Assembly (NCBI GenBank): GCA_017545505.1
Contig: JAFWNB010000004.1
Location: forward strand, 62,001 to 126,000
Reading direction: 5' to 3'
Length of the DNA stretch: 64,000 nucleotides
From: Candidatus Saccharimonadota bacterium
GTDB taxonomy: Bacteria; Patescibacteriota; Saccharimonadia; Saccharimonadales; Saccharimonadaceae
The position numbers and the translations under genes are program-made. Shown here one piece after another: positions 1 to 64,000 of this stretch (positions within the stretch are counted from its first letter, which is position 1; each line of letters opens with the position of its first letter). Under the pieces are notes generated by a model, which made no database searches, had not been told where the DNA came from, and worked only from the letters and a program-made list of their open reading frames with translations.

Positions 1-232
1 TAATACGTGCTGAAGTTGAAGGCGATTTCTGAATAAAGAGTTTTGTTGCGCAAATAATCAATAATGATATGAGAATAATTGCAACGATTATAAGTATAGT
101 GGAGTTTAGCACATTAGTATTTAATAATGAGATTATTAATAGTACCGACGAAATAGTTTGTGCTAAAACTAAGACAAAACCTAATGCTCGCCAAATTACA
201 TTTGATGATTTTTTTGAAGTAGGTTCTATCAT
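1..232 (-). CDS. Partial membrane protein, N-terminal end only
   Basis: An open frame runs leftward off the window from an ATG preceded by an AAGGAG-like Shine-Dalgarno site. The visible 77 residues start MIEPTSKK, then show two hydrophobic segments (about residues 14-36 and 43-62) separated by a short polar loop, followed by a basic stretch (TKLFIQKS). This resembles the membrane anchor of an envelope protein such as an LCP (LytR-CpsA-Psr) enzyme, which would fit the nearby cell-surface polysaccharide genes, but no catalytic domain is visible. It starts 12 nt after the stop of ugd and is probably co-transcribed with it. Confidence 0.6.
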   Translation of the reverse strand, partial: MIEPTSKKSSNVIWRALGFVLVLAQTISSVLLIISLLNTNVLNSTILIIVAIILISLLIICATKLFIQKSPSTSARI

Positions 233-244
233 ATCGCTCCTTTA

Positions 245-1429
245 TTAATCGCGTGAATATAAATCGCGCGTATAAACTCTATCTTTGACGTCTTCTAATT
301 CTAAGCTGAGACGATTGGCTAGAATCACTGAGCTTTGCTTTTTGAAATCTTTGAGATTATTGACGACTTTTGCGCCAAAAAAGTCTGATTCATTAAGCGT
401 TGGCTCGTAAATGATTACTTTTTTGCCTTTTGCCATAATGTGTTTAATAATATCCTGGACGGCGGAAGCACGGAAATTGTCTGAACCGGCTTTCATAGTA
501 AGACGATAAAAACCAACTATTTCTGGGTTTTTGGCTAATACTTCTTCGGCAATGAATTTTTTGCGGGTGTCATTTGATTTAACGATCGCCTCAATGAGAT
601 TTTGTGGAACATCTTTATAATTTGCAAGCAATTGCTTTGTGTCTTTTGGCAAACAATAGCCGCCATAGCCAAACGATGGATTATTGTAGTGAGTACCAAT
701 ACGAGGATCTAGCGAAACACCTTCTACGATACTTTTAGCGTTCAATCCTTTCTTTTCGGCGTAGGTGTCTAGCTCATTAAAATATGCCACGCGTAGAGCA
801 AGATAGGTATTAGCGAATAATTTCACTGCTTCAGCTTCGGAGCTATTCATAAATAAAACTGGAACATCTTTGGCGAGTGATGCACTTTGTAATAATTCGG
901 CGAATTTGTGAGCTTCTTCTGAGTATGAGCCCACAATAATGCGAGATGGATATAAATTATCATATAGGGCTTTGCCTTCACGCAAAAACTCTGGCGAAAA
1001 AAAGATGTTGTCGATTTTGTATTTTTTGCGAACTGAATCGACGTATCCGACTGGAATGGTAGATTTGATGACTATCGTAGTGTGTGGGTCGTTTATGGAA
1101 ATGACTTTTTCTATCACATCTTCTACCGAACTAGTGTCAAAGAAATTTGTTTTTTCGTCGTAGTTAGTAGGCGTAGAAATAATAACGTAGTCGGCGTCTT
1201 TAAAGGCTTCTTGATAATCTAACGTAGCTTTTAAATTAAGTTGACGCTTACCTGCTTTGGCGTCGTCAAAGTATTTTTCGATATATTCGTCTTGGATGGG
1301 TGAAGTGAAGCTGTTCACCATTTTAACTTTTTCAGGGATTACGTCTAGTGCTGTTACTTCGTTGTTTTGGCTTAGTAAAGTTGCTAGAGATAATCCGACA
1401 TAGCCTGTGCCGGCAACCGCTATTTTCAT
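245..1429 (-). CDS. ugd: UDP-glucose 6-dehydrogenase
   Basis: Oxidises UDP-glucose to UDP-glucuronate with two NAD+ in the cytoplasm, a committed step in acidic capsule synthesis. At 394 aa it has the length of the short bacterial (Gram-positive/Klebsiella-type) form. The N-terminal Rossmann motif GTGYVG lies at residues 7-12, a central helical dimerisation region follows, and the catalytic nucleophile is Cys259 in GGYCLPKD. The product is the substrate of the epimerase-family gene at 4900-5949, so the two give a UDP-GlcA/UDP-GalA pathway, with the capsule operon at 9.4-18.5 kb as the likely consumer. The ATG follows GGAGTTATAA; its own promoter lies at 1472-1500. Confidence 0.95.
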
Positions 1430-1471
1430 TTATAACTCCATTATTTATAGTTTAATTAAGTCTTCAATGTA

Positions 1472-1500
1472 ATAATACTCTATATAGTTCTTTTAGTCAA
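1472..1500 (-). promoter_or_regulatory. Sigma70-type promoter of ugd
   Basis: On the minus strand TTGACT and TATTAT are separated by exactly 17 nt. Transcription would start near 1465 and give a leader of about 35 nt that includes the ugd Shine-Dalgarno site. Confidence 0.6.
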
Positions 1501-1506
1501 TTTAGC

Positions 1507-4500
1507 TTATGATAATGGCTTTTCTTTTTCGTCATCTTCTTTGTCTTTAGTAGCAAGATACAATAATCCAAGAATGGTTACCGCTGCAGATGCGCCAACT
1601 AGAATACCAGTGGCAGTATTATCTTCTGAGTGTATAGACTCATCGGAAGCATATGTTGATGTATTAACACCTAGAGGTTTAGAGTAATCAAGTTCTATTT
1701 CTTCAGTAGATGGCTCCTCTTCTATATTTGTTGGTACATTTGCTACAGGAGGATTTGTTACGATAGGCTGGACTTCTTCTGGAGTTTCTGGCTCAGCAGG
1801 GCAATATTCCTCTTTTAGACGCTCCGACCCTTCGCAGTATGTCAACCAAATATCAGTATTCAGCTGATTGGATACTAGATACCATTTGAATACATCGAGC
1901 GTAATGCCGTATTTAGTAGCGAGATATTTAGCCTCACGAACACGTAAATCATCAAACATCTTGCGCGGCAAACCGATGTCGGCAAAATCTTCAAAGGTAT
2001 ATAAATTATCAGGATCAGAAATTACCTCTTCCCTAATGGCTGGCCACTTTATGTTTTCGTCAAAACCATAAAGATTAGAAAGATATGTGGCGCCATCCGT
2101 AGTTATAATACCATTAGCTATAATATTATAGTATTGACTTGACACAACGTGATAGTAATTTACCTCTTCCTGGATATGTTCAATGCTCGTAACTGTAACG
2201 ATTTCTAACTCATCGTTAGAGTTAACTTTATAAATCCTCGAACCTACACCAAAATCCGCCCCATCTATAGTAACAAATTCATTACGATCAACATCAAACA
2301 CGCCATGCCAACCAGCAGTTTTAAGCTCAGTACCATCGCTAAATCTAGTAAGTTGATATTCGGTGGTGACGGCTTTCTTTTCAACCCAAGCTGGATATTC
2401 CGCACCAACACTACCAGTTTCATAATTCCAAACTTTTAGCAACGTATCATAATCAACTTGTTCAATAGGTATTGTAGTACCATCGGCTAATGCAATTAAT
2501 GTGCCCTCAATCAAACACCAGTTATAAGGACAAGTCGCCGTAACAACGATGTTGCCAGTAACATTGTTAATTGTAATGCTGCCATTACGATATGTATAAT
2601 CTGTCCCCGACGTAAGCGTAACGCCGTTCATTGTAATAGTGACTGAGCCTGGAGTACTATAGTTATTATTAGGCGAAATTGTACCAGTATATGTTCCACC
2701 CAACTGAACAGTGCTGCCGCTGTTATTCAGCGAACCATTAGAGATATTACCAGTAACAGTAAAGTTCCATCTAAGCTCTGTGTCAGCAGATCTGGAAGCG
2801 TGCCCCGAATCGGTAGTCGCGCTGTCTATTTCGCTTTGGGTTGCAGTATTTCCTTCGTCATCAAAACCGACTACCACTATACCATAGGTACCGTCGGTAA
2901 GTCCTGTAAGCGTATATGTCGTAGCATCACCGCTAATTCCAGTGACTGGAGAACCACAAGTATATGAACTTCCATTTCGCAGACACGGGTAGATTGCGTA
3001 ACTAGCAACACCTACATTGTCTGTACCGATCCATGATACAGTCGCTTGGCCAATAGTATTGTTACGCACCACGGAAACCTCACTGATATATGGAGCTTCA
3101 TTATCTACAAATGACGGATCCTTATCAACAGCAAGTTTTAAGGTTCCACTATTGGTCTCAATGCCATCATATGTGATTACTACAGCCGCGTTTACGAAGT
3201 CGCTACCATAAGTGACTCCACTAGCTTTTTTGATATAAAAAGTATATGTATTCGTGCTATTTGCGGCAATTGTTTGCGCATCTAAATAACCGCCGGTAGA
3301 GTTGGCCACCACGAAATCTGAGCCCAATAGGTCGATGGTGAAAGTCTTACTCGACGTAAAGGTATTTTGGACGCTGAGCTGGAACATAGCTAAATCATTG
3401 CTGCCAGTCAAATCTCCTTGATTGGAGCCATAAATACTACCTACTAACGCGCCACTTTTATCCTCAACAGGTTCAACTTCCATACCTCCCTCAACACCAT
3501 GTGTACCAGATACATAATCCGCGGTTAAGATTACATTAAAGCTGACCGTACTGTTTGCCGGAATAGTATCGCCTACCGATATGCCATCTAACTCATAATA
3601 AACTTCACTAGTTGTAGTAGAAGAAAGTCTTAAGGTTAAGTTTGCAACCGGAGCAGTAAAGATATAGTCACTAGAAGTGGTGTTCGACATAGTAAAGCGA
3701 TATGTCGCCTTAAAGGTATTATCATCTTGCGAGATACCACTTTTGAAGGTAAGATCAAAATCTACATCATTATTATCGCCCACTGAAGGATGCGGCGTAC
3801 CATTTACGTTAGTACCAGACACATAGCTAACATTAGTAATCTTAACATCACCAGTTTCAAGATATTCATAGCCATCTTGAATTGTATAATTAATACCAAG
3901 CGAATTAATATTCACAATGACATCGGTTAAATCTGGAGTATGTGCCCTAGTTACACAGTTAATCCTAAGAACACCAGTACTAACATTGCCTCTTGGATTA
4001 TCACAAGCTTGTCCGCCAATCGTAACAGATATGTCATTCGGGACAAAATCCGTCTTGAGCGATGTAGTGATTGTGACATTCTCGTAGCCAGATTTTGGGC
4101 CCGAAGACGGAGAAATAGTGGCCTCACCCCCAACTACATTTGTAGCCTCAATCAAAGCGTGATATGAAATATTGGTTTGATAAGTACCAGGGTGGCTTAA
4201 GACATCGCTGCCGATTCTCATACCATAATAAATATTAAAACTATCATTGCCAGATACGGCGCCTTGGACATTCCTGACAAGAGTATAGCCTGGGCTAATT
4301 TCTATTCCAGAATATGTGCTGCTAGCCGCCGGAGTGCCTGAAGTATAGGTAGAGCTGTAATTATTAGTCGGAAGGCCAGTCGTGGTATTTGGGATACCAA
4401 AACCCCAAGTGTTTGTACCGAGAGTATTTGCTGTTGCTGGAGTTGTGTTAATCTTTGAGATCGAAGGATCCCCCGATGTGCCACCAATTAATACAAGGTT

Positions 4501-4815
4501 ACCAGCAGAAGATTCATCCGACGGCACATTAACGTATATCCTATATCCTGAAGGCGCGTTAGTACTTACCGTTAGAGTACGCATGGTGCTAGCATAACGT
4601 TCGGTCGTGCTTCCATCAAAAATCTCTATACCTTGATTCTGATTCTGCATAGTCATACTAACGTTATAGCTATTGGGGTCAATTGTGGCAAATGCAGTTC
4701 CTTTTACATTAATTATCGCCATCAAAAAGACGCTAGCCAAAATAATTTCGGCGTGTTTTGCTGTAATAGAAACAACCGACTCTACAGATGTCCTAAACAC
4801 ATACCTCACATACAC
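1507..4815 (-). CDS. Giant surface protein with IPT/TIG- and FN3-like repeats, embedded Hint domain and C-terminal membrane anchor
   Basis: About 1100 residues. A hydrophobic signal/anchor segment (residues 20-45) is followed by a Ser/Thr/Asn-rich beta region with an IPT/TIG-like stretch (ATISPSSGPKSGYENVTI), long beta-sandwich repeats, and an FN3-like unit (starting PYISEVSVVRNN). At Cys767 a Hint (Hedgehog/intein) fold begins: NWCLIEGTLIALADGTTIPI, then TAGWHGVFD, ending YYNIIANGI near residue 902. About 80 helical residues, a Pro/Glu-rich spacer and one C-terminal TM helix with a charged tail (KDKEDDEKEK) follow. Hint domains autocleave via the first Cys. This one lacks the terminal His-Asn of splicing inteins (ANGIITTDG), so cleavage without splicing is more likely. 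The first codon is GTG; a second in-frame GTG at 4809 is better spaced from the GGAG site. The exact role is unknown; a surface adhesin or self-processing protein is inferred. Confidence 0.8.
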   Translation of the reverse strand: MYVRYVFRTSVESVVSITAKHAEIILASVFLMAIINVKGTAFATIDPNSYNVSMTMQNQNQGIEIFDGSTTERYASTMRTLTVSTNAPSGYRIYVNVPSDESSAGNLVLIGGTSGDPSISKINTTPATANTLGTNTWGFGIPNTTTGLPTNNYSSTYTSGTPAASSTYSGIEISPGYTLVRNVQGAVSGNDSFNIYYGMRIGSDVLSHPGTYQTNISYHALIEATNVVGGEATISPSSGPKSGYENVTITTSLKTDFVPNDISVTIGGQACDNPRGNVSTGVLRINCVTRAHTPDLTDVIVNINSLGINYTIQDGYEYLETGDVKITNVSYVSGTNVNGTPHPSVGDNNDVDFDLTFKSGISQDDNTFKATYRFTMSNTTSSDYIFTAPVANLTLRLSSTTTSEVYYELDGISVGDTIPANSTVSFNVILTADYVSGTHGVEGGMEVEPVEDKSGALVGSIYGSNQGDLTGSNDLAMFQLSVQNTFTSSKTFTIDLLGSDFVVANSTGGYLDAQTIAANSTNTYTFYIKKASGVTYGSDFVNAAVVITYDGIETNSGTLKLAVDKDPSFVDNEAPYISEVSVVRNNTIGQATVSWIGTDNVGVASYAIYPCLRNGSSYTCGSPVTGISGDATTYTLTGLTDGTYGIVVVGFDDEGNTATQSEIDSATTDSGHASRSADTELRWNFTVTGNISNGSLNNSGSTVQLGGTYTGTISPNNNYSTPGSVTITMNGVTLTSGTDYTYRNGSITINNVTGNIVVTATCPYNWCLIEGTLIALADGTTIPIEQVDYDTLLKVWNYETGSVGAEYPAWVEKKAVTTEYQLTRFSDGTELKTAGWHGVFDVDRNEFVTIDGADFGVGSRIYKVNSNDELEIVTVTSIEHIQEEVNYYHVVSSQYYNIIANGIITTDGATYLSNLYGFDENIKWPAIREEVISDPDNLYTFEDFADIGLPRKMFDDLRVREAKYLATKYGITLDVFKWYLVSNQLNTDIWLTYCEGSERLKEEYCPAEPETPEEVQPIVTNPPVANVPTNIEEEPSTEEIELDYSKPLGVNTSTYASDESIHSEDNTATGILVGASAAVTILGLLYLATKDKEDDEKEKPLS

Positions 4816-4832
4816 ACTCCGTTACATATATA

Positions 4833-4861
4833 ATTATATGTCAATCATAAGCACAATACAA
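4833..4861 (-). promoter_or_regulatory. Promoter of the Hint surface protein
   Basis: Minus-strand TTGTAT, 17 nt spacer, TATAAT. The start would lie near 4826, about 11-17 nt before the GTG start choices, leaving just enough leader for the GGAG site. Confidence 0.55.
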
Positions 4862-4899
4862 GGATTTTAATGACTTTTTTCACATCATTAATTGAAGTC

Positions 4900-5949
4900 T
4901 TAAACGTAGTATTCTTTATACCACTCGGCGAATTTTCTAAGCCCCTCACGTAAGGATGTGTGGGGTTTAAAACCGAAATCTTTTTCTAATGCCGATGTAT
5001 CAGCATAAGTCACCGGCACATCACCTGGTTGCATAGGTACTAGTTCCTTATGAGCTTCAAAATCATAATCTTCTGGCAAGACCTTAGCGCGAATGAGTTC
5101 TTCTTGCAAAATCTGCACAAAATCTAATAAGTTTTCTGGATTTGAATTACCGATATTATAAACTTTGTATGGCGCAATCGGCAAACCATCATCGCCATTT
5201 TTCTTTTCTGGTGCCTTTGCCATCACTCGCATTACACCTTCTACAATATCATCAATATAAGTAAAGTCGCGTTTGCATTTACCAAAGTTAAAAATTTGAA
5301 TCTTTTCGCCTTTGATTAACTTATTAGTAAAGCCAAAGTAGGCCATGTCGGGCCGCCCAGCCGGACCATAAACAGTAAAGAATCGTAATCCAGTAGATGG
5401 GATGTTGTATAGTTTGGAGTAGGCGTGCGCGAGTAGTTCATTAGATTTCTTGGTTGCGGCGTATAGACTCACGGGATTGTCAACTTTGTCTTCTACCGCA
5501 AATGGAACTTTTTTATTACCACCATAAACTGATGACGATGATGCATAAACTAGATGCTCCGGCTGATAATGTCGACAAGCTTCGAGAATATTATAAAAGC
5601 CAATAAGGTTTGACTCAATATAGGCATCTGGATGATCGATGGAATATCTTACGCCAGCTTGCGCCGCTAGGTTTACTACGATATCTGGATGGTATTCTTC
5701 AAAAAGTTTATTAACGGCTTCTTTATCTGCCAAATTTCCTTTTATGAAAGTAAAGTTTTGATACTGTTCCAAATCTTTTAGGCGATATTCTTTTAGTTTC
5801 ACGTCATAATAATCGTTCACGCTATCGAAGCCAATTACCTTAGCATCAGGATTTTCCGCACAAACTCTCTTCGTGAGATTTGCGCCAATAAACCCAGCTG
5901 TACCGGTAATTAGTATTGTTTTTTTATCAAAATCAATCTTATTATCCAT
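4900..5949 (-). CDS. NAD-dependent epimerase, probably UDP-glucuronate 4-epimerase
   Basis: Extended short-chain dehydrogenase/reductase of 349 aa. The NAD-binding motif GTAGFIG is at residues 16-22, SSSSVYGG precedes the catalytic Tyr163-xxx-Lys167 pair in YAATK, and the C-terminal half binds the sugar nucleotide. The closest family picture is UDP-glucuronate 4-epimerase (CapI/LspL type), which makes UDP-galacturonate; UDP-glucose 4-epimerase is the alternative. Proximity to ugd supports the glucuronate substrate. It may be read from a promoter 7 nt before its ATG (5957-5985), downstream of copy 1 of the duplicated RNA module. Confidence 0.88.
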   Translation of the reverse strand: MDNKIDFDKKTILITGTAGFIGANLTKRVCAENPDAKVIGFDSVNDYYDVKLKEYRLKDLEQYQNFTFIKGNLADKEAVNKLFEEYHPDIVVNLAAQAGVRYSIDHPDAYIESNLIGFYNILEACRHYQPEHLVYASSSSVYGGNKKVPFAVEDKVDNPVSLYAATKKSNELLAHAYSKLYNIPSTGLRFFTVYGPAGRPDMAYFGFTNKLIKGEKIQIFNFGKCKRDFTYIDDIVEGVMRVMAKAPEKKNGDDGLPIAPYKVYNIGNSNPENLLDFVQILQEELIRAKVLPEDYDFEAHKELVPMQPGDVPVTYADTSALEKDFGFKPHTSLREGLRKFAEWYKEYYV

Positions 5950-5956
5950 ATTTTAT

Positions 5957-5985
5957 ATCTTACTCTCTACTCTTGACTTTTTCAA
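5957..5985 (-). promoter_or_regulatory. Likely leaderless promoter of the epimerase gene
   Basis: Minus-strand TTGAAA (inside the block GTATGGGGTTG shared with the second module copy), 17 nt spacer, TAAGAT, then 7 nt to the ATG. The same geometry recurs before the nuclease gene (6518-6546). Confidence 0.45.
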
Positions 5986-6001
5986 CCCCATACGATATAA
6001 T
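5973..6001 (+). promoter_or_regulatory. Plus-strand promoter of a short RNA, module copy 1
   Basis: TTGACT and TATAAT with exactly 17 nt between them, pointing right. No protein frame follows; the predicted transcript meets a terminator-like hairpin within about 50 nt. It overlaps the leftward epimerase promoter. Confidence 0.6.
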
Positions 6002-6007
6002 GTAAAG

Positions 6008-6058
6008 TACATTCGGGAATACCCGCACTACCCCTTTCGTAAGATTGGGGGATATTTT
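6008..6058 (+). ncRNA. Candidate about 50-nt RNA, rightward, copy 1
   Basis: Starts just downstream of the 5973-6001 promoter, forms the hairpin CGGGAATACCCG, then CCCC...GGGG with a GTAA inner loop, and ends in ATATTTTTG, a weak intrinsic terminator. There is no coding potential. It converges on the minus-strand RNA at 6063-6114. Predicted only. Confidence 0.4.
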
Positions 6059-6062
6059 TGCG

Positions 6063-6114
6063 CAAAAAGAAGCTCCTGCGGTAGGAGCATACTGCCCCGT
6101 GCAAGAACTTCATT
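6063..6114 (-). ncRNA. Candidate about 50-nt RNA, leftward, copy 1
   Basis: Transcribed from the 6121-6149 promoter. It ends in a strong intrinsic terminator: stem GCTCCT/AGGAGC around ACCGC, followed by TTCTTTTT. The 5' part GAAGTTCTT can pair instead with AGGAGCTTC, so two exclusive folds (terminator and 5'-paired) are possible. Function unknown; it lies between the nuclease and epimerase genes. Confidence 0.45.
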
Positions 6115-6120
6115 AAGTTA

Positions 6121-6149
6121 ATAGTATCAGATTAGCGAATTGATGTCAA
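6121..6149 (-). promoter_or_regulatory. Minus-strand RNA promoter, module copy 1
   Basis: TTGACA, 17 nt, TACTAT on the minus strand. The -35 lies within the last codons of the nuclease gene and the -10 directly follows its TGA stop. Confidence 0.6.
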
Positions 6150-6510
6150 TTATTTTTCCTCGCTTCGTCACTAGAATCATTTTTCCGATTTGCTTCTGTT
6201 CTCTCACTTTCTTGATTAAGAACCGCTGCAAGACATCATCTCGCATGTTTTTAATGCGGAAAGAATCAAAGATGATGTTTTTGGATTGTTTTAATCCACG
6301 TTTTATATTACGTTCCAATTTGTCCGGTTTATTTGTGATGGGCGATTTGATTTCAAAACAAACGCCATTTAATAAAACATCGGCAGTCTTTGCGTTTGAT
6401 TCCTCAATAAAAACAACTTCAAAGCCAGCATCAGCCAGGATACTCGCAACCCTAAGCTCGTGTCTCCACGGTTTTCTATTTGCCGGAATTATTATTTTAC
6501 CTTTCTTCAT
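6127..6510 (-). CDS. CdiA C-terminal-like nuclease (PD-(D/E)xK type), stand-alone
   Basis: 127 aa, soluble, strongly basic. Layout: an N-terminal helix with Glu18, then Asp44 in TADVLLNG, then Glu53-x-Lys55 in FEIKSP: the D...ExK metal-binding core of PD-(D/E)xK nucleases. The downstream run LERNIKRGLKQSKNIIFD and a closing strand ILVTKRGKIIDI match the pattern I know from the tRNase domain at the tip of contact-dependent inhibition CdiA toxins and some phage proteins. There is no secretion signal, no fused carrier and no adjacent immunity gene. It sits between two copies of a convergent-RNA module. There is no clear Shine-Dalgarno; a TA...T -10 seven nt before the ATG suggests a leaderless mRNA. 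A housekeeping nuclease is the alternative. Confidence 0.65.
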   Translation of the reverse strand: MKKGKIIIPANRKPWRHELRVASILADAGFEVVFIEESNAKTADVLLNGVCFEIKSPITNKPDKLERNIKRGLKQSKNIIFDSFRIKNMRDDVLQRFLIKKVREQKQIGKMILVTKRGKIIDINSLI

Positions 6511-6612
6511 GACAGAAAGGCTAGCACAGCTAGGTCGGATTCACAACCCCATACCTTGCGGTTATGGTAATCTTAGGTCGATTTTGGCGGCATCATGCAG
6601 TATGATGGAATC

Positions 6613-6660
6613 GTATTCGGGAATACCCGCCCATCCCTAGTTATACTAGGGAGTATTTTT
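6613..6660 (+). ncRNA. Candidate about 50-nt RNA, rightward, copy 2
   Basis: Counterpart of the 6008-6058 RNA. TATGAT (6601-6606) lies at nearly the same distance from ATTCGGG as the copy 1 -10 box; a good -35 is not evident. It has the hairpin CGGGAATACCCG, then a perfect 7-bp stem TCCCTAG/CTAGGGA followed by GTATTTTTG. Confidence 0.35.
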
Positions 6661-6661
6661 G

Positions 6662-6717
6662 CAGAAAAAAAGAAGCCCCCGCGGTAGGTACCTTCGGCGC
6701 CGTGCGAGTGCTCCAAT
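6662..6717 (-). ncRNA. Candidate about 55-nt RNA, leftward, copy 2
   Basis: Driven by the consensus promoter 6724-6752. It shares GCACGG and CCTACCGC(A/G)GG(A/G)GCTTC plus the T-run with the copy 1 RNA, ending in TTCTTTTTTT. It ends about 150 nt before the nuclease ATG, so termination here would decide whether this promoter also reads the nuclease. Confidence 0.45.
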
Positions 6718-6723
6718 ACTTGG

Positions 6724-6752
6724 ATTATATCGAGTAAGAGTAGAAATGTCAA
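6724..6752 (-). promoter_or_regulatory. Consensus minus-strand promoter, module copy 2
   Basis: Perfect TTGACA, 17 nt spacer, perfect TATAAT on the minus strand. It is one of the strongest promoters visible in the window, yet it drives only the short RNA unless the terminator is read through into the nuclease gene. Confidence 0.7.
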
Positions 6753-6790
6753 CGATTAACACCTCATGATTACAGTTTAATTATAATAGC

Positions 6791-6840
6791 GCAAAAAAAG
6801 AGGGCTTGGCCCCGCACAATTAAGCGCTAGGTCGCCCTCA
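6791..6840 (-). terminator. Intrinsic terminator of the 6845-7531 gene
   Basis: Outer stem GAGGGC/GCCCTC with inner CC/GG and GCGC/GTGC pairing, followed on the minus strand by a run of seven T. The GCGC next to the T-run resembles the downstream edge of the two RNA modules. Confidence 0.65.
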
Positions 6841-6844
6841 ATAA

Positions 6845-7531
6845 TTATTGTATCCTCTTGTCGATTATTCCGTTTTTAGTCAAGTAACGCCTATTTTGTG
6901 AATAATCCAATTTTCGTTGCTTTAGCTTCAGAGGGGCAGCCATATAGCTATTATATAGGTAGATTAAAATATCGTCTAAACAGCCGCAAAATTCCATAAT
7001 ACACTCCGATTCTTTCTTCGTTTCGGTAGTAAGGTTATTTAGTTGGTTTTCGTTCATGCTAGTAAAATTAACATAGTTTATCCATCTGCCGGTGATATTA
7101 TATAATGACTTGTTCGTGTCTATACTTACAGATTTTAGTCCTTGATAAATCATAGTATCTCCGCCAATATTTGCCCCACCCATCTCTAAAAATTTCATAT
7201 AATTTCCGATAGAAGCACTTTTGTGGAAAGTATCGCTAACCATTTTCGTTACTATTTCATACCATTTATCAACTATTTTCTTCTTGTCGCCCGAATTAGC
7301 ATTCGACTCAATAAAGAGTCTCCGCAGCTCTCCACTTCTATTGTCTATTTCCAAGTAGAAATCTGTCAGCTCATTGGATATTCTCAAAGTCATTTCAAAC
7401 AACCTTTTATAGATATCCCTCTGGGCCTCCTCCTTACGCATTTTTCTTCCTTGGCAATTAACGACCAACCATCCTATTACAGAGACTATGCTGGCTATAC
7501 ATGTTGTTATTATTGCAATCGGCATATCCAT
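6845..7531 (-). CDS. Membrane-anchored protein of unknown function
   Basis: 228 aa. One N-terminal TM helix (about residues 4-25, IAIITTCIASIVSVIGWLVV) is followed by a basic stop-transfer (GRKMRKEE) and a long helical, probably coiled cytoplasmic part rich in Lys, Glu, Asn and Tyr. I do not recognise the family. It lies in the accessory patch with the nuclease, kinase and trypco2 remnant and has its own terminator. ATG follows AAAAGGAAAATA. A role as an envelope or defence accessory protein would be a guess. Confidence 0.6.
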   Translation of the reverse strand: MDMPIAIITTCIASIVSVIGWLVVNCQGRKMRKEEAQRDIYKRLFEMTLRISNELTDFYLEIDNRSGELRRLFIESNANSGDKKKIVDKWYEIVTKMVSDTFHKSASIGNYMKFLEMGGANIGGDTMIYQGLKSVSIDTNKSLYNITGRWINYVNFTSMNENQLNNLTTETKKESECIMEFCGCLDDILIYLYNSYMAAPLKLKQRKLDYSQNRRYLTKNGIIDKRIQ

Positions 7532-7865
7532 TATTTTCCTTTTAGTGATATTATTACAAAAAATCCTATAATATCAAGCATAAGCTTTCACAAAATTTCT
7601 ATTCAATATATTGTTACTTTAAAGCTTTATTTCTAACAAAAACAAATACATTCGAGACATTAATCTCTGCGCTTAATTAATTTGATGCCTCTTTTTAGAA
7701 TCTTCTTAAGATCTTTGCCGTAGGCGGAGCAATAGAATATAATTATTTGGGACCATAATCATATAGGATAATAGCTCAGCCCCTCAATCAATTCATATTT
7801 TATATATGATAGTTGATATTATAATACACATATTAATATTTTATAGTTATCATTTATCAATAACA
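7532..7865. other. AT-rich intergenic stretch without a gene
   Basis: 334 nt between the kinase stop and the start of the membrane protein. Very AT-rich; it presumably holds the promoter of the 7531 gene at its right... left edge (TATTAT near 7568 on the minus strand, without a convincing -35). No frame, tRNA or strong hairpin was found. Confidence 0.5.
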
Positions 7866-9035
7866 TTAAAATGGAACATCATATTCTATAGATACATCTA
7901 TTTGATTGAATTTACAGATAATGTTTGACATAATAATATCCTGAGCCCCTTTATCATACCGCTTAAACCATTCAATGAAATTAGATAAATCTTTGTTTTT
8001 AACTATTCTTTTCTGGTTATAAAATGAATATTTACTCTTGACTAAACAATTTACTAATGCACCATTATTTTGTACATAATCCTCAAATAGATTCTCCTGC
8101 AGTATTTTTTCCAAACCAGCAATGAATTGAGATCGGTTACCGTATTGAGGTGGTTCAGAAAAATGCGCAATGCAAGCGTAATAGCTGTCGACGAAACTCC
8201 TATAGGTTTTTTTATCAGCTTCGGACACATTTAAACGATCGAGTGCATTTTTAGATATAACTTCCTGAATTTCCGAAAAAGATTTAAAACGCTCGTCTGG
8301 GTTTTCTTTCATCATTTTTTCTATAATTTTTTTATACGAAAAAAATATAGATTCATCGTCCTCTAATCCGACCATGATTAACCTGTTGAATAATTCGCCT
8401 ATATAAAACATATCAGTCTTTATGGTATATTTCTCTTCGTAGTATTCTTGCGGAAGAGTATATGGTCTATTAATGTTTCTCGCTAAACTGTCGTGACTCA
8501 CCTCGCCAATCTCGGTGTTTTCATCTATCTTCTTTCCGATTCCGAAGTCTATAATTTTAACTGTGCCATCATTGGTAATTAAGATATTGCTCGCACGGAT
8601 GTCTCTATGTATAATTTTGTTTGATTCGATACAGCAAAAAGCATCTATGATTTGTTCAAATATATTATCGAGCCCACGTTTTCCATTATCAATAATCTCT
8701 TCTTTAATATAGTCTGCTATATTTTTTCCATTTACATATTCCATTATTATGTAGCCCGTATGATACTTCTCGTAAGGATAATAATTGAAGATTCGTACAA
8801 TATTCGGGTGGTTTAGCCTATAAAGTATTTTTATTTCATCAAGAAAATTTGAATAGTATTCCTCCTTATCTACTTCTTCTTTTGGCGCATATTTTTTCGC
8901 CACAAATAATTCGTCGATAAAAGGATCCTTTATAAGCACAGTATATCCGAAAGAACCCTCACCTAAAGAGTCGTCAATCATTTCATAATCTCGTTGCTTT
9001 AAAAAACTTATTATATTATGAGGCTCGTTTTTCAT
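7866..9035 (-). CDS. Hanks-type serine/threonine protein kinase, soluble
   Basis: 389 aa. Kinase core at about residues 15-270: glycine loop GEGSFG (25-30), ATP-binding Lys47 in VAKK, catalytic HRD (143-145) with Asn150, and DFG with Asp163. The HRDIRASN loop has Arg where HRDxKxxN kinases carry Lys, and Ala before Ser, a mild divergence. A further 110-120 residues of helical C-terminal domain (VSEADKKTYRSFVDSYYACI onward) are not recognised. There is no TM or PASTA domain, so it is not a PknB/PrkC-type wall sensor. Soluble kinases with a private C-terminal domain are common in anti-phage and conflict islands, which fits its neighbours. Preceded by GGAG before the ATG. Confidence 0.85.
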   Translation of the reverse strand: MKNEPHNIISFLKQRDYEMIDDSLGEGSFGYTVLIKDPFIDELFVAKKYAPKEEVDKEEYYSNFLDEIKILYRLNHPNIVRIFNYYPYEKYHTGYIIMEYVNGKNIADYIKEEIIDNGKRGLDNIFEQIIDAFCCIESNKIIHRDIRASNILITNDGTVKIIDFGIGKKIDENTEIGEVSHDSLARNINRPYTLPQEYYEEKYTIKTDMFYIGELFNRLIMVGLEDDESIFFSYKKIIEKMMKENPDERFKSFSEIQEVISKNALDRLNVSEADKKTYRSFVDSYYACIAHFSEPPQYGNRSQFIAGLEKILQENLFEDYVQNNGALVNCLVKSKYSFYNQKRIVKNKDLSNFIEWFKRYDKGAQDIIMSNIICKFNQIDVSIEYDVPF

Positions 9036-9166
9036 AAAATTACTCCACTATACATGAAAAATATTATACCACTACCGATAAATAATACATCTAAGATTTA
9101 GTCAACCTACCTAGTAGTTACGATTAACTTAAAAAATAATACTCACAAGTGCAATAATTAACTTAT

Positions 9167-9415
9167 CTAACCAAGCGCGCTGTCACCGAATTTAATAGTT
9201 CTAGCTTTGCCGTCGTTGCCATATCTAACCGTAAATTTTATCCTCGAAATACATTCAGAGCTTCCCTCCTCAACATTCGTAAATTCACCGCCTATTCCCG
9301 CGACTTTAATCCCGGCCTTTGCGGACCCTTTAGTGTTTTTGCTGTTTCGATTCGAAACCAAAATCGCTAAGTCAAAATCTATACCACCGCTATCAAGATA
9401 AAAATGCTCAAAATA
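9167..9415 (-). pseudogene. Truncated trypco2-like domain remnant
   Basis: The frame from the TAA at 9416-9418 reads YFEHFYLDSGGIDFDLAILV and ends at 9167. The core IDFDLAILVSNRN...AKAGIKVAGIGG...ISRIKFTVRY follows the beta-sheet pattern of the trypsin-co-occurring domain 2 (trypco2). The usual N-terminal helix (about 25 aa) is missing and no ATG lies in the open part; only a TTG at 9361, inside the domain, could start it. I read it as a 5'-truncated gene. Trypco domains are associated with protease- and NLR-like conflict systems, which fits the kinase beside it. Confidence 0.45.
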
Positions 9416-9454
9416 TTAAATTATTGTTTACTGTAATTCCTGTTTTTTAAGTTT

Positions 9455-10963
9455 TCATTTTCTTTTCCCAATGTTTCTTATTATTTTATACATCTGCTTG
9501 AATTCATTTTTATAAAAAACTAAAACAAAACCTAGTGAAATGGTTGATGCTCCAGCAAAGAAAACTATCGTACAAAAAGCCCAGCTTAGATAATCATTTG
9601 CGACCGAAAAAAGATTTACACTGTAGCATAAGAGAATCGAAGTTGATGTAATAATAATTGAAATTACACCGTTTTTAATCGATGTTAAAATACTTCTATT
9701 AATTAAATTGCGTTTTACATAATATATATAATAAATTGTCCTATATAGCATCGCTATAAATGTAGCAAACGCAACACCATAAATTCCCCAAAAGTTGACA
9801 AAAATGATGGATAGAATAATATTTATTAATGCTTCCGCGTATGCTGATTTTTTCGTTTCACGAAAGTGTCCTGCCCCAATTATCAGCGAGTTATAAGGAT
9901 TTCTTACACAATACATATATTCCGCTAAGATTAGGAATACGCCTAGTAGCGGACGATTATAATCTGCATCTGTAAAATTGCCAGTATATAACTGTAGAAA
10001 CGAGTTAATTGATACGGCGGCAGTTGTAAAAAAGATTGTAGATATTAAAGTCACAAATACATTAACTAAGTTAAATTTATTTTTTAGATTTTCTTTTTCG
10101 TTGTTTGCCAATATATTACCAAAAGTTGCTTCTAGTCCAGACGAAAAAATCATCACAATTCTGCGCACTCCGGATACGACTAGATTATATACATAATAGA
10201 TGGACACTTCTTTCATGTTGGTGAACAATGTTAATACGACAACATCGGTGTTTGTATGTAAGAAATATGCAATATGATGAGCAAGCCCGTCTCGCTTTCT
10301 AGACAAAACCCTTCTGTCATATTCGCAGTTTAGATTAATGTTATAAGATTTTTTTACGTATAAATTAATTAATAACGGTCGCAAAATAAAAACCATTGAG
10401 CTAGCAATCTCCACCATTATAATGTTGCTGTTTATTTTCGTAAGAATAATCACAAGTAGCGCATTTAGTACTAGCGTCAAAATTTGGATTGCCGATCCGA
10501 TATATTGTTTCTGGTCAGCTTGTAGTAATAATTGATACGTAAGACCAAAAAAGTATTGAGCAAAAATACTAACCCCTATTATAATAACCATAGAGAATGT
10601 AAACCAATAGTCAAACGAATTGGAGCCCACAAATGGATAAACAGCTGCTACGACTATCATGTATCCGACTGAAATTATGGCTATTTTTTTAAAAAATACA
10701 CTTGTTGCTTTAAGGATTTTACTTATACGTTCTGTATTTTTTCTCGCTAATGGACTATAGAGCGCAGCCCTGACCACTCCGCCCACACCCGCCTCCATTA
10801 ATGAAATATATCCCAAAAATTGCGTAATAGAAGCAATGAGGCCATTAGTTTCCGAACCGTAGTTTGAGATAATTATTTTTGGAACTATAAAGCCACAGAT
10901 TACAGTCACTAACTGTAGCAACAACGACGAAATAATATTATAAATTGCTTTTTTTGCTCGCAT
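9455..10963 (-). CDS. wzx: Wzx-type polysaccharide flippase
   Basis: About 502 aa, MOP/MATE-like superfamily with some 12-14 TM helices, exporting lipid-linked repeat units across the membrane. The family signature near the N-terminus (IISNYGSETNGLIASITQFLG...EAGVGGVVRAALY) is clear. I chose the ATG at 10963 (MRAKKAIYNI), which follows AAAGGAATAT; a longer frame begins at a TTG (10996) and would overlap the upstream gene by 59 nt. Last gene of the capsule operon, overlapping the GT2 gene by 26 nt. Confidence 0.88.
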   Translation of the reverse strand: MRAKKAIYNIISSLLLQLVTVICGFIVPKIIISNYGSETNGLIASITQFLGYISLMEAGVGGVVRAALYSPLARKNTERISKILKATSVFFKKIAIISVGYMIVVAAVYPFVGSNSFDYWFTFSMVIIIGVSIFAQYFFGLTYQLLLQADQKQYIGSAIQILTLVLNALLVIILTKINSNIIMVEIASSMVFILRPLLINLYVKKSYNINLNCEYDRRVLSRKRDGLAHHIAYFLHTNTDVVVLTLFTNMKEVSIYYVYNLVVSGVRRIVMIFSSGLEATFGNILANNEKENLKNKFNLVNVFVTLISTIFFTTAAVSINSFLQLYTGNFTDADYNRPLLGVFLILAEYMYCVRNPYNSLIIGAGHFRETKKSAYAEALINIILSIIFVNFWGIYGVAFATFIAMLYRTIYYIYYVKRNLINRSILTSIKNGVISIIITSTSILLCYSVNLFSVANDYLSWAFCTIVFFAGASTISLGFVLVFYKNEFKQMYKIIRNIGKRK

Positions 10964-11993
10964 ATATTCCTTTATATATATCTTTAATTCTACCAAGCAA
11001 TATAATATATGGCGACAATATCCCGATTGGCTTATAATTTCTTTTTTTCATGCATCTATATATCAGTCTATTAGTTAATCCTTTTATCTTTTTTTCACTG
11101 ATATTCTCTGTAAAATCTAATAATCCAGAATCATCGATGGTCATCTGAATCAAGTCTTTATCGAGACACCCATTTAGCGAAATGTACCGTTTAATTTGAT
11201 TACACGAAAATAGCACTGTTTTTTCTTTCATATTTTCCGATGTGATGTCTTTGATCCTCAACTTATTTAAATAGCTAATTCTTTTTTTATTCAGAGCAAT
11301 ATTATCTTTTATATTTCGCTTAATAACTTCATAAGAAAGCTTGTGCGTAGAGCTATCTTCGTTTTGACGATAATGGTACAACGCGTCTTCAATCAATATT
11401 ATTTTATTTGCTTTCCCAATAATATCCAAGTTTTCATAAGCATCTTCTCCGTAGAACATGCGTCTACTGTGTTTCCCATCATATAGAGGATATAATTCTG
11501 TTTTAAAAACTTGATTGCATAAATTATTATATTTTGAAGAGATAAGTAAATCTCTACGTAGATTTCTTATTTCCGTTGAGTTTAATATTCTTCCATGTGT
11601 GACGAAGTTGGGGCCGATATCACCGACTGGCTCATATCTAAACTTGAACTTAATTAACTCAATATCTTTATTTTCATTGATTATACATTCAATTCTTTTC
11701 AGCATGTTTTTTTCAACCCAATCATCCGAGTCAACAACTGCACAATATGCACCGGATGCATTTTTTATGCCCACTCTCCTTGCCATCGCCGGACCATTAT
11801 GTGGTTGGTATATTACTTTTAAGAATTTGTATTTTTTTTCATATTTATCCAAAATCTTTTTTGTTCCGTCTATTGAGCCATCGTCTACGATTATTATTTC
11901 CATATTTTTCACCGTCTGGTTCACCAGGCTATCTATGCACTTTACTATATGTTTCTCTGAATTAAAGGTAGAGACTATTATGCTATATTTCAT
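10938..11993 (-). CDS. Family 2 glycosyltransferase (capsule)
   Basis: 351 aa, GT-A fold at residues 1-230: N-terminal SIIVSTFNSEKHIVKCIDSL, first acidic site IIVDDGSIDGT, and DXD-type VVDSDDW that binds the nucleotide sugar and metal. A basic C-terminal part (CMKKRNYKPIG) suggests peripheral membrane contact. Donor and acceptor cannot be read from sequence. It overlaps the CapA gene by 4 nt and the flippase gene by 26 nt, so it is translationally coupled in the operon. Confidence 0.9.
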   Translation of the reverse strand: MKYSIIVSTFNSEKHIVKCIDSLVNQTVKNMEIIIVDDGSIDGTKKILDKYEKKYKFLKVIYQPHNGPAMARRVGIKNASGAYCAVVDSDDWVEKNMLKRIECIINENKDIELIKFKFRYEPVGDIGPNFVTHGRILNSTEIRNLRRDLLISSKYNNLCNQVFKTELYPLYDGKHSRRMFYGEDAYENLDIIGKANKIILIEDALYHYRQNEDSSTHKLSYEVIKRNIKDNIALNKKRISYLNKLRIKDITSENMKEKTVLFSCNQIKRYISLNGCLDKDLIQMTIDDSGLLDFTENISEKKIKGLTNRLIYRCMKKRNYKPIGILSPYIILLGRIKDIYKGIYASKKSNL

Positions 11994-13108
11994 TCTTTGT
12001 CTTTCCTAATTTTATTTCTAAGCCCGCATGTAAATAATTCATTATGGGATTCGCATTCTATTGTATTCAAAATTGCCGTATAGTCAAATTTAACTCTCTT
12101 AAATAACCATGGCATAAATTTATGTATAATCTTTATAGATTTTCTACCGTTGACTTTTACGATATATTTGCTCAATTCTTTCGCAGCATATTTCTTATAC
12201 CGCATTTCGACAAAATCGGCATTTTTGATTTCTTGAGAGCGATTCATGAATCCGTCGATTATTTTTTTAGATTCTTTTTCGTTGGCCATTCTTGAACCAT
12301 AATCGGTCTGCACGATTGGAATATAATTGATTTTATTTTTCGCCACATCGACTTCGATTAGTAATGACGAGTTCCAATATTCGTTTCGTTGCAGGTTAAA
12401 CACGAAATTGCCTTGCCCGTATACTATAGTACCGTTTTTATATTTTTCTTCACAACCTACGCAATGGCTATGTTGGCATATTACTAAATTTGCACCAGCT
12501 TTGATCATATCGCGACATCTTTTCTGCAATTTTGGTGACGGATACCTGTAATGTTCTTTTCCGCCATGATATATTATTATTACATAATCGTTTTTGCCAC
12601 TTATAGATTTTATGTTATCTACCGTAACATTTTCTTCGTATGGATTTGCTCCACAAGTGGTATTGGTAGCAACTGAAAATTCGTGTTCGCAACAATTATA
12701 TATTGCGACTTTTTTACCGTCACACAAGAATTCATATGTCTTTATTAAACTATTATAGTTTTTGCCTACGCCGACATATCTAATATTATTTCTTTTTAAA
12801 ATCTCTAAAGTGTCCGTTAAACCCTGCTCACCATAGTCTAGTATATGGTTGTTTGATAACATTATACAAGTTGGGTTAAGGCTCTTAATTCCGCTAATTG
12901 CCTTCGTGCTGCATTTAATATTTGGGCCACATTTTCGAATCTTATCGCTAGAGTCTGTAATTGGGCATTCTAAATTAAAAAATCTATAATCGCTTTTGTT
13001 CCATTTTTGAATTAATTCTCTTCCTAATATCTTTTCAACGGCGCCTATGCTAAATAGTTCAGTATTATTACCATACGGAACTAAATCTCCTCCTATTATT
13101 ACACTCAT
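11990..13108 (-). CDS. CapA-family (PgsA/metallophosphatase-like) protein
   Basis: About 372 aa from the ATG at 13108 (MSVIIGGDLVPYG); a TTG eight codons further upstream is unlikely because the ATG follows a purine-rich GGAGAAGGGGG block. CapA/calcineurin-like motifs are visible: GGDLVP (metal Asp), FNLECPIT, LSNNHILDYG, and CQHSHCVGCEEKYKNGTIVY with paired His, closed by GQGNFVFN. CapA proteins act in poly-gamma-glutamate and capsule systems, often at the outer face, yet no signal peptide is seen, so it may act inside the cell. It starts just after the ATP-grasp gene. Confidence 0.85.
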   Translation of the reverse strand: MSVIIGGDLVPYGNNTELFSIGAVEKILGRELIQKWNKSDYRFFNLECPITDSSDKIRKCGPNIKCSTKAISGIKSLNPTCIMLSNNHILDYGEQGLTDTLEILKRNNIRYVGVGKNYNSLIKTYEFLCDGKKVAIYNCCEHEFSVATNTTCGANPYEENVTVDNIKSISGKNDYVIIIYHGGKEHYRYPSPKLQKRCRDMIKAGANLVICQHSHCVGCEEKYKNGTIVYGQGNFVFNLQRNEYWNSSLLIEVDVAKNKINYIPIVQTDYGSRMANEKESKKIIDGFMNRSQEIKNADFVEMRYKKYAAKELSKYIVKVNGRKSIKIIHKFMPWLFKRVKFDYTAILNTIECESHNELFTCGLRNKIRKDKE

Positions 13109-13109
13109 T

Positions 13110-13997
13110 CTATTTAGCCCCCTTCTCCACAATGGACAGATTAATCCAGTCTCCTATTTTTTTGTCCCAGCTTTGCGGATCGAATTCTTCGTACCCGCTG
13201 CCAGGAAAGAAAGTATACTCTCCAAAATACAATTTGCCATTTATTTCATACCAATCCATGCGTACGAAAGGAATACCGCTAGACAATTCTTCCGAAAACC
13301 TTATCATCTTATTGAGATTCTTTGGCTTCTTTATTATTTTATTAGAAGTAGGGTAATGCCTAGTAAAAGGTAGTTTGTTCCAATCTAAATCGAAGAACGT
13401 TACTTTAAGACCATCTCCGAATCTTTCCGTACATGTAAAAATCATTTTTGCCTTACCATTAAAACACATTATTTTATAATCAACCAATTCTCCCGCATCG
13501 CAATCTTCCATATATTGTTCGACTATTATCCGAGGTTTAACATTCTTATATGGCCATTCTCTATAATTGTAATAAAAATTTCTTTTGAGACTTTTATTTA
13601 TCTTTTTCTTTACTTTCTTAATATCCATTTTCTTTTTATCTTTAATTACTGCCAATCCGCCACTATCGTGCGTGCATTTGATAACGAATTGGTCTGGCAA
13701 TTTAGTAAAATCGATGTCGTTAAAATTATCATATATTCCTAGAGTTGGTATAATATATTCTTTTCCTATCAATTTTGCAACGTGTTTTTTTGCCTCATAT
13801 TTATCTACTAAATTAGTATAATAATCCTTTCTATCATTCAACTTAAGCCACTGTAATTTCTCGTTGAATGTTTTTGGGTTATCAAGATTTAAACTATACC
13901 CCATTCTCACCTTAAACATCTTTTTTATCAACACTTCGTCAGATAAAAAAATCATTCTGCTCAATAACGCTTTTTTAATCATGGATATATTTTTCAT
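13110..13997 (-). CDS. TupA-like ATP-grasp protein (capsule)
   Basis: 295 aa. The pattern NPKTFNEKLQWLKLNDR near residue 40, KCTHDSGG in the ATP-grasp core, IVEQYME, DYKIMCFNGKAKMIF and the metal-binding end GKLYFGEYTFFPGSG identify the TupA-like ATP-grasp family common in capsule loci. These enzymes probably ligate an amino acid or other carboxylate to the teichuronic/uronic acid chain, which fits a polymer built from UDP-GlcA/GalA. It overlaps the Wzy gene by 23 nt. Confidence 0.88.
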   Translation of the reverse strand: MKNISMIKKALLSRMIFLSDEVLIKKMFKVRMGYSLNLDNPKTFNEKLQWLKLNDRKDYYTNLVDKYEAKKHVAKLIGKEYIIPTLGIYDNFNDIDFTKLPDQFVIKCTHDSGGLAVIKDKKKMDIKKVKKKINKSLKRNFYYNYREWPYKNVKPRIIVEQYMEDCDAGELVDYKIMCFNGKAKMIFTCTERFGDGLKVTFFDLDWNKLPFTRHYPTSNKIIKKPKNLNKMIRFSEELSSGIPFVRMDWYEINGKLYFGEYTFFPGSGYEEFDPQSWDKKIGDWINLSIVEKGAK

Positions 13998-15246
13998 CTT
14001 CGATCTCCTTTCTTGCTATTCTAGAGAAGATATCTATCAAACACAGAATAAACATATTAAATTCTAGCACATAACTTACGTTGCCATAATCCAGTAAAAT
14101 AAACATGATCATTATCGACATAAACAGAAGGGACATTCGTTTAATTTGTAGATTACTTGAATTTTTTTTGATTATGTATAATCGATATAATAATATTAAC
14201 CAATAAGAATAGTATATCACAAAACCAATTATACCTAATGTACATAATAGCTCAGTGAAATTATTATGACTATAAGCTATATGACTATAATTTATTTCTC
14301 TCATACGCGTCGTAAAATTATTACCACCATAACCAAATAAAGGATATCTTAAAAATAATTCTATTGCTTGTTTTTTATAAAAATCTCTTTCTACTAGGCT
14401 TTTATCGGTAGTACCTACCGTCTTTCCTATAACTTGTAAGCTCAAATTGTCAGAATCTTGACCAGTGACAGTTAAAAAGGTTCTCTCTATCCTATTCCCT
14501 ATAGTACTATATAAAACCGAATTATTAAATACTAAGAATAATAGACCAGAAATAACTATTAATAACCCTAAAATTCTTCTTAGTCTTTGTCTACCGGCAG
14601 AATAAATAAAAGTTACTGCCAATATTCCAATTAGAAGAAGTATTAATCCTTTTTTTGATCCAGATAGTAACGTCAGTACTGAGAAAATTACAGTAAACAG
14701 TACAATAAGCACCTTGTTTATTTTTTTATCTTTATTTCGAAGCAAATACATAGCAATCATTGCACCTATAGCCATGCGCATGCCGAAAGTATTTTCATTC
14801 AGCCCGAGTACGGACCCGATTCTTTCTGTACCAATTTCAGATAATGGCGTCATCAGCAATACTAGTACCGCAGTAATCGCTATTGAATAGAAAATCATTC
14901 TAAGGGACATATTCAAATCTTCTTTATCTTTAATCAATTTAGGTAAGAATATAAAAATTCCAATTATATATATGATTGCCGATGCATACCTAAGGGTATC
15001 TGAGGTATCGTGTCCCCATAATATCGAGAGTAAATAATATCCCCAAAATACTAACCCCCATTTAAGAATACCCGTAATGGCGAGCTTACCGTCAATGATT
15101 AGTGAATAGATTACGATGAGGGTGAATGCAGGTAAAGCAATAGCCCAATTCAAGCGAAAGGCAGAAATTGACACCAAAAACAATAAAAGTAGTCCTTTTT
15201 TTACAATATCATCACTCTTGGTCTCTTCCTTTTTATTCATTATCAT
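13975..15246 (-). CDS. wzy: Wzy-type O-antigen/capsule polymerase
   Basis: 423 aa with about 10-12 TM helices and one large external loop. The Wzy/WaaL signature is present: a gene-specific loop (RYPLFGYGGNNFTTRM) followed by SHIAYSHNNFTELLCTLGII. It polymerises flipped repeat units at the outer face, so together with Wzx it defines a Wzx/Wzy-dependent pathway. It overlaps the genes on both sides (14 nt upstream, 23 nt downstream). Confidence 0.85.
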   Translation of the reverse strand: MIMNKKEETKSDDIVKKGLLLLFLVSISAFRLNWAIALPAFTLIVIYSLIIDGKLAITGILKWGLVFWGYYLLSILWGHDTSDTLRYASAIIYIIGIFIFLPKLIKDKEDLNMSLRMIFYSIAITAVLVLLMTPLSEIGTERIGSVLGLNENTFGMRMAIGAMIAMYLLRNKDKKINKVLIVLFTVIFSVLTLLSGSKKGLILLLIGILAVTFIYSAGRQRLRRILGLLIVISGLLFLVFNNSVLYSTIGNRIERTFLTVTGQDSDNLSLQVIGKTVGTTDKSLVERDFYKKQAIELFLRYPLFGYGGNNFTTRMREINYSHIAYSHNNFTELLCTLGIIGFVIYYSYWLILLYRLYIIKKNSSNLQIKRMSLLFMSIMIMFILLDYGNVSYVLEFNMFILCLIDIFSRIARKEIEDEKYIHD

Positions 15247-17632
15247 TATTGCCGATTATACTATATCTTTTCTGATATTTTTCCGACATAACTGTATCAC
15301 TGAAATTGTTTTCAATTTCTTTGCGGGCGGCTTTTCCAACCTTAATTAAATTGCACTCATGGATTTGATTTATTTTCGCTAAATAATCTTCTTCGTCGCC
15401 TAACTTAAAAGTCAGGCCGCCATTCTCTAAATTTTTTGGTATTAATTCCTTGTGCTGCGGAATATCAGACAATAGCACTGGCAACCCTATCGCCATAGCT
15501 TCCAATACTCCATTTGGCAACCCTTCGGAACGGCTAGCAGATATATAAACATCGCTTGCGCTTAAATATTCATTTACATTATCTACGGCACCTGTAAAAA
15601 TTAAATTTTGTCGATTATCATAATGTGCTCTTATTGAATCGAACTGTTCACCATTACCAAGCAATAATAGTTTATCCGATTCTCCGCGCGCCTTCAAAAA
15701 ACCTTCTATCATAAATGGAATATTTTTACGGTCGATGAATTGTCCAGAATAAATCCATACAAAATCACCTTCATTAAGCCCAAGTTTTTTTCTGATTTTT
15801 ATTTTCATTTCTTTGTCGACCGGCTTAAATTTACTAACATCAACACCGTTCTGAATACAATCAACTTCAATGTTTAGTTTTTCCTTATAAATTTTTTGTA
15901 AACTCTTTGAACATGCAACGACGTTTCTAGTATTATTAATTGCTGAAATCTGCATCTTCGCTAATATTTTACCTCTAATTTTACCGAATTTTGCCGGGTA
16001 ATCCTCATATGCATAGTTTCGTAACGTAAATATATGATTCTGAAATCCTATAGTACTTATTAGATAATCTGGAAATACGCCAACAGAATGGACAATATCT
16101 GGTTTACATTCTGATAAAAATTTCTTCATTTTATCATTCTTTTTCAAAATAATTGCCTTTTTTCCAACCAAAACCGTATGATGTTCGGAAACAAATGGCA
16201 AATACTCATTGATACGAGAATCAATCCCTTCTTCATAAATGGTAACCAGTATTGGATTAAATTTATCGTGATCTAGATTTTTTATAATATTTAAAGTCTG
16301 CTCAGTAGGACCGCTTTTGCGTGGTGACGTCATCAAATATATTATTTTTATTTTGCCGCTAATCGCAGTATTGCATTTTGTTACATTTAAAATATTTTTA
16401 GGTAATTCTAAAGTATATACCTCCCGTTTGCCCTCGAAACACCCGTCAAAACATATCTTTTTTCCGTCTCTGCTCCAACGCGGGTGCAAATCACAACGCG
16501 TATCATTATCATATTTGAACGGCGCGTATACTTTTGCCACAACCGTACTTACAGTATCAGATAACACACGTATCGTACATATTCTTTTTCTATTTGGATA
16601 CGTATCTGTTACTACTAATTTACCGTTTGGCGAGTAGCTCGGGTGACCATCAGAAGTTAGAAAATTCCATTTTCTGTCACAATCTTTCGCCTGATCTTTA
16701 AATAGATAGTATCCGTTTTCGCCATCGTGCTTACAGTAAGCCAATATTTCTCGATTATTCTTCCAATAACAATGCGACACCATATCTTCATCGGATAAAT
16801 TATAAAGATTTTTACCGTTAATATCGCAGGTAAGTAAACGGCTAATTTTCTTGCCGCCTTTCAACCAACGGTGAATTACCATAAAACGTTTCCCGTTTGG
16901 ACTAAGCATTAAATGATTAACCTTGTGATCGGCATTCTCCATATCTTTGCGATGCTCAAAATTATAAAGTGCTTCATATGATAGAATAGGTTCGCTTTTT
17001 CCTGTTTTTACATCTATTTTCCAAACGCAAGGACCGTCTGGAATTTTTTGACCGATTGTTCTATCTTTTATGTTTGAATAACCATAACCGGGACGTAATC
17101 TATGCAACCTTGAAAAATCCAACGATAAAGCAATTTTGCCATCATTGGATACAGTATATACTGGCATATCTAAATTTTTTTCTTCGCCAGTTTCGATATT
17201 TAATATTATTCCACAATATTTTCCATGCCTACAATCATTATAAAAAATCTCTTTATCAAAATTTGGCCCGAGCCAACCCGCCATGCAACCCTGCTGCACA
17301 TTCCAAGTGTGTGTTTTTGCAATTACTTTTGCTGAATTATTATTTTCTGTATCAATTAAAACAATTTCCGCAATGCTCTTTGGCGCCACTTCACGCGATG
17401 CATTCTTAACACGTAAGCATAACATATATCTTCCGCTCGCGTCCCAAGGAGACTTGTCGTAATACCCGAATAAGTATTCGTATCCATCATCTGGTGTCAC
17501 ACGAATAATCTTACCTTCTGATTTTTTAGGTTTAGAAAGCACCACATTAGCAACTTGATATCCGCGTTTTGCAATTTTCTTAAATAGTGGAAATCCCATT
17601 AACGCATTGTGCACTGTAGATTCTACACTCAT
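15233..17632 (-). CDS. Beta-propeller / GT4 glycosyltransferase fusion
   Basis: 799 aa with two parts. Residues about 30-415 are a WD40/TolB-like propeller: repeated strand pairs such as LSPNGKRFMVIHRW, YSPNGKLVVTDTYPNRKR and HPRWSRDGKKICFDG. Residues about 425-799 are a GT-B fold GT4 glycosyltransferase: IIYLMTSPRKSGPTEQTLN, IYSGQFIDRKNIPF, YISASRSEGLPNGVLEAMAI with the EX7E-type donor site. The propeller has no signal peptide, so it is cytoplasmic and may hold the acceptor or scaffold other capsule enzymes. It shares ATGA with the GT2 gene upstream and overlaps Wzy by 14 nt. Confidence 0.88.
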   Translation of the reverse strand: MSVESTVHNALMGFPLFKKIAKRGYQVANVVLSKPKKSEGKIIRVTPDDGYEYLFGYYDKSPWDASGRYMLCLRVKNASREVAPKSIAEIVLIDTENNNSAKVIAKTHTWNVQQGCMAGWLGPNFDKEIFYNDCRHGKYCGIILNIETGEEKNLDMPVYTVSNDGKIALSLDFSRLHRLRPGYGYSNIKDRTIGQKIPDGPCVWKIDVKTGKSEPILSYEALYNFEHRKDMENADHKVNHLMLSPNGKRFMVIHRWLKGGKKISRLLTCDINGKNLYNLSDEDMVSHCYWKNNREILAYCKHDGENGYYLFKDQAKDCDRKWNFLTSDGHPSYSPNGKLVVTDTYPNRKRICTIRVLSDTVSTVVAKVYAPFKYDNDTRCDLHPRWSRDGKKICFDGCFEGKREVYTLELPKNILNVTKCNTAISGKIKIIYLMTSPRKSGPTEQTLNIIKNLDHDKFNPILVTIYEEGIDSRINEYLPFVSEHHTVLVGKKAIILKKNDKMKKFLSECKPDIVHSVGVFPDYLISTIGFQNHIFTLRNYAYEDYPAKFGKIRGKILAKMQISAINNTRNVVACSKSLQKIYKEKLNIEVDCIQNGVDVSKFKPVDKEMKIKIRKKLGLNEGDFVWIYSGQFIDRKNIPFMIEGFLKARGESDKLLLLGNGEQFDSIRAHYDNRQNLIFTGAVDNVNEYLSASDVYISASRSEGLPNGVLEAMAIGLPVLLSDIPQHKELIPKNLENGGLTFKLGDEEDYLAKINQIHECNLIKVGKAARKEIENNFSDTVMSEKYQKRYSIIGNNDNE

Positions 17633-18465
17633 CTTTCCACCTTCTTCCGCATGAGCTTTTCAAACATTTTCTGGCGCAAGCCATTTGGCGCCATAGCCGA
17701 GCAGAAACGAACCGACACGGCTGCCATGTATATTGGTAACGATATAAATTTTCTTTCTCGCATAATATCATATAAATGTTTTTGAATCTTAAAATACCGC
17801 ATACCGGCGCGACGTTTGAAAGTAGTATGATCTTCACGCATATACACTAATATATCTTGAATATTGTAGAGCTTATACCCATTTATCAACAAATTCGTCC
17901 ACAAATACCAATCCTGGCAATTGCGCACTTCTGGATAATTACCTACGGCCAGAATATCACTCTTTTTTAACATCACGGATGGATGATTCATAGGACTACG
18001 CCATTTGGCAAATTTAATAATTTCGGCATTTGTTTCCGGAACTTTGCGCATCGTCTCGATATCGTCTGTTGTGACTTTAAACTCCCCAACAATGCAGCCT
18101 ACCACACTAATATCTGGATTTTTCTCAAAGATCTCTAGTTGTTTTTCACAACGGTCTTTTCTGGAAATATCGTCAGAATCCATACGAGCAACATAGTCGT
18201 TCTTGCATTCCGGAAGACCGGTCCTCAAACAATAACCGAGGCCATGATTTTCTTCATGTCTAATCACGCGTAATCTTTTACCAAATTGCTTTTGCATTTC
18301 GGCAATAGTTTCGTCCAGGCGGCTGGTTAATGGGCCGTCACAAATCAAAACAAAATCATCTGTTGGTATGGTTTGATCATAAATACTCTGCATACTCTGC
18401 TTCAAAATACCGGGCTTTTCGTTCCTGTATACAGACATTAAAACTGAATAATTCTTTTTTGCCAT
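17629..18465 (-). CDS. Family 2 glycosyltransferase, first gene of the capsule operon
   Basis: 278 aa, GT-A fold: YSVLMSVYRNEKPGILKQSM, LICDGPLTSRLDE, NHGLGYCLRTG and the DXD-type ARMDSDDI. It resembles amylovoran/AmsE-like transferases. As the first gene of the leftward capsule operon it follows the promoter at 18495-18523; no initiating phosphoglycosyl transferase (WcaJ/PglC type) is visible in the window, so chain initiation must be encoded elsewhere. The last four bases overlap the start of the fusion gene (ATGA). Confidence 0.9.
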   Translation of the reverse strand: MAKKNYSVLMSVYRNEKPGILKQSMQSIYDQTIPTDDFVLICDGPLTSRLDETIAEMQKQFGKRLRVIRHEENHGLGYCLRTGLPECKNDYVARMDSDDISRKDRCEKQLEIFEKNPDISVVGCIVGEFKVTTDDIETMRKVPETNAEIIKFAKWRSPMNHPSVMLKKSDILAVGNYPEVRNCQDWYLWTNLLINGYKLYNIQDILVYMREDHTTFKRRAGMRYFKIQKHLYDIMRERKFISLPIYMAAVSVRFCSAMAPNGLRQKMFEKLMRKKVER

Positions 18466-18494
18466 CTATCAAAAATCCACACTATTCTACATAT

Positions 18495-18523
18495 AATATA
18501 TACTCTATTCCCTTAAAAGTCAA
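18495..18523 (-). promoter_or_regulatory. Promoter of the capsule operon
   Basis: Minus-strand TTGACT, 17 nt spacer, TATATT. It would drive the seven overlapping or abutting genes from 18465 down to 9455; no other promoter or terminator was seen within the operon. Confidence 0.6.
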
Positions 18524-18537
18524 TCATGTTTATGCTA

Positions 18538-18575
18538 ACAAAAATCCCTCATAGTGAGGGATTTTTGTTTTTGCG
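18538..18575. terminator. Bidirectional intrinsic terminator
   Basis: A 14-bp perfect stem (ACAAAAATCCCTCA/TGAGGGATTTTTGT, loop TAG) with T-runs on both strands. It ends the adhesin gene on the minus strand and insulates the capsule promoter. Confidence 0.85.
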
Positions 18576-18577
18576 TT

Positions 18578-21439
18578 TTATTCAGTTACGTTTTCTTCTT
18601 CTCGTCGGCCTGCCACGAACAAGCTCACACCAAGAATTATTATCGCAACGCCACCAAATACGTTTCCGACCCAACCTGCGGAAGTCAATCCTTCGCCTAG
18701 TGGTCCAGTTATCATGCCAGTATCAGGAGCCGGCGGAATCACATCACCGCCACAGCCACCTTCTGCACATGGATCTACTGGCTTATGATAGTTCAAGAAT
18801 GTAGATGCGTATTCATCACCAAACACTGCAAGCTGCTCATAACCATCTGATTCCAAAACCTCCTCCACGGTATAAACAATCACTTCTGCGTTTTCGTCTG
18901 CATACGGTAATCCTTCCCACAAGCTGCCCCAGATATCGCCAGTCACATAATCCTCATCGCTTTCGTCAATGATATATGCATCCTTCATCGTTAGCTCAAG
19001 CGTATCAACAACTTCACCATTTGCGAGCAAGTTAATCGTTAAGCTTTCTGGGCGGCTACCATCTTTATTATGTTCATCTTCCCAAACCTTATCTACATAA
19101 TATTCCACCTTCTCAACGTCATATGTGTTTGTAATTTCAAACACCACCTCATCATCCTTCGCGACTTCCTTTTCTACCTCATTGTCACCAGAAACAGTTA
19201 GTTCAAAGTATTCTACCTCAGCATTGCTTTCCGTCACAGTGTAATTGCCGGTCGGAATTCTATCATCTACATCGCAAGTAATAGTGTCGTCCGAAATCGT
19301 GCAATCCTCACTGGCTTTCAAAGTCAACTTACCCTCTTCACCAAAGTCTTCCGGACCCTCAATCGTAAACTCCAAGTCAGTCAATACTTCTGCCGACAAA
19401 CCTTCCACTGTCTTTTTAATTGTAAGTGACTTTGCTAAGCTACGCTCATTCACTACGGTCAAAGTCAATTCCTCTGCATCCCATTCAAATGCCTCGTCGC
19501 CTTCTTCACTAAATTCACAAGTCTTGATATAGGTATTTACCAATGAATCGGAATCAGCATTAGATAATTCGCTAGTACAGCTAATCGTTACCGTTGCCGA
19601 ACCCTCAGCTAAGTCATAACCTGTTATAGTTTCAGACTCACTAATCTCATACTCAAAGCTATCTTCCTTTTCTTTATCCGACACTGGCACCGTCACAGTT
19701 ATCATGCCATCGGCATCAGTTTGTTCTTCATTCTCACCAATCGTAAACGTCACACCTTCCATTGGTTCGCCATCTTCGTCAACCTTCTTGATATAAAACT
19801 CACTGGCTCCCTCATAAATGATTTCGTCTTCAGACTCCATCCAAGTGTTAGTTACTTCATATTTTTCGTTATCAACACTCTTGGTCCAGCTACCAGCAAC
19901 CGTACCTTCGTCCGTCAATATCACAATTACACTTTCATTTTCGCCAAACGCTGTCTCGCCAAGTTTTGATTCTTGTACGGAATACTCAATTGTCTCACCA
20001 TCTTCATTCATATATAAATCGGTAAACGTATGAGTCCACGCACCATCTTGGCCAGCCATGATCTCGGTACTATCAATTGTCTCACCATTAGCTAATAACT
20101 CTACTGTAATTGAGCCAGGACGCATCAGTTCATTACCTTCGCCAGCCCAAATCTTTTGGACAGTCAATTCGCCAGTTTCATTGTATAGCTCTGGCTCGTG
20201 GAAGTTAGTGATAACACCATTTTCTATAGTCACAGTATAATCATCATCACCATCAAACTCAGTGCATTCGATATTCTCACCACTGCCGCTACAAGTAGAA
20301 GCCTCTACGATAGTGTATTCAATCGCCTCACCCTCAGCATTTTTCTCTGGGAGCCCAGCAAATGAATAGTCATCTTTGTCTTCTAGCGCCAATGCTTCAT
20401 ATGCTACAAACTTTCCTTCGTCATTCTTTACCGCCACAAAGTAGCTTTCATAATTCTCGCGCAAACCATCCCTATCTTCATCATCATCCCAAACCTTAGC
20501 TGCCGTCACATCAGTAGTCTTATAAATATTCACAAAGGTATCATCGTGCTCCGAAACCACCAAGTTCAAAGTACCTTCCTCTTCATCAAACTCTACCTCT
20601 ACCGTGAAGGTAATTCCGTTTGCCGTTTCTTCGGCCGGCTCTACACTTGGTACAGCATATTCTTCTGTTACCGTATATACATAAGTTTCGCCCACGTTCT
20701 CTTCAGTAAAGCTAATTGTACCAAAGTCAACTGTTTTGTGGTCTTTATCGGCAGTAACTATAGTCTCCGCTGGCATTGGCGCGCCTTCGCTACCACTAAT
20801 CACAAAGTTAAACTCATCTGAACTTCTCCAATCACGACCTTGCAAATCCTTAGTAAACTCTAGTTCACCATCGACACCATAAGTCTTAGTGTCTTTATAC
20901 AAATTGTAGATTGTTTGTGAAGTCTTGGAATAGCTTATTGAGTCGACTCTCAGGACGCCGTTTTCATCATCTTCTGTCACTACGACCGTGACTACGATAT
21001 CTTCATCGCCTTCATTTCTCAAGACACCTTGACGGAAGATGCTCTCACCAGTCTCATCTTGAGTTTTTTCCGTTACGGTGTATGTATATGTGCCAGCCTC
21101 AGTAAACTCTACATCAAATTCTGCCGTAGAACCAGATAGATTCACCGTAGTACTATCAATTACCTGATTATTACCAATCAACTGGAATTCGAAATTATCA
21201 CTATCAATCCAGAATTGTTGATAGCCATCCACAAAAGCCTTATGAGCTACAATCTTTGCATTAACCGGTGCTACCGCATATTCGTTTTCAAACTTCTCAA
21301 CAACTTCTTCACGCGCCTTAATAGTGCCAGTCTTAACCGTTTCATCGCCACCGTTAAATCCCGCCTTTGCTGCTTCTGTAATTTCATAAGTCCATCCAGC
21401 TGGAATATTCTTAATCTCACATGATTCACCATGCTTCAC
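18578..21439 (-). CDS. C-terminal part of a split adhesin: Cna-B repeats, APDTG motif, membrane anchor
   Basis: At least 953 aa of repeated Cna-B/SpaA-type beta domains, recognisable by recurring YTVTEE/YTIVEAS strands, VWDDDEDRDGLRENYESYF-like openings and acidic composition. Such domains stiffen pilins and adhesins and may form isopeptide bonds. The C-terminus has PPAPDTGM (A904-P-D-T-G), a Gly-rich linker, one TM helix (GVAIIILGVSLFVA) and a GRREE tail, i.e. a cell-wall-sorting-like signal with APDTG in place of LPxTG. The frame is the same as that of the upstream vWA gene and the two are separated only by one TAG codon, so this is almost certainly the rest of that protein. A stand-alone start would have to be the GTG at 21439, which lacks a signal peptide. 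Confidence 0.8.
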   Translation of the reverse strand: MKHGESCEIKNIPAGWTYEITEAAKAGFNGGDETVKTGTIKAREEVVEKFENEYAVAPVNAKIVAHKAFVDGYQQFWIDSDNFEFQLIGNNQVIDSTTVNLSGSTAEFDVEFTEAGTYTYTVTEKTQDETGESIFRQGVLRNEGDEDIVVTVVVTEDDENGVLRVDSISYSKTSQTIYNLYKDTKTYGVDGELEFTKDLQGRDWRSSDEFNFVISGSEGAPMPAETIVTADKDHKTVDFGTISFTEENVGETYVYTVTEEYAVPSVEPAEETANGITFTVEVEFDEEEGTLNLVVSEHDDTFVNIYKTTDVTAAKVWDDDEDRDGLRENYESYFVAVKNDEGKFVAYEALALEDKDDYSFAGLPEKNAEGEAIEYTIVEASTCSGSGENIECTEFDGDDDYTVTIENGVITNFHEPELYNETGELTVQKIWAGEGNELMRPGSITVELLANGETIDSTEIMAGQDGAWTHTFTDLYMNEDGETIEYSVQESKLGETAFGENESVIVILTDEGTVAGSWTKSVDNEKYEVTNTWMESEDEIIYEGASEFYIKKVDEDGEPMEGVTFTIGENEEQTDADGMITVTVPVSDKEKEDSFEYEISESETITGYDLAEGSATVTISCTSELSNADSDSLVNTYIKTCEFSEEGDEAFEWDAEELTLTVVNERSLAKSLTIKKTVEGLSAEVLTDLEFTIEGPEDFGEEGKLTLKASEDCTISDDTITCDVDDRIPTGNYTVTESNAEVEYFELTVSGDNEVEKEVAKDDEVVFEITNTYDVEKVEYYVDKVWEDEHNKDGSRPESLTINLLANGEVVDTLELTMKDAYIIDESDEDYVTGDIWGSLWEGLPYADENAEVIVYTVEEVLESDGYEQLAVFGDEYASTFLNYHKPVDPCAEGGCGGDVIPPAPDTGMITGPLGEGLTSAGWVGNVFGGVAIIILGVSLFVAGRREEENVTE

Positions 21440-21451
21440 GGCCGCACAAGT

Positions 21452-24058
21452 CTAGGTATCCGTACGCACTGGTTCGGTGCTACCATCTTTATAGAAATTA
21501 ATCGTAAAACTAAATGCTTTATTCTGCGCCTTCGTCAAATCGCCGCTCGTCGCAGTTACTTCCTTTGAAATAATCAAATCGCCAGACTCGAGATAGTTAG
21601 TAACAGTTGCTTGCGCACTAGCGTTACCAAATACTTCTTGTACGCCATCCTTATCTTCTGTGCCGTCATACATTACGACCGTATAATCAACTTTATTTCT
21701 AGTATAACCATCCGGTAAGACCTCGGTTACCTCGTAAGTAGTACCGGTAGGCACATCTTGTACCCTAATCTTTTGGTTAACCGTTATTTTTTCATTAATC
21801 ACGCCACCAGTATAGGTTTTCTTATCCGATCTTTCTTTCACTGTACCGTCAGGGTTGTAAGTATAAATACGATAAGTACCAGTCTCTTCGCTTAATGTAA
21901 TAGTGATTTCGTACTCATCTTCAATTGTTTTGTCTTCTTCACCATTATTAACCACAGTTTTCCCGACTAGGATACCGCCATTCAAAGTATTTTCTAACGA
22001 GAGTTTCGTTAACGCTCCATCTTCGATCGTTGCCGTCTTCCCATCTTCGCTGAACACTACATCATGAATATTACCGCCCTCGCCAATAATCATCGGATGA
22101 TATTTGCGCTTCGTAATGTGATAGTGGTTCGAGCCATCCTCGTTTAGAGAAAGCTGCTCATTGTCAAATTCGTAATCATGTCCAGCTTCAAGCACTACAT
22201 ATTCATCGTCACCTACCTTAACGACAGGGCCTAGTCCTCTTAAGCCTTCGGTTTCAGGCGTACCATCAAGTTTTTTCATCACACCCGGAGCTACAGTATA
22301 TTCACTCTTGCCACTCTCGTCTTCGCCAACCCATTCATTGCCACTTTCAGCAGCTTTAGTGAAGGTATAATGTCTTTCAGGATCAGAATTTTCTCCTCTA
22401 TCTACGAATAAGTCTACTGCGACATCGCTAATATCATCTCGTTGGTGAGCGTCCATTGAATCTAACCAAACTTTTACTATGTCTAATGTGGTTTCTGGTA
22501 AATTGGTCGGGTCGCGCTCTTCCTTGAAGTCAATCGGAATTGAGATTTCTGAGTACTCCGGCTCGTCACTTCCTTCAATCTTAGTAGCAGTTCTAAATCT
22601 AAAGGTTGCTGTACTATTTGTAATCAATCTAAAGCTACCGTCGTCATTCACGCCTAAACCGAATTTAGTTAAATCCGATTCATCGCAAGTTCCATTATTT
22701 CTAAGAGATGCGATACAGTCCATCGCCTCTTGGCTTGGCCAAACCGTAAAGGTTACCGAAGCAGTTTCACCGTTAGAAAGTGTCTTATGCTCGCCTGGAT
22801 TCCAATGTACGCTTCCACCTTCGAAAGTTGCTTTACCATAATCATCTCCCCATGATTCTGGCACACTGTAGCGGAAGTTACCTGCAGTGCCATCAATTTC
22901 AGTAGAAGTTGCTGGAGTAATGCCATCTGCAATTTGGAGATCGGCTACCGAAAGGCCCATATTAATCTTATCTACAATCTCAGCAAATGCTTCTTCCAAT
23001 TTGTCTTGGTTGGTAGCATTATAATATGTCCCACCTAGACCTTGCATGTTTGTGGCATCACCAAACGCACCTACGGTATAAAACTCTACATTATCCATAC
23101 CAATTATCTCATCAGCCACATCTTTTGCGGCATTGAAGTTACGATATGGATTCGGGTCATTCTGGCCATCACCCCAAACCGAACAACCGCCCCCGCTTGA
23201 TCTATGGTCCCTCCGACAACCATCGCTATCGTAATAGCCAGCACCATACTGACTATCGCGATAAGTCGGGTTACCATCAGAAACAAAGATAATATATGTT
23301 TTATCATTATCTTCAAAATCAACGTTTTTTGCTGCAGTTAACGCTGCTTCCCAGTTAGTACCACCATCGTCATCAGTCGCGTTTACCCAACTTCTAAAAG
23401 TGTTCAAACTAGTTGTTGGATCGGTATGAGTCGTATTTGTTTTTATAAAAGTCGAGAAGTCAACAAAAGCCATTTCTACCATATCAGGGACAGTAGAATC
23501 GTTTTGCGAAAGAAGTTCATTAGCTAATACATTTACAGCCGATTTCGCCACCCCCAAACGAGTACCAGTTGTCGAGGAGCGAGTATAACGCGTGCCAGTA
23601 TACAGATTCGTTTGATTTATACAGTCATTGTTAGTTGGATAAACCTGCGTAGATGAGTTATCGCTATCCATCCTAGAACAGTTACCCCAGCTATTTCTTC
23701 TATACAGCTGCAGGTAGTCACCATTCACTTTCCTAAAGCGACCACTCGTACTCTCGGTATAGGTATAAATCGTTTCGTTGTCACCCATACTACCAGACGA
23801 GTCAAACACAACTACCACGTTTGCTTTTGTGGCATCAGTCTTCTGACTAGAAACACCTTCAATTTCAAGCGTGATATCATAAGTACCATCATTATTGGTT
23901 TTTACTTTTTTTAGACTCTTTGGGATGTTTTCCTCTTCTGGCACGATCCCAGTTGGTTCGTCGTCCGCAGCATGAGTGTTGACGAATGAAATTGGCATGG
24001 AACCAAAAATCATTACCACCGCCGCGAAAAGATTGAAAATTTTTCGCTTTAAGCTCAT
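21452..24058 (-). CDS. N-terminal part of a split adhesin: vWA domain plus Cna-B repeats
   Basis: 868 aa ending at an in-frame TAG. Signal peptide MSLKRKIFNLFAAVVMIFGS with cleavage expected near VNTHAADD. A von Willebrand A domain spans about residues 75-380, with a MIDAS metal site DSSGSMG, Thr/Asp-rich loops, VDFSTF and IIFVSDGNPTY, and a Cys-rich insert. Cna-B domains follow from about residue 500 (KVWLDSMDAHQRDDISDVAV; GKTVVNNGEE; ISKEVTATSGDL). The layout is that of tip adhesins such as RrgA/PilA. The TAG interrupts a Cna-B domain in mid-strand (VRTDT|TCAAVKHGES), so the truncated form would be secreted but not anchored. ATG follows GGAGTAAATA. Confidence 0.85.
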   Translation of the reverse strand: MSLKRKIFNLFAAVVMIFGSMPISFVNTHAADDEPTGIVPEEENIPKSLKKVKTNNDGTYDITLEIEGVSSQKTDATKANVVVVFDSSGSMGDNETIYTYTESTSGRFRKVNGDYLQLYRRNSWGNCSRMDSDNSSTQVYPTNNDCINQTNLYTGTRYTRSSTTGTRLGVAKSAVNVLANELLSQNDSTVPDMVEMAFVDFSTFIKTNTTHTDPTTSLNTFRSWVNATDDDGGTNWEAALTAAKNVDFEDNDKTYIIFVSDGNPTYRDSQYGAGYYDSDGCRRDHRSSGGGCSVWGDGQNDPNPYRNFNAAKDVADEIIGMDNVEFYTVGAFGDATNMQGLGGTYYNATNQDKLEEAFAEIVDKINMGLSVADLQIADGITPATSTEIDGTAGNFRYSVPESWGDDYGKATFEGGSVHWNPGEHKTLSNGETASVTFTVWPSQEAMDCIASLRNNGTCDESDLTKFGLGVNDDGSFRLITNSTATFRFRTATKIEGSDEPEYSEISIPIDFKEERDPTNLPETTLDIVKVWLDSMDAHQRDDISDVAVDLFVDRGENSDPERHYTFTKAAESGNEWVGEDESGKSEYTVAPGVMKKLDGTPETEGLRGLGPVVKVGDDEYVVLEAGHDYEFDNEQLSLNEDGSNHYHITKRKYHPMIIGEGGNIHDVVFSEDGKTATIEDGALTKLSLENTLNGGILVGKTVVNNGEEDKTIEDEYEITITLSEETGTYRIYTYNPDGTVKERSDKKTYTGGVINEKITVNQKIRVQDVPTGTTYEVTEVLPDGYTRNKVDYTVVMYDGTEDKDGVQEVFGNASAQATVTNYLESGDLIISKEVTATSGDLTKAQNKAFSFTINFYKDGSTEPVRTDT

Positions 24059-24088
24059 ATTATTTACTCCTTCGCTAATATTGCCGCC

Positions 24089-24117
24089 ATTATATCACGC
24101 CTGTCAAACAGGGGCAA
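24089..24117 (-). promoter_or_regulatory. Promoter of the adhesin gene
   Basis: Minus-strand TTGCCC, 17 nt spacer, TATAAT; the start would be near 24082, giving a leader of about 24 nt with an AAGGAG site. Confidence 0.5.
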
Positions 24118-24136
24118 CGATAAGCGCTTTCAGAGA

Positions 24137-24170
24137 ACAAAAAATAACCCCGAAGGGTTATTTTTTGTTT
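24137..24170. terminator. Terminator at the end of the ribosomal protein operon
   Basis: Perfect stem AAAAATAACCC/GGGTTATTTTT with a CGAA loop and T-runs on both strands, lying 12 nt past the rpsH stop. Confidence 0.85.
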
Positions 24171-24181
24171 AATTTAGGTAA

Positions 24182-24583
24182 TTACCAAACCTTCACTAAG
24201 ATTTCACCACCAAGGCGATTCTTCTTGGCTTCACGACCAGTCATGAGACCTTTGGATGTAGAAACTACGATCATACCACGACCAGATTTGATCGTTGGTA
24301 AATCGTCGGCGGCCGAGTAAACACGGCGGCCTGGCTTCGATACCTTAGCAATTTCGTTGATTTTAGCAATAGTACCTGGCTCGTTGATTACGACATGAAG
24401 CATTCCACGTGGGGTGCCTTCAATAATATCGTAACTTGCAATATAGCCATTCTTTGTTAAAACCTCTAGTAGCCCAGCTTTTAATTTGGAAGTCGGGACG
24501 AGGATTTCATTTTTGCCAACCATTACTGCATTACGAATGCGTGTGATGAGGTCAGCGACTTGGTCTGTAGATTGTAATGACAT
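24182..24583 (-). CDS. rpsH: 30S ribosomal protein S8
   Basis: 133 aa, normal length. Binds the 16S rRNA central domain. N-terminal DQVADLITRIRNAVM and C-terminal PGRRVYSAADDLP...GMIVVSTSKGLMTG are typical of S8. It is the last gene of the cluster here; the usual next genes rplF, rplR, rpsE, rplO and secY do not follow, so the spc part is split. Confidence 0.96.
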   Translation of the reverse strand: MSLQSTDQVADLITRIRNAVMVGKNEILVPTSKLKAGLLEVLTKNGYIASYDIIEGTPRGMLHVVINEPGTIAKINEIAKVSKPGRRVYSAADDLPTIKSGRGMIVVSTSKGLMTGREAKKNRLGGEILVKVW

Positions 24584-24598
24584 ATTCTCTCCTTTCTC

Positions 24599-24868
24599 CT
24601 ACCAGCTACTCTTTGTTACGCCAGGAATTTCACCTTTCGAGGCTTTTTCCCGGAAATTAATACGTGATAAACCAAAGCGACGCATATAACCACGTGGACG
24701 ACCATCTAGCATATCGCGGTTTTTGAGCCTTGTTGGGCTAGCGTTTCTAGGTAACTTTTGTAGACCTTCGAGGTCGCCAGCGGCTTTTAAGGCTTCGCGT
24801 TTTGCTTTATATTTTTCGTACATTTTGCGTCTTTTTTCGTCACGGAGGACGGCAGATTTCTTAGCCAT
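24599..24868 (-). CDS. rpsN: 30S ribosomal protein S14
   Basis: 89 aa, long zinc-free form: there is no CxxC pair, and the conserved end is [35 protein letters not shown]. Assembles into the 30S head. Spaced 1 nt after rplE. Confidence 0.95.
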
Positions 24869-24869
24869 A

Positions 24870-25496
24870 TTATTTTACCTCCCTTTCGAATGGCATGCCA
24901 AAGAGTTCTAACAATTTAAGGCTTCCTTCCTTTGAACCATTTTTAATAATAAATGTGATTTCTAGACCGTGAAGAGCTGCTGCATCTTCGAAAGTGATTT
25001 CTGGGAAAACAGTTTGTTCTTTGAGACCTAGGTTGTAATTGCCTTGAGCGTCAAACGCTACGCGTGATACACCGTGGAAATCACGTACATGTGGCAAAGC
25101 AATATTAATTAAGCGGTCGACAAATTCATACATTTTATCGTTGCGTAATGTTACCAAATATCCAACTGGTGCACCCATACCTTTACGTATTTTGAAGGTT
25201 GCAATAGATTTCTTTGCGAGCCTAGAAGTAGGTGCTTGGCCAGTAATTTTTGCTAGAGTCAAAGTGACCGTTTCGGTAAACTTCTTGTCTTCGCGCTTTT
25301 TACCTACACCAGATGATACTACTACTTTCTTTAATTCTGGGACTTGGTTGATATTTTTTAGGCCAAGTTCCTTCATTAGTTTCGCCTTTAGCTCGTTGTT
25401 GTAGAGAGCTTTGAGGCGTGGTTGTGCTTTAGCTGCTGCTGCAGGTTTTTTGGCCTTTGCAGTAGTAGCTTTAGCAGCCGTTTTCTTTTCCGCCAT
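24870..25496 (-). CDS. rplE: 50S ribosomal protein L5 with a basic N-terminal extension
   Basis: 208 aa; L5 is normally about 180. The extra N-terminal 28 residues are almost only Ala and Lys ([19 protein letters not shown]), a low-complexity tail likely to contact rRNA. The core is standard: [57 protein letters not shown]. Binds 5S rRNA. Overlaps the end of rplX by 1 nt. Confidence 0.95.
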
Positions 25497-25804
25497 TACT
25501 TAGCTCCTTTCTTAGCTTTTTTCTTGTCATCTTTTTTAGATTTGTCTACTTTTTTCACAGATGACTTCACGAATTTGCTAGCTTCAACTAGCTTTAAGTT
25601 TGAAAAATCAATTCCTAGGTGGACAGTCTTTTTGCCACCGGCTGGGTTAAACTGAGTCTTTTTCATGTGTCTTTCAACTAAGCCGATACCTTCAAGACAA
25701 GCTTTTTTCGCAGCGCGATCGATTTTTACGATCTTTGCTTCTTTGCCTTTGTTTTTACCTGAAATAATTTTAACTTTATCGTTAACCTTTAAACTTTGTG
25801 CCAT
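25496..25804 (-). CDS. rplX: 50S ribosomal protein L24
   Basis: 102 aa. A KOW motif (KVNDKVKIISGKNKGKEAKI) is followed by the L24 core (GIGLVERHMKKTQFNPAGGK). The Lys/Asp-rich tail SVKKVDKSKKDDKKKAKK is longer than usual. An early 23S assembly protein. Confidence 0.95.
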   Translation of the reverse strand: MAQSLKVNDKVKIISGKNKGKEAKIVKIDRAAKKACLEGIGLVERHMKKTQFNPAGGKKTVHLGIDFSNLKLVEASKFVKSSVKKVDKSKKDDKKKAKKGAK

Positions 25805-25805
25805 T

Positions 25806-26174
25806 TTAGAGTACCTCCGGTGCTAGGCTGATGATTTTCATGAAGCCTTTGTCGCGTAATTCTCTCGGAATAGGGCCGAAAACACGGGTACCCTTCGGCG
25901 TCTTGTCGTCGTTTACGAGTACGGCAGCATTTTCGTCGAAACGAATAGTAGAGCCATCTGGACGACGAATTGGTGCAACTGTACGCACGATTACGGCGCG
26001 TACTACAGCTTTTTTCTTGACACCGCCATTTGGAGTTGCGTCTTTGACTGAGCAAGTCACAATATCGCCAACACGAGCGTAGCGAGCACGGGTACCGCCA
26101 AGAACGCGAATAACACCTAGCTCTTTTGCGCCGGAGTTGTCAGCAACTTTTAATCTTGTTTCTTGTTGAATCAT
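25806..26174 (-). CDS. rplN: 50S ribosomal protein L14
   Basis: 122 aa, standard length. Begins [20 protein letters not shown] and ends [20 protein letters not shown], as in L14 generally. Its start overlaps the rpsQ stop as TAATG, so translation is coupled. Confidence 0.96.
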
Positions 26175-26521
26175 TATGCTTCCTCCCCTTCTTCAGACTC
26201 TTTCGCCTTAGCGATTTTATCTGCGCCGATTTTTTCTGGCATTTCGACCTGGTTGACATCTTCTTTTAGCTCAACAGTGCCACGGGATTTTTCGATTATT
26301 TTTACCAAGCTATAAGCTTTGGTTTTGGAAATTGGACGAACCATAGAGATTTCTACTAAGTCGCCAACTTTTGCTTCGTTCTTTTCATCGTGAGCGGTAT
26401 ACTTACGAGTTTTTGTATACTGCTTGCGATAAAGTGGGTGAGTTTCACGATTAGCGATGGAGACGGTAATGGTCTTATCACGCTTGTCGGAAGTTACTAT
26501 CCCAATGAGTGAGTGTGCCAT
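26174..26521 (-). CDS. rpsQ: 30S ribosomal protein S17 with an acidic C-terminal tail
   Basis: 115 aa against the usual 80-90. The S17 core is clear ([54 protein letters not shown]); the extra 30 residues end [12 protein letters not shown]. It directly follows rplP with one spacer base, where rpmC (L29) would normally lie. Confidence 0.95.
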
Positions 26522-26522
26522 T

Positions 26523-26942
26523 TTAGAACTCCTCTTTCTTAATTATTTTACATTTCACCGGTAGCTTATGCGAAGCAAGTCTTAGAGCTTCACGAGCTTG
26601 TTCTTCTGTAACATCGGCAATTTCAAACATTACCGTACCGGCTTTGACTTTTGCTACATAAAACTGTGGTTCGCCTTTACCGGAACCCATTTTTACATCA
26701 AGTGGTTTCTTTGAAACTGGTGTGTGTGGGAAAATACGAATCCAAATTTTACCACCACGCTTGATGTAACGAGTGATCGCCTGACGAGCGGCCTCGATTT
26801 GACGGCTAGTGATGCGCTCGTTGTCGAGTGACATCAAGCCAAAATCGCCAAATGCGACAGTATTACAACGAGAAGCGACGCCTTCGTTTTTGCCTTTTCG
26901 CACTTTGCGATGTGGAACTTTTTTCGGAATTAAAATAGCCAT
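26523..26942 (-). CDS. rplP: 50S ribosomal protein L16
   Basis: 139 aa, normal length. [40 protein letters not shown] and [16 protein letters not shown] are diagnostic. Located near the A site of the 50S. Confidence 0.96.
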
Positions 26943-26943
26943 A

Positions 26944-27570
26944 TTATTTCTCCCCCTTATATATCCAAACTTTTACTCCAACGATGCCGGCAATTGTAGG
27001 TGCGTGATGACAATGAAAGTCGATATCGGCGCGAAGCGTATGTAGAGGCACGGAGCCTTCAATGAATTTTTCGCGACGAGACATTTCAGCGCCATTTAGA
27101 CGGCCTGCGACTTCGATACGAACACCTTTTGCGCCAGCGTTCATTGTAGATTGCAAAGCCATCTTAACTGCACGGCGGAAATTCATACGTTTGCCAAGTT
27201 GAAAACCGATATTTTCGGCAACTAGTTTGGCGTTTAATTCTGGTTTTTTAACTTCTTCAACATTGATGCGAATTGGGCCGTCAACGATTTTTTCTAGCTC
27301 TTTTTTGAGTTCGTTGATGCCTGCACCCTGCTTACCAATTACGGCGCCAGCTTTGGCGGTTAAGATCGTAATGGTAGTTAGGTTAGCGGAACGCTCGATG
27401 TTGATCCTTGCAATAGTAGGACGAGCTTTAAAGCGTTCTTCGATCAAATGACGGATCTTATCGTCTTCGACTAGCCAATGACGAAAGTCTGATTTTCTCG
27501 TAAACCATTTCGAGGACCAGTCTTTGCTGACTTGGAGACGGTAAGAGATGGGATTAACCTTTTGACCCAT
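26944..27570 (-). CDS. rpsC: 30S ribosomal protein S3
   Basis: 208 aa from the ATG at 27570 ([18 protein letters not shown]), which follows GGAGAAAAAGTAAT. The frame stays open a further 47 codons upstream but those overlap rplV and lack S3 similarity. KH domain with [17 protein letters not shown], and the C-terminal R-rich [20 protein letters not shown]. Part of the mRNA entry site. Confidence 0.95.
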
Positions 27571-27571
27571 A

Positions 27572-27952
27572 TTACTTTTTCTCCTCTTTCTTCTTAGCTT
27601 TTTCTTCGCCTGCGACCTCAACAAAAATGTTGGACGAAATGATTTCATATGGTAATGCACGACCACGAGAAGCTGGTTTGTAGCGACGCATTCTGGTACC
27701 ACTGGTAACAAAGATGCGAGCTATGCGGACAGTTTTTGGATCGATAGAAATTTTTGAATTATTAAGTAAATTCGCATTTGCTGATTCGACCGCTTTCAAA
27801 ACTGCACGGGCAGCTTTTCTTGGGGTGTGCTCTAAAATTACTACGGCATCTGCAACATAGCGATCTCGCACCAAGCTTGCAACAACGTTGGTTTTGCGAG
27901 GCTGTGAGTCGACGCCTTTAATATATGCATGTGCAAAATGTGTATCAGCCAT
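27572..27952 (-). CDS. rplV: 50S ribosomal protein L22
   Basis: 126 aa. KTNVVASLVRDRYVADAVV, KAARAVLKAVESANANLLNN and the exit-tunnel loop MRRYKPASRGRALPYE are typical of L22. The tail EKAKKKEEKK is a short basic/acidic extension overlapping the rpsC leader. Confidence 0.95.
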   Translation of the reverse strand: MADTHFAHAYIKGVDSQPRKTNVVASLVRDRYVADAVVILEHTPRKAARAVLKAVESANANLLNNSKISIDPKTVRIARIFVTSGTRMRRYKPASRGRALPYEIISSNIFVEVAGEEKAKKKEEKK

Positions 27953-27955
27953 AAT

Positions 27956-28249
27956 TTAACCCTTTCCTTTCACGGCTGCTGCTTCAGCGGCTTTTTTACC
28001 ACCGTGACGGCGGAATTTACGAGTAGGGGCAAATTCGCCTAATTTGTGACCAACCATATTTTCAGAAATATAAACTGGTACGTGGACCTTGCCATTATGA
28101 ACGGCGATGGTTCGGCCGACCATTTCTGGAGAAATAGTGGATTGGCGCGCCCAAGTCTTAATGACGGTGCGATCTTCCGTCCCGAGGGCAGCGATTTTCT
28201 TCGCGAGCTTGTAGTCTACAAAAGGACCTTTTTTAAGACTTCGAGACAT
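27956..28249 (-). CDS. rpsS: 30S ribosomal protein S19
   Basis: 97 aa. Starts [19 protein letters not shown] and contains [18 protein letters not shown] and [17 protein letters not shown], the S19 signature. Its start overlaps the rplB stop by one base. Confidence 0.96.
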
Positions 28250-29085
28250 TATTTCCTCTTTCCTTCGTGGCGACTGCGCACGATCATTTTATTAGTTTTC
28301 TTGTTGTGACGAGTACGATAGCCCAAGGTAAGTTGACCCCATGGTGTGCGTGGAGCTTTACCAGAACCGTGACGACCACCGTCACCACCACCGTGTGGGT
28401 GGTCCGTAGCGTTCATTACAACGCCACGTACGGTTGGGCGAATACCCTTACGGCGTCTTCGACCCGCTGCGCCGATTTTCACATTCTGATGTTGTTCATT
28501 TGAAACTGTACCAATCGATGCTTTGCAGAGGCTTAATACTTTACGTACTTCACCTGAAGGCATCTTTAATGTGGCATAGCCGTTTTCTTTGGCCATGAGC
28601 TGAGCAGAACTGCCTGCGGCACGCACCATTTGTGCGCCTTTACCAGGCTGGAGCTCAATTGCATAGACAAATGTACCAACTGGAATGTTTTCTAGTGGCA
28701 TACGGTTGCTATTTTCTACTTCTACTTCGTTGCCGGATTTAAATGTGGTGCCTTTAGTCATTTTAGTATCGGCGAGTACATAATAATATGTACCGTTTTC
28801 ATCTTTAACTCTAGCAATACGAGCGCTACGATTTGGATCGTACTCGATTTCTTCAACCGTAAAAGTAAGATTTTCCGGTAGTTTGTAGGTCATGATACGA
28901 TAATGGCGTTTGACGCCGCCGCCACGATGGCGTACCGTAATACGACCTTGATTATTTTTACCCGCCTGTTGTTTTTTGGCTTTGGTCAAAGACTTAAGAG
29001 GTTTTTTGGTAGTGATTTGATCATAATCCTCGGTGGTCTTTTGACGTTGCGCCGGCGTAATTGGGCGGTAAGCTTTAATTGCCAT
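28249..29085 (-). CDS. rplB: 50S ribosomal protein L2
   Basis: 278 aa, standard. [12 protein letters not shown], the conserved core [20 protein letters not shown] and [13 protein letters not shown], essential for peptidyl transferase assembly. It abuts rplW with a one-base overlap. Confidence 0.97.
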
Positions 29086-29462
29086 TACTTGTCCTCCTTC
29101 TTAGCAGACTTTGCTGGCTTTTCAACCTTTTTAGGCTCTTCTGGCTGATCATCAAATACTTTGATAGAATCACCTTTTTTGAGCTTAACATAGGCAAATT
29201 TCTTATCTTGACGGAAAGTTGTGCCAGGATATGCATGTTTGCCTTTGCTAAATTTAGTCTTTTTACCGTTACGAATCAATGTGCGAACATCGGTAACAGT
29301 TACGTTAAATTCTTTTTCGACCATCTTGGCGATTTCTTGTTTACCCATAGATTTTTTGACTGGAAAAACATAAATGCGGTTGGTTTGCTCAAGATAGCTT
29401 TTTTCGGTAGCACGAGGCTCCAAGAGATGAAGATTAATATTGGTTTTGTCGTTAGTTGCCAT
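29085..29462 (-). CDS. rplW: 50S ribosomal protein L23
   Basis: 125 aa from the ATG at 29462 (MATNDKTNINLHLLEPRAT), preceded by GGAGAAGTAAC. An upstream start in the same frame would overlap rplD. Core: TEKSYLEQTNRIYVFPV, VTVTDVRTLIRNGKKTK. A 30-residue Lys/Glu/Pro-rich tail (PEEPKKVEKPAKSAKK) is longer than usual. Forms the exit-tunnel docking site for SRP and trigger factor. Confidence 0.95.
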   Translation of the reverse strand: MATNDKTNINLHLLEPRATEKSYLEQTNRIYVFPVKKSMGKQEIAKMVEKEFNVTVTDVRTLIRNGKKTKFSKGKHAYPGTTFRQDKKFAYVKLKKGDSIKVFDDQPEEPKKVEKPAKSAKKEDK

Positions 29463-29463
29463 G

Positions 29464-30060
29464 TTACTTCTCCTCTCCAAGTAGCCATTTTTCGGTAGCC
29501 TTCAAGGCTGCTTCGCTAAATACGATTGCGTCAGCGTTCATAATATCGAAAACGTTTAGATAAGTTGCACGAACTAATTTGACATTTGGTAAGTTGTTGG
29601 TTGAGCGAAGAATCTCTGGAGTTTTTTCGCTGACAACTGCAAGAACATTTTTACCGTCGAGCTTGAGATCTTTTAAGATCTTAACTGCGTCTTTAGTTTT
29701 GCCAGTAAGTTTGATGTCTTTATCTAAAGTAACAATCGCTTTGTCGGCGTTTTTCATAGAAAGTGCCTGACGAATAGCTAACCTCTTAGAACTTCTTGAA
29801 ACTTTCTTGGTGAAGTTTTCGTTGCCGGTGCGTCCAAATGCTACGCCACCGTGACGCCAAATTGGGTTACGAGTGGAACCAAAACGTGCGCGACCAGTAC
29901 CTTTTTGACGCCATGGCTTTTTGCCACCACCACGAACTTCGCCGCGTTTTAAGGTTTTAGCGTGGGAAGAACGAGAGTTTGCAAGATAGGCATCATAAGC
30001 TAACTTAACTAACTCGTGATTTTCTACGTTTAATCCGAAAATATCTTTGTTTAAGGCCAT
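29464..30060 (-). CDS. rplD: 50S ribosomal protein L4
   Basis: 198 aa. RSSHAKTLKRGEVRGGGKKP, WRQKGTGRARFGSTRNPIWR and the tunnel loop are conserved. In other bacteria L4 also autoregulates this operon through its leader; the structured leader at 30683-30838 leaves that possible here. Confidence 0.96.
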   Translation of the reverse strand: MALNKDIFGLNVENHELVKLAYDAYLANSRSSHAKTLKRGEVRGGGKKPWRQKGTGRARFGSTRNPIWRHGGVAFGRTGNENFTKKVSRSSKRLAIRQALSMKNADKAIVTLDKDIKLTGKTKDAVKILKDLKLDGKNVLAVVSEKTPEILRSTNNLPNVKLVRATYLNVFDIMNADAIVFSEAALKATEKWLLGEEK

Positions 30061-30061
30061 A

Positions 30062-30682
30062 TTACTCCTTTCCCTCTACGCTGACGATACCTTTGCTTGG
30101 GCCAGGCACTGCGCCTTTTAAGCCAAGTAGGTTTTTCTCTACGTCAATGTAAGCTACTACGAGATTTTTAACGGTGACTTGATCGTGGCCCATACGTCCT
30201 GGCATCTTTTTGCCTTTGAAAACTTTTTGTGGATACATCGAACCAATCGAACCAACACGGCGAATGTTACCTTTGAAACCGTGAGTGTTACGTGATTCGT
30301 TGAAGTTCCAGCGTTTAACGGTGCCAGCAAAACCTTTACCTTTGCTGGTGCCAGTAACTGCGACCTTGTCGCCAAGCTTAAAACTGTCGACCGTGATTTT
30401 ATCACCAAGTTTTAGCCCCTCTGGGATTTCGTCAACACGAAATTCTTTGAGGATTTTAGGATTGATATTTTCGCCAGCCTTTTTGACGTGACCAGCGACC
30501 GACTTGCTCAGATTCTGACTCTCACCATAACCCACTTGCACAGCGTTATAACCGTCGGTTTCAACGGTTTTAATCTGAGTCACTGTGGCTGGGCCAGCTT
30601 GAAGGATAGTTACTGGAGTAACTGTGCCATCTTCACCGATGATTTGAGTCATACCAATTTTGGTGCCGAGAATGACTTGCAT
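30062..30682 (-). CDS. rplC: 50S ribosomal protein L3
   Basis: 206 aa from the ATG at 30682 (MQVILGTKIGMTQI), preceded by AAAGGAATAGG; an 11-codon in-frame extension upstream has no L3 similarity. The catalytic-centre loop RNTHGFKGNIRRVGSIGSMY and KKMPGRMG are conserved. First gene of the cluster; rpsJ (S10), which usually precedes it, is absent. Confidence 0.95.
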   Translation of the reverse strand: MQVILGTKIGMTQIIGEDGTVTPVTILQAGPATVTQIKTVETDGYNAVQVGYGESQNLSKSVAGHVKKAGENINPKILKEFRVDEIPEGLKLGDKITVDSFKLGDKVAVTGTSKGKGFAGTVKRWNFNESRNTHGFKGNIRRVGSIGSMYPQKVFKGKKMPGRMGHDQVTVKNLVVAYIDVEKNLLGLKGAVPGPSKGIVSVEGKE

Positions 30683-30838
30683 CCTATTCCTTTCGTTTAA
30701 TATTTTATACTCCACGCCCCTGTAAGGCGCATTGTGATTTTACTTCTGTACATCAAGTAAAATACACTATTAAAACTAGACTTTTAGGTTGGTTTCCGAA
30801 TTAAAAATTACGGACCTCACCTTATGTCTAGATGTAAC
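30683..30838 (-). promoter_or_regulatory. Structured leader of the ribosomal protein operon
   Basis: The leader is about 155 nt with two hairpins on the minus strand. The first (30776-30831) is built of nested helices: CTAGAC/GTCTAG, AGGT/ACCT, GGT/ACC and CCG/CGG around an AT-rich loop. The second (30737-30763) is ATTTTACTT/AAGTAAAAT. There is no T-run, so neither is a simple terminator. Autoregulation by a ribosomal protein is a reasonable inference from other bacteria. Confidence 0.6.
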
Positions 30839-30844
30839 GGTGTA

Positions 30845-30873
30845 ATTATACCACAGATTTTTTCTCTTGCCAA
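30845..30873 (-). promoter_or_regulatory. Promoter of the ribosomal protein operon
   Basis: Minus-strand TTGGCA, 17 nt spacer, TATAAT, placed at the very end of prfB. Transcription would start near 30838. Confidence 0.7.
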
Positions 30874-30876
30874 CCC

Positions 30877-31947
30877 CTATTTTTCTAGAAAAGCATCAAT
30901 AAAACCATCGATTTTGCCATCTAAAACAGTATCCGGATCGGATTCTTCATAATTTGTGCGTGTATCTTTAACCAACTTGTAGGGTTGAAGGACGTAGTTT
31001 CTAATCTGCTGGCCCCAACCGGCTGATTCACCGGCACGAAGTTTATCAATAGATTCAGCGTGCTGCTCAAGCTGCATTTGTGCCAACTTACCACGTAAAA
31101 TTTCCATGGCTTTTTCTTTGTTTTGAAGCTGGGAACGTTCGTTTTGAATGGCAACTACTGTGTTGGTGGGAATATGTGTGATACGCACGGCAGAATTAGT
31201 AGTGTTAACGGACTGACCGCCGTGGCCACCGGCGTGATATACATCAATACGGAGGTCTTTTTCATCGATTTGCACATCGGTATCAGCCTCTATGACTGGG
31301 AGAATTTCAACAAGCGCAAACGAAGTCTGACGCAAATTATTGGCATTAAATGGCGAAAGTCTAACTAAGCGATGGACGCCATGTTCAGATTTGAGCATAC
31401 CGTAGGCATGAGGACCAGATATTTCGTAAACGGCGGTTTTAATTCCGGCTTCTTCACCTTCTGTGCGATCTAGGCTGGTAGTTTTATAATTGTGGCGTTC
31501 AAAAAATCTTAAATACATACGCTCTAGCATACCCGCCCAATCCATAGCCTCTGTACCGCCAGCACCAGAAGTGATTCTAATAATTGCATCCTTATCGTCG
31601 TATGGCCCCTGAAAACGTAGAGATTTTTTTAGCTCTTGAAGTTGGTTTTCCATAGCTTCAAGCTGGCCCTCTATCTCCTCCTTTAAAGTATCATCCGATA
31701 ATTCAATTAGCTCTTTCAAATCATGAATTTGGGTTTTTAATAATTCCCAATCTCCAGTTTCATCTTGAAGTTTCGCTAGGGCTTGATTTTTTGCCGTAGC
31801 GTCTTCGACATTTTTCCAAATATCTGGGTCGGCGACTTGTTTTTCTAGATCGGCGAGTTTTGCGAGTTTGTCAGAAATATTTAATTTTTCATAAACTTTG
31901 GTAAATTCAGATTCTAGGTTTAAAAGCCGTTTTTCTAATTCCTGCAT
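30877..31947 (-). CDS. prfB: Peptide chain release factor 2
   Basis: 356 aa. Recognises UAA/UGA: the codon-reading SPF tripeptide is in RLVRLSPFNANNLRQTSF, and the catalytic GGQ is at residues 243-245 (GGHGGQSVNTTNSAV). The gene is one uninterrupted frame, so the programmed +1 frameshift used by many bacteria to autoregulate RF2 is absent. An intact RF2 and TGA-terminated genes nearby show that TGA is a normal stop here. TATAAT at 31954-31959 lies 6 nt before the ATG, predicting a leaderless mRNA. Confidence 0.96.
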   Translation of the reverse strand: MQELEKRLLNLESEFTKVYEKLNISDKLAKLADLEKQVADPDIWKNVEDATAKNQALAKLQDETGDWELLKTQIHDLKELIELSDDTLKEEIEGQLEAMENQLQELKKSLRFQGPYDDKDAIIRITSGAGGTEAMDWAGMLERMYLRFFERHNYKTTSLDRTEGEEAGIKTAVYEISGPHAYGMLKSEHGVHRLVRLSPFNANNLRQTSFALVEILPVIEADTDVQIDEKDLRIDVYHAGGHGGQSVNTTNSAVRITHIPTNTVVAIQNERSQLQNKEKAMEILRGKLAQMQLEQHAESIDKLRAGESAGWGQQIRNYVLQPYKLVKDTRTNYEESDPDTVLDGKIDGFIDAFLEK

Positions 31948-31974
31948 AAGGAGATTATAACATTTTTGATGGCT

Positions 31975-32007
31975 TTAAAAAATCCCCCAGATAATAATTG
32001 GGGGATT
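31975..32007 (-). terminator. Intrinsic terminator after the 32024-32518 gene
   Basis: Stem AATCCCCC/GGGGGATT followed on the minus strand by TTTTTTAAA. It separates the small unknown gene from prfB. Confidence 0.8.
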
Positions 32008-32023
32008 AAACGGAGGATTGGCC

Positions 32024-32518
32024 TTAAAGAGCACCAATATACCCAAGGTACTCTATAGCCTCTTCAAAATAATCATCAAAGGCTTCAAGCATGGTGCCTG
32101 GACGGAGAATAAAGAAATCATCCCGGCTGTGCTTGAGCACTTTGCGATCGTCGCGGAAAATAATAGCCATGACACTTCTCAACATCCGCGGAGCTTCTTT
32201 GAGCCAATCGGGCTCTTGATCGACCAGTTTTCTGATAAATTCATAATCGATCCTCTCAGCGATATATTCCATATCAAACTCTTCGTCTGTCTGATCTTCC
32301 CATTCGGTCTTTAAATCATCCATGACGGATTCCGGAGCGTTAATTATCCACTCCAAATACTGATTTTTGATTCTGGGGCGAAGTTCGCCTTTCTTTTCGA
32401 GAGTACAGAATCGTTTTGGACCGATAACCTGAACGATGTCCAGGGCCTCTTGAGAGACGCTAGTTTCTGCTAAACTGGTTAAGATCTTATTTCGACCATG
32501 GTAATTTGCTTTTTCCAT
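32024..32518 (-). CDS. Small acidic protein of unknown function
   Basis: 164 aa from the ATG at 32518 (MEKANYHGRNKI), preceded by AAAGGAG; a longer frame upstream starts inside the leader. Soluble, Glu/Asp-rich, helical (IGPKRFCTLEKKGELRPRIK; EEFDMEYIAERIDYEFIRKL; MLEAFDDYFEEAIEYLGYI). I do not recognise the family. It is bounded by its own promoter (32565-32593) and terminator, so it is an independent unit. Codon choice looks GC-richer than the neighbours, as for 32621-32872, 34070-34759 and 48002-48424. Confidence 0.65.
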   Translation of the reverse strand: MEKANYHGRNKILTSLAETSVSQEALDIVQVIGPKRFCTLEKKGELRPRIKNQYLEWIINAPESVMDDLKTEWEDQTDEEFDMEYIAERIDYEFIRKLVDQEPDWLKEAPRMLRSVMAIIFRDDRKVLKHSRDDFFILRPGTMLEAFDDYFEEAIEYLGYIGAL

Positions 32519-32564
32519 ATTCGAGTTCTCCTTTGAAAGTACTAGGCTTTGAGCCTGCTTATTC

Positions 32565-32593
32565 GTTATAACATGTAAAGCAGAATTCGTCAA
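32565..32593 (-). promoter_or_regulatory. Promoter of the 164-aa gene
   Basis: Minus-strand TTGACG, 17 nt, TATAAC. The leader of about 40 nt carries a short hairpin (AGGCT/AGCCT) before the AAAGGAG site. Confidence 0.55.
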
Positions 32594-32616
32594 CAGAAAA
32601 TGGCCCCGGAGGGCCA
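32594..32616 (-). terminator. Terminator after the 83-aa gene
   Basis: Stem TGGCCC/GGGCCA with a TCCG loop, followed by TTTTCTG on the minus strand. The T-run ends where the -35 box of the next unit begins. Confidence 0.7.
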
Positions 32617-32620
32617 CCTT

Positions 32621-32872
32621 CTATTGTGTGAGGTACCAGGAAAGATTACTGGAGTTAAACTCCAGCGTAGCCCTTTCCCGGCCAACAAGTACGTCGAAGA
32701 TGTGTAACGCAACTCCGCCCGCAAATTTGATTTGCGTTCGTAATAGTTCCGTTACTTCGGTTTCGCTTTCGCCCTGCCGCCTAAAAGTGAGTGGCTGGCA
32801 TGGTGTCATTTCGTAACCGAAGAGCGCCATTACTTCGACACGCTCTTTGTTGTTTTTGTTAAAGTTTTTCAT
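32621..32872 (-). CDS. Short protein of unknown function behind a structured leader
   Basis: 83 aa, MKNFNKNNKERVEVMALFGY..., starting at an ATG after AAAGGAGTCTTT; Met15 is a possible later start. The rest (CQPLTFRRQGESETEVTELL...GVALHIFDVLVGRERATLEF) suggests a small alpha/beta protein. No family recognised. The long folded leader at 32873-33006 suggests that its expression is controlled after initiation of transcription. Confidence 0.55.
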   Translation of the reverse strand: MKNFNKNNKERVEVMALFGYEMTPCQPLTFRRQGESETEVTELLRTQIKFAGGVALHIFDVLVGRERATLEFNSSNLSWYLTQ

Positions 32873-33006
32873 AAAGACTCCTTTAAATTAGATTTATTAG
32901 AGTCATTTATGCGAGCCCGATTTATTGGCTCCTAGTTACAGGCATAAATGACGATACCTGCAACCTTAAACTTTTCTCATTGCCAGGGACCTAGGTATGG
33001 CATGAG
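32873..33006 (-). promoter_or_regulatory. Structured 5' leader, candidate riboswitch or cis-regulatory RNA
   Basis: A minus-strand TATAAT preceded by TG (33014-33019) would start RNA near 33007. The first 31 nt fold as CTCATGCC/GGCAATGAG with an inner ACCTAGGT. Next comes an 11-bp perfect stem GTCATTTATGC/GCATAAATGAC (32902-32952) enclosing GAGCC/GGCTC. GTTGCAGG upstream can instead pair with CCTGTAAC inside that stem-loop, giving mutually exclusive folds. The Shine-Dalgarno of the 83-aa gene follows. No known riboswitch class was matched. Confidence 0.5.
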
Positions 33007-33044
33007 CAATTTAATTATAACATATTTATGGTATAATATTTCGC

Positions 33045-33983
33045 ATGAATATCTGGGATAAACTACCGAAACCGTTTTTGATTTTAGCGCCGATGGAAGG
33101 CGTGACGGATATCGCTTTTCGGCAAATTATCGCTAAGGCCGGAAGGCCGGATTTATTTTTTACGGAATTTACCAATGTTTCTTCTTTTGCTTCTGAAAAA
33201 GGTCGCGCAAATGCCCTGGAACGTCTTAAAATAGCGCCTAGCGATTCTCCGATTATCGCTCAGATTTGGGGTAAAAATCCGGCACATTTTTCGGAACTTG
33301 CGGGCGCGCTAGAATCGCTTGGTTTTTCTGGGGTAGATCTTAATTTTGGCTGCCCTGATAAACATGTAAATAAGGCTGGCGGTGGCGCTGCGATGATTAA
33401 GACACCGGAGCTCGCCATAGAATGTTTTCAAAATGCCGTGAAATCAACTAATTTACCTGTATCGGTAAAAACTCGTCTGGGCTGGGCAAAGCCTGATGAA
33501 TATAAGGAATGGCTACCCGTTCTACTTTCTCAGCATCCCGCAGCATTAACTGTGCATCTTCGCACTAAAAAAGAAATGAGCAAAGTGCCAGCACACTATG
33601 AGTTAATCCCAGAAATAATTAAACTACGCGACGAAATAAGCCCAACAACAAAACTAGTGATAAATGGCGATATTAAAGATCGCGCTCACGCCCTAGAATT
33701 ATATCAAAAATACCCAGAAGTGGATGGTTTTATGATTGGACGCGGGGTTTTCCAGAACCCATATTGTTTTTCTGACCATCAACCAACCCGCAAAGAACTG
33801 ATTGATCTTTTGAAGATGCATTTAGATTTATATGAAAAATATGCGGGCGAGCATTACGAGCCTTTAAAACATTTTTTTAAAATATATATTAATAATTTTC
33901 CAGGGGCAAAAGAAATCAGGGCAAAATTTATGGAAACCCATTCGGTTGCCGAAGCGCGCAAAATCTTGAAAACCCTTGGGTAG
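33045..33983 (+). CDS. dus: tRNA-dihydrouridine synthase
   Basis: 312 aa FMN enzyme reducing uridine in the tRNA D-loop. TIM barrel with APMEGVTDIAFR at the N-terminus, the catalytic Cys in DLNFGCPDKHVNKAGGGAAM, TVHLRTKKEM, INGDIKD and FMIGRGVFQNPY binding flavin phosphate, then a helical tRNA-binding domain. DusB/DusA cannot be told apart. TATAAT at 33032-33037 is 7 nt before the ATG and there is no Shine-Dalgarno, so the mRNA is predicted leaderless. Confidence 0.94.
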   Translation: MNIWDKLPKPFLILAPMEGVTDIAFRQIIAKAGRPDLFFTEFTNVSSFASEKGRANALERLKIAPSDSPIIAQIWGKNPAHFSELAGALESLGFSGVDLNFGCPDKHVNKAGGGAAMIKTPELAIECFQNAVKSTNLPVSVKTRLGWAKPDEYKEWLPVLLSQHPAALTVHLRTKKEMSKVPAHYELIPEIIKLRDEISPTTKLVINGDIKDRAHALELYQKYPEVDGFMIGRGVFQNPYCFSDHQPTRKELIDLLKMHLDLYEKYAGEHYEPLKHFFKIYINNFPGAKEIRAKFMETHSVAEARKILKTLG

Positions 33984-34069
33984 GGTGAAATTTGATTTTT
34001 ATGCAGCATATGATAGAATTAAAAGATATGATTCTTTGAAATTATGGTACTTTTAAAGGAGGTGTCGTT

Positions 34070-34759
34070 TTGGCTACAGAATATTGCAATGCTGCCAAAA
34101 ATTGGCAGAGTATTTGCCCGGATATCGCCGATAACGAGCTTGCAAGGCTCCTGTCATTGTGTGACGTCGGTATCGAAGAGATTATCTCAAATGTCAGATA
34201 TTGGCATCTGTTTGACTTAAATGGAATTCTTAGAGAGGAAGAAATCATCAAGACGATCATTGATAACCATAATCTTTATGATTATCTTGATTTAAAGATA
34301 GATGATATCTTCGAAGACAAAAAGACGGTGTCGGAGTTTGCGGACGAATTTGTGCCCGATATGGCCGGCATGGTCAAAAAAATTATAAAAAATGGTTTCC
34401 TGCGATTCGACTTAATGCCGACCAATATAATCTTATCTCGTATAAGATTAGAGATGTGGGGCGACGATAATGCGCTCTTTACATTTGTTTGTGGCATGGA
34501 CGAGATTTGTATTAATGAGTTTTATGAAAAGCTCAATCCAATCCCGCCTAAAACCATAAATAAGTTGGTAGATTTGATGGAGATGATTTTATCTCCTAGT
34601 CAACTTGAGGTAGCGCTTTTCTGCCTTAACACGAGCGATGTTGGCTATATTTATAGCCAGGCCGAAGAAGAGCTGTTAAGGTGCGCCCGCAAAAATCTTA
34701 TCAGAAACGGAATTGGTTTTGAGTTTAATGACGAAACCTATAGTTTCGAGATGATCTAG
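34070..34759 (+). CDS. Protein of unknown function, TTG start
   Basis: 229 aa, soluble, acidic, mostly helical. It starts at TTG 7 nt after a near-perfect AAAGGAGG, which decides the start because no ATG is near. The C-terminal 60 residues (LSPSQLEVALFCLNTSDVGY...LLRCARKNLIRNGIGFEF) have a weak helix-turn-helix look, not enough for a call. Codon usage looks GC-richer than its neighbours. Its own terminator follows at 34814-34843. Confidence 0.65.
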   Translation: MATEYCNAAKNWQSICPDIADNELARLLSLCDVGIEEIISNVRYWHLFDLNGILREEEIIKTIIDNHNLYDYLDLKIDDIFEDKKTVSEFADEFVPDMAGMVKKIIKNGFLRFDLMPTNIILSRIRLEMWGDDNALFTFVCGMDEICINEFYEKLNPIPPKTINKLVDLMEMILSPSQLEVALFCLNTSDVGYIYSQAEEELLRCARKNLIRNGIGFEFNDETYSFEMI

Positions 34760-34813
34760 TTTTCTGTTTTTTCTGCTTCGCTAGTCTTTAGCCCAGTAGA
34801 TTGCCTCCTTTCA

Positions 34814-34843
34814 CCCCTCAGACGTCTGTCTGGGGGGCTTTTT
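34814..34843 (+). terminator. Intrinsic terminator of the 34070-34759 gene
   Basis: Stem CCCCTCAGAC/GTCTGGGGGG with a GTCT loop, then CTTTTT. The -10 box of murD begins 5 nt later. Confidence 0.85.
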
Positions 34844-34859
34844 ATGTTATAATTTAGTT

Positions 34860-36077
34860 ATGAAGATTGCATTATTAGGGTACGGTAAAGAGGGGCAAGC
34901 CGTAGAAAAATATTTTAAAGACAAAGCCGAAATTGATATTTTTGAGAATTTTGACCCAGTAGAGATTCGTAACAAGGATTATTCGTTCTATGATATGATT
35001 TTCCGCAGCCCCTCCGTACCGCCTTTAGGTTTAGAAAATGAGACAAGTGTCACAAAATTCTTTTTTGAACACTGTCCTTGCCCGATTATTGGTGTAACTG
35101 CTACTAAGGGCAAAGGTACAACTTGCTCATTTATTAAATCATTGCTTGATGCGAGTAATAAAGACGCATATTTAGTTGGAAACATCGGCAATCCAGCGAT
35201 TGATGTTTTGGATGCTTTAAAACCAGACTCAGTGGTAGTCTATGAAATGTCTAGTTTCCAATTGTGGGATTTAAAAAAATCTCCCCATATTGCCGTGGTA
35301 GGAACGATCGAGCCAGATCACCTGAACGTACATAAAGATTTTGATGACTACGTAGGCGCAAAAACTAATATTTGCCGATATCAGAACGAACGAGACTACT
35401 TAATCTATTATCGCAACAATCCTGAGTCGGTAAAAATCGCCGAAAACAGCATTGCGCCAAAAATCGCTTATCCATTTGAATTGCCTGAGGATGTCATCAG
35501 TGCAATTAATATTCCTGGAGCGCATAATCTCGAAAACGCCATGGCAGCCATTGCTGCGGTAGCATGTTATAAGAATATATCACTAGATGAATATTTAAAA
35601 ACTTATAGTGACGAGATTAAGCTTGGTTTAGCTAATTTTAAGGGTTTGCCTCACCGGCTAGAGTTTTTGCGAGAAATTAACGGTGTAAGATATTATGATG
35701 ACAATTTTTCTACTAATCCTTCTTCCACAAAAGTTGCAATAGAATCATTTCCAAATGATGTGGTGACATTAATTTTAGGTGGTCGCGATAAAACTGATTA
35801 CGAGGATTTGCCCGAAATACATGGTTTCTTGAAAACTGCGAGCAATATTAGCCGAATTATCTTAATTGGCGAGTCTGGGCACGAACTAGCAAGGCGCTAT
35901 AAAGACGATACGCGTTATGTTTTGGCTGATTCACTAGAAGAAGCAGTAAAGATGGCCGGAGAGACAAATGGCGGCACAGTAGTTTTAATGTCGCCAGCGG
36001 CAGCTTCATTTGATATGTTTAAGAATGTCTACGATAGAGGTGACCAATTTAAAAATTTAGTCGCGTCTCTAAGCTAG
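34860..36077 (+). CDS. murD: UDP-N-acetylmuramoylalanine--D-glutamate ligase
   Basis: 405 aa, Mur ligase adding D-Glu to UDP-MurNAc-L-Ala in the cytoplasm. Order: N-terminal Rossmann domain (IALLGYGKEGQAVEKYF), ATP-binding loop VTATKGKGTTCSF, YEMSSFQLWDL, GTIEPDHLNVH, NIPGAHNLENAMAA, and C-terminal YYDDNFSTNPSSTKVAIESF. The P-loop reads GKGTT where most Mur ligases have GKST/GKTT. It is slightly shorter than usual (about 440). TATAAT at 34848-34853 is 6 nt before the ATG. Its 3' end overlaps the convergent peptidase gene by 29 nt. The D-Glu supplier murI lies at 46.9 kb. Confidence 0.93.
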   Translation: MKIALLGYGKEGQAVEKYFKDKAEIDIFENFDPVEIRNKDYSFYDMIFRSPSVPPLGLENETSVTKFFFEHCPCPIIGVTATKGKGTTCSFIKSLLDASNKDAYLVGNIGNPAIDVLDALKPDSVVVYEMSSFQLWDLKKSPHIAVVGTIEPDHLNVHKDFDDYVGAKTNICRYQNERDYLIYYRNNPESVKIAENSIAPKIAYPFELPEDVISAINIPGAHNLENAMAAIAAVACYKNISLDEYLKTYSDEIKLGLANFKGLPHRLEFLREINGVRYYDDNFSTNPSSTKVAIESFPNDVVTLILGGRDKTDYEDLPEIHGFLKTASNISRIILIGESGHELARRYKDDTRYVLADSLEEAVKMAGETNGGTVVLMSPAAASFDMFKNVYDRGDQFKNLVASLS

Positions 36078-37320
36078 AAATAAAGGCTTTGTCTGAGGAA
36101 GAAACTGCTGCAAACCCTTTAATACCGGAACCGGCAAATTCACGCGCTAACTCAATCATTTTGTACTTATCAACGCTTTTTATTAAGTTTGGTGAATTGT
36201 CGTATTTATCTATAGATTCGTTTGTAAAATACCCTTCTGCGTAATAATCAGCGATTTGCCCTACGGTCTGTGCGCCCATCTGAAAACGACCGAGCGCATA
36301 AGATTTAGCGGCTAAAAAGTCCAAATCCAAGATTTCACCATTCAATGTCTTCATTAATTCGACTTGAATAAGATCAAAAAGAGCTTCGGCGTTTTCAATA
36401 TTAACTTCGCCATCAAAATCCCAATATGAGCTGTTTGCATTGCTCGCAATAGAGCTTCCCATGCCGTAAACAAGACCTCGTTTTCTGGCGGCACCAAAGA
36501 TTTTGGAGTTGGTAGTACCGTTTAAAATATGGTTCAGACAATTCATAGCGAATACTTCGTTCGGTGCGAGATGGCGCGGTGTAACCAAAGAAAAACCAAA
36601 GGTGATATTGGAAGCGTCCTTACGGCGAATCGAAACCGCTTCTGAACTATGTAGATCGGTCCGCGGAATAGCAAATTTCTCGCCTTCTTTTAAATTCCAA
36701 CTATTAAGTAGCTTGATGATTTTATGCTTGCGCCCCTTTATACGACCAGCAATGATGAATAGCATATTTTTAGCAGTATGAGTGCGGCGGTAGTGCTCAC
36801 GAATGTCTTTTAGCTCAATATTCGAAATAGTCTTAATTCTCTCTGGTAAATCTAAGATATCCTCGCCAACTGCCTGTTGAACACGGGGCCACAATAAGCG
36901 ATAGTAGTCATTCATGTAGCCAGTTAACTCAGAACGAACATTGGCCTTCTCGGACTTTAACTCTTCCTCATTAAAGCGCGGTTCACAAATAGAAACGCGC
37001 TGCAATTCCATAATGCGCTCCCATTCAAAGTCTGCACATTCGGTTTCGTAACAAACTGAGATATCGGATGTCCAAGCATTGTGATAGGCGCCGTTTTTGG
37101 TAAACTCTGCTTCAAAAGCTTGTTCGTCTTTGAATTTGGCGTTAGCGCCAAATGCTAGATGTTCGACTAGATGTGGTATTTCGTAAACATCTTTCTTCTT
37201 AGCGTATAACATGCCCGCCCGAAACTGAATCCGCGTAGACATTACGCTTGCTCCCGGTATATTTATCAGTAAGCCTTTAGCGCCATTTTTAAGTGTAATT
37301 TCTTCTACTGAATGTTTCAT
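36049..37320 (-). CDS. M16-family zinc metallopeptidase
   Basis: 423 aa, one complete M16 (pitrilysin/PqqL-type) unit. The inverted zinc motif HxxEH is His50-Leu-Val-Glu53-His54, with the distal Glu in the ELKSEKANVRSEL region, and a C-terminal half of the same fold (RGLVYGMGSSIASN, GRFQMGAQTVGQI). No signal peptide; probably cytoplasmic oligopeptide or signal-peptide degradation. Tail-to-tail overlap of 29 nt with murD. Confidence 0.9.
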   Translation of the reverse strand: MKHSVEEITLKNGAKGLLINIPGASVMSTRIQFRAGMLYAKKKDVYEIPHLVEHLAFGANAKFKDEQAFEAEFTKNGAYHNAWTSDISVCYETECADFEWERIMELQRVSICEPRFNEEELKSEKANVRSELTGYMNDYYRLLWPRVQQAVGEDILDLPERIKTISNIELKDIREHYRRTHTAKNMLFIIAGRIKGRKHKIIKLLNSWNLKEGEKFAIPRTDLHSSEAVSIRRKDASNITFGFSLVTPRHLAPNEVFAMNCLNHILNGTTNSKIFGAARKRGLVYGMGSSIASNANSSYWDFDGEVNIENAEALFDLIQVELMKTLNGEILDLDFLAAKSYALGRFQMGAQTVGQIADYYAEGYFTNESIDKYDNSPNLIKSVDKYKMIELAREFAGSGIKGFAAVSSSDKAFISSLETRLNF

Positions 37321-37364
37321 GATATTGACAAATTACCTCACTCGTGGTATAATATATAGACAGG

Positions 37365-40091
37365 CTATTTACGGCCTTTTTTCTTAGTCTTTTTTCGCTT
37401 TTTAGAGGTAGTTTTACGTGTTTTCTTGGTAGCCCTCGATGCACTGGTCGGTTTTTTGAACTCTTCATCGAGGTTTTTCTCGCCTTTTGATATCTCGTTG
37501 ACACCACGTTCGGTTTGGGATTCGGCCATTTTGGTAAGCTCCGACTCGTATTCTTCGCCGTCGGTGACATTGTCGGCAGCCGCTTCAGAAGGCGTGATAC
37601 TGAGAAGAATTCTCAAAACTTCTTCGCGAAGGTTGCGTTGCAAGCCGTCGAAGAGTTTTTGTGATTCCGAACGATATTCCACTAATGGATCACGCTGACC
37701 GACAGAACGCCAATGGATACCCTCACGGAGGTGCTGCATATTCTCAAGATGTTGCATCCAGAGCATATCGAGAACCTTCAAGTATACTTCGCGCTCTACT
37801 TTACGCATAGTTTCAGACCCAAATTCAGCTTCTTTTTTCTTGTAAGCCTCTTCGATAGCTTCGAGAGCTAATTTGTAGCGATCTTTTTCTTTACGTTTGA
37901 TACCGATTTCATGAATAATATCTTCGTCAAAATCAAATACGGATTTAAATTCTTCTTCAAAATTCTTATTAACGCGAGAAGAAAATTCAGTAAGAGCTTT
38001 TGCTTCGTCACGCATTAAGCGTTGAATCTCTGGGTAGATTTCTTCACCCTCCAAAATACGACGACGAATCATGTAGACAACCTTGCGGTGGCGATTGATA
38101 ACGTTATCATATTGAACAACGTTTTTGCGGGAATCAAAGTTGAATCCTTCGATACGTTTCTGGGCGGCTTCGAGAGTTTTTGAGATTGATTTGGTTTGAA
38201 TAGGCGTATCTTCGTCTACACCAAGGCGAGTCATGAGCATTTTTACTCTGTCCCCCTGGAAAATTCGCATTAAGTCATCTTCGCAACTGACAAAGAATTG
38301 TGTCGTGCCGGGATCGCCCTGACGACCACCGCGACCGCGGAGCTGATTATCTACGCGACGAGAGTCATGACGTTCGGAACCAATCACAACAAGACCGCCG
38401 AGCTCGCGTACTCCTGGGCCAAGCTTAATATCGGTACCACGACCAGCCATATTGGTGGCAAGCGTAATGGCACCTTTTTCGCCAGCTTTAGCAATAATAG
38501 CAGCCTCGCGCTCGTTGTTTTTGGCGTTTAGGATTTCATAGGGCAAGCCAAATTGATCAAGATATCTAGCAATCTCTTCGTTATTCGCGATAGAACCAGA
38601 GCCCACTAGAACTGGTTGGCCCCTTTCGTGGTATTTCTTGATTTCGGTAGCAATAGCCTTTAACTTACCGGCTTTAGTTTTATATATTAAATCATCTTTA
38701 TCGACACGAGCGATTGGCTTGTTGGGTGGAATTTGCACTACATCTAGAGCATAGATTTGCTGGAATTCCTCCGCCTCAGTAAAGGCAGTACCGGTCATAC
38801 CAGATAATTTTTTATATAAACGGAAGAAATTCTGGAATGATATCGTGGCGAGCGTCATAGATTCTTGCTTTACTACTACACCCTCTTTTGCTTCTATCGC
38901 CTGGTGGAGGCCTTCATTGTAACGACGACCTTGCATCAAACGGCCAGTGTGCTCATCCACGATGATTACTTCACCGGAATTTGTAACAACGTAATCCTTA
39001 TCTCTCTTAAAGATTATTTCGGCACGAATTGCCTGATTTAAATGATAAACAAGACGAGTGTTCTTTGTAGAAAATAGATTGTCTACGCCAAGGATGTTTT
39101 GTACTTTTTCGATACCTTCATCTGTAAGTGTAACGCTACGGTGTTTTTCGTCAAAAATATAATCTTCTGGCGTGAGGCGAGCCGCAACTTTAGCAAATTG
39201 ATAATATGATTCTGGATTGTCGGCAGCTGGTGCCGAAATAATTAAAGGAGTACGAGCTTCATCGATTAAAATTGAATCTACCTCATCTACGATAGCAAAG
39301 TTTAATTCACGTTGACGCAAATATTGCACTTCGCTAGCCATGTTGTCACGAAGATAATCAAAGCCAAATTCGTTGTTGGTGCCATAAGTAATATCCGCAG
39401 CATAGGCTTCTTTCCTAGTGCACGGTTTAAGATGGCGGAAACGCTCGTCGGCGTGGTCTTTATTCTCGTATTCGGCATCATAAATAAATGAAGCTTCATT
39501 AATGATAACGCTGACAGATAAACCGAGAAAATCATAAATTGGACCGTTCCAGCCGGCATCACGTTGGGCTAGATAATCGTTCACCGTAACAACATGTACG
39601 CCGCGACCAGTAAGACCATTTAGATAAGCTGGGAGCATAGCAACTAGGGTTTTGCCTTCGCCGGTTTTCATTTCGGCTACGGCGCCTTCGTGTAATACCA
39701 TACCACCGATAAGCTGAACATCATACGGACGAAGACCTAGAATACGTTTTGACACTTCTCTAGCAACCGCAAAAACATCCGGAAGCATTTCATTTAAAAT
39801 TTTAGTGTCATCAATTGGCGGGCGTTTTTTGCCGGTTTTGTTAATGCCCTGTTCGGCACGAGCTACTTTTAAGGCTTTATCAATTTTGGCACGAAAAGCG
39901 GCAGTTTGTTCTTTGAGCTCTTCATCGCTCATTTTTTCATATTTTGGCTCTAATTTGTTAATTTCTTGAGCTCTTTTCCAAAGTCTTTTTAAGGTTTTCT
40001 TTTGTGCGTCACCAAAAACCCCTTGTAGGAATTTAGTTAAAGCGGTCTTATCGGCCAACTTGTCGGTCGGTTTTTTCTCTTTTTTCGCCAT
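37365..40091 (-). CDS. secA: Protein translocase ATPase SecA
   Basis: 908 aa. Walker A MKTGEGKTLVAMLPAY, DEVDSILIDEARTPLIIS (Walker B), preprotein cross-linking domain, second helicase half with TNMAGRGTDIKLG and GRGGRQGDPGTTQF, helical scaffold and wing domains, then a Lys/Arg/Thr-rich tail (KKTRKTTSKKRKKTKKKGRK). The tail lacks the CxCxxxxxCH zinc site that binds SecB. Drives the secretion needed by the surface proteins in this window. SD-led start (GGAGTAAT). Confidence 0.97.
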   Translation of the reverse strand: MAKKEKKPTDKLADKTALTKFLQGVFGDAQKKTLKRLWKRAQEINKLEPKYEKMSDEELKEQTAAFRAKIDKALKVARAEQGINKTGKKRPPIDDTKILNEMLPDVFAVAREVSKRILGLRPYDVQLIGGMVLHEGAVAEMKTGEGKTLVAMLPAYLNGLTGRGVHVVTVNDYLAQRDAGWNGPIYDFLGLSVSVIINEASFIYDAEYENKDHADERFRHLKPCTRKEAYAADITYGTNNEFGFDYLRDNMASEVQYLRQRELNFAIVDEVDSILIDEARTPLIISAPAADNPESYYQFAKVAARLTPEDYIFDEKHRSVTLTDEGIEKVQNILGVDNLFSTKNTRLVYHLNQAIRAEIIFKRDKDYVVTNSGEVIIVDEHTGRLMQGRRYNEGLHQAIEAKEGVVVKQESMTLATISFQNFFRLYKKLSGMTGTAFTEAEEFQQIYALDVVQIPPNKPIARVDKDDLIYKTKAGKLKAIATEIKKYHERGQPVLVGSGSIANNEEIARYLDQFGLPYEILNAKNNEREAAIIAKAGEKGAITLATNMAGRGTDIKLGPGVRELGGLVVIGSERHDSRRVDNQLRGRGGRQGDPGTTQFFVSCEDDLMRIFQGDRVKMLMTRLGVDEDTPIQTKSISKTLEAAQKRIEGFNFDSRKNVVQYDNVINRHRKVVYMIRRRILEGEEIYPEIQRLMRDEAKALTEFSSRVNKNFEEEFKSVFDFDEDIIHEIGIKRKEKDRYKLALEAIEEAYKKKEAEFGSETMRKVEREVYLKVLDMLWMQHLENMQHLREGIHWRSVGQRDPLVEYRSESQKLFDGLQRNLREEVLRILLSITPSEAAADNVTDGEEYESELTKMAESQTERGVNEISKGEKNLDEEFKKPTSASRATKKTRKTTSKKRKKTKKKGRK

Positions 40092-40122
40092 ATTACTCCA
40101 ATCTATTCTCTATTCTAGCATA

Positions 40123-40485
40123 TTATTTCTTGCGAATAAAGAGTTTTCGCCAATTCTTCTTCTGGCGGTGTGGTTGAACTTCTAATTTGTAACGGCGAAT
40201 TTGGCCAGTAAGTTTAGCTTCTACTAAATCTATGCCAGCAAAAACATTCGAACATTCGTCTCGAGCTGCTAGAACCTTACCGCCAGGAATATCCATGGCA
40301 GCTGAAATCTCATATTTATCATTCTTATTCTTGCCAATCTCGGTAACAATAACTTTTGCAACGACATCCTTTTTAGCGATTTTTGGAAGATAACGGTCTA
40401 GTTTGCCAATACGTTTTTCGGCGTATTTCTTGAATGGCTCCTCGACTTTATATCCGTTGCCGGTAATTTCAATTTTGTCAATCAT
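40123..40485 (-). CDS. hpf: Ribosome hibernation-promoting factor, short form
   Basis: 120 aa, about the length of short HPF/YfiA with a basic tail rather than the long dimerising C-terminal domain. Beta-alpha-beta core: IEITGNGYKVEEPFKKYAEK, RIGKLDRYLPK, KVIVTEIGKNKNDKYEIS, VLAARDECSNVFAGIDLVEA. Binds the 30S A/P sites in resting cells. Start overlaps the serS stop as TAATG, so the two are coupled. Confidence 0.9.
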   Translation of the reverse strand: MIDKIEITGNGYKVEEPFKKYAEKRIGKLDRYLPKIAKKDVVAKVIVTEIGKNKNDKYEISAAMDIPGGKVLAARDECSNVFAGIDLVEAKLTGQIRRYKLEVQPHRQKKNWRKLFIRKK

Positions 40486-41729
40486 TAGATTTCCTCCTTA
40501 TTATTAAAATACGGCTTTAAAGCTTCTGGAATTTTAAGTTTACCATCTTTGGTGGCGTAATTTTCTATCACGGCGACCAATGTGCGTGCGAGCGAAACCG
40601 CCGTACCATTTAAGGTATGCAACACTTCTACTGTGCCGTCGTTTCTACGTACGCGAATATTGAGGTTGCGGGCCTGAAAATCGGTACAGTTACTACAGCT
40701 AGTTAGTTCGCGATAGGTTTGATCTACTGGGGACCAATATTCAATATCATACTTTTTGGCGGCAGGTGCACCAAGATCACCAGCTGCAATATTTATTACG
40801 CGATATGGGATATTGAGCGATTGCCAAATGTCTTCTTCAATCGCGAGAATTTCCTCATGCATTTCTTTGGATTTTTCTGGAGTACAGAAAATGTACATTT
40901 CTAGCTTATTAAACTGATGTACCCTAAATAAACCGCGAGTATGCTTACCGGCAGAGCCAGCCTCCTTGCGAAAGCACGCCGAAAGGCCAGCGTATTTTAA
41001 TGGCAAATCGTCTTCCGGGATGATTTCGTCCATGTGATATCCAGTAAGAGCAATTTCTGCCGTAGCGATAAGAGCTAAATCTTCACCTTCTATGAAGTAT
41101 TCATCAGACTGGTCGGAAGTGCGGGGGTTAAACCCGGTACCCTCTAAGACTTTTGATGATACTAAATCTGGTACAGTTATAAACTTAAAACCTTTTTCTA
41201 AGACTTTTTTAATACCAAATTGAATTAGAGCTTGTTCTAATAAGGCTAATTCGTTTTTTAGATAGTAGAATTTAGTGCCAGCAACTTTTGCGCCACGTTC
41301 AAAATCTACCCAATCACGATTAATCGCATAGTCTAAATGATCCACTCCGGTTTTTTTCTTTCCACCCCAATTTTTTACTTCTTTTGAGCATTCTTCGCCA
41401 CCAAGTGGAACATCGTCGAAAATAATATTTGGTACCGCCCTTAGGGCAGTTTTAAATTCGTCTTCAACTTTCGTAAGATCTTCTTCGAGCTTAGCGAGCT
41501 CGGTTTTAACCTTCTTGCCTTCGTCGATTAAGGATTGTTCTGGCTTGCCACCTTTCATTTTAGTGGCAATTTCGTTGCGTTTTCGCCTTAATTCTTCGAC
41601 TTTAGCGAGTTCTACTTTTCTTTTGTCGTCAAGCGTGATGACTTTCTTGATATCAATATTGTAACCCTTTTCGCGGGCTGATTTTTCTACGAGATCTAGA
41701 TTATCTCGAATAAACTTCGCATCTAACAT
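40485..41729 (-). CDS. serS: Seryl-tRNA synthetase
   Basis: 414 aa class II enzyme. Long N-terminal coiled-coil arm (LAKVEELRRKRNEIATKMKG...) for the tRNA-Ser variable arm, motif 2 CFRKEAGSAGKHTRGLFRVH, Ser/ATP site TSCSNCTDFQARNLNIR, motif 3 LNGTAVSLARTLVAVIENY. TATAAT ends 9 nt before the ATG, a near-leaderless start. First gene of a serS-hpf pair. Confidence 0.96.
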   Translation of the reverse strand: MLDAKFIRDNLDLVEKSAREKGYNIDIKKVITLDDKRKVELAKVEELRRKRNEIATKMKGGKPEQSLIDEGKKVKTELAKLEEDLTKVEDEFKTALRAVPNIIFDDVPLGGEECSKEVKNWGGKKKTGVDHLDYAINRDWVDFERGAKVAGTKFYYLKNELALLEQALIQFGIKKVLEKGFKFITVPDLVSSKVLEGTGFNPRTSDQSDEYFIEGEDLALIATAEIALTGYHMDEIIPEDDLPLKYAGLSACFRKEAGSAGKHTRGLFRVHQFNKLEMYIFCTPEKSKEMHEEILAIEEDIWQSLNIPYRVINIAAGDLGAPAAKKYDIEYWSPVDQTYRELTSCSNCTDFQARNLNIRVRRNDGTVEVLHTLNGTAVSLARTLVAVIENYATKDGKLKIPEALKPYFNNKEEI

Positions 41730-41755
41730 ATTAATTTCATTATACCATAGAATAA

Positions 41756-42538
41756 CTAATTAGTAGATGTCTTAATATAGTCGTAGAGGTTTTGCCAATC
41801 TTCTAAGCTAAGATCACCCGGCCTAGCACCAGCGTCAATCTTGCATTCATTAAAGATTCGTAAAAGGACTTCTTTTGAACGCATTGACGATAAGTTATGG
41901 AGCAATTTTTTGCGAGGTGCAGTAAAACCATGACTGATTAGAGAAAAAACATCTTCTGAAACAATTGGTTTATGGGGTTCCAAAATTATTACCTTACTAT
42001 CAACTTTTGGTGGGGGTGTAAATTCTTCTTTTTTAACAATTGGGCCAGGTAAGGCATTTGCTCTATTATTAACAAACAACGAGAGCATAGTTTCTTTTTC
42101 ATCTAATATCCGCTCAGCAACTTCTTTTTGTACTAAAAGAACAATTCTCCTGGGCCGATTTGAAGCCGTTAAGAGTTTTTCGATTATAGGGCTAGTTATA
42201 TAATATGGGATATTTCCTGCCACGGAATAAGGTGTCTTTATTTGATTAAAGTCGTATTTTAATATATCGCCGTTAATTACTTCTAGATTTTTGCCCGGAA
42301 AGGACTTGGGAAGGTTTTCGGCTAATCTTTGATCAAATTCTATCGCAATAACTTTCTTAAATCTCTTAAGTAGGCTAGATGTGAGCGTTCCTAAACCGGG
42401 GCCGATTTCTAAACATACATCAACTGGATTATCGGAACTTTTGAACGCGCTTTCTTCGGCGGCATAATCAGCTATTTCGTCTAATATTTGACGATTTTTA
42501 AGCCAGTGTTGCCCTAACGATTTATTAGTACCAACCAT
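41756..42538 (-). CDS. rsmA: 16S rRNA (adenine(1518)-N6/adenine(1519)-N6)-dimethyltransferase
   Basis: 260 aa from the ATG at 42538 (MVGTNKSLGQHWLKNRQILD). A 20-codon upstream extension would lie inside the transglycosylase gene and shows no KsgA similarity. Class I SAM fold: CLEIGPGLGTLTSSLLKRF, VINGDILKYDF, the catalytic NIPYYIT (N-I/L-P-Y/F), then the C-terminal helical domain. It overlaps the 3' end of the Rpf-like gene by 14 nt and is probably coupled to it. Confidence 0.93.
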   Translation of the reverse strand: MVGTNKSLGQHWLKNRQILDEIADYAAEESAFKSSDNPVDVCLEIGPGLGTLTSSLLKRFKKVIAIEFDQRLAENLPKSFPGKNLEVINGDILKYDFNQIKTPYSVAGNIPYYITSPIIEKLLTASNRPRRIVLLVQKEVAERILDEKETMLSLFVNNRANALPGPIVKKEEFTPPPKVDSKVIILEPHKPIVSEDVFSLISHGFTAPRKKLLHNLSSMRSKEVLLRIFNECKIDAGARPGDLSLEDWQNLYDYIKTSTN

Positions 42539-43565
42539 GCGAATACCACCAAGCAAGCGCCTGGCTCCAACCACCATAACGGCCATTAACGTAACCAATC
42601 ATCCAACGAATCTGAGTGACTGGGTTAGTGGCCCAGTCTGCGCCAGCAGAAGCCATTTTGCTACCTGGCAAGGCCTGGGGTATACCGTAGGCGCCAGAGC
42701 GCGAGTTGGCGGCATCCACGCGACAACCACTTTCGTGGTAGATTAGATCAATCGCGGTCGTAAGGTCAGCTTCTGACACGCCGGCTGCCCTAGCCCAAGC
42801 AGCACAGGTTTCGGCTTCTGGTCGGATAGATTTTTTCGCTCCAACAGCAACTATACGAGGGACAGGCTCGCGAATGATTTCTTCAGATACTTTTTCACGC
42901 GATGCTTCTTGGTTGTCTATATATAATACGTTATAGTAGACTTTTTTAGCGCCCACTTCTCCTAATTGTCGCACTTCGGATGTACCGGTAGCTAATGTTA
43001 CATCTGCCACCGTCTCTTCTGTAAATGGAATTTCTTCCTCTACGGTGATAGTGCGACCACCATTTCTTTTAATTTCATAAACATTCGCAACGCCACTCTC
43101 TAAGAAATTTGTATTAGGGAGATAGTTTATCTCGTCACCGTCATATATCGTAATGCCGGCGTCCGACATAATAGTTTTATAGTCATAACTGGCTGTCATG
43201 AGGTACTTCTCCGTGGTACCGTCTTTGACGATTACCGGACGAGCACGATAAATATTGATAAAGAAATTATCCATATTAATCTCTGTATTAAGAGTTGGTT
43301 CAACCTTATCACCGTCGTTCAAAATAATATTAGCACGGCTGATTGCTTCACCTACGGTAAGGGCATTAGTTTTAATAATGGTTTTTGCGCCATCATCATA
43401 AAAGGTAACAAATTTTGCCCCTTCTACCTGATAGGTATTTTGAGCGTTGTCGTTATCAGCAAAAGTGTTTCGAGAAGTATGAGTAGCTATAGCAGCAAAA
43501 ACCACGACTATAGCAAATGTCGCAATCCATAAGAGAGCTTGATCGATTTTTCTCGAAAGTCTCAT
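42525..43565 (-). CDS. RpfB-like protein: DUF348 and G5 domains plus lytic transglycosylase domain
   Basis: 346 aa from the ATG at 43565. N-terminal TM/signal segment (LLWIATFAIVVVFAAI), two DUF348-type ubiquitin-like repeats (FVTFYDDGAKTIIKTNALTV; IVKDGTTEKYLMTASYDY), a G5-type stretch (EIPFTEETVADVTLATGTSE), and a C-terminal lysozyme-like domain (AIDLIYHESGCRVDAANSRS, GAYGIPQALPGSKMASAG) where Glu in YHESG is the likely catalytic acid. The order is that of actinobacterial resuscitation-promoting factors. It would cut peptidoglycan outside the cell. TATAAT lies 6 nt before the ATG; a probable ncRNA ends just upstream. Confidence 0.9.
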   Translation of the reverse strand: MRLSRKIDQALLWIATFAIVVVFAAIATHTSRNTFADNDNAQNTYQVEGAKFVTFYDDGAKTIIKTNALTVGEAISRANIILNDGDKVEPTLNTEINMDNFFINIYRARPVIVKDGTTEKYLMTASYDYKTIMSDAGITIYDGDEINYLPNTNFLESGVANVYEIKRNGGRTITVEEEIPFTEETVADVTLATGTSEVRQLGEVGAKKVYYNVLYIDNQEASREKVSEEIIREPVPRIVAVGAKKSIRPEAETCAAWARAAGVSEADLTTAIDLIYHESGCRVDAANSRSGAYGIPQALPGSKMASAGADWATNPVTQIRWMIGYVNGRYGGWSQALAWWYSHGWY

Positions 43566-43591
43566 GACTAAATTATAGCACATAAAGCATA

Positions 43592-43728
43592 AAAATAAAA
43601 GACCGTATCATTTACGGACTTTTATAGACTAATTCCTAGGTGGTATCGAAGCCAAAACAGCTCTACACTCTCCACCCTTTCTCCCAATAGTTCAGGCCCC
43701 TTTCAACGTTGGATTAGGTCCGAACCTA
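43592..43728 (-). ncRNA. Candidate about 135-nt structured RNA upstream of the Rpf-like gene
   Basis: Starts after the consensus promoter 43734-43761 and ends in an intrinsic terminator (CCGTA/TACGG, then TCTTTTATTTTT, 43588-43617). The 5' end is a 7-bp hairpin ATTAGGT/ACCTAAT with a TCGG loop; part of it (TAATCC) can alternatively pair with GGAATTA near 43630. A middle stem GGTGG/CCACC encloses an AGC/GCT hairpin. There is no coding frame. It may be a stand-alone sRNA or an attenuating riboswitch for the next gene. I could not match it to a known class; c-di-AMP riboswitches often precede rpf genes but the conserved motifs are not visible here. Confidence 0.5.
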
Positions 43729-43733
43729 ATTTT

Positions 43734-43761
43734 ATTTTAGCATAGGCTAAATGGTTGTCAA
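43734..43761 (-). promoter_or_regulatory. Promoter of the candidate ncRNA
   Basis: Minus-strand TTGACA, 16 nt spacer, TAAAAT. No protein start lies within 150 nt downstream. The rest of this intergenic stretch, 43762-43896, shows only the AT-rich upstream region of the next rightward gene. Confidence 0.6.
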
Positions 43762-43908
43762 CCTTGTTTTTTGAAAATGTTTATGTTGTAATATGTCTGT
43801 ATTCTAACAGGGGTAAATTTGAAAAACCGAACACTTTTTACTTGACTTTTCTTGGTTTTATTTCGTATTAATTTATAGTAAAATGTTTATGTATGTTATA
43901 ATCTTTTT

Positions 43909-44523
43909 ATGAATTGGAGGAAGTGGTTAGACGATTTCGTTTTGGCGGGTAAAGGTATTTTACTTGCCGTAAAAGAAAAACGTTTTTGGTTTGGCTTTAT
44001 ACCAGCTTTTTTGTTTTTTGGGATGCTGATGAATTTGCTTTCTGGCGGTTTTTCTAAATTCGACTTAATGGGGGCGATTGGCTTTCCTGGCAGTCTAAAA
44101 ATTATCCTTGATAGTTTTTTAGCGATTTTTGGTATTAATCAACCATTTTTAGATTGGTTGCCCGTGTTTTTTATCGCATTTTTACAAGGTATTTTAATTG
44201 GCTTAATCGTCTTGCTCTGGAATAAAAAACGCGAACAAAATTCTGCAAACCTTGAACGCGCTGGTATTATCACCGGGTTGATTGCGCTTGGCGCCGGCTG
44301 CCCAACTTGTGGCACGACTTTAATTACCCCGTTAATTGGCGCAATTTTTTCTACTGGTAGCCTGGCAATTGCCGGAGCAATTTCGACAATTGTTACTATA
44401 CTTGCAATTATTATCGCGATTCTTTCAGTGAAACGTTTAGGTCTAGAAATCTATGTTACAATAATTAATGAAAAATACCTCGCGAAAAAAAGCAAAAAGG
44501 AGGAGAATGAGAAAAGTTCTTAG
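43909..44523 (+). CDS. Polytopic membrane protein with an intramembrane CxxC motif
   Basis: 204 aa, about five TM helices (segments near 30-50, 60-75, 88-105, 117-140, 148-170) and a Lys-rich cytoplasmic tail. Cys131-Pro-Thr-Cys134 in GLIALGAGCPTCGTTLITPL lies at a helix edge and looks redox-active. The next gene, overlapping by 17 nt, encodes a DsbA-like thioredoxin protein, so this may be its membrane electron partner, analogous to DsbB/VKOR/CcdA but not recognisably homologous to them. TATAAT is 6 nt before the ATG. Confidence 0.7.
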   Translation: MNWRKWLDDFVLAGKGILLAVKEKRFWFGFIPAFLFFGMLMNLLSGGFSKFDLMGAIGFPGSLKIILDSFLAIFGINQPFLDWLPVFFIAFLQGILIGLIVLLWNKKREQNSANLERAGIITGLIALGAGCPTCGTTLITPLIGAIFSTGSLAIAGAISTIVTILAIIIAILSVKRLGLEIYVTIINEKYLAKKSKKEENEKSS

Positions 44524-45196
44524 GATAGTCGGTGTAATAGCGGTAATTGTTTTAATTTTTGCAGCAATTATTGCGAGTATGAATAATAAGCCCTCAAATG
44601 CCGAAAAAGTTTGGGATAAAGAAATGACTATAGGCAATCCGGATGCCAAAAACTATTTCATCGTGTATTCTGACCTGGTTTGTCCTTACTGTATAGCTTT
44701 CGAAAACGCAATAGTAGAAAACGAAGAAGCCTTTCAGAAGTATATTGAAGAAAACGACATTCTGCTTGAAGTGCGTTTATCTGATTTCTTATATGAATAC
44801 GGTGAAGCGCGTGCAATTAATTCGCGTTACTCGGCTGTGGCGACATATTGCGCTAAGGACGAAGGGAAATTTTGGGATTATTATAATCTAGCCGTCACGA
44901 GTGTTTGGAAAGATTTCTTTAAAGACGCTGGAAAATCTGCTTTATCTAAAATGGCGAGCTTAGGAAAGGAATATTGGGTAAAAATCGGAAAAAAAGTTGG
45001 ACTCGGCGAAGAATTTGAGAAATGCGTCAAAAACGATGCGCCCCTAGCTGAAATCCAGGAAAACGCCGCAAAAACAGCAAAATTAACTAACGGAATGCCA
45101 TATTTTAAGTTTAATAGCTATACTAGCTCTGGGTTTGATCTTTCTTGGGGTTGGGAATACGTACAAATGTATTTCAAGGCTGGTTTAGAGAGCTAG
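44507..45196 (+). CDS. Membrane-anchored DsbA-family thiol oxidoreductase
   Basis: 229 aa from the ATG at 44507, chosen because AAAGGAGG lies 4-5 nt upstream; an in-frame ATG at 44468 adds a Lys/Arg-rich stretch without a ribosome site. N-terminal TM helix (IVGVIAVIVLIFAAIIA), then a thioredoxin fold with Cys59-Pro-Tyr-Cys62 in YSDLVCPYCIAF, a helical insert, and the cis-Pro loop in NGMPYFKF. Acts outside the membrane forming or isomerising disulphides; several surface proteins here contain Cys pairs. It overlaps the membrane CxxC gene by 17 nt and the convergent rarA gene by 23 nt. Confidence 0.85.
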   Translation: MRKVLRIVGVIAVIVLIFAAIIASMNNKPSNAEKVWDKEMTIGNPDAKNYFIVYSDLVCPYCIAFENAIVENEEAFQKYIEENDILLEVRLSDFLYEYGEARAINSRYSAVATYCAKDEGKFWDYYNLAVTSVWKDFFKDAGKSALSKMASLGKEYWVKIGKKVGLGEEFEKCVKNDAPLAEIQENAAKTAKLTNGMPYFKFNSYTSSGFDLSWGWEYVQMYFKAGLES

Positions 45197-46367
45197 AAAA
45201 AATTTTTTCGTCTTTGATAGAGTCTGGTAAATAGTTTTTGTCAAGGTGAAAACCGGATACCCATTTTTGGCCTTTGCCGTACCCTAAGTCTTTCATAAGC
45301 TTAGTGGGGGCATTACGAAGCCAAGTTGGGACTGGTTCGCCGCGAGTTTTGCGAGCTAAATCTTGAGCCTTAAACCAGGCATCGGCGGAATCGCGATTTT
45401 TCTTAGACTTGGAAAGCGCTACACAAGTGTGCGCTAAAATTAAGCCGGATTCTGGCATTCCTACGCGCTCAACCGCTTGAAAACAAGCTGTAGCAAGACT
45501 AAGTGCGCCGTTTCCTGCCAAACCGATGTCCTCAGAAGCAAAAATCACCATGCGCCGAGCGATAAATTTTGGGTCTTCGCCAGCTTCAACCATTCTTGCT
45601 AAATAATAAAGTGCCGCGTCTGTATCTGAACCGCGCATAGATTTAATGAAGGCAGATATAGTATCGTAATGCTTGTCGCCTTTTTTGTCGTACCCTGGCA
45701 TTTTTTTGCCAGCGGCTTCCATAACTACATTTTCGTCAACTTTGTCAGACAAAGATAGAGCCAATTCTAAATCTCCTAGCGCAGAGCGAGCATCACCACC
45801 GGATAATTCTGCAAGCAAATCAAGAGCCTTTTTTGATACTCTCTTTGTGGCTTTTTCGGCTTTAATGGCACGCTTTAAGACTTCAGTAATAGCATCTTTA
45901 GAAAGAGGAGCAATTACTACCACCCTAGACCGAGACAAGAGCGGTGAAATAACTTCAAATGACGGATTCTCGGTAGTAGCGCCAATCAGAATTATTAATC
46001 CAGATTCAACATGCGGTAAAAAGGCATCCTGTTGAGCCTTATTAAAACGGTGGATTTCATCAACAAATAGTACAGTGCGGACCTGTAAGTTCCAATTAGT
46101 TTTAGCGCGCTTCACTACTTCTTCAACGTCTTTTTTCCCGGCAGTGACCGCAGACATTTCCACAAAATCTGCCTTAAATTCACGAGCTAATATTCTAGCT
46201 AATGTGGTTTTTCCGGTACCAGGAGGTCCCCAAAAAATGAGATTCACTGGCTCACCTTTTTTTACTATTTCGGTTAATATTTTGCCTTCACCAATGATTT
46301 CATCTTGCCCTAAAACTTCGGAGAGTTTGGTTGGACGCATCCGTTCCGCTAATGGCACTCTATTCAT
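45174..46367 (-). CDS. rarA: Replication-associated recombination AAA+ ATPase RarA/MgsA
   Basis: 397 aa from the ATG at 46367 (MNRVPLAERMRPTKLSEVLG); 17 further in-frame codons lie upstream of the -10 box. AAA+ clamp-loader-like core: Walker A WGPPGTGKTTLARILAREF, Walker B VLFVDEIHRFNKAQQDAFLP, sensor 1 IGATTENPSFEV, sensor 2 GGDARSALGDLELAL, then the MgsA tetramerisation domain. Acts at stalled forks. TATAAT 46375-46380, 7 nt before the ATG. Confidence 0.95.
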   Translation of the reverse strand: MNRVPLAERMRPTKLSEVLGQDEIIGEGKILTEIVKKGEPVNLIFWGPPGTGKTTLARILAREFKADFVEMSAVTAGKKDVEEVVKRAKTNWNLQVRTVLFVDEIHRFNKAQQDAFLPHVESGLIILIGATTENPSFEVISPLLSRSRVVVIAPLSKDAITEVLKRAIKAEKATKRVSKKALDLLAELSGGDARSALGDLELALSLSDKVDENVVMEAAGKKMPGYDKKGDKHYDTISAFIKSMRGSDTDAALYYLARMVEAGEDPKFIARRMVIFASEDIGLAGNGALSLATACFQAVERVGMPESGLILAHTCVALSKSKKNRDSADAWFKAQDLARKTRGEPVPTWLRNAPTKLMKDLGYGKGQKWVSGFHLDKNYLPDSIKDEKIFSSSLNQP

Positions 46368-46483
46368 ACCATATATTATATAAGATAAACGACATAATTC
46401 AAACATAACAATTATCAAAATACTTTACAAAAAAATTTTTTTTATGCTAAAATGAAATTAATATTAATAAAAGGAGTTATATT

Positions 46484-46930
46484 ATGTCTAACTATGAGAC
46501 ATACCAACTATTAAACAGCCTAGATAGCAGTAGTAGCTACGGCGGTTCAATGAACGCTCTAGCTGGAGCCGGAATATGGGCTATTATCGCTGCCATCCTT
46601 GCAATTGTTGGCGGTATTCTAGTTTATTTCTTATTTGTTAAAGCTAAAACCGAGCCAAAAGGTAAATTTGCTAAATGGTTGAAAGATTTCTTAAGCTTCA
46701 AGATTATGTGGATTGAGCCAATCTTGAAAGTAGTTTATTATATAGCGACTATCTTTATTATCCTTATTTCCTTCTCATATTTGTCACTTGGTGGCGTAGG
46801 ATTCTTAGGCTTTATCCTAACTCTCATCCTCGGGCCAATCATTATCCGCATACTCTATGAAATGACTATGATGTTCATTATGGTTTGGCGCAATACTCGC
46901 GATATCGCTGAAAACACCAAGAAAAAATAG
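46484..46930 (+). CDS. DUF4282-like small membrane protein
   Basis: 148 aa. A Ser/Gly-rich N-terminus (LNSLDSSSSYGGSMN), TM1 near residues 27-53, a short basic loop (KTEPKGKFAKWLKDFLSFK), then two more TM helices and a cytoplasmic amphipathic end (YEMTMMFIMVWRNTRDIAEN). The second half, a pair of TM helices followed by GPIIIRILYEMTMMFI, is the pattern of DUF4282. Function unknown. Good AAAGGAG site and a terminator behind it. Confidence 0.7.
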   Translation: MSNYETYQLLNSLDSSSSYGGSMNALAGAGIWAIIAAILAIVGGILVYFLFVKAKTEPKGKFAKWLKDFLSFKIMWIEPILKVVYYIATIFIILISFSYLSLGGVGFLGFILTLILGPIIIRILYEMTMMFIMVWRNTRDIAENTKKK

Positions 46931-46942
46931 TTTTAGTAACCG

Positions 46943-46973
46943 AAAATCCCCTGCCTATGGCGGGGGATTTTTT
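46943..46973 (+). terminator. Intrinsic terminator of the DUF4282-like gene
   Basis: Stem AAATCCCC..GC/GC..GGGGATTT, followed by TTTTTT. The murI -10 box begins 3 nt later. Confidence 0.85.
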
Positions 46974-46988
46974 GATATAATAGTCATT

Positions 46989-47660
46989 ATGAAAATTGGT
47001 ATTTTTGATTCTGGTAAAGGCGGGACAACTATTTATCGGGCAATAAAAAAAATCTTACCTAGTGAAGAATATCTTTATGTAGCAGATTCTAAAAACTGTC
47101 CATACGGTGAAAAAACCGATGAAGAGTTAATGAAAATTGTAACTAAAATTGTTGACGATTTGAAAGAATGGGGGGCTGAAATAATTGTAATTGCATGCAA
47201 TACTGCTACTACTCGGTGTATTGAGAGGTTGCGCAAAATGTACCCAGAATTGTTGTTTGTCGGCACAGAGCCTGCTATCAAACAAGCTGCAAGATCTAAT
47301 CATAATAGAATCCTAGTGATGGCTACGCCCGGCACAATAGAATCAGAACGTACAAAAAGTTTGCTTGCCGAAAATAAGAAAAATGGTCAAACAATTAAAC
47401 TCCTGGCTTGTCCTGGTTTAGCCGATACGATTGAAAATGGTTTAGATCTTGATAAAAAGCTAGATGAACTTTTAAGTAAAGAAAAAGAATACGACGCTGT
47501 GGTTTTAGGTTGCACCCATTATTCTTTGATAAAAGATGAGATTCAGAAGTTTTTCCCAAATGCGGAGTTGGTTGACGGCTGCGAAGGAGTAGCTCGCCAG
47601 GTCGAAAAATTGATAAAAAAAATAGAGCCTAATGGTTCTAAATATAATGGTGGGCGATAG
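46989..47660 (+). CDS. murI: Glutamate racemase
   Basis: 223 aa, shorter than the usual 260-270. Converts L-Glu to D-Glu for MurD. Catalytic Cys pair: first in IVIACNTATTRCIERL, second in AVVLGCTHYSLI; N-terminal GIFDSGKGGTTIYRAI. TATAAT at 46976-46981 is 7 nt before the ATG. Its last four codons and stop lie inside the convergent tRNA-Val gene (acceptor stem and CCA end), an unusually tight overlap. Confidence 0.92.
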   Translation: MKIGIFDSGKGGTTIYRAIKKILPSEEYLYVADSKNCPYGEKTDEELMKIVTKIVDDLKEWGAEIIVIACNTATTRCIERLRKMYPELLFVGTEPAIKQAARSNHNRILVMATPGTIESERTKSLLAENKKNGQTIKLLACPGLADTIENGLDLDKKLDELLSKEKEYDAVVLGCTHYSLIKDEIQKFFPNAELVDGCEGVARQVEKLIKKIEPNGSKYNGGR

Positions 47661-47724
47661 AGGATTTGAACCTCTGACCTTTTCTACGTCAAAGAAACGC
47701 TCTAGCCAACTGAGCTAACCGCCC
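47648..47724 (-). tRNA. tRNA-Val (anticodon GAC)
   Basis: Cloverleaf on the minus strand: acceptor GGGCGGT with ATCGCCC, D arm GCTCAGTTGGCTAGAGC, anticodon loop TTGACGT (GAC), T arm AGAGGTTCAAATCCTCT, discriminator A and an encoded CCA. The acceptor 3' side overlaps the end of murI on the other strand. Confidence 0.95.
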
Positions 47725-47736
47725 GATTAGGGGGAT

Positions 47737-47813
47737 TGGTGAGGCGGGAGGGGTTCGAACCCTCGACACCGGGCTTAAAAGGCCCGTGCTCTAACCAACT
47801 GAGCTACCGCCCC
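47737..47813 (-). tRNA. tRNA-Lys (anticodon TTT)
   Basis: Acceptor GGGGCGG with CCGCCTC, D arm GCTCAGTTGGTTAGAGC, anticodon stem CGGGC/GCCCG with loop CTTTTAA (TTT), T arm GAGGGTTCGAACCCCTC, encoded CCA. Twelve nt upstream of tRNA-Val; the two form one transcript. Confidence 0.95.
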
Positions 47814-47822
47814 GTAAGACAT

Positions 47823-47852
47823 ATTATACCATAGGTTTACCTAAAAATTCAA
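47823..47852 (-). promoter_or_regulatory. Promoter of the tRNA-Lys/tRNA-Val unit
   Basis: Minus-strand TTGAAT, 18 nt spacer, TATAAT, ending 9 nt before the first base of tRNA-Lys. Confidence 0.6.
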
Positions 47853-47888
47853 GACTTAATCTTAAAAATAGTTTTTATGTTATTACTA

Positions 47889-47917
47889 TTGACAAATATT
47901 GCCATATGTGCTATTAT
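47889..47917 (+). promoter_or_regulatory. Promoter and leader of the 48002-48424 gene
   Basis: TTGACA, 17 nt, TATTAT. The leader of about 77 nt starts with a hairpin closed by TGAGG/CCTCA (inner GCAA/TTGT), and ends in the strong site GCAGGAGGTACGGATT before the ATG. Confidence 0.6.
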
Positions 47918-48001
47918 TATTCTTATGAGGTTGCCGCAATCTGTTTGTTGTCGCCCCTCAAATATAGCGCCGGCGGGCCTTAAACGCAGGAGGTACGGAT
48001 T

Positions 48002-48424
48002 ATGGGTCTGTACAGTAATTTTACTTTGAAAGAGTGGTTGTCTCTGAATTGCCTTACGAAAGATGTAGAGGAGCTCTTCCGTAAAGCTCTGAGAGACAAC
48101 GATGAGCCAATGGCGGTGCTTGCGCTTGCCGAGCTCATCAAGCGTGGCGACGAAGATCTCGTTACCCGCGCCATTTCGGATGCGTGCGAAGCTGGATACT
48201 TCAAGCTCGGTTCGCATTTTTCGGTGGTTTTCGCAAATGCGCTGACCAATCTGGGCGGACGCGACCCTTTTTTGAGTCGCATCGCTAAAGGTGCCCACAA
48301 AAAGGGCTATTGGCCGACGAACATGCTGGAGTTAATCGAAGACACTGAGCTCCCCAGCATGGAGCGGACTTGGATTGAAAAACTAATAATGGTTCCCAAA
48401 CAGCTCCACGAACACGACGAGTAA
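48002..48424 (+). CDS. Small soluble protein of unknown function
   Basis: 140 aa, helical throughout with HEAT-like pairs (VEELFRKALRDNDEPMAVLA, LAELIKRGDEDLVTRAISDA). No family recognised. It has a strong promoter, structured leader, near-consensus AGGAGGT site and its own terminator. Codon usage (CTC, GGC, CTG, GAG) looks GC-richer than the surrounding genes, like three other unknown genes between 32.0 and 34.8 kb, suggesting either foreign origin or high expression. Confidence 0.7.
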   Translation: MGLYSNFTLKEWLSLNCLTKDVEELFRKALRDNDEPMAVLALAELIKRGDEDLVTRAISDACEAGYFKLGSHFSVVFANALTNLGGRDPFLSRIAKGAHKKGYWPTNMLELIEDTELPSMERTWIEKLIMVPKQLHEHDE

Positions 48425-48460
48425 CTCTACAAAGTAATCTACTTATTAAGGTGTAGCACC

Positions 48461-48889
48461 TTACAAGAAGTCCTCGGCTTTTGCCGGGGCTTTTTGATGA
48501 TCTGGCCAATATGGCTTATCATAAATAGCGGCTAGCCGACTAACAAACCAGCGCTCTTGAAACTCGACTAATGCCATTATTTGTTCGGCAGTGTATATTT
48601 TTGGGGCTACAACTAGTTTTTCTTCTATGTCATCCTCGCGATGTATTATGCCTATTAATCTTCCCTCGTATTCTTCAACTGGTTCAAAAACACCAAGAAG
48701 ATAAGCATCCAGTTCTTCGCCATCCCCGCCCATTATTCCAGGCAAATAACCATAATTAATAGGATAAATAAAACCGTGTTTGGGGTGCCTGCTTCCTATT
48801 GGGCGATCTATTTTGATTTTAATTAATTTACCAAGGTTATCTTCAGGTTTAAATGTAGACTTTTTTGTGGTTTGTTTTGTTTCCGACAT
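48461..48889 (-). CDS. Inorganic pyrophosphatase-like protein, diverged
   Basis: 142 aa from the ATG at 48889, which follows AAGGAGGAAA. The core YPINYGYLPGIMGGDGEELD matches soluble family I pyrophosphatase, but the signature D-x-D-x-x-D reads D-G-E-E-L-D: the middle metal-binding Asp is Glu. The true pyrophosphatase at 52534 keeps D-G-D-E-L-D. It is also shorter, with an extended N-terminus (SETKQTTKKSTFKPEDNLGK). It may hydrolyse a different pyrophosphate or have lost activity. Its last codons overlap the terminator of the convergent 48002 gene. Confidence 0.8.
   Translation of the reverse strand: MSETKQTTKKSTFKPEDNLGKLIKIKIDRPIGSRHPKHGFIYPINYGYLPGIMGGDGEELDAYLLGVFEPVEEYEGRLIGIIHREDDIEEKLVVAPKIYTAEQIMALVEFQERWFVSRLAAIYDKPYWPDHQKAPAKAEDFL
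48472..48495 (+). terminator. Terminator of the 48002-48424 gene
   Basis: Stem CCTCGGC/GCCGGGG with a TTTT loop, then CTTTTTG. It lies wholly within the 3' coding end of the convergent pyrophosphatase-like gene. Confidence 0.75.
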
Positions 48890-48976
48890 TTTCCTCCTTA
48901 TACAAAAAATTATACAACAAAAAACCATTCCGATGGAATGGGTGAATAAATTTTTTAAATTTGTAATTTCCTGCTA

Positions 48977-48998
48977 TGGTGGCGCCGACTGGACTTGA
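48977..48998 (-). repeat. tRNA-Phe 3'-end fragment (direct repeat)
   Basis: A 22-nt exact copy of the 3' end of tRNA-Phe (CCA, acceptor strand and part of the T arm), 66 nt from the intact gene at 49043-49118 and in the same orientation. After it the sequence departs from the tRNA. This is the footprint expected of an attachment site or a partial tRNA duplication. Confidence 0.75.
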
Positions 48999-49042
48999 TT
49001 CGAAGAACAATGCCCTGTTTTTTGTGCGACTTGCCAAAATCG

Positions 49043-49118
49043 TGGTGGCGCCGACTGGACTTGAACCAGTGACACAAGGCTCTTCAGGCCTCTGCTCTAC
49101 CAACTGAGCTACAGCGCC
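49043..49118 (-). tRNA. tRNA-Phe (anticodon GAA)
   Basis: Acceptor GGCGCTG with CGGCGCC, D arm GCTCAGTTGGTAGAGC, anticodon loop CTGAAGA (GAA), T arm ACTGGTTCAAGTCCAGT, discriminator A and encoded CCA. It is read from the leftward -10 at 49132-49137. Confidence 0.95.
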
Positions 49119-49131
49119 ATTACGCCTATAT

Positions 49132-49155
49132 ATTATAACATACATGTGTTATAAT
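49132..49155. promoter_or_regulatory. Palindromic divergent promoter of tRNA-Phe and hisS
   Basis: Perfect inverted repeat ATTATAACA-tacatg-TGTTATAAT. Each arm is an extended -10 (TGTTATAAT), one pointing to tRNA-Phe (13 nt away), the other to hisS (6 nt from its ATG). The -35 region of each would fall beyond the other -10, so the polymerases must exclude each other. Confidence 0.6.
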
Positions 49156-49161
49156 TTAAAT

Positions 49162-50493
49162 ATGAAAATTAATACTTCGCCAATCTCTGGAACTCAGGAA
49201 CTTACACCTGAGGTGCAGGCTAGCTTTGATATATTAAAAACCAAAATTAAAGACTCATATTTAAAACATGGTTATTTAAATATTGAGACGCCATCGATTG
49301 AGCGTACTGATATTTTGCTTGCCAAAGCCGGTGGAGATACCGAAAAACAAATTTATAAAGTCGTAAAAACTGCTGAGTCGGAATTAGAAGCCGACCAAGC
49401 ACTTAGGTTTGACCATACTGTACCTTTAGCACGCTACGTCGTAGAACACGAAAATGATTTAATCTTCCCTTTTAAAGTTGCTCAATCTGGTTTGAATTTT
49501 CGTGGTGAAAGAGCCCAGAAAGGGCGCTTTCGTGAATTTTACCAATGCGATATCGATGTAATCGGTCGCGATTCTTTGCCGATTGCCTACGATGCAGATG
49601 TAATTTCTACTCTGCTTGATACATTTGCAAGTTTTAATCTGTCTACGCCAGTGTTAGCCAGAATCAGCAATCGCAAGATTCTGTCGGGCTTTTTAGAGGC
49701 GCTCGGTTTAGATAAACTCACGAAAGAAATTTCCGGCATCATTGATCATGCCGAAAAAGTCACTCCAGAAAAAACCAAAATGGACTTAGAAGAATTAAAA
49801 ATCAATAAAACCGATGTTAAAAAAATCCTAGATTTTATTGAGTTAAAAGGCAACCGCTCGCTCATAATAGCCGAATTGAACAATCTTGAAGTAGATAATG
49901 AAACATTCAAAAATGGCGTATATGAGCTCGATCAAGTTTTATATCTGCTAGAATCAGTTGGCTTAGGCGAGCAAGTTGAAGGTGACATGAAAATCATTCG
50001 CGGGTTAGATTACTATACTGGAACGGTTTTTGAGTTTATTTTGCCGGAATACAAAAACATCGGCTCGGTATGTGGCGGTGGTAGATATGAAAACCTAGCT
50101 GGGTTCTTTTCAAAGAAATCTTTCCCAGGCGTTGGTGGTTCTATTGGCCTTACCAGACTGTTTTATGTGCTCGAGGAAAAACAATTATTTAGTTTTGATT
50201 ATCAAAGTCTATTAGATTTTGCCGTGATACCAGTATCAGAATCCGAGTTCGATGAAGCCTTTAATGTGGCAAGAAGATTGCGGGACAAAAATTATAGTGC
50301 TACGGTAATATTAATTGATAAAAAACTAGGTGATAAAATGGGCTATGCCTCTAAACTAGCTAAAAAAGGCATTGTAATTGGCGAAGAAGAAATTGGTGCT
50401 ACCAGCTTAAATGCTAAAAACTTTACAACTGGCGAAATTGAAGAACTGAATATCGAGGTGGTTTCTAACCCCGAAGATTTTTGGGCTGATTAG
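49162..50493 (+). CDS. hisS: Histidyl-tRNA synthetase
   Basis: 443 aa from the ATG at 49162 (MKINTSPISGTQELTPE); an in-frame start further upstream would lie inside the promoter. Class II: motif 2 region LRFDHTVPLARYVVEH and NFRGERAQKGRFREFYQCDI, His-binding IRGLDYYTGTVFEF, motif 3 GVGGSIGLTRLFYVLEE, then the alpha/beta anticodon-binding domain. TATAAT 6 nt before the ATG. Confidence 0.95.
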   Translation: MKINTSPISGTQELTPEVQASFDILKTKIKDSYLKHGYLNIETPSIERTDILLAKAGGDTEKQIYKVVKTAESELEADQALRFDHTVPLARYVVEHENDLIFPFKVAQSGLNFRGERAQKGRFREFYQCDIDVIGRDSLPIAYDADVISTLLDTFASFNLSTPVLARISNRKILSGFLEALGLDKLTKEISGIIDHAEKVTPEKTKMDLEELKINKTDVKKILDFIELKGNRSLIIAELNNLEVDNETFKNGVYELDQVLYLLESVGLGEQVEGDMKIIRGLDYYTGTVFEFILPEYKNIGSVCGGGRYENLAGFFSKKSFPGVGGSIGLTRLFYVLEEKQLFSFDYQSLLDFAVIPVSESEFDEAFNVARRLRDKNYSATVILIDKKLGDKMGYASKLAKKGIVIGEEEIGATSLNAKNFTTGEIEELNIEVVSNPEDFWAD

Positions 50494-50508
50494 TGTTATA
50501 ATATAGAC

Positions 50509-51852
50509 ATGAATAAACTAGAAGATATAGTAAGCCTATGTAAACGTCGTGGCTTTATCTTCCCTGGCTCAGATGTCTATGGTGGCATGGCCGGAACGTG
50601 GGATTTTGGTCCACTCGGCGTTTCCTTAAAGAAAAAAATAATGGATGAATGGTGGAGGTTTTTTGTTGAAGAGCGAGATGAGATGTACGGTATAGACGCA
50701 GCAATCTTGATGAACCCCAAAACTTGGGTTGCTTCTGGACATACTGCTACCTTCGCTGATCCACTAGTTGAATGTAAAGAATGTAAGTCGCGTTTTCGTG
50801 CGGATAAAATAGCCGACGGAATCAACGAATCAGTCACCACAGAAGAATTCCTAAACACTCATACAAAATGCCCAGTTTGTGGCAAAGAGAATTGGGGACC
50901 AATTCGCAAGTTTAATATGATGTTTTCTACGCATGTTGGCGCCGTTTTACCAGATGACGATACTGAGCTCGCCGAAAAGAACATTGCGTATCTACGCCCT
51001 GAAACTGCACAAGGGATTTTTACTAACTACAAAAACGTACTTGACACATTCTACCCAGATTTACCTTTTGGTCTAGCGCAGCAAGGTAAAGCTTTTCGCA
51101 ATGAAATATCGCCGCGTGATTTTATCTTGCGCGATCGCGAATGTTCACAGATGGAAATTGAATACTTTGTAAATCCTAAAAACTGGGAAGAGCAGTTTGA
51201 AGATACGAGAAATATGCAACATGAATTCTTAGAAAAAATCATGGGGCTTCCTAAAGACAAGATTCATGAGCTAGAAGTTCCAGCCGAAGATCGAGCACAT
51301 TACAGCAAGAGAACAATCGATTTCATGTTTGATTATCCAAATGGCGAAGAAGAACTGATGGGGCTCGCATATAGAACGGATTTTGATTTAAGTAATATCG
51401 CGCGCGAATCCGGCAAGTCGATGGAATATCGAGACAAAATAACGAATGAGACATTTGTACCACACGTAATTGAACCATCAATTGGCGTAGAAAGATTATT
51501 CTTGGCTGTTTTATCGAATGCTTATATGGAAGACGAGGTTAACGGTGATAAGCGAATTGTCTTAAAACTGCCAGAAAACTTAGCTCCGTATCGATTTTGT
51601 GTTTCTCCGCTACTAAAGAATAAACCAGAGCTAGTAATAAAAGCAAAAGAAGTGTATGAAATTTTGAAAAAGAAGTACAAAAATGTCACGTGGGATGATT
51701 CTGGCAATATCGGTAAGCGCTATCGCAAACAAGACGAAATTGGCACACCGAAATGTGTAGTAATTGATTTTGATACTTTAGAAGACAATACCGTAACAAT
51801 CCGTGATCGTGACACTACTGAACAAATTCGCGAATCAATTGCAAATTTATAA
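50509..51852 (+). CDS. glyS: Glycyl-tRNA synthetase, dimeric (alpha2) type
   Basis: 447 aa class II enzyme of the single-chain type found in Gram-positives and CPR, not the alpha2beta2 form. FPGSDVYGGMAGTWDFGPLG, a CxxC...CxxC zinc-ribbon insert (VECKECKSRF; TKCPVCGKENWG), LRPETAQGIFTNYKNVLD, SPRDFILRDRECSQMEIEYF, VIEPSIGVERLFLAVL, then the anticodon domain. TATAAT at 50497-50502 is 6 nt before the ATG, only 16 nt after the hisS stop. Confidence 0.96.
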   Translation: MNKLEDIVSLCKRRGFIFPGSDVYGGMAGTWDFGPLGVSLKKKIMDEWWRFFVEERDEMYGIDAAILMNPKTWVASGHTATFADPLVECKECKSRFRADKIADGINESVTTEEFLNTHTKCPVCGKENWGPIRKFNMMFSTHVGAVLPDDDTELAEKNIAYLRPETAQGIFTNYKNVLDTFYPDLPFGLAQQGKAFRNEISPRDFILRDRECSQMEIEYFVNPKNWEEQFEDTRNMQHEFLEKIMGLPKDKIHELEVPAEDRAHYSKRTIDFMFDYPNGEEELMGLAYRTDFDLSNIARESGKSMEYRDKITNETFVPHVIEPSIGVERLFLAVLSNAYMEDEVNGDKRIVLKLPENLAPYRFCVSPLLKNKPELVIKAKEVYEILKKKYKNVTWDDSGNIGKRYRKQDEIGTPKCVVIDFDTLEDNTVTIRDRDTTEQIRESIANL

Positions 51853-51893
51853 TTAGCGTATATGATATAATATAAGCATAAAAGGAGATTATT

Positions 51894-52460
51894 ATGGCTA
51901 ATGAGTCAAAAAAGAATAAAGGTTTAATAATTGGCATCTGTGTTGCAATAGTGGTTGTCATAGCAATTGTTATTGCGGTTGTACTAGGCGTAAAAGGAGG
52001 TGGTTTAGGTGATTCGTATTTTGTTTCTGACGATACAAAATATGTCCTCAATATGGATGCTAGCGATATGTCATTTGACGATGAGGAATACGCTCCGACC
52101 AAGGTTCACCTGGTTTATACCTATTCCGGTGAAGATGTCACTGGCCTGAAAGCCTATTACGAATATGAGAACGCAGAAGCTGCGAAAGCTGCTTTTGATT
52201 ATGTTAATGAGACGCAAGCCGATAGCTATAAAAGCATCGTAATGGACGGAAAATATATTATCCTTGAAGCAAAAGAAGATGAATACAAAGATATTACCCC
52301 AGATGACGTAAAACAGCAGATCGAGTTCATGGAAATGCTCAAAAATATGAATACTTCCACCGAAGGAGAATCTAATGATGAAGAAACTGAGGGCGAAGAA
52401 ATTGTTGATACGGGCGAGGGAGAAATAATTGACGACACGGAAGAAACCGTTGAAGAATAA
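51894..52460 (+). CDS. Exported, membrane-anchored protein with a strongly acidic tail
   Basis: 188 aa. Short Lys-rich N-terminus, one TM helix (LIIGICVAIVVVIAIVIAVV), a small extracellular alpha/beta domain (YVLNMDASDMSFDDEEYAPT...AYYEYENAEAAKAAFDYVNE) and a 45-residue Glu/Asp-rich tail. No family recognised; a lipobox is absent. TATAAT about 20 nt upstream with an AAAGGAG site. Confidence 0.7.
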   Translation: MANESKKNKGLIIGICVAIVVVIAIVIAVVLGVKGGGLGDSYFVSDDTKYVLNMDASDMSFDDEEYAPTKVHLVYTYSGEDVTGLKAYYEYENAEAAKAAFDYVNETQADSYKSIVMDGKYIILEAKEDEYKDITPDDVKQQIEFMEMLKNMNTSTEGESNDEETEGEEIVDTGEGEIIDDTEETVEE

Positions 52461-52474
52461 TAATCTAAGCAATT

Positions 52475-52502
52475 AAACTAGCCCCACGGGGCTAGTTTTT
52501 TG
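52475..52502 (+). terminator. Intrinsic terminator of the 51894-52460 gene
   Basis: Stem AAACTAGCCC/GGGCTAGTTT, loop CAC, then TTTT. Confidence 0.85.
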
Positions 52503-52533
52503 TGGTATAATTAAAGGACTAAAAGGAGATATT

Positions 52534-53064
52534 ATGGCAGATTTTAATAAAGTTTTAAACCCAGGTGATTACAAAAATGGCGAGCTTAATGTCGTTATTG
52601 AAATCCCAACTGGCTCTAACCATAAAATAGAATGGGATCGCGAGCATGCTTGCTTTATGTTAGACCGCGTGGAGCCAATGGCATTTGCAAAACCATGCAA
52701 CTATGGTTTTATTCCTCAAACCTTAGATGAAGATGGCGATGAACTAGACGTTTTAATGATTACTGATCAACCTTTAACCACTGGTATCTGGATGAAGGCA
52801 AGAATTCTTGGCGTGATGAAATTTGTAGATAGCGACGAAGTAGATGATAAAATTATTTGCGTCCCAGATGATGACCGTAACAACGGCGATATTTATAAAT
52901 CCCTAGAAGATTTACCAAAGCAATTGATAAAACAAATCGAGTATCATTTTAACCACTACAAAGATCTCAAAAAACCTGGTTCTACTGAGGTAAAGGGTTT
53001 CTTTGGCCTAGAAGAAGCCAAAGACGTAATCGAAGCAGCAATTAAACGCTGGAACGACAAATAA
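52534..53064 (+). CDS. ppa: Inorganic pyrophosphatase, family I
   Basis: 176 aa, standard length. Hydrolyses PPi to drive biosynthesis. N-terminal VVIEIPTGSNHKIEWD, CNYGFIPQTLDEDGDELDVL with the complete D-G-D-E-L-D metal site, VDSDEVDDKIICVP and IEYHFNHYKDLKK. It starts after AAAGGAGATATT. Compare the diverged paralogue at 48461-48889. Confidence 0.96.
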   Translation: MADFNKVLNPGDYKNGELNVVIEIPTGSNHKIEWDREHACFMLDRVEPMAFAKPCNYGFIPQTLDEDGDELDVLMITDQPLTTGIWMKARILGVMKFVDSDEVDDKIICVPDDDRNNGDIYKSLEDLPKQLIKQIEYHFNHYKDLKKPGSTEVKGFFGLEEAKDVIEAAIKRWNDK

Positions 53065-53739
53065 TTATATAGCTTCAGAAATCGAAAATATTGGCGAAAT
53101 ATGTTCGTCAATATTTTTGATTTTGGCGACCGTTTTTAGTTTATTAGTCAGAATTAAACGCATAGCTTTAATCTCGTTTGCAGTAATTAAACCATTTTCT
53201 TTTTCTTTCAAGGATTTTTCGTAATAATCCCATTCGTATTTTTTTGTTGGCTCTAATCTATTTCCTTCTATATCACGGTATAAATTAATTTCTTCTCCTG
53301 AAGATTTTTTTATATTAAAGTTTATCCAGGTTTTAATTAAATTCAAATTTGTATTATCATTCAAGGCCTCCATAGATTGATCAACGATATCGTAATATTC
53401 CGGGTTATCGGAACTGTCTGATAACTGATTGATTTTTTTAAGAATAGATGTTGCGAGCTCGGTGCGAGAATAATCTTTAATAATATTGCCGAAGTATTTA
53501 ATCATTTTTGCACCCGTAATAACGCCTAGTTCCCCTTTGCCACGATGAATATTAAAATCAATTCGTGTTAGCATCTCTATGCTACCGGCAAGTTTAGACT
53601 TTTCTTTTCGTACTCCTTTCGCAATTGCGGACACTTTACCATTCGGAGTAATAATATTCAAAATACGGTCGGCTTCGCCATAATTCGTGCGACGCAAAAC
53701 ATAGCCCATAGTCCTAACATCATGCGTAATTTCTGACAT
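53065..53739 (-). CDS. recO: DNA repair protein RecO
   Basis: 224 aa. N-terminal OB fold (GYVLRRTNYGEADRILNIIT, GKVSAIAKGVRKEKSKLAGS), then the helical C-terminal domain; the Cys zinc site present in some RecO proteins is absent. Loads RecA on SSB-coated DNA. It overlaps the response regulator gene by 20 nt, so recO is the third gene of a two-component operon; its stop directly abuts the convergent ppa. Confidence 0.85.
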   Translation of the reverse strand: MSEITHDVRTMGYVLRRTNYGEADRILNIITPNGKVSAIAKGVRKEKSKLAGSIEMLTRIDFNIHRGKGELGVITGAKMIKYFGNIIKDYSRTELATSILKKINQLSDSSDNPEYYDIVDQSMEALNDNTNLNLIKTWINFNIKKSSGEEINLYRDIEGNRLEPTKKYEWDYYEKSLKEKENGLITANEIKAMRLILTNKLKTVAKIKNIDEHISPIFSISEAI

Positions 53740-54064
53740 ATTTTTTAATCTCCTCTGGAGTCATAGTATCCTTATTTAGAACACCTACGACACCATAACT
53801 CGACAAATCTTTTTCTCTTAAATCCAATGAAGAAACAACGACGACCGGTATTTTGGCGGTATCACTATACGAAACGAGTTCATTTAAAAAAGTAAAACCA
53901 TCTGGGCCATCAAGTAGAATATCCAAAAATATCAGATTTGGCATTACACCATTAATTATTTCATTCATCGCATCAATGGCGTTCGAAAAAATTTTGACAG
54001 GCGATTTTATTGCCCTAGCGATACATTTCGCCATAATTTTATCATCTTCTATTACGTAAATCAT
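53720..54064 (-). CDS. Single-domain response regulator (receiver only)
   Basis: 114 aa CheY-like receiver. Acidic pair ED (6-7), phospho-acceptor Asp48 in LIFLDILLDGPDG, Ser/Thr switch VVVSSL and Lys98 in VLNKD. There is no output domain, so it must act through protein contact. It overlaps the kinase by 1 nt and recO by 20 nt. Confidence 0.9.
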   Translation of the reverse strand: MIYVIEDDKIMAKCIARAIKSPVKIFSNAIDAMNEIINGVMPNLIFLDILLDGPDGFTFLNELVSYSDTAKIPVVVVSSLDLREKDLSSYGVVGVLNKDTMTPEEIKKYVRNYA

Positions 54065-54744
54065 TAAAACAGACTCGCTTGCCGAGAAATTGGCAAATTA
54101 ACAAAAAAACTAGTTCCGTCACGATGGCGAACGGCACCAACTTCTGCATGCATAAAATTTGAAAATTTTGATGCAATATATAACCCTAAACCAGAAGAGC
54201 CTGGGCGCATTGCAATAGATGTAGGTTTTGATATCCAACCACGTTTCATTTCGCGCCAAACATCCATAGGCAAAGCTGGGCCATAATCTCTGACTATGAT
54301 TTTAACTCTGCCACTATATTCTTTAACAATCAATTCAGCGCGTGTATTTTCTCCGGAATAGTGCATCGCGTTTAGAAGAAAATTGTAAACCACACTATGA
54401 AGTAAATCTTTATTTGCAGTCACTAGTTTTGAGCGGTTAGAATATTTAATAAACAAATCTCGTTTGTTAAAAATAAATAAATGATTTAATTCCCTAGTGA
54501 CGTCGTCACAAACCGCACGAACTGCGACTGGCTCCATTTCGAATAAACCATCTTTGAGGCGACGAATTTTAATAAGATCATTGACTTGTTTAATGGCGCG
54601 ATCAGACACGGCAATCATTTCGTTTCGGATTTCTTCGTTAGTGCTATTCATTTCGTCAAAGGATAGAGCGAGCTGACGCAAAACCGCAAGCGGAGCTTTA
54701 AGCTCGTGCGCTGCTACCAAAATACCATCTACCTCACTCTCCAT
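54064..54744 (-). CDS. Soluble histidine kinase without sensor domain
   Basis: 226 aa. H-box at His13 (AAHELKAPLAVLRQL) begins almost at the N-terminus, so there is no sensor or TM part. HATPase: N-box VVYNFLLNAMHYSGE, G1 VRDYGPALP, G2 GSSGLGLYIASKF. The input must come from a partner protein. First gene of the kinase-receiver-recO operon; TATAAT at 54751-54756, 6 nt before the ATG. Confidence 0.9.
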   Translation of the reverse strand: MESEVDGILVAAHELKAPLAVLRQLALSFDEMNSTNEEIRNEMIAVSDRAIKQVNDLIKIRRLKDGLFEMEPVAVRAVCDDVTRELNHLFIFNKRDLFIKYSNRSKLVTANKDLLHSVVYNFLLNAMHYSGENTRAELIVKEYSGRVKIIVRDYGPALPMDVWREMKRGWISKPTSIAMRPGSSGLGLYIASKFSNFMHAEVGAVRHRDGTSFFVNLPISRQASLF

Positions 54745-54764
54745 AGATTAATTATAGCACGAAA

Positions 54765-55508
54765 CTATTCGTTGAAAGAGACTGTTTCTAGGAGCTTGTC
54801 AAAATCTGCTTGGAATAAGACTGAATCTGTCTGAAGAATGACGGTTTTATCGCGAATCTTGAACGTTACGATGAATCCATTTAGATCTGTATCTGGAATA
54901 GTGCCAGAATAACGGTTGCCGGTAATACCATTAAAAGTGATTGCAGACATAGTAAGGTTTGAATTTTTTCTTTCTATAATTCTTTGGTATGAGGCCGTAA
55001 CATCATCGAAACTAGCATTACGAATCGTAACCCTAAGAGCATTAATTGTATCTTTACCTACGGCATTCACTTGATTTGGATTGAAATAAGCGTTAAAATC
55101 GCCACCAGAGGAAGCGTCTGCTGCGACATAAACACTCCAGGTTTTTGGATATTCGAATGTCAACTGACCATAATCTGCTGGACCCGCAAAGGTTTTATAT
55201 GGATACTTTTCGCGTTCCATAAATTCAGCTTCGTCTTTTTGAGCTTGTTCGTCTTTTGCTTTAGCAACCGCTACATCAATTTGCCCTTGTACATCTGTAC
55301 TTACATCGCTATATTGAAGCGTCATCCAGACAAAGAGCCCGAGAAATGTAAGTGCAATTAAAGAAAGGGCGATAATAACAATAGTTTTTATTAAACCGGA
55401 ATTGTCTTTTTTAAAAACTGGTTGAGGGTTGGCCTGCTGAACCATTGGCTTGACTGACTCCGGTTGATTTATTGGTTGAGAAAGTGATGGGATTTGATAA
55501 TTATCCAT
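54765..55508 (-). CDS. Single-pass membrane protein, unknown extracellular domain
   Basis: 247 aa. A Pro/Gln/Ser-rich cytoplasmic N-terminus (IPSLSQPINQPESVKP), one TM helix (LIKTIVIIALSLIALTFLGL), a charged coiled spacer (AVAKAKDEQAQKDEAEFMER) and an extracellular domain (LTFEYPKTWSVYVAADASSG...) that resembles a PsbP/Mog1-like fold found in lipoproteins. Function unknown. TATAAT is 6 nt before the ATG. Confidence 0.7.
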   Translation of the reverse strand: MDNYQIPSLSQPINQPESVKPMVQQANPQPVFKKDNSGLIKTIVIIALSLIALTFLGLFVWMTLQYSDVSTDVQGQIDVAVAKAKDEQAQKDEAEFMEREKYPYKTFAGPADYGQLTFEYPKTWSVYVAADASSGGDFNAYFNPNQVNAVGKDTINALRVTIRNASFDDVTASYQRIIERKNSNLTMSAITFNGITGNRYSGTIPDTDLNGFIVTFKIRDKTVILQTDSVLFQADFDKLLETVSFNE

Positions 55509-55525
55509 AAGTTTATTATAGCATA

Positions 55526-55723
55526 CTATTTAGAAAAATCTTGTTCTAATACTTCAATTTCGTTCTTGAGCTCATTTAAATCATTTTCGATTTCTTTTGC
55601 GAGCTTCGCGGCTTCTTTATATTTATCTACTGCGTTTTCTAATTTAAAATCGTCGGAATGGAACCATTCGACTTTCTTGTCTAATTCACTAATCTTTTGG
55701 TTCAAGCTAAGTTTTTCGCTCAT
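55526..55723 (-). CDS. xseB: Exodeoxyribonuclease VII small subunit
   Basis: 65 aa, two helices: SLNQKISELDKKVEWFHSDD and KLENAVDKYKEAAKLAKEIE, the XseB pattern, although the usual F-E-x-A-L-x-x-L-E opening is altered (WFHSDDFKLENAVDKYKEA). It overlaps the xseA stop by 17 nt. Confidence 0.85.
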   Translation of the reverse strand: MSEKLSLNQKISELDKKVEWFHSDDFKLENAVDKYKEAAKLAKEIENDLNELKNEIEVLEQDFSK

Positions 55724-56867
55724 ATATCTCCTTTATTTCGGCATTTATATTATTATTGATTGTAGTTATCTTAATTAATTCTCCCGGCGAAATCTTTCCG
55801 CTCAAGATTACATAGCCCTGTTTTAGTACTTTTTCTGGGTTTAAAACCTCAAGTAGTCTTATGGCTTGAGCGATTTTTTCTTTTATCTTTTGATATTCAT
55901 GATCAATTGCTTGAAAAGCTGAAGAAAGCTTTTCGGAATTTGCGGTGATTGTTGGCTGTATATATTTAGACACCAAACTAGTTGAAATTTGTTTAATTTT
56001 GGTGGCATTATTCATGCGCTCATGATTTATTATTTCGGATATTCTGCTAGCTACCGATCGCATCTGAATATTAATATTGGAAATCTCTGCTTTTTTGTCT
56101 TTAGTGATTATTTCGGCGGCGTTGGAGGGAGTGGAGGCGCGGACATCTGCTGCCAAGTCAGACAATGATTCGTCAATTTCGTGTCCTATACCAGTGATAA
56201 TAGGTATTCGCGATGCAGCAATTGCGCGCACTAATGCTTCATCATTAAAGGCGGATAAATCATCAGCTGAGCCACCGCCGCGTAAAATTGCAATTGCTTC
56301 TACGTCACTACGTTCGTTAAAATAGTTTAAAGCACGAATGATTTGGTCTGGAGCATCCATGCCCTGCACTTGCGTATGTGCTACTTGCACTTTAATTCCA
56401 CCCCAACGCGCATTGATGATTTTAATAAAATCTGCATAGCCGGCAGCCTGAGTACTAGAAATAACACCGAGCTTCGAAATGTTTTCTGGTAATGGACGTT
56501 TTTTAGCTGGATCAAATAAACCTTCGCCAGCTAATTTTTTCTTTAATAGTTCATACGCTTTTTTTAGGCTTCCTTCTCCAACTGGCTGGAGTTTTAATAC
56601 CGTCACTGAAAACTTCCCCCATTTAGTAAGTTTCGGTAGGCCGCGGATAACTATTTTCATACCATCTTCCAAGGGAATTCTCAAATCCCAAACTGGCATA
56701 AAACAAGAAATGCTAGATTCTTCATCTTTTAGGTCAAAAAATACCCATTTACCTTGGTTTATTTTAAAACTAGCCACTTCTCCTTCAATTAGTGTGTCAC
56801 TAAAAGAGTATTCTAAAGCTTGATTTGTGGCTGCGATAAATTCTGTCGGAGTAAGTTTAGGATTCAT
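55707..56867 (-). CDS. xseA: Exodeoxyribonuclease VII large subunit
   Basis: 386 aa. N-terminal OB fold (LIEGEVASFKINQGKWVFFD), then the catalytic domain with LGVISSTQAAGYADFIKII, AILRGGGSADDLSAFNDEAL and ITGIGHEIDESLSDLAADVR, ASTPSNAAE, and the coiled C-terminus. Degrades ssDNA with XseB. It overlaps xseB by 17 nt and the membrane protein upstream by 11 nt. Confidence 0.94.
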   Translation of the reverse strand: MNPKLTPTEFIAATNQALEYSFSDTLIEGEVASFKINQGKWVFFDLKDEESSISCFMPVWDLRIPLEDGMKIVIRGLPKLTKWGKFSVTVLKLQPVGEGSLKKAYELLKKKLAGEGLFDPAKKRPLPENISKLGVISSTQAAGYADFIKIINARWGGIKVQVAHTQVQGMDAPDQIIRALNYFNERSDVEAIAILRGGGSADDLSAFNDEALVRAIAASRIPIITGIGHEIDESLSDLAADVRASTPSNAAEIITKDKKAEISNINIQMRSVASRISEIINHERMNNATKIKQISTSLVSKYIQPTITANSEKLSSAFQAIDHEYQKIKEKIAQAIRLLEVLNPEKVLKQGYVILSGKISPGELIKITTINNNINAEIKEIYERKT

Positions 56868-57903
56868 TTTTACCTTTGATTGCTTTATAATACGGAATTG
56901 AACCCGAAATAATTGTAAAGAGAAGTGTTATTACGCGCGTCATTACCGTCACAATGGTTGCGGTTGGAAAATCGACACCAAGAGCAATCATGACGCCTGC
57001 CATACCAAGTTCATAAAGCCCATAAGGGACTATTCCGTCAAATACTGAGCCGATGGCTTCTCCGACCATAATATATGCTAAAAGTTCTGGACGCCCTAGG
57101 GAAATTGCTACTATCCAGTAGGTACCGACTTCACATAAACTATAAACAAAGCCCCAAATAGCAGGTTTTTTGAGATATTTTTTATTATCTCTAGCAATTT
57201 TTACGCTATTATGAATATCTGAAAAATAATCTTCGATTATTTCGTGTTTGATTAATTGTTTTTTGTGGCCAAATGTAACTATTCTAATAATTATATTGGT
57301 TGTTTTTTCGAGAATCGAGGAAATTTTTTCAATACGAGATTTTTTAATGGCTACAAATATAACAAACCACAGAAATGCAAAGACTGCTAAATTCATCAAT
57401 AAGGAAACTGGTATAATCCACCTTGCTTCATCCGGGATTAGATTAAAAGCTAAAAGTACAATAATTGCAATTAGGGCCTGCATATAATTAATAACGGTAG
57501 TAACGGCGTAACGAAATAGATAAAGAAAACTTGCCTGCCCGGCAGAAACATTATAAGGAGATAATCTATATGTTAAAAATGCTAAACCGCCAATACCGCC
57601 AGCCGGCACGGCGTGATTGACAAAGTTTAATTCAGTAGAAATACGTAATATTTCCTGATTGGAAAATTTTTTAACATCACGCTGGTGCGACAAATATGAA
57701 AAAAAGATTTGCCCACAGGCAAAATACATAAATAATTGTTCTGGAATTAATAATAGGAGTACAAAAACATTGGTTTCTTGTAAGTGTCCTAGTGTTTCTA
57801 GGATGTCTGGCCAATTTTGATAGATAACATAGCCGACCAAAATAGCGGTCAGAATAACTAGAATCGTTCGAAAAGAAAACCACTTACGTTTTTTGGCAGC
57901 CAT
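56857..57903 (-). CDS. LPG synthase TM-region (AglD/MprF-like flippase domain) protein
   Basis: 348 aa, about eight TM helices, no soluble domain. NFVNHAVPAGGIGGLAFLTY and VGEAIGSVFDGIVPYGLYELG are the repeated Gly/Pro-rich motifs of the UPF0104/LPG_synthase_TM family. Members move or modify lipid-linked molecules; the substrate is unknown. TATAAT 6 nt before the ATG; first gene of an operon with xseA and xseB. Confidence 0.85.
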   Translation of the reverse strand: MAAKKRKWFSFRTILVILTAILVGYVIYQNWPDILETLGHLQETNVFVLLLLIPEQLFMYFACGQIFFSYLSHQRDVKKFSNQEILRISTELNFVNHAVPAGGIGGLAFLTYRLSPYNVSAGQASFLYLFRYAVTTVINYMQALIAIIVLLAFNLIPDEARWIIPVSLLMNLAVFAFLWFVIFVAIKKSRIEKISSILEKTTNIIIRIVTFGHKKQLIKHEIIEDYFSDIHNSVKIARDNKKYLKKPAIWGFVYSLCEVGTYWIVAISLGRPELLAYIMVGEAIGSVFDGIVPYGLYELGMAGVMIALGVDFPTATIVTVMTRVITLLFTIISGSIPYYKAIKGKNES

Positions 57904-57956
57904 AGGTTAATTATATCACAAAAATAACGTTAATATTTTGCACGTCCGGAATACGT

Positions 57957-58229
57957 TTATCTAACTTCTACGCGAATTCTTGGCAAAGATTTACCAGAAA
58001 AATGAGTTTTCTTGGTTTTGACAAAAGTAACTACACCATCCTTTGCGGCATGGATAGTAAAATTACGGGACATATAAGTGCCAGGGCCGGCGATTTTTGT
58101 GGCGCCAGTTTGACGAACTAAGACTTCGCCATTTTTAACTTTTTGGCCACCAAAACGCTTAACGCCAAGACGCTGACCAGCATTATTGTGAATGTTTTTG
58201 GCGGTACCGCCAGCTTTTACGTGTGACAT
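57957..58229 (-). CDS. rpmA: 50S ribosomal protein L27
   Basis: 90 aa. SHVKAGGTAKNIHNNAGQRL and GEVLVRQTGATKIAGPGTYM identify L27, though the very N-terminus departs from the usual AHKKxxGSSRNGRDS. No cleavable Firmicute-type leader. It abuts the methyltransferase stop, so they are co-transcribed; rplU (L21), the common partner, is not adjacent. Confidence 0.93.
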   Translation of the reverse strand: MSHVKAGGTAKNIHNNAGQRLGVKRFGGQKVKNGEVLVRQTGATKIAGPGTYMSRNFTIHAAKDGVVTFVKTKKTHFSGKSLPRIRVEVR

Positions 58230-59369
58230 TTACTTTTTCCTTAATATTATTATATCTCTCGCGACGATTTGATCTTCTCGATGATAAAGAAGCCCCTCGC
58301 GCGATTTATTATCAACATTATACCCCATATTTTGAATTTCGTCAATAATATCTAGCCGTTCATACTCTCTATTTTCGCGCAGCCAAGCTGGCGCCGCCAC
58401 GACAACTGGTGTATTCGGCTTGATTTGTTCGGCAAGATTTTTTAAAAAGCCTTTGATGATCGTGCCGCATTCTTGTTTTTGCTCTTTTAATTCTATTTCG
58501 GAGGGAATTTTTGCAAATGGCTTACCAAGATAGCCCTCACAAGCTACGGCGTCAATGGGTTTAGTCCATTTAAATGATACTGCGTCACCTTGCGCTAATT
58601 CAAAAGGCATATTTTCGGGGCCGGGTCCCTCACGCCCGTCTTCACGGGGTTCGGGCCCTAATTCTCGGCAGCAGCCTCCGAAATGCCCCGAAAACAGCCT
58701 TTCTGAATTAGCTATAAGCCATTTCAAATTCTTTTCACTGTACTTAATCATTCTGTCGTTGATGTCGGTGCCGTAGGCGCGGTAGCCCATGAGCAAAGCT
58801 TCTTGCAAAACCACGCCGGTACCACAGAAAGGATCTAAAATGACTGAATCGGGTTTTAATGGGCCGCAGAGGTTAATTAGGATTTGAGCTAGCTTTGGTG
58901 GCAACATACCAACTTTAGCGTCACGAGCGGGACGCGCTTGGTCGCGTTTAGTATATGAATCAATATCTTGCACGCCAATTACTCTATACCATTCATCATC
59001 AACTTTTATTAACTCGACTTTGCGTGGATTTTTGCCATCTAGGCCGTTATGAAGTGATGTTGCGGTAGATAAAACGGCATCTTTGTTCTCTACTACGCGT
59101 ACAGAACGCTCATGGCGAACAAGAATTTTTTTGAGTTTCAAAGCCTCACTTGAAGCTGTTTTGCGGGATGCTTTTTTTGAATAATCGCTGACGCCGATAG
59201 TAATCTTGCCAGTTGGTAAATTTTGTAGAAATTCCAATGGTTTGATGGAAAGTTTTTCGGCAAGTTTAAGGACGCCACCAAGCCTATCAATATCAAGCGG
59301 GAAGTTTTGCGCTTCGAGCTCGGCAATTGATATTTCTGGTTGGCGTCCTAAAACTGCTAGATATTTCAC
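58230..59369 (-). CDS. Trm11-like RNA methyltransferase with an in-frame insertion
   Basis: 379 aa, GTG start. N-terminal substrate domain with a THUMP-like look (GKITIGVSDYSKKASRKTAS), then RDQARPARDAKVGMLPPKLA and a SAM fold: VILDPFCGTGVVLQEAL, YRAYGTDINDRMIKYSEKNL. The catalytic DPPYG motif of Trm11 reads CEGYLG here, so the reaction is uncertain (tRNA guanine-N2 methylation is the family expectation). Residues about 220-259 are encoded by a GC-rich hairpin insertion (58594-58712) rich in Gly, Glu and Arg, absent from the family pattern. TATAAT lies 6 nt before the GTG. rpmA follows directly. Confidence 0.78.
   Translation of the reverse strand: MKYLAVLGRQPEISIAELEAQNFPLDIDRLGGVLKLAEKLSIKPLEFLQNLPTGKITIGVSDYSKKASRKTASSEALKLKKILVRHERSVRVVENKDAVLSTATSLHNGLDGKNPRKVELIKVDDEWYRVIGVQDIDSYTKRDQARPARDAKVGMLPPKLAQILINLCGPLKPDSVILDPFCGTGVVLQEALLMGYRAYGTDINDRMIKYSEKNLKWLIANSERLFSGHFGGCCRELGPEPREDGREGPGPENMPFELAQGDAVSFKWTKPIDAVACEGYLGKPFAKIPSEIELKEQKQECGTIIKGFLKNLAEQIKPNTPVVVAAPAWLRENREYERLDIIDEIQNMGYNVDNKSREGLLYHREDQIVARDIIILRKK
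58594..58712. repeat. In-frame inverted-repeat insertion inside the Trm11-like gene
   Basis: Two 28-nt arms (58594-58621 and 58685-58712) are near-perfect inverted copies, differing by one indel-and-substitution cluster, around a 63-nt GC-rich core that folds into its own hairpins (CCCGT/ACGGG; TCGG/CCGA). The reading frame stays open through it. It resembles palindromic elements known to insert in coding genes of Rickettsia; homology to those is not claimed. Confidence 0.75.
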
Positions 59370-59384
59370 TATTTAATTATATCA

Positions 59385-60719
59385 CTACTTATTAAAGCCT
59401 ACACTGTGCTTTTTACGACTAATGATACCAGCCGTTATTAATGCGAGAGTGACACCTACTGGCAACGCTATACCAAAGATTAAGCTAGCATTATCATGTT
59501 CGCCGGTAAAGTAACCTGTATCTGGAGCGATAATTCCGTTATCGTTAATCGCAGTGAATGTAATATCGCTATTTACAGCTACATTTTTGATTTGATCATC
59601 CGTAATCTTGGTACCGGCCTTAATCACGGTACCATCTTTTAAGGTTACATCAACATCCGCAATCCAGTATTGAAGAGTATAGCCTTCGTTCGGCTTTTCG
59701 GTGGAGCCAGTTGGATTAAGACCAGCTATTACATTCTCATTTTTAATACCAGTGATCGTGCCATTCTCATCGGATTTATAGTTTACTACATATTGTTTAG
59801 CGTAGTAATTTAAGCCGCTACCAGCTGGTCTAACGTAGCCATAAACCATATCTAGACCTTGTTCTTGGGTGTCTGTATCGATTTTTACGAAAATATTACT
59901 GTTGGAGTTATGTTCTTGAATTGTTCCAGTTTGACTAAACTCTGAGTAAATATAATTGCTGCCATCGACATACATGTTTTTTAATGGATTACCGTCGCTA
60001 GGTTGCAATGATGCGGCGGAAACTGCATACATATTACTTGGTTTTAATTGACTACCGGTATTTAAAATCTTATAAGATTGAGCTTGATCAATATCTGTAA
60101 TACCGAAGTATAATCCGTTCGACGCAAAAGGAGTCGTCTCGCCTTTTTTATTTAGTTTTATTTCGGTCTCAACAAAGATTTTACCAGGTTCACTTACTTT
60201 TAAGGCTTTAATGCCGTCAATTCTGTTAGAACATTGAGCATCCGAGAAAATACTGAAACCTACAAATAACCAACCGTTATTTTTATTAACTCCAATTGTC
60301 ATACTTTCATTATCTTCAACTAAACTCTGGAGATCTTCTAGAACAGCGCTTTTAATCTTAACATTAGAAACGTATTTTGTGCCAGTAATAGTATAACTAA
60401 TATTGTCGGTAGCAGAAATACTATCATTAGTCTGGACTTTAAAATAGCGAATTGGATCGCATTTTCCCCAGTCGGCATAGCCATCTTCCCATTTACCATA
60501 ATTTGAAAAAGTTAGATTTTTACCATCATCGTCCGTAATTAACGGCGTTAAACCATTAATTAGTGTCGGATTGATATTGACGTTGCTGGCGTCTAATGGA
60601 GCACCACCTTCGTAGTCCATATTATATATGTTTGCTGCAGAAACACTTGCTGAGCTCAAAAAACCCGCCGCAAGAATTGCCGATGCCAGCAAACCTTTAT
60701 TTATGTTTATTTTTTTCAT
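59385..60719 (-). CDS. Secreted surface protein with APDTG sorting-like signal
   Basis: 444 aa. Signal peptide MKKININKGLLASAILAAGF...VSAAN, a beta-rich extracellular region, a domain near residues 330-390 (VDVTLKDGTVIKAGTKITDD) like listerial/MucBP-type wall repeats, then A398-P-D-T-G-Y, a TM helix (FGIALPVGVTLALITAGII) and the basic end SRKKHSVGFNK. The motif-TM-basic tail layout matches LPxTG anchors with APDTG as in the adhesin at 18578. Function unknown. Confidence 0.8.
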   Translation of the reverse strand: MKKININKGLLASAILAAGFLSSASVSAANIYNMDYEGGAPLDASNVNINPTLINGLTPLITDDDGKNLTFSNYGKWEDGYADWGKCDPIRYFKVQTNDSISATDNISYTITGTKYVSNVKIKSAVLEDLQSLVEDNESMTIGVNKNNGWLFVGFSIFSDAQCSNRIDGIKALKVSEPGKIFVETEIKLNKKGETTPFASNGLYFGITDIDQAQSYKILNTGSQLKPSNMYAVSAASLQPSDGNPLKNMYVDGSNYIYSEFSQTGTIQEHNSNSNIFVKIDTDTQEQGLDMVYGYVRPAGSGLNYYAKQYVVNYKSDENGTITGIKNENVIAGLNPTGSTEKPNEGYTLQYWIADVDVTLKDGTVIKAGTKITDDQIKNVAVNSDITFTAINDNGIIAPDTGYFTGEHDNASLIFGIALPVGVTLALITAGIISRKKHSVGFNK

Positions 60720-60763
60720 GATAATTATCCTTGTTTTTGTTTTGTATAACCTTTTATGTTTAG

Positions 60764-60792
60764 AATATACTACACAAAAGGCTATTTGTCAA
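60764..60792 (-). promoter_or_regulatory. Promoter of the APDTG surface protein
   Basis: Minus-strand TTGACA, 17 nt spacer, TATATT; leader of about 38 nt with an AAGGATAATT ribosome site. Confidence 0.65.
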
Positions 60793-60810
60793 TCCTCTTG
60801 TGCTTATTAA

Positions 60811-62046
60811 TTATTTAACGACCGCAAATTTGTTTTTGCCTTTTTTGATGATGGCGGTCTGATTTAATTCTATGTCGTCCGAAACTTTAATACCATTGAG
60901 TGAAATTGCGCCTTGAGCGATAAATTCGCGAGCCTTTTTCTTGGATTCGGCAAGTCCTGTCGTAGCAAGAGCATCGACTAAACTTGTACCTTTTTTGATA
61001 ACTGGTAAGTATTCGGTAAATTCGATAATCTCATCTTCGGAAAAACTAGTGAAATCTGTGTTTTTATCAAATAATACCTTTGTGAGGTTTTCGATTGCGT
61101 TGGCGTTTTTGGCGCCGTGTACTATTTCTGTGACGCAGCGTGCAAGAGTTCTTTGCGCGAGGCGTTTTTCGGGAGCTTTTTGATGCTTGGCAATGATACT
61201 TTCTATCTCTTCTTTATTTAATAGTGTGTAAATTTTCATTAAGTATTCAACCGATTCGTCAGGCTGATTGAGCCAGAATTGATAAAAGTCAAAGATAGAT
61301 GTATAATTTCCGCCACCATTGTCTGAACTCGCTAGCCAAATAGCATTCCCTTCGCTTTTGCCGAATTTGCGGCCAGTGATTGGGTCGATTACAAGCGGAG
61401 TAGACCAGACATCGGCTTTGCCGTTTTCTAGTCGCTTAATCAAATGAATACCACTAGTACAGTTGCCGTATTGGTCGGCACCACAAAGTTGCATACCAAC
61501 GCCATACTCGCGATAAAGATGCAAAAAATCATAACCTTGGATTAGTGAGTAAGAGAATTCTGCATAACTAATACCAGAGCCACCTTCGCCGATGCGTGCT
61601 TGGACGAATTGACGATCTAGGAGTTGGGTCATGGAAAAAACTTTACCGACTTCGCGTAAGAAATCTAGATATTTCATATCACGGAACCAATCGTAATTAT
61701 CACACATCGTGACATTATCGGATTTAATAACGTTCTCGATTTGAGCTTTAATACATTTTTTATTATGTTCGATTTCTTCGAGAGGTTTTAATTCTCTTTC
61801 TCCATTGTCTTTTGGATCACCGATTTGGCCAGTAGCACCGCCAACTACTAAATATGGTTCATAGCCATGACGTACAAAACAGGCGCACATCATAAGTGCA
61901 GCTAAATTACCAATAGTTAAAGAATCTGCTGATGGATCTGCTCCCCAATAGAACTTTTTGTTCTCACGAGTATCTAAGTCTGCTGGGTTTTCGATTGTGG
62001 TTTCGGCTTTGAAGCCACGATAGATGAGTTCTTCTGATAATTTCAT
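60811..62046 (-). CDS. tyrS: Tyrosyl-tRNA synthetase
   Basis: 411 aa class I enzyme. HIGH-like site in GADPSADSLTIGNLAALMM, tyrosine pocket QLLDRQFVQARIGEGGSGIS and EFSYSLIQGYDFLHLYREY, GADQYGNCTSGIHLIKRL, KMSKS-like KFGKSEGNAIWL, and a C-terminal S4 RNA-binding domain (TGLAESKKKAREFIAQGAIS). TATAAT 6 nt before the ATG. Confidence 0.95.
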   Translation of the reverse strand: MKLSEELIYRGFKAETTIENPADLDTRENKKFYWGADPSADSLTIGNLAALMMCACFVRHGYEPYLVVGGATGQIGDPKDNGERELKPLEEIEHNKKCIKAQIENVIKSDNVTMCDNYDWFRDMKYLDFLREVGKVFSMTQLLDRQFVQARIGEGGSGISYAEFSYSLIQGYDFLHLYREYGVGMQLCGADQYGNCTSGIHLIKRLENGKADVWSTPLVIDPITGRKFGKSEGNAIWLASSDNGGGNYTSIFDFYQFWLNQPDESVEYLMKIYTLLNKEEIESIIAKHQKAPEKRLAQRTLARCVTEIVHGAKNANAIENLTKVLFDKNTDFTSFSEDEIIEFTEYLPVIKKGTSLVDALATTGLAESKKKAREFIAQGAISLNGIKVSDDIELNQTAIIKKGKNKFAVVK

Positions 62047-62069
62047 AAAGCTATTATATCATACTTAAG

Positions 62070-62185
62070 GAGTTGCAAATTAGGATTTCCGGACACACTC
62101 AAGGCCGTTCGACCTTTCAGGTCGTCCGCGTCCCAAGTGGCGGTCTGGCCAAGCTTACGGCCCTCAAATCCTAATCTTGCAACTC
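62070..62185. repeat. GC-rich inverted-repeat element between rnhA and tyrS
   Basis: Arms 62070-62088 and 62166-62185 are inverted copies (19 of 20 positions, one indel); the right arm includes the last codons and TAG of rnhA. The 77-nt core is GC-rich and contains CGACCT/AGGTCG and AGGGCCGT/ACGGCCTT pairing. It could act as the rnhA transcript end or be an inserted element; there is no T-run. Confidence 0.6.
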
Positions 62186-62605
62186 TTCACCTAATCTAGC
62201 CTTGTTAGCCCATTGATCGGCGAGTTCGTTAAATTCTACTCCGGCGTGACCTTTTTCCCAGACTAGTTTTACAGGATGTTTTATATATAGCTCATAGAGT
62301 TCTTGAACCAAATCTAGGTTTTTGATTGGTCCTGATTTTTTGACCCAGCCATTAGCAGCCCAGGTGGGCGCCCATTTCGTAAGAACATTAATCCAAAATT
62401 CGGAATCTGAATGAATTTCGCAGCCTTCTGCGCCAGCATATTTAATGGCGGCAATCATGGCCGAGCCTTCCATTCTGATATTCGTGGTGTCTTTTTCGCG
62501 GCCGAGAGCAACTGGCTTGGCCATTTCGCCGGTAATTTCTAATACGGCAAAACCGCCTGGGCCAGGATTCGGTGAAGCGCTACCGTCTGTCCATAGAATC
62601 TTCAT
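62171..62605 (-). CDS. rnhA: Ribonuclease H (RNase HI type)
   Basis: 144 aa. Catalytic acids: Asp7 in LWTDGSASPNPGPGGFAVLE, Glu46 in MEGSAM, Asp67 in IHSDSEFW, and the late Asp in NELADQWAN. The handle region WAANGWVKKSGPIKNLDLVQ is present. Removes RNA from RNA-DNA hybrids. TATAAT at 62612-62617, 6 nt before the ATG. Its stop lies within the arm of the 62070-62185 element. Confidence 0.93.
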   Translation of the reverse strand: MKILWTDGSASPNPGPGGFAVLEITGEMAKPVALGREKDTTNIRMEGSAMIAAIKYAGAEGCEIHSDSEFWINVLTKWAPTWAANGWVKKSGPIKNLDLVQELYELYIKHPVKLVWEKGHAGVEFNELADQWANKARLGEELQD

Positions 62606-62625
62606 ATTGCAATTATAGCAAATTT

Positions 62626-63207
62626 CTATTTAATAATCTCGTCGATAATGCCGTATTTTTTGGCCTCTTCGGCACTCATCCAGTTGTCGCGATCCATGTC
62701 TTTCTCTACTTGTTTTAAATCTTTGCCGGTGTTTTTGGCAAAAATTTCGGCAAGACGTTTTTTAAGAAATACGCCTTCACGGAGCATAATTTCCTGGTCG
62801 GTAATCTTACCCTCGGTGCCGCTTGATGGTTGATGAATCATAATTCGCGCGTTTGGCAAACAGAATCTTTTGCCTTTAGCACCAGAGCTGAGTAGCATCG
62901 CGCCCATCGAAGCTTGAAGACCGATGCCGATAGTTTCTACGTCTGGCTCAATATAATTCATAGTATCGATAATTGCGAGACCATCATATACGGAACCGCC
63001 AGGAGAATTGATATACAATTTGATAGGTTTTTTGTTATCTTCATGAGCCAAATACAGCAACTGTGCAATAACTAAGTTTGCAGTGTGAGGATTAACATCT
63101 TCACCCAAAAATACAATGCGATCGTTTAGTAATCTTGAATAAATATCGTAGGCGCGTTCGCCTTTATTGGTTTCTTCGACCACCGTAGGAACTAAATAAT
63201 TTTTCAT
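62626..63207 (-). CDS. clpP: ATP-dependent Clp protease proteolytic subunit
   Basis: 193 aa. Catalytic Ser100 ([16 protein letters not shown]), His125 ([11 protein letters not shown]) and an Asp near 172. [19 protein letters not shown] and [20 protein letters not shown] are standard. Preceded by AAGGAGTAAT and spaced one nt from the Clp ATPase stop, so unfoldase and protease are made together. Confidence 0.96.
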
Positions 63208-63208
63208 A

Positions 63209-64000
63209 TTACTCCTTTACTAACTTTAGTTTTTTATTAATATTCTTTAATGTTGGGATATCGCCTTTTTTGAGGTTTTCAGAAATAATTGCTTCGGAAA
63301 GTAAGGATTCGACATCTTCTTCGATTTTACGTCGGAGTGGTCTGGCGCCATTTTTTGGATCATAACCTTCTTTGATGAGATATTCTTTAGCTTTTTCATC
63401 AACTTTAAGACCAATTCCTTTAGTAGCAAGACGTTTCTTTAGGTCGTTAATTAGATTATCAAAGATTTTTTCAACGTCCTTTTTCGTAAGAGCATGGAAT
63501 ACTAGGATATTATCCAGACGATTGATTAGCTCTGGACGCATGACTTTCTTTAAGGCTTTCATGGCGTAGGATTTATTCTCTTCGTACTCTTCTTTGAGCG
63601 CTTTTTTATCTTTGGCGGTCTTAGCGGTAAAGCCAAGTTCCGATTCACGATACATGTCCGCAGAACCAAGATTGGAAGTTAGAATTATAATTGTATTGTT
63701 AAACTTGATTTTATTACCTTGGCCGTCAGTTAGTATACCATCTTCTAAAATTTGGAGTAGTAGATTAAATACGTCTGGATGGGCTTTTTCGATTTCGTCA
63801 AATAGTATGACAGAATATGGCTTACGGCGCACAGCTTCGGTAAGCTTGCCACCATCATCGTAACCAATGTAGCCAGCTGGCGCACCCACGAGTCTGGAAA
63901 CATTATGTTTCTCGCCAAATTCACTCATGTCAATTTTGACGAGAGCATTTTCGCCGCCAAAAACTTCGCGGGCAATAACGCGGGCTAATTCGGTTTTACC
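63209..64000 (-). CDS. Clp ATPase (ClpC/ClpB-type), C-terminal part, continues beyond the window
   Basis: The frame is open from the window edge ([20 protein letters not shown]) through [40 protein letters not shown], Walker [21 protein letters not shown], sensor ITLTSNLG-like [13 protein letters not shown], and the D2-small domain [20 protein letters not shown]. This is the second AAA+ module of an Hsp100. Linkage to clpP favours ClpC (or ClpA) over the disaggregase ClpB. The first Met seen inside (63928) is not the start. Confidence 0.92.

Follow-up and report, generated by a model that had tools for sequence, protein, structure and literature searches.

Relationship to described palindromic repeats

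Palindromic repeats lying in frame within protein-coding genes are best known from Rickettsia. The Rickettsia palindromic elements (RPE) are short palindromic repeats of ~150 bp, found in frame in unrelated genes, and their mover is unknown (PMC10969869). The palindrome described here, from a methyltransferase gene of Candidatus Saccharibacteria, resembles them in being dispersed and kept in frame in several unrelated genes, with 85 of 113 copies lying inside open reading frames; compared with RPE by description, it differs in that its arms follow the local host DNA and only its core is common to the copies, and it belongs to a different phylum. The other close parallel is with template-switch (quasipalindrome) mutations. 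Template switching creates and maintains stems and inverts spacers (PMC8794818, PMC8604942), and its products share with our element the local inverted copies, the homogenisation of arms and the inversion of the spacer (PMC8604942, PMC8794818). Palindromes of that origin have an arm that is an inverted copy of adjacent native DNA, and this is what is seen here, as indicated by the rpoD codons and by arms that diverge along with the flanks, both discussed below; template-switch mutations are only local, however, whereas here a core of ~80 nt is common to many loci and genomes. The preliminary description of this locus, made from its letters alone, had likened it to Rickettsia palindromic elements or to a template-switch event, and the insertion-free alleles, the in-frame retention, the local arms and the dispersed cores now support that likeness.

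Two further systems are more distant. The coding palindromes of Nematomorpha mitochondria are also inverted repeats within functional protein genes, with both coding and pairing kept; they differ in being perfect repeats that reach 284 bp, with conserved residues encoded in the arms, and no shared core is reported in the part of the published account drawn on here (PMC6649704). REP/RAYT sequences are dispersed imperfect bacterial hairpins of 20-40 bp, some of them intragenic and many tied to Y1 transposases (PMC3733652). Our element is likewise a dispersed hairpin that is sometimes intragenic, but it is ~120 nt long, and no Y1 transposase to accompany it was found in this genome.

The element and its host gene

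The window is the whole 64-kb stretch of DNA that was analysed; coordinates are given within it, and the host gene, the element and all of the element's parts are on its minus strand. The gene (58230-59369) encodes a 379 aa Trm11/TrmN-like tRNA methyltransferase, recognized from its open frame, a weak family match to UPF0020, a TIGR01177 match scoring below the cut-off, and best Foldseek matches to Trm11 and TrmN (6zxw, 3tma, 5e71). All 379 codons are open across the insert. In the structure model, the insert lies after the helix following "YGTD" and before the next beta strand; the helix extends to residue 225, the strand occupies residues 256-260, and most of residues 227-252 have pLDDT < 50, so that the insert is a predicted disordered loop.

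The whole element, core plus arms, extends over 58591-58713, a 123-position match to model R1 (G000:C6:120591-120713). Its conserved core of 79 nt lies at 58613-58691, as defined by a core profile over 113 copies that refines the bounds of 58622-58684 first proposed. The arms (58594-58621 and 58685-58712) are 28 nt long, 82% complementary and 63 nt apart, and they are the longest inverted pair of such kind in the window. The 5' arm, in the orientation of both gene and element, is the one at 58685-58712 and encodes ANSERLFSG, while the outer half of the 3' arm at 58594-58621 encodes the conserved strand PFELA(QGDA). Both arms had been thought to encode native-looking protein; this stands for the 3' arm, which overlaps the conserved strand (F-x-V/I/L..GD), but the 5' arm lies in a variable linker. 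The 5' arm carries an extrahelical G at 58703 and the 3' arm an extrahelical T at 58609; these bulges are recurrent, with a G at 5'-arm position 12-13 from the core in most copies and a pyrimidine at 3'-arm position 4-5 in many. Within the core are two predicted apical hairpins, P2 at 58662-58683 (TTTCGGAGGCTGCTGCCGAGAA) and P3 at 58623-58658 (GGGCCCGAACCCCGTGAAGACGGGCGTGAGGGACCC). The gene strand has a folding energy of -73.2 kcal/mol, compared with -45.3 +/- 3.6 for dinucleotide shuffles (z -7.9), and 0 of 200 shuffles equalled it. The inverted arms first noted in the methyltransferase frame are real, and the unit proposed there holds with its bounds refined to an ~80-nt conserved core and ~20-nt arms.

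Several other inverted pairs were seen in the window. A second one within the methyltransferase gene, near its start (59263-59355), has 20-nt arms, 85% complementary and 53 nt apart; the N-terminal region of the methyltransferase is another insertion hot spot in relatives. Near the 3' end of a recO-like ORF (53065-53739) is a core-less coding hairpin at 53079-53123, with 20-nt arms that are 90% complementary around a 5-nt loop; it looks similar to the hairpin alleles without a core at the methyltransferase site. Two hairpins, at 18537-18569 and 24136-24169, whose arms of about 15 nt match perfectly, stand well above shuffles and are perhaps terminators.

Distribution

Searching with the segment itself gave two further matches in the genome. 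A covariance model built from 82 aligned copies detected 11 copies in this Candidatus Saccharibacteria genome, 6-24 copies in each of the six genus genomes sampled, and copies in three of the four genomes sampled from one sister genus; in the order sample it was positive in 9 of 148 genomes, none of them beyond the genus and that one sister genus. The phylum sample gave one weak match outside the genus. A simpler DNA search detected one copy or more in 77 of 118 genus genomes. The genome sample contains one genome per species, mostly metagenome-assembled. Related cores, for which a search had been suggested at the outset, are thus present elsewhere in both the genome and the genus. Those orthologues of the gene that are named belong to uncultured Candidatus Saccharibacteria, in many cases from the gut of sheep, goat, buffalo and cattle, and the palindrome in the window is one copy of a dispersed, apparently non-autonomous element of a genus of mostly ruminant-gut Saccharibacteria. 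In the sister genus, at L159 and L161 (G252:C2 and G246:C4), copies are paired in inverted orientation within a span of about 300 bp, and the two related genomes have them at the same intergenic position.

No match to the core was found in PLSDB (plasmids) or INPHARED (phages), nor any exact core 21-mer in the IMG/VR virus contigs, and a plasmid, phage or virus origin was dropped on these grounds. A known RNA family was also dropped as its identity, since four copy-bearing loci gave no Rfam family at gathering score and the window gene had sub-threshold matches only. No description of such repeats in Saccharibacteria was found in a literature search whose coverage was partial and is not proof of novelty.

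Arms and local host DNA

Arm pairing continues for ~20 nt outward from the core, past which it is no better than background. RNAalifold, applied to the alignment, missed this stem because the arms have little sequence in common, and they were scored for pairing separately. A copy's own arms have a mean pairing score of 21.5, whereas arms exchanged among copies score 2.8, and own-arm pairing exceeds the 99th percentile in 74 of 93 copies. Where copies of the same core type share a site, identity is 92% in the core, 75 and 70% in the arms and 76% in the flanks, with core identity above flank identity in all 27 such pairs. Between different sites, arms are 50% identical even where the cores are >=95% identical, with a baseline of 42%; terminal inverted repeats shared by the copies, as in a MITE, are therefore not what is found.

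The origin of the arms is clearest behind rpoD. In the sister genus (L182 of G447), the far arm is an inverted copy, with small gaps, of the end codons of RpoD (GAATATCTAAAATAAGTA), extending 13 nt into rpoD. Inverted rpoD end codons are also present in L180, L171 and L170, with shorter reaches in G461, G457 and G220, and relatives that have no insert behind rpoD have no such inverted copy. Conserved rpoD coding sequence in an arm cannot, on this comparison, have come with the element. The duplication seen at rpoD is inverted, not direct, with no close empty allele available for comparison. The original arm is identifiable only where coding constraint reveals it; the idea that the native arm has a fixed polarity agrees with the window and rpoD but does not clearly suit the opposite-orientation copies at the methyltransferase site, and was dropped for that reason. 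The arms, being made of local host DNA, bear out the early suggestion that the insertion carries an inverted copy of flanking sequence. We know of no described element with mirror arms made from local host DNA. At the level of sequence, these comparisons show that the spreading part is an ~80-nt core, borne on the end of a stem of ~20 bp in which both strands follow the host DNA of the locus and one repeats the other inverted.

Insertion-free alleles and turnover

Many orthologues of the methyltransferase have, at this same codon position, only a short linker and no insert, and in others the position is occupied by different repeat-family members, inserted in one orientation or the other; insertion-free alleles are common among the orthologues aligned, which do not all have the same segment. 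Cores in both orientations lie between similar arms at this one site. On a tree of 64 orthologues, core presence is hardly clustered and needs 18 parsimony changes, at least 10 of them forced by well-supported branches. The recurrent hot spots are the methyltransferase, ValS, UvrB and the region behind rpoD, the pattern being repeated in ValS (VDEE..YTTDNMGEDW) and UvrB (WxI..QLDFIRRLV). Judged from these alignments, insertions at the hot spots are shown to turn over fast. In two of the UvrB and ValS copies, L130 and L140, the apical loop of the core itself contains additional palindromic sequence.

Formation and spread of the element

The explanation that we moderately favor is a non-autonomous, RPE-like mobile core with a stem that is built from host DNA, probably by template switching during replication. 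Template switching would both make the stem and keep its strands paired: a new strand, having copied the core or a short local palindrome, would fold back and copy the adjacent flank for about two helical turns, and later switches could re-homogenise the arms and invert the core. The core itself may be carried by a trans-acting activity or by template switching between copies. Such a process would explain the local arms, the paired changes and the core inversion, but on its own template switching predicts neither the sharp arm length nor the fixed-position extrahelical bases, and leaves the movement of the core unexplained. Near-identical strains, which would reveal the order of events, showed no insertion difference in the genomes compared. 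It is conceivable, though we would not expect it, that a dedicated reaction with a reach of ~20 nt and fixed bulges instead builds the stem from the adjoining DNA and leaves an inverted target duplication.

Candidate movers were sought. The Y1 (HUH) transposase domain PF01797 was detected in 2 of 60 genus genomes, TnpB (PF07282) in 0 of 60 and the IS110 transposase (PF01548) in 2 of 60, none of the three being detected in this genome; IS200/IS605 (Y1), TnpB and IS110 were rejected as movers on that account, and neither an IS110 transposase nor a TnpB gene, as bridge-RNA or omegaRNA systems would have, is found here. A reverse transcriptase (RVT_1), as would mark a retroelement, is common in the genus (70 of 118 genomes) but was found neither in this genome with its 11 copies nor in G070 with its 15, assemblies that may be incomplete, and was also rejected. 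The RVT_1 genes reach up to five matches per genome in these 70 genomes of ~0.7 Mb.

A different possibility, which we regard as rather doubtful, is that an enzyme puts the core into the tip of a pre-existing host palindrome, the arms being the target and only later perfected. Core-less alleles of the methyltransferase site are palindromic in 6 of 25 cases (for example L229, L215 and L222), compared with 8 of 200 codon shuffles. The DNA encoding the protein motif N-L-K/E-W ... F-Q-V is itself near-complementary, and insertion into a hairpin tip would fit a core found in both orientations between similar arms. Against this, most core-less alleles, and the rpoD, ValS and UvrB sites where they have no core, lack a comparable palindrome, and 20-bp palindromes reaching into rpoD codons would not be expected beforehand. 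The core-less hairpins at the methyltransferase site could be targets, or they could be products or scars.

Predicted fold and apparent selection on the element strand

The GC-rich core of ~80 nt has self-complementary ends (TCGGGG...CCCCGA), and the element is predicted to fold into a Y-shaped three-way junction, two apical hairpins on a long basal stem. In the core hairpins, pairs are altered on both sides in up to 39 copies. Among arm mismatches, counted on the element strand, G.T occurs in 28 clusters and A.C in 8 (p 0.001). Copies antisense to the host gene show this bias most strongly (10 to 0), and sense copies only weakly (10 to 6). This statistical evidence points to a role for the fold that the element strand itself adopts, as RNA or single-stranded DNA, and selection appears to act on that fold rather than on arm sequence. 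The fixed extrahelical bases, the preference for G.T over A.C on the element strand, the weak arm consensus in intergenic copies and the paired changes in the core hairpins would also fit arms that arrived with the element and then diverged by compensatory changes under selection for an RNA or single-stranded DNA fold; we think this unlikely, since arms that match the conserved rpoD codons of their own locus already disfavor it and the arms have changed at the pace of the flank, whereas the core has stayed similar.

Reading frame

Copies were counted as lying in an ORF when the frame was longer than 200 codons with at least 20 codons on each side. The copies so placed are in frame, 50 of them sense and 35 antisense, and all six frames are used. 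Among the other copies, most of them intergenic, only 32 of 168 frames are stop-free and 81% hold a stop. The two sets of figures are not independent, since an open frame is itself what places a copy "in ORF". A copy that clearly breaks its frame was not seen. The in-frame insertion first noted at this locus is thus matched by in-frame retention of the other copies within ORFs. With the frame kept inside genes, the segment is presumably translated as a loop, and the simplest reading is that it is translated and kept as one. Removal from the mRNA or skipping in translation, as by a mini-intron or bypassing element, is highly improbable: a long stem that brings the flanks together and in-frame copies in essential genes such as ValS would suit it, but in-ORF copies keep their frame without stops, in contrast to the frames of intergenic copies, a constraint that removal would lift, and copies occur in both orientations. 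The intergenic copies showed no bias to the orientation of the downstream gene (8 right only, 6 left only).

Significance

With more than 100 copies, insertion-free alleles at the same codons and arms that record the site, the making of palindromes can here be studied from sequence. The element is also a natural test of template switching as both builder and keeper of long stems. Should an enzyme carry out the reaction, the result would be something new for a mobile element, a target duplication that is inverted and nearly constant in length. For these bacteria, with their genomes of ~0.7 Mb, the element is a steady source of new loops in essential proteins such as ValS and the tRNA methyltransferase.
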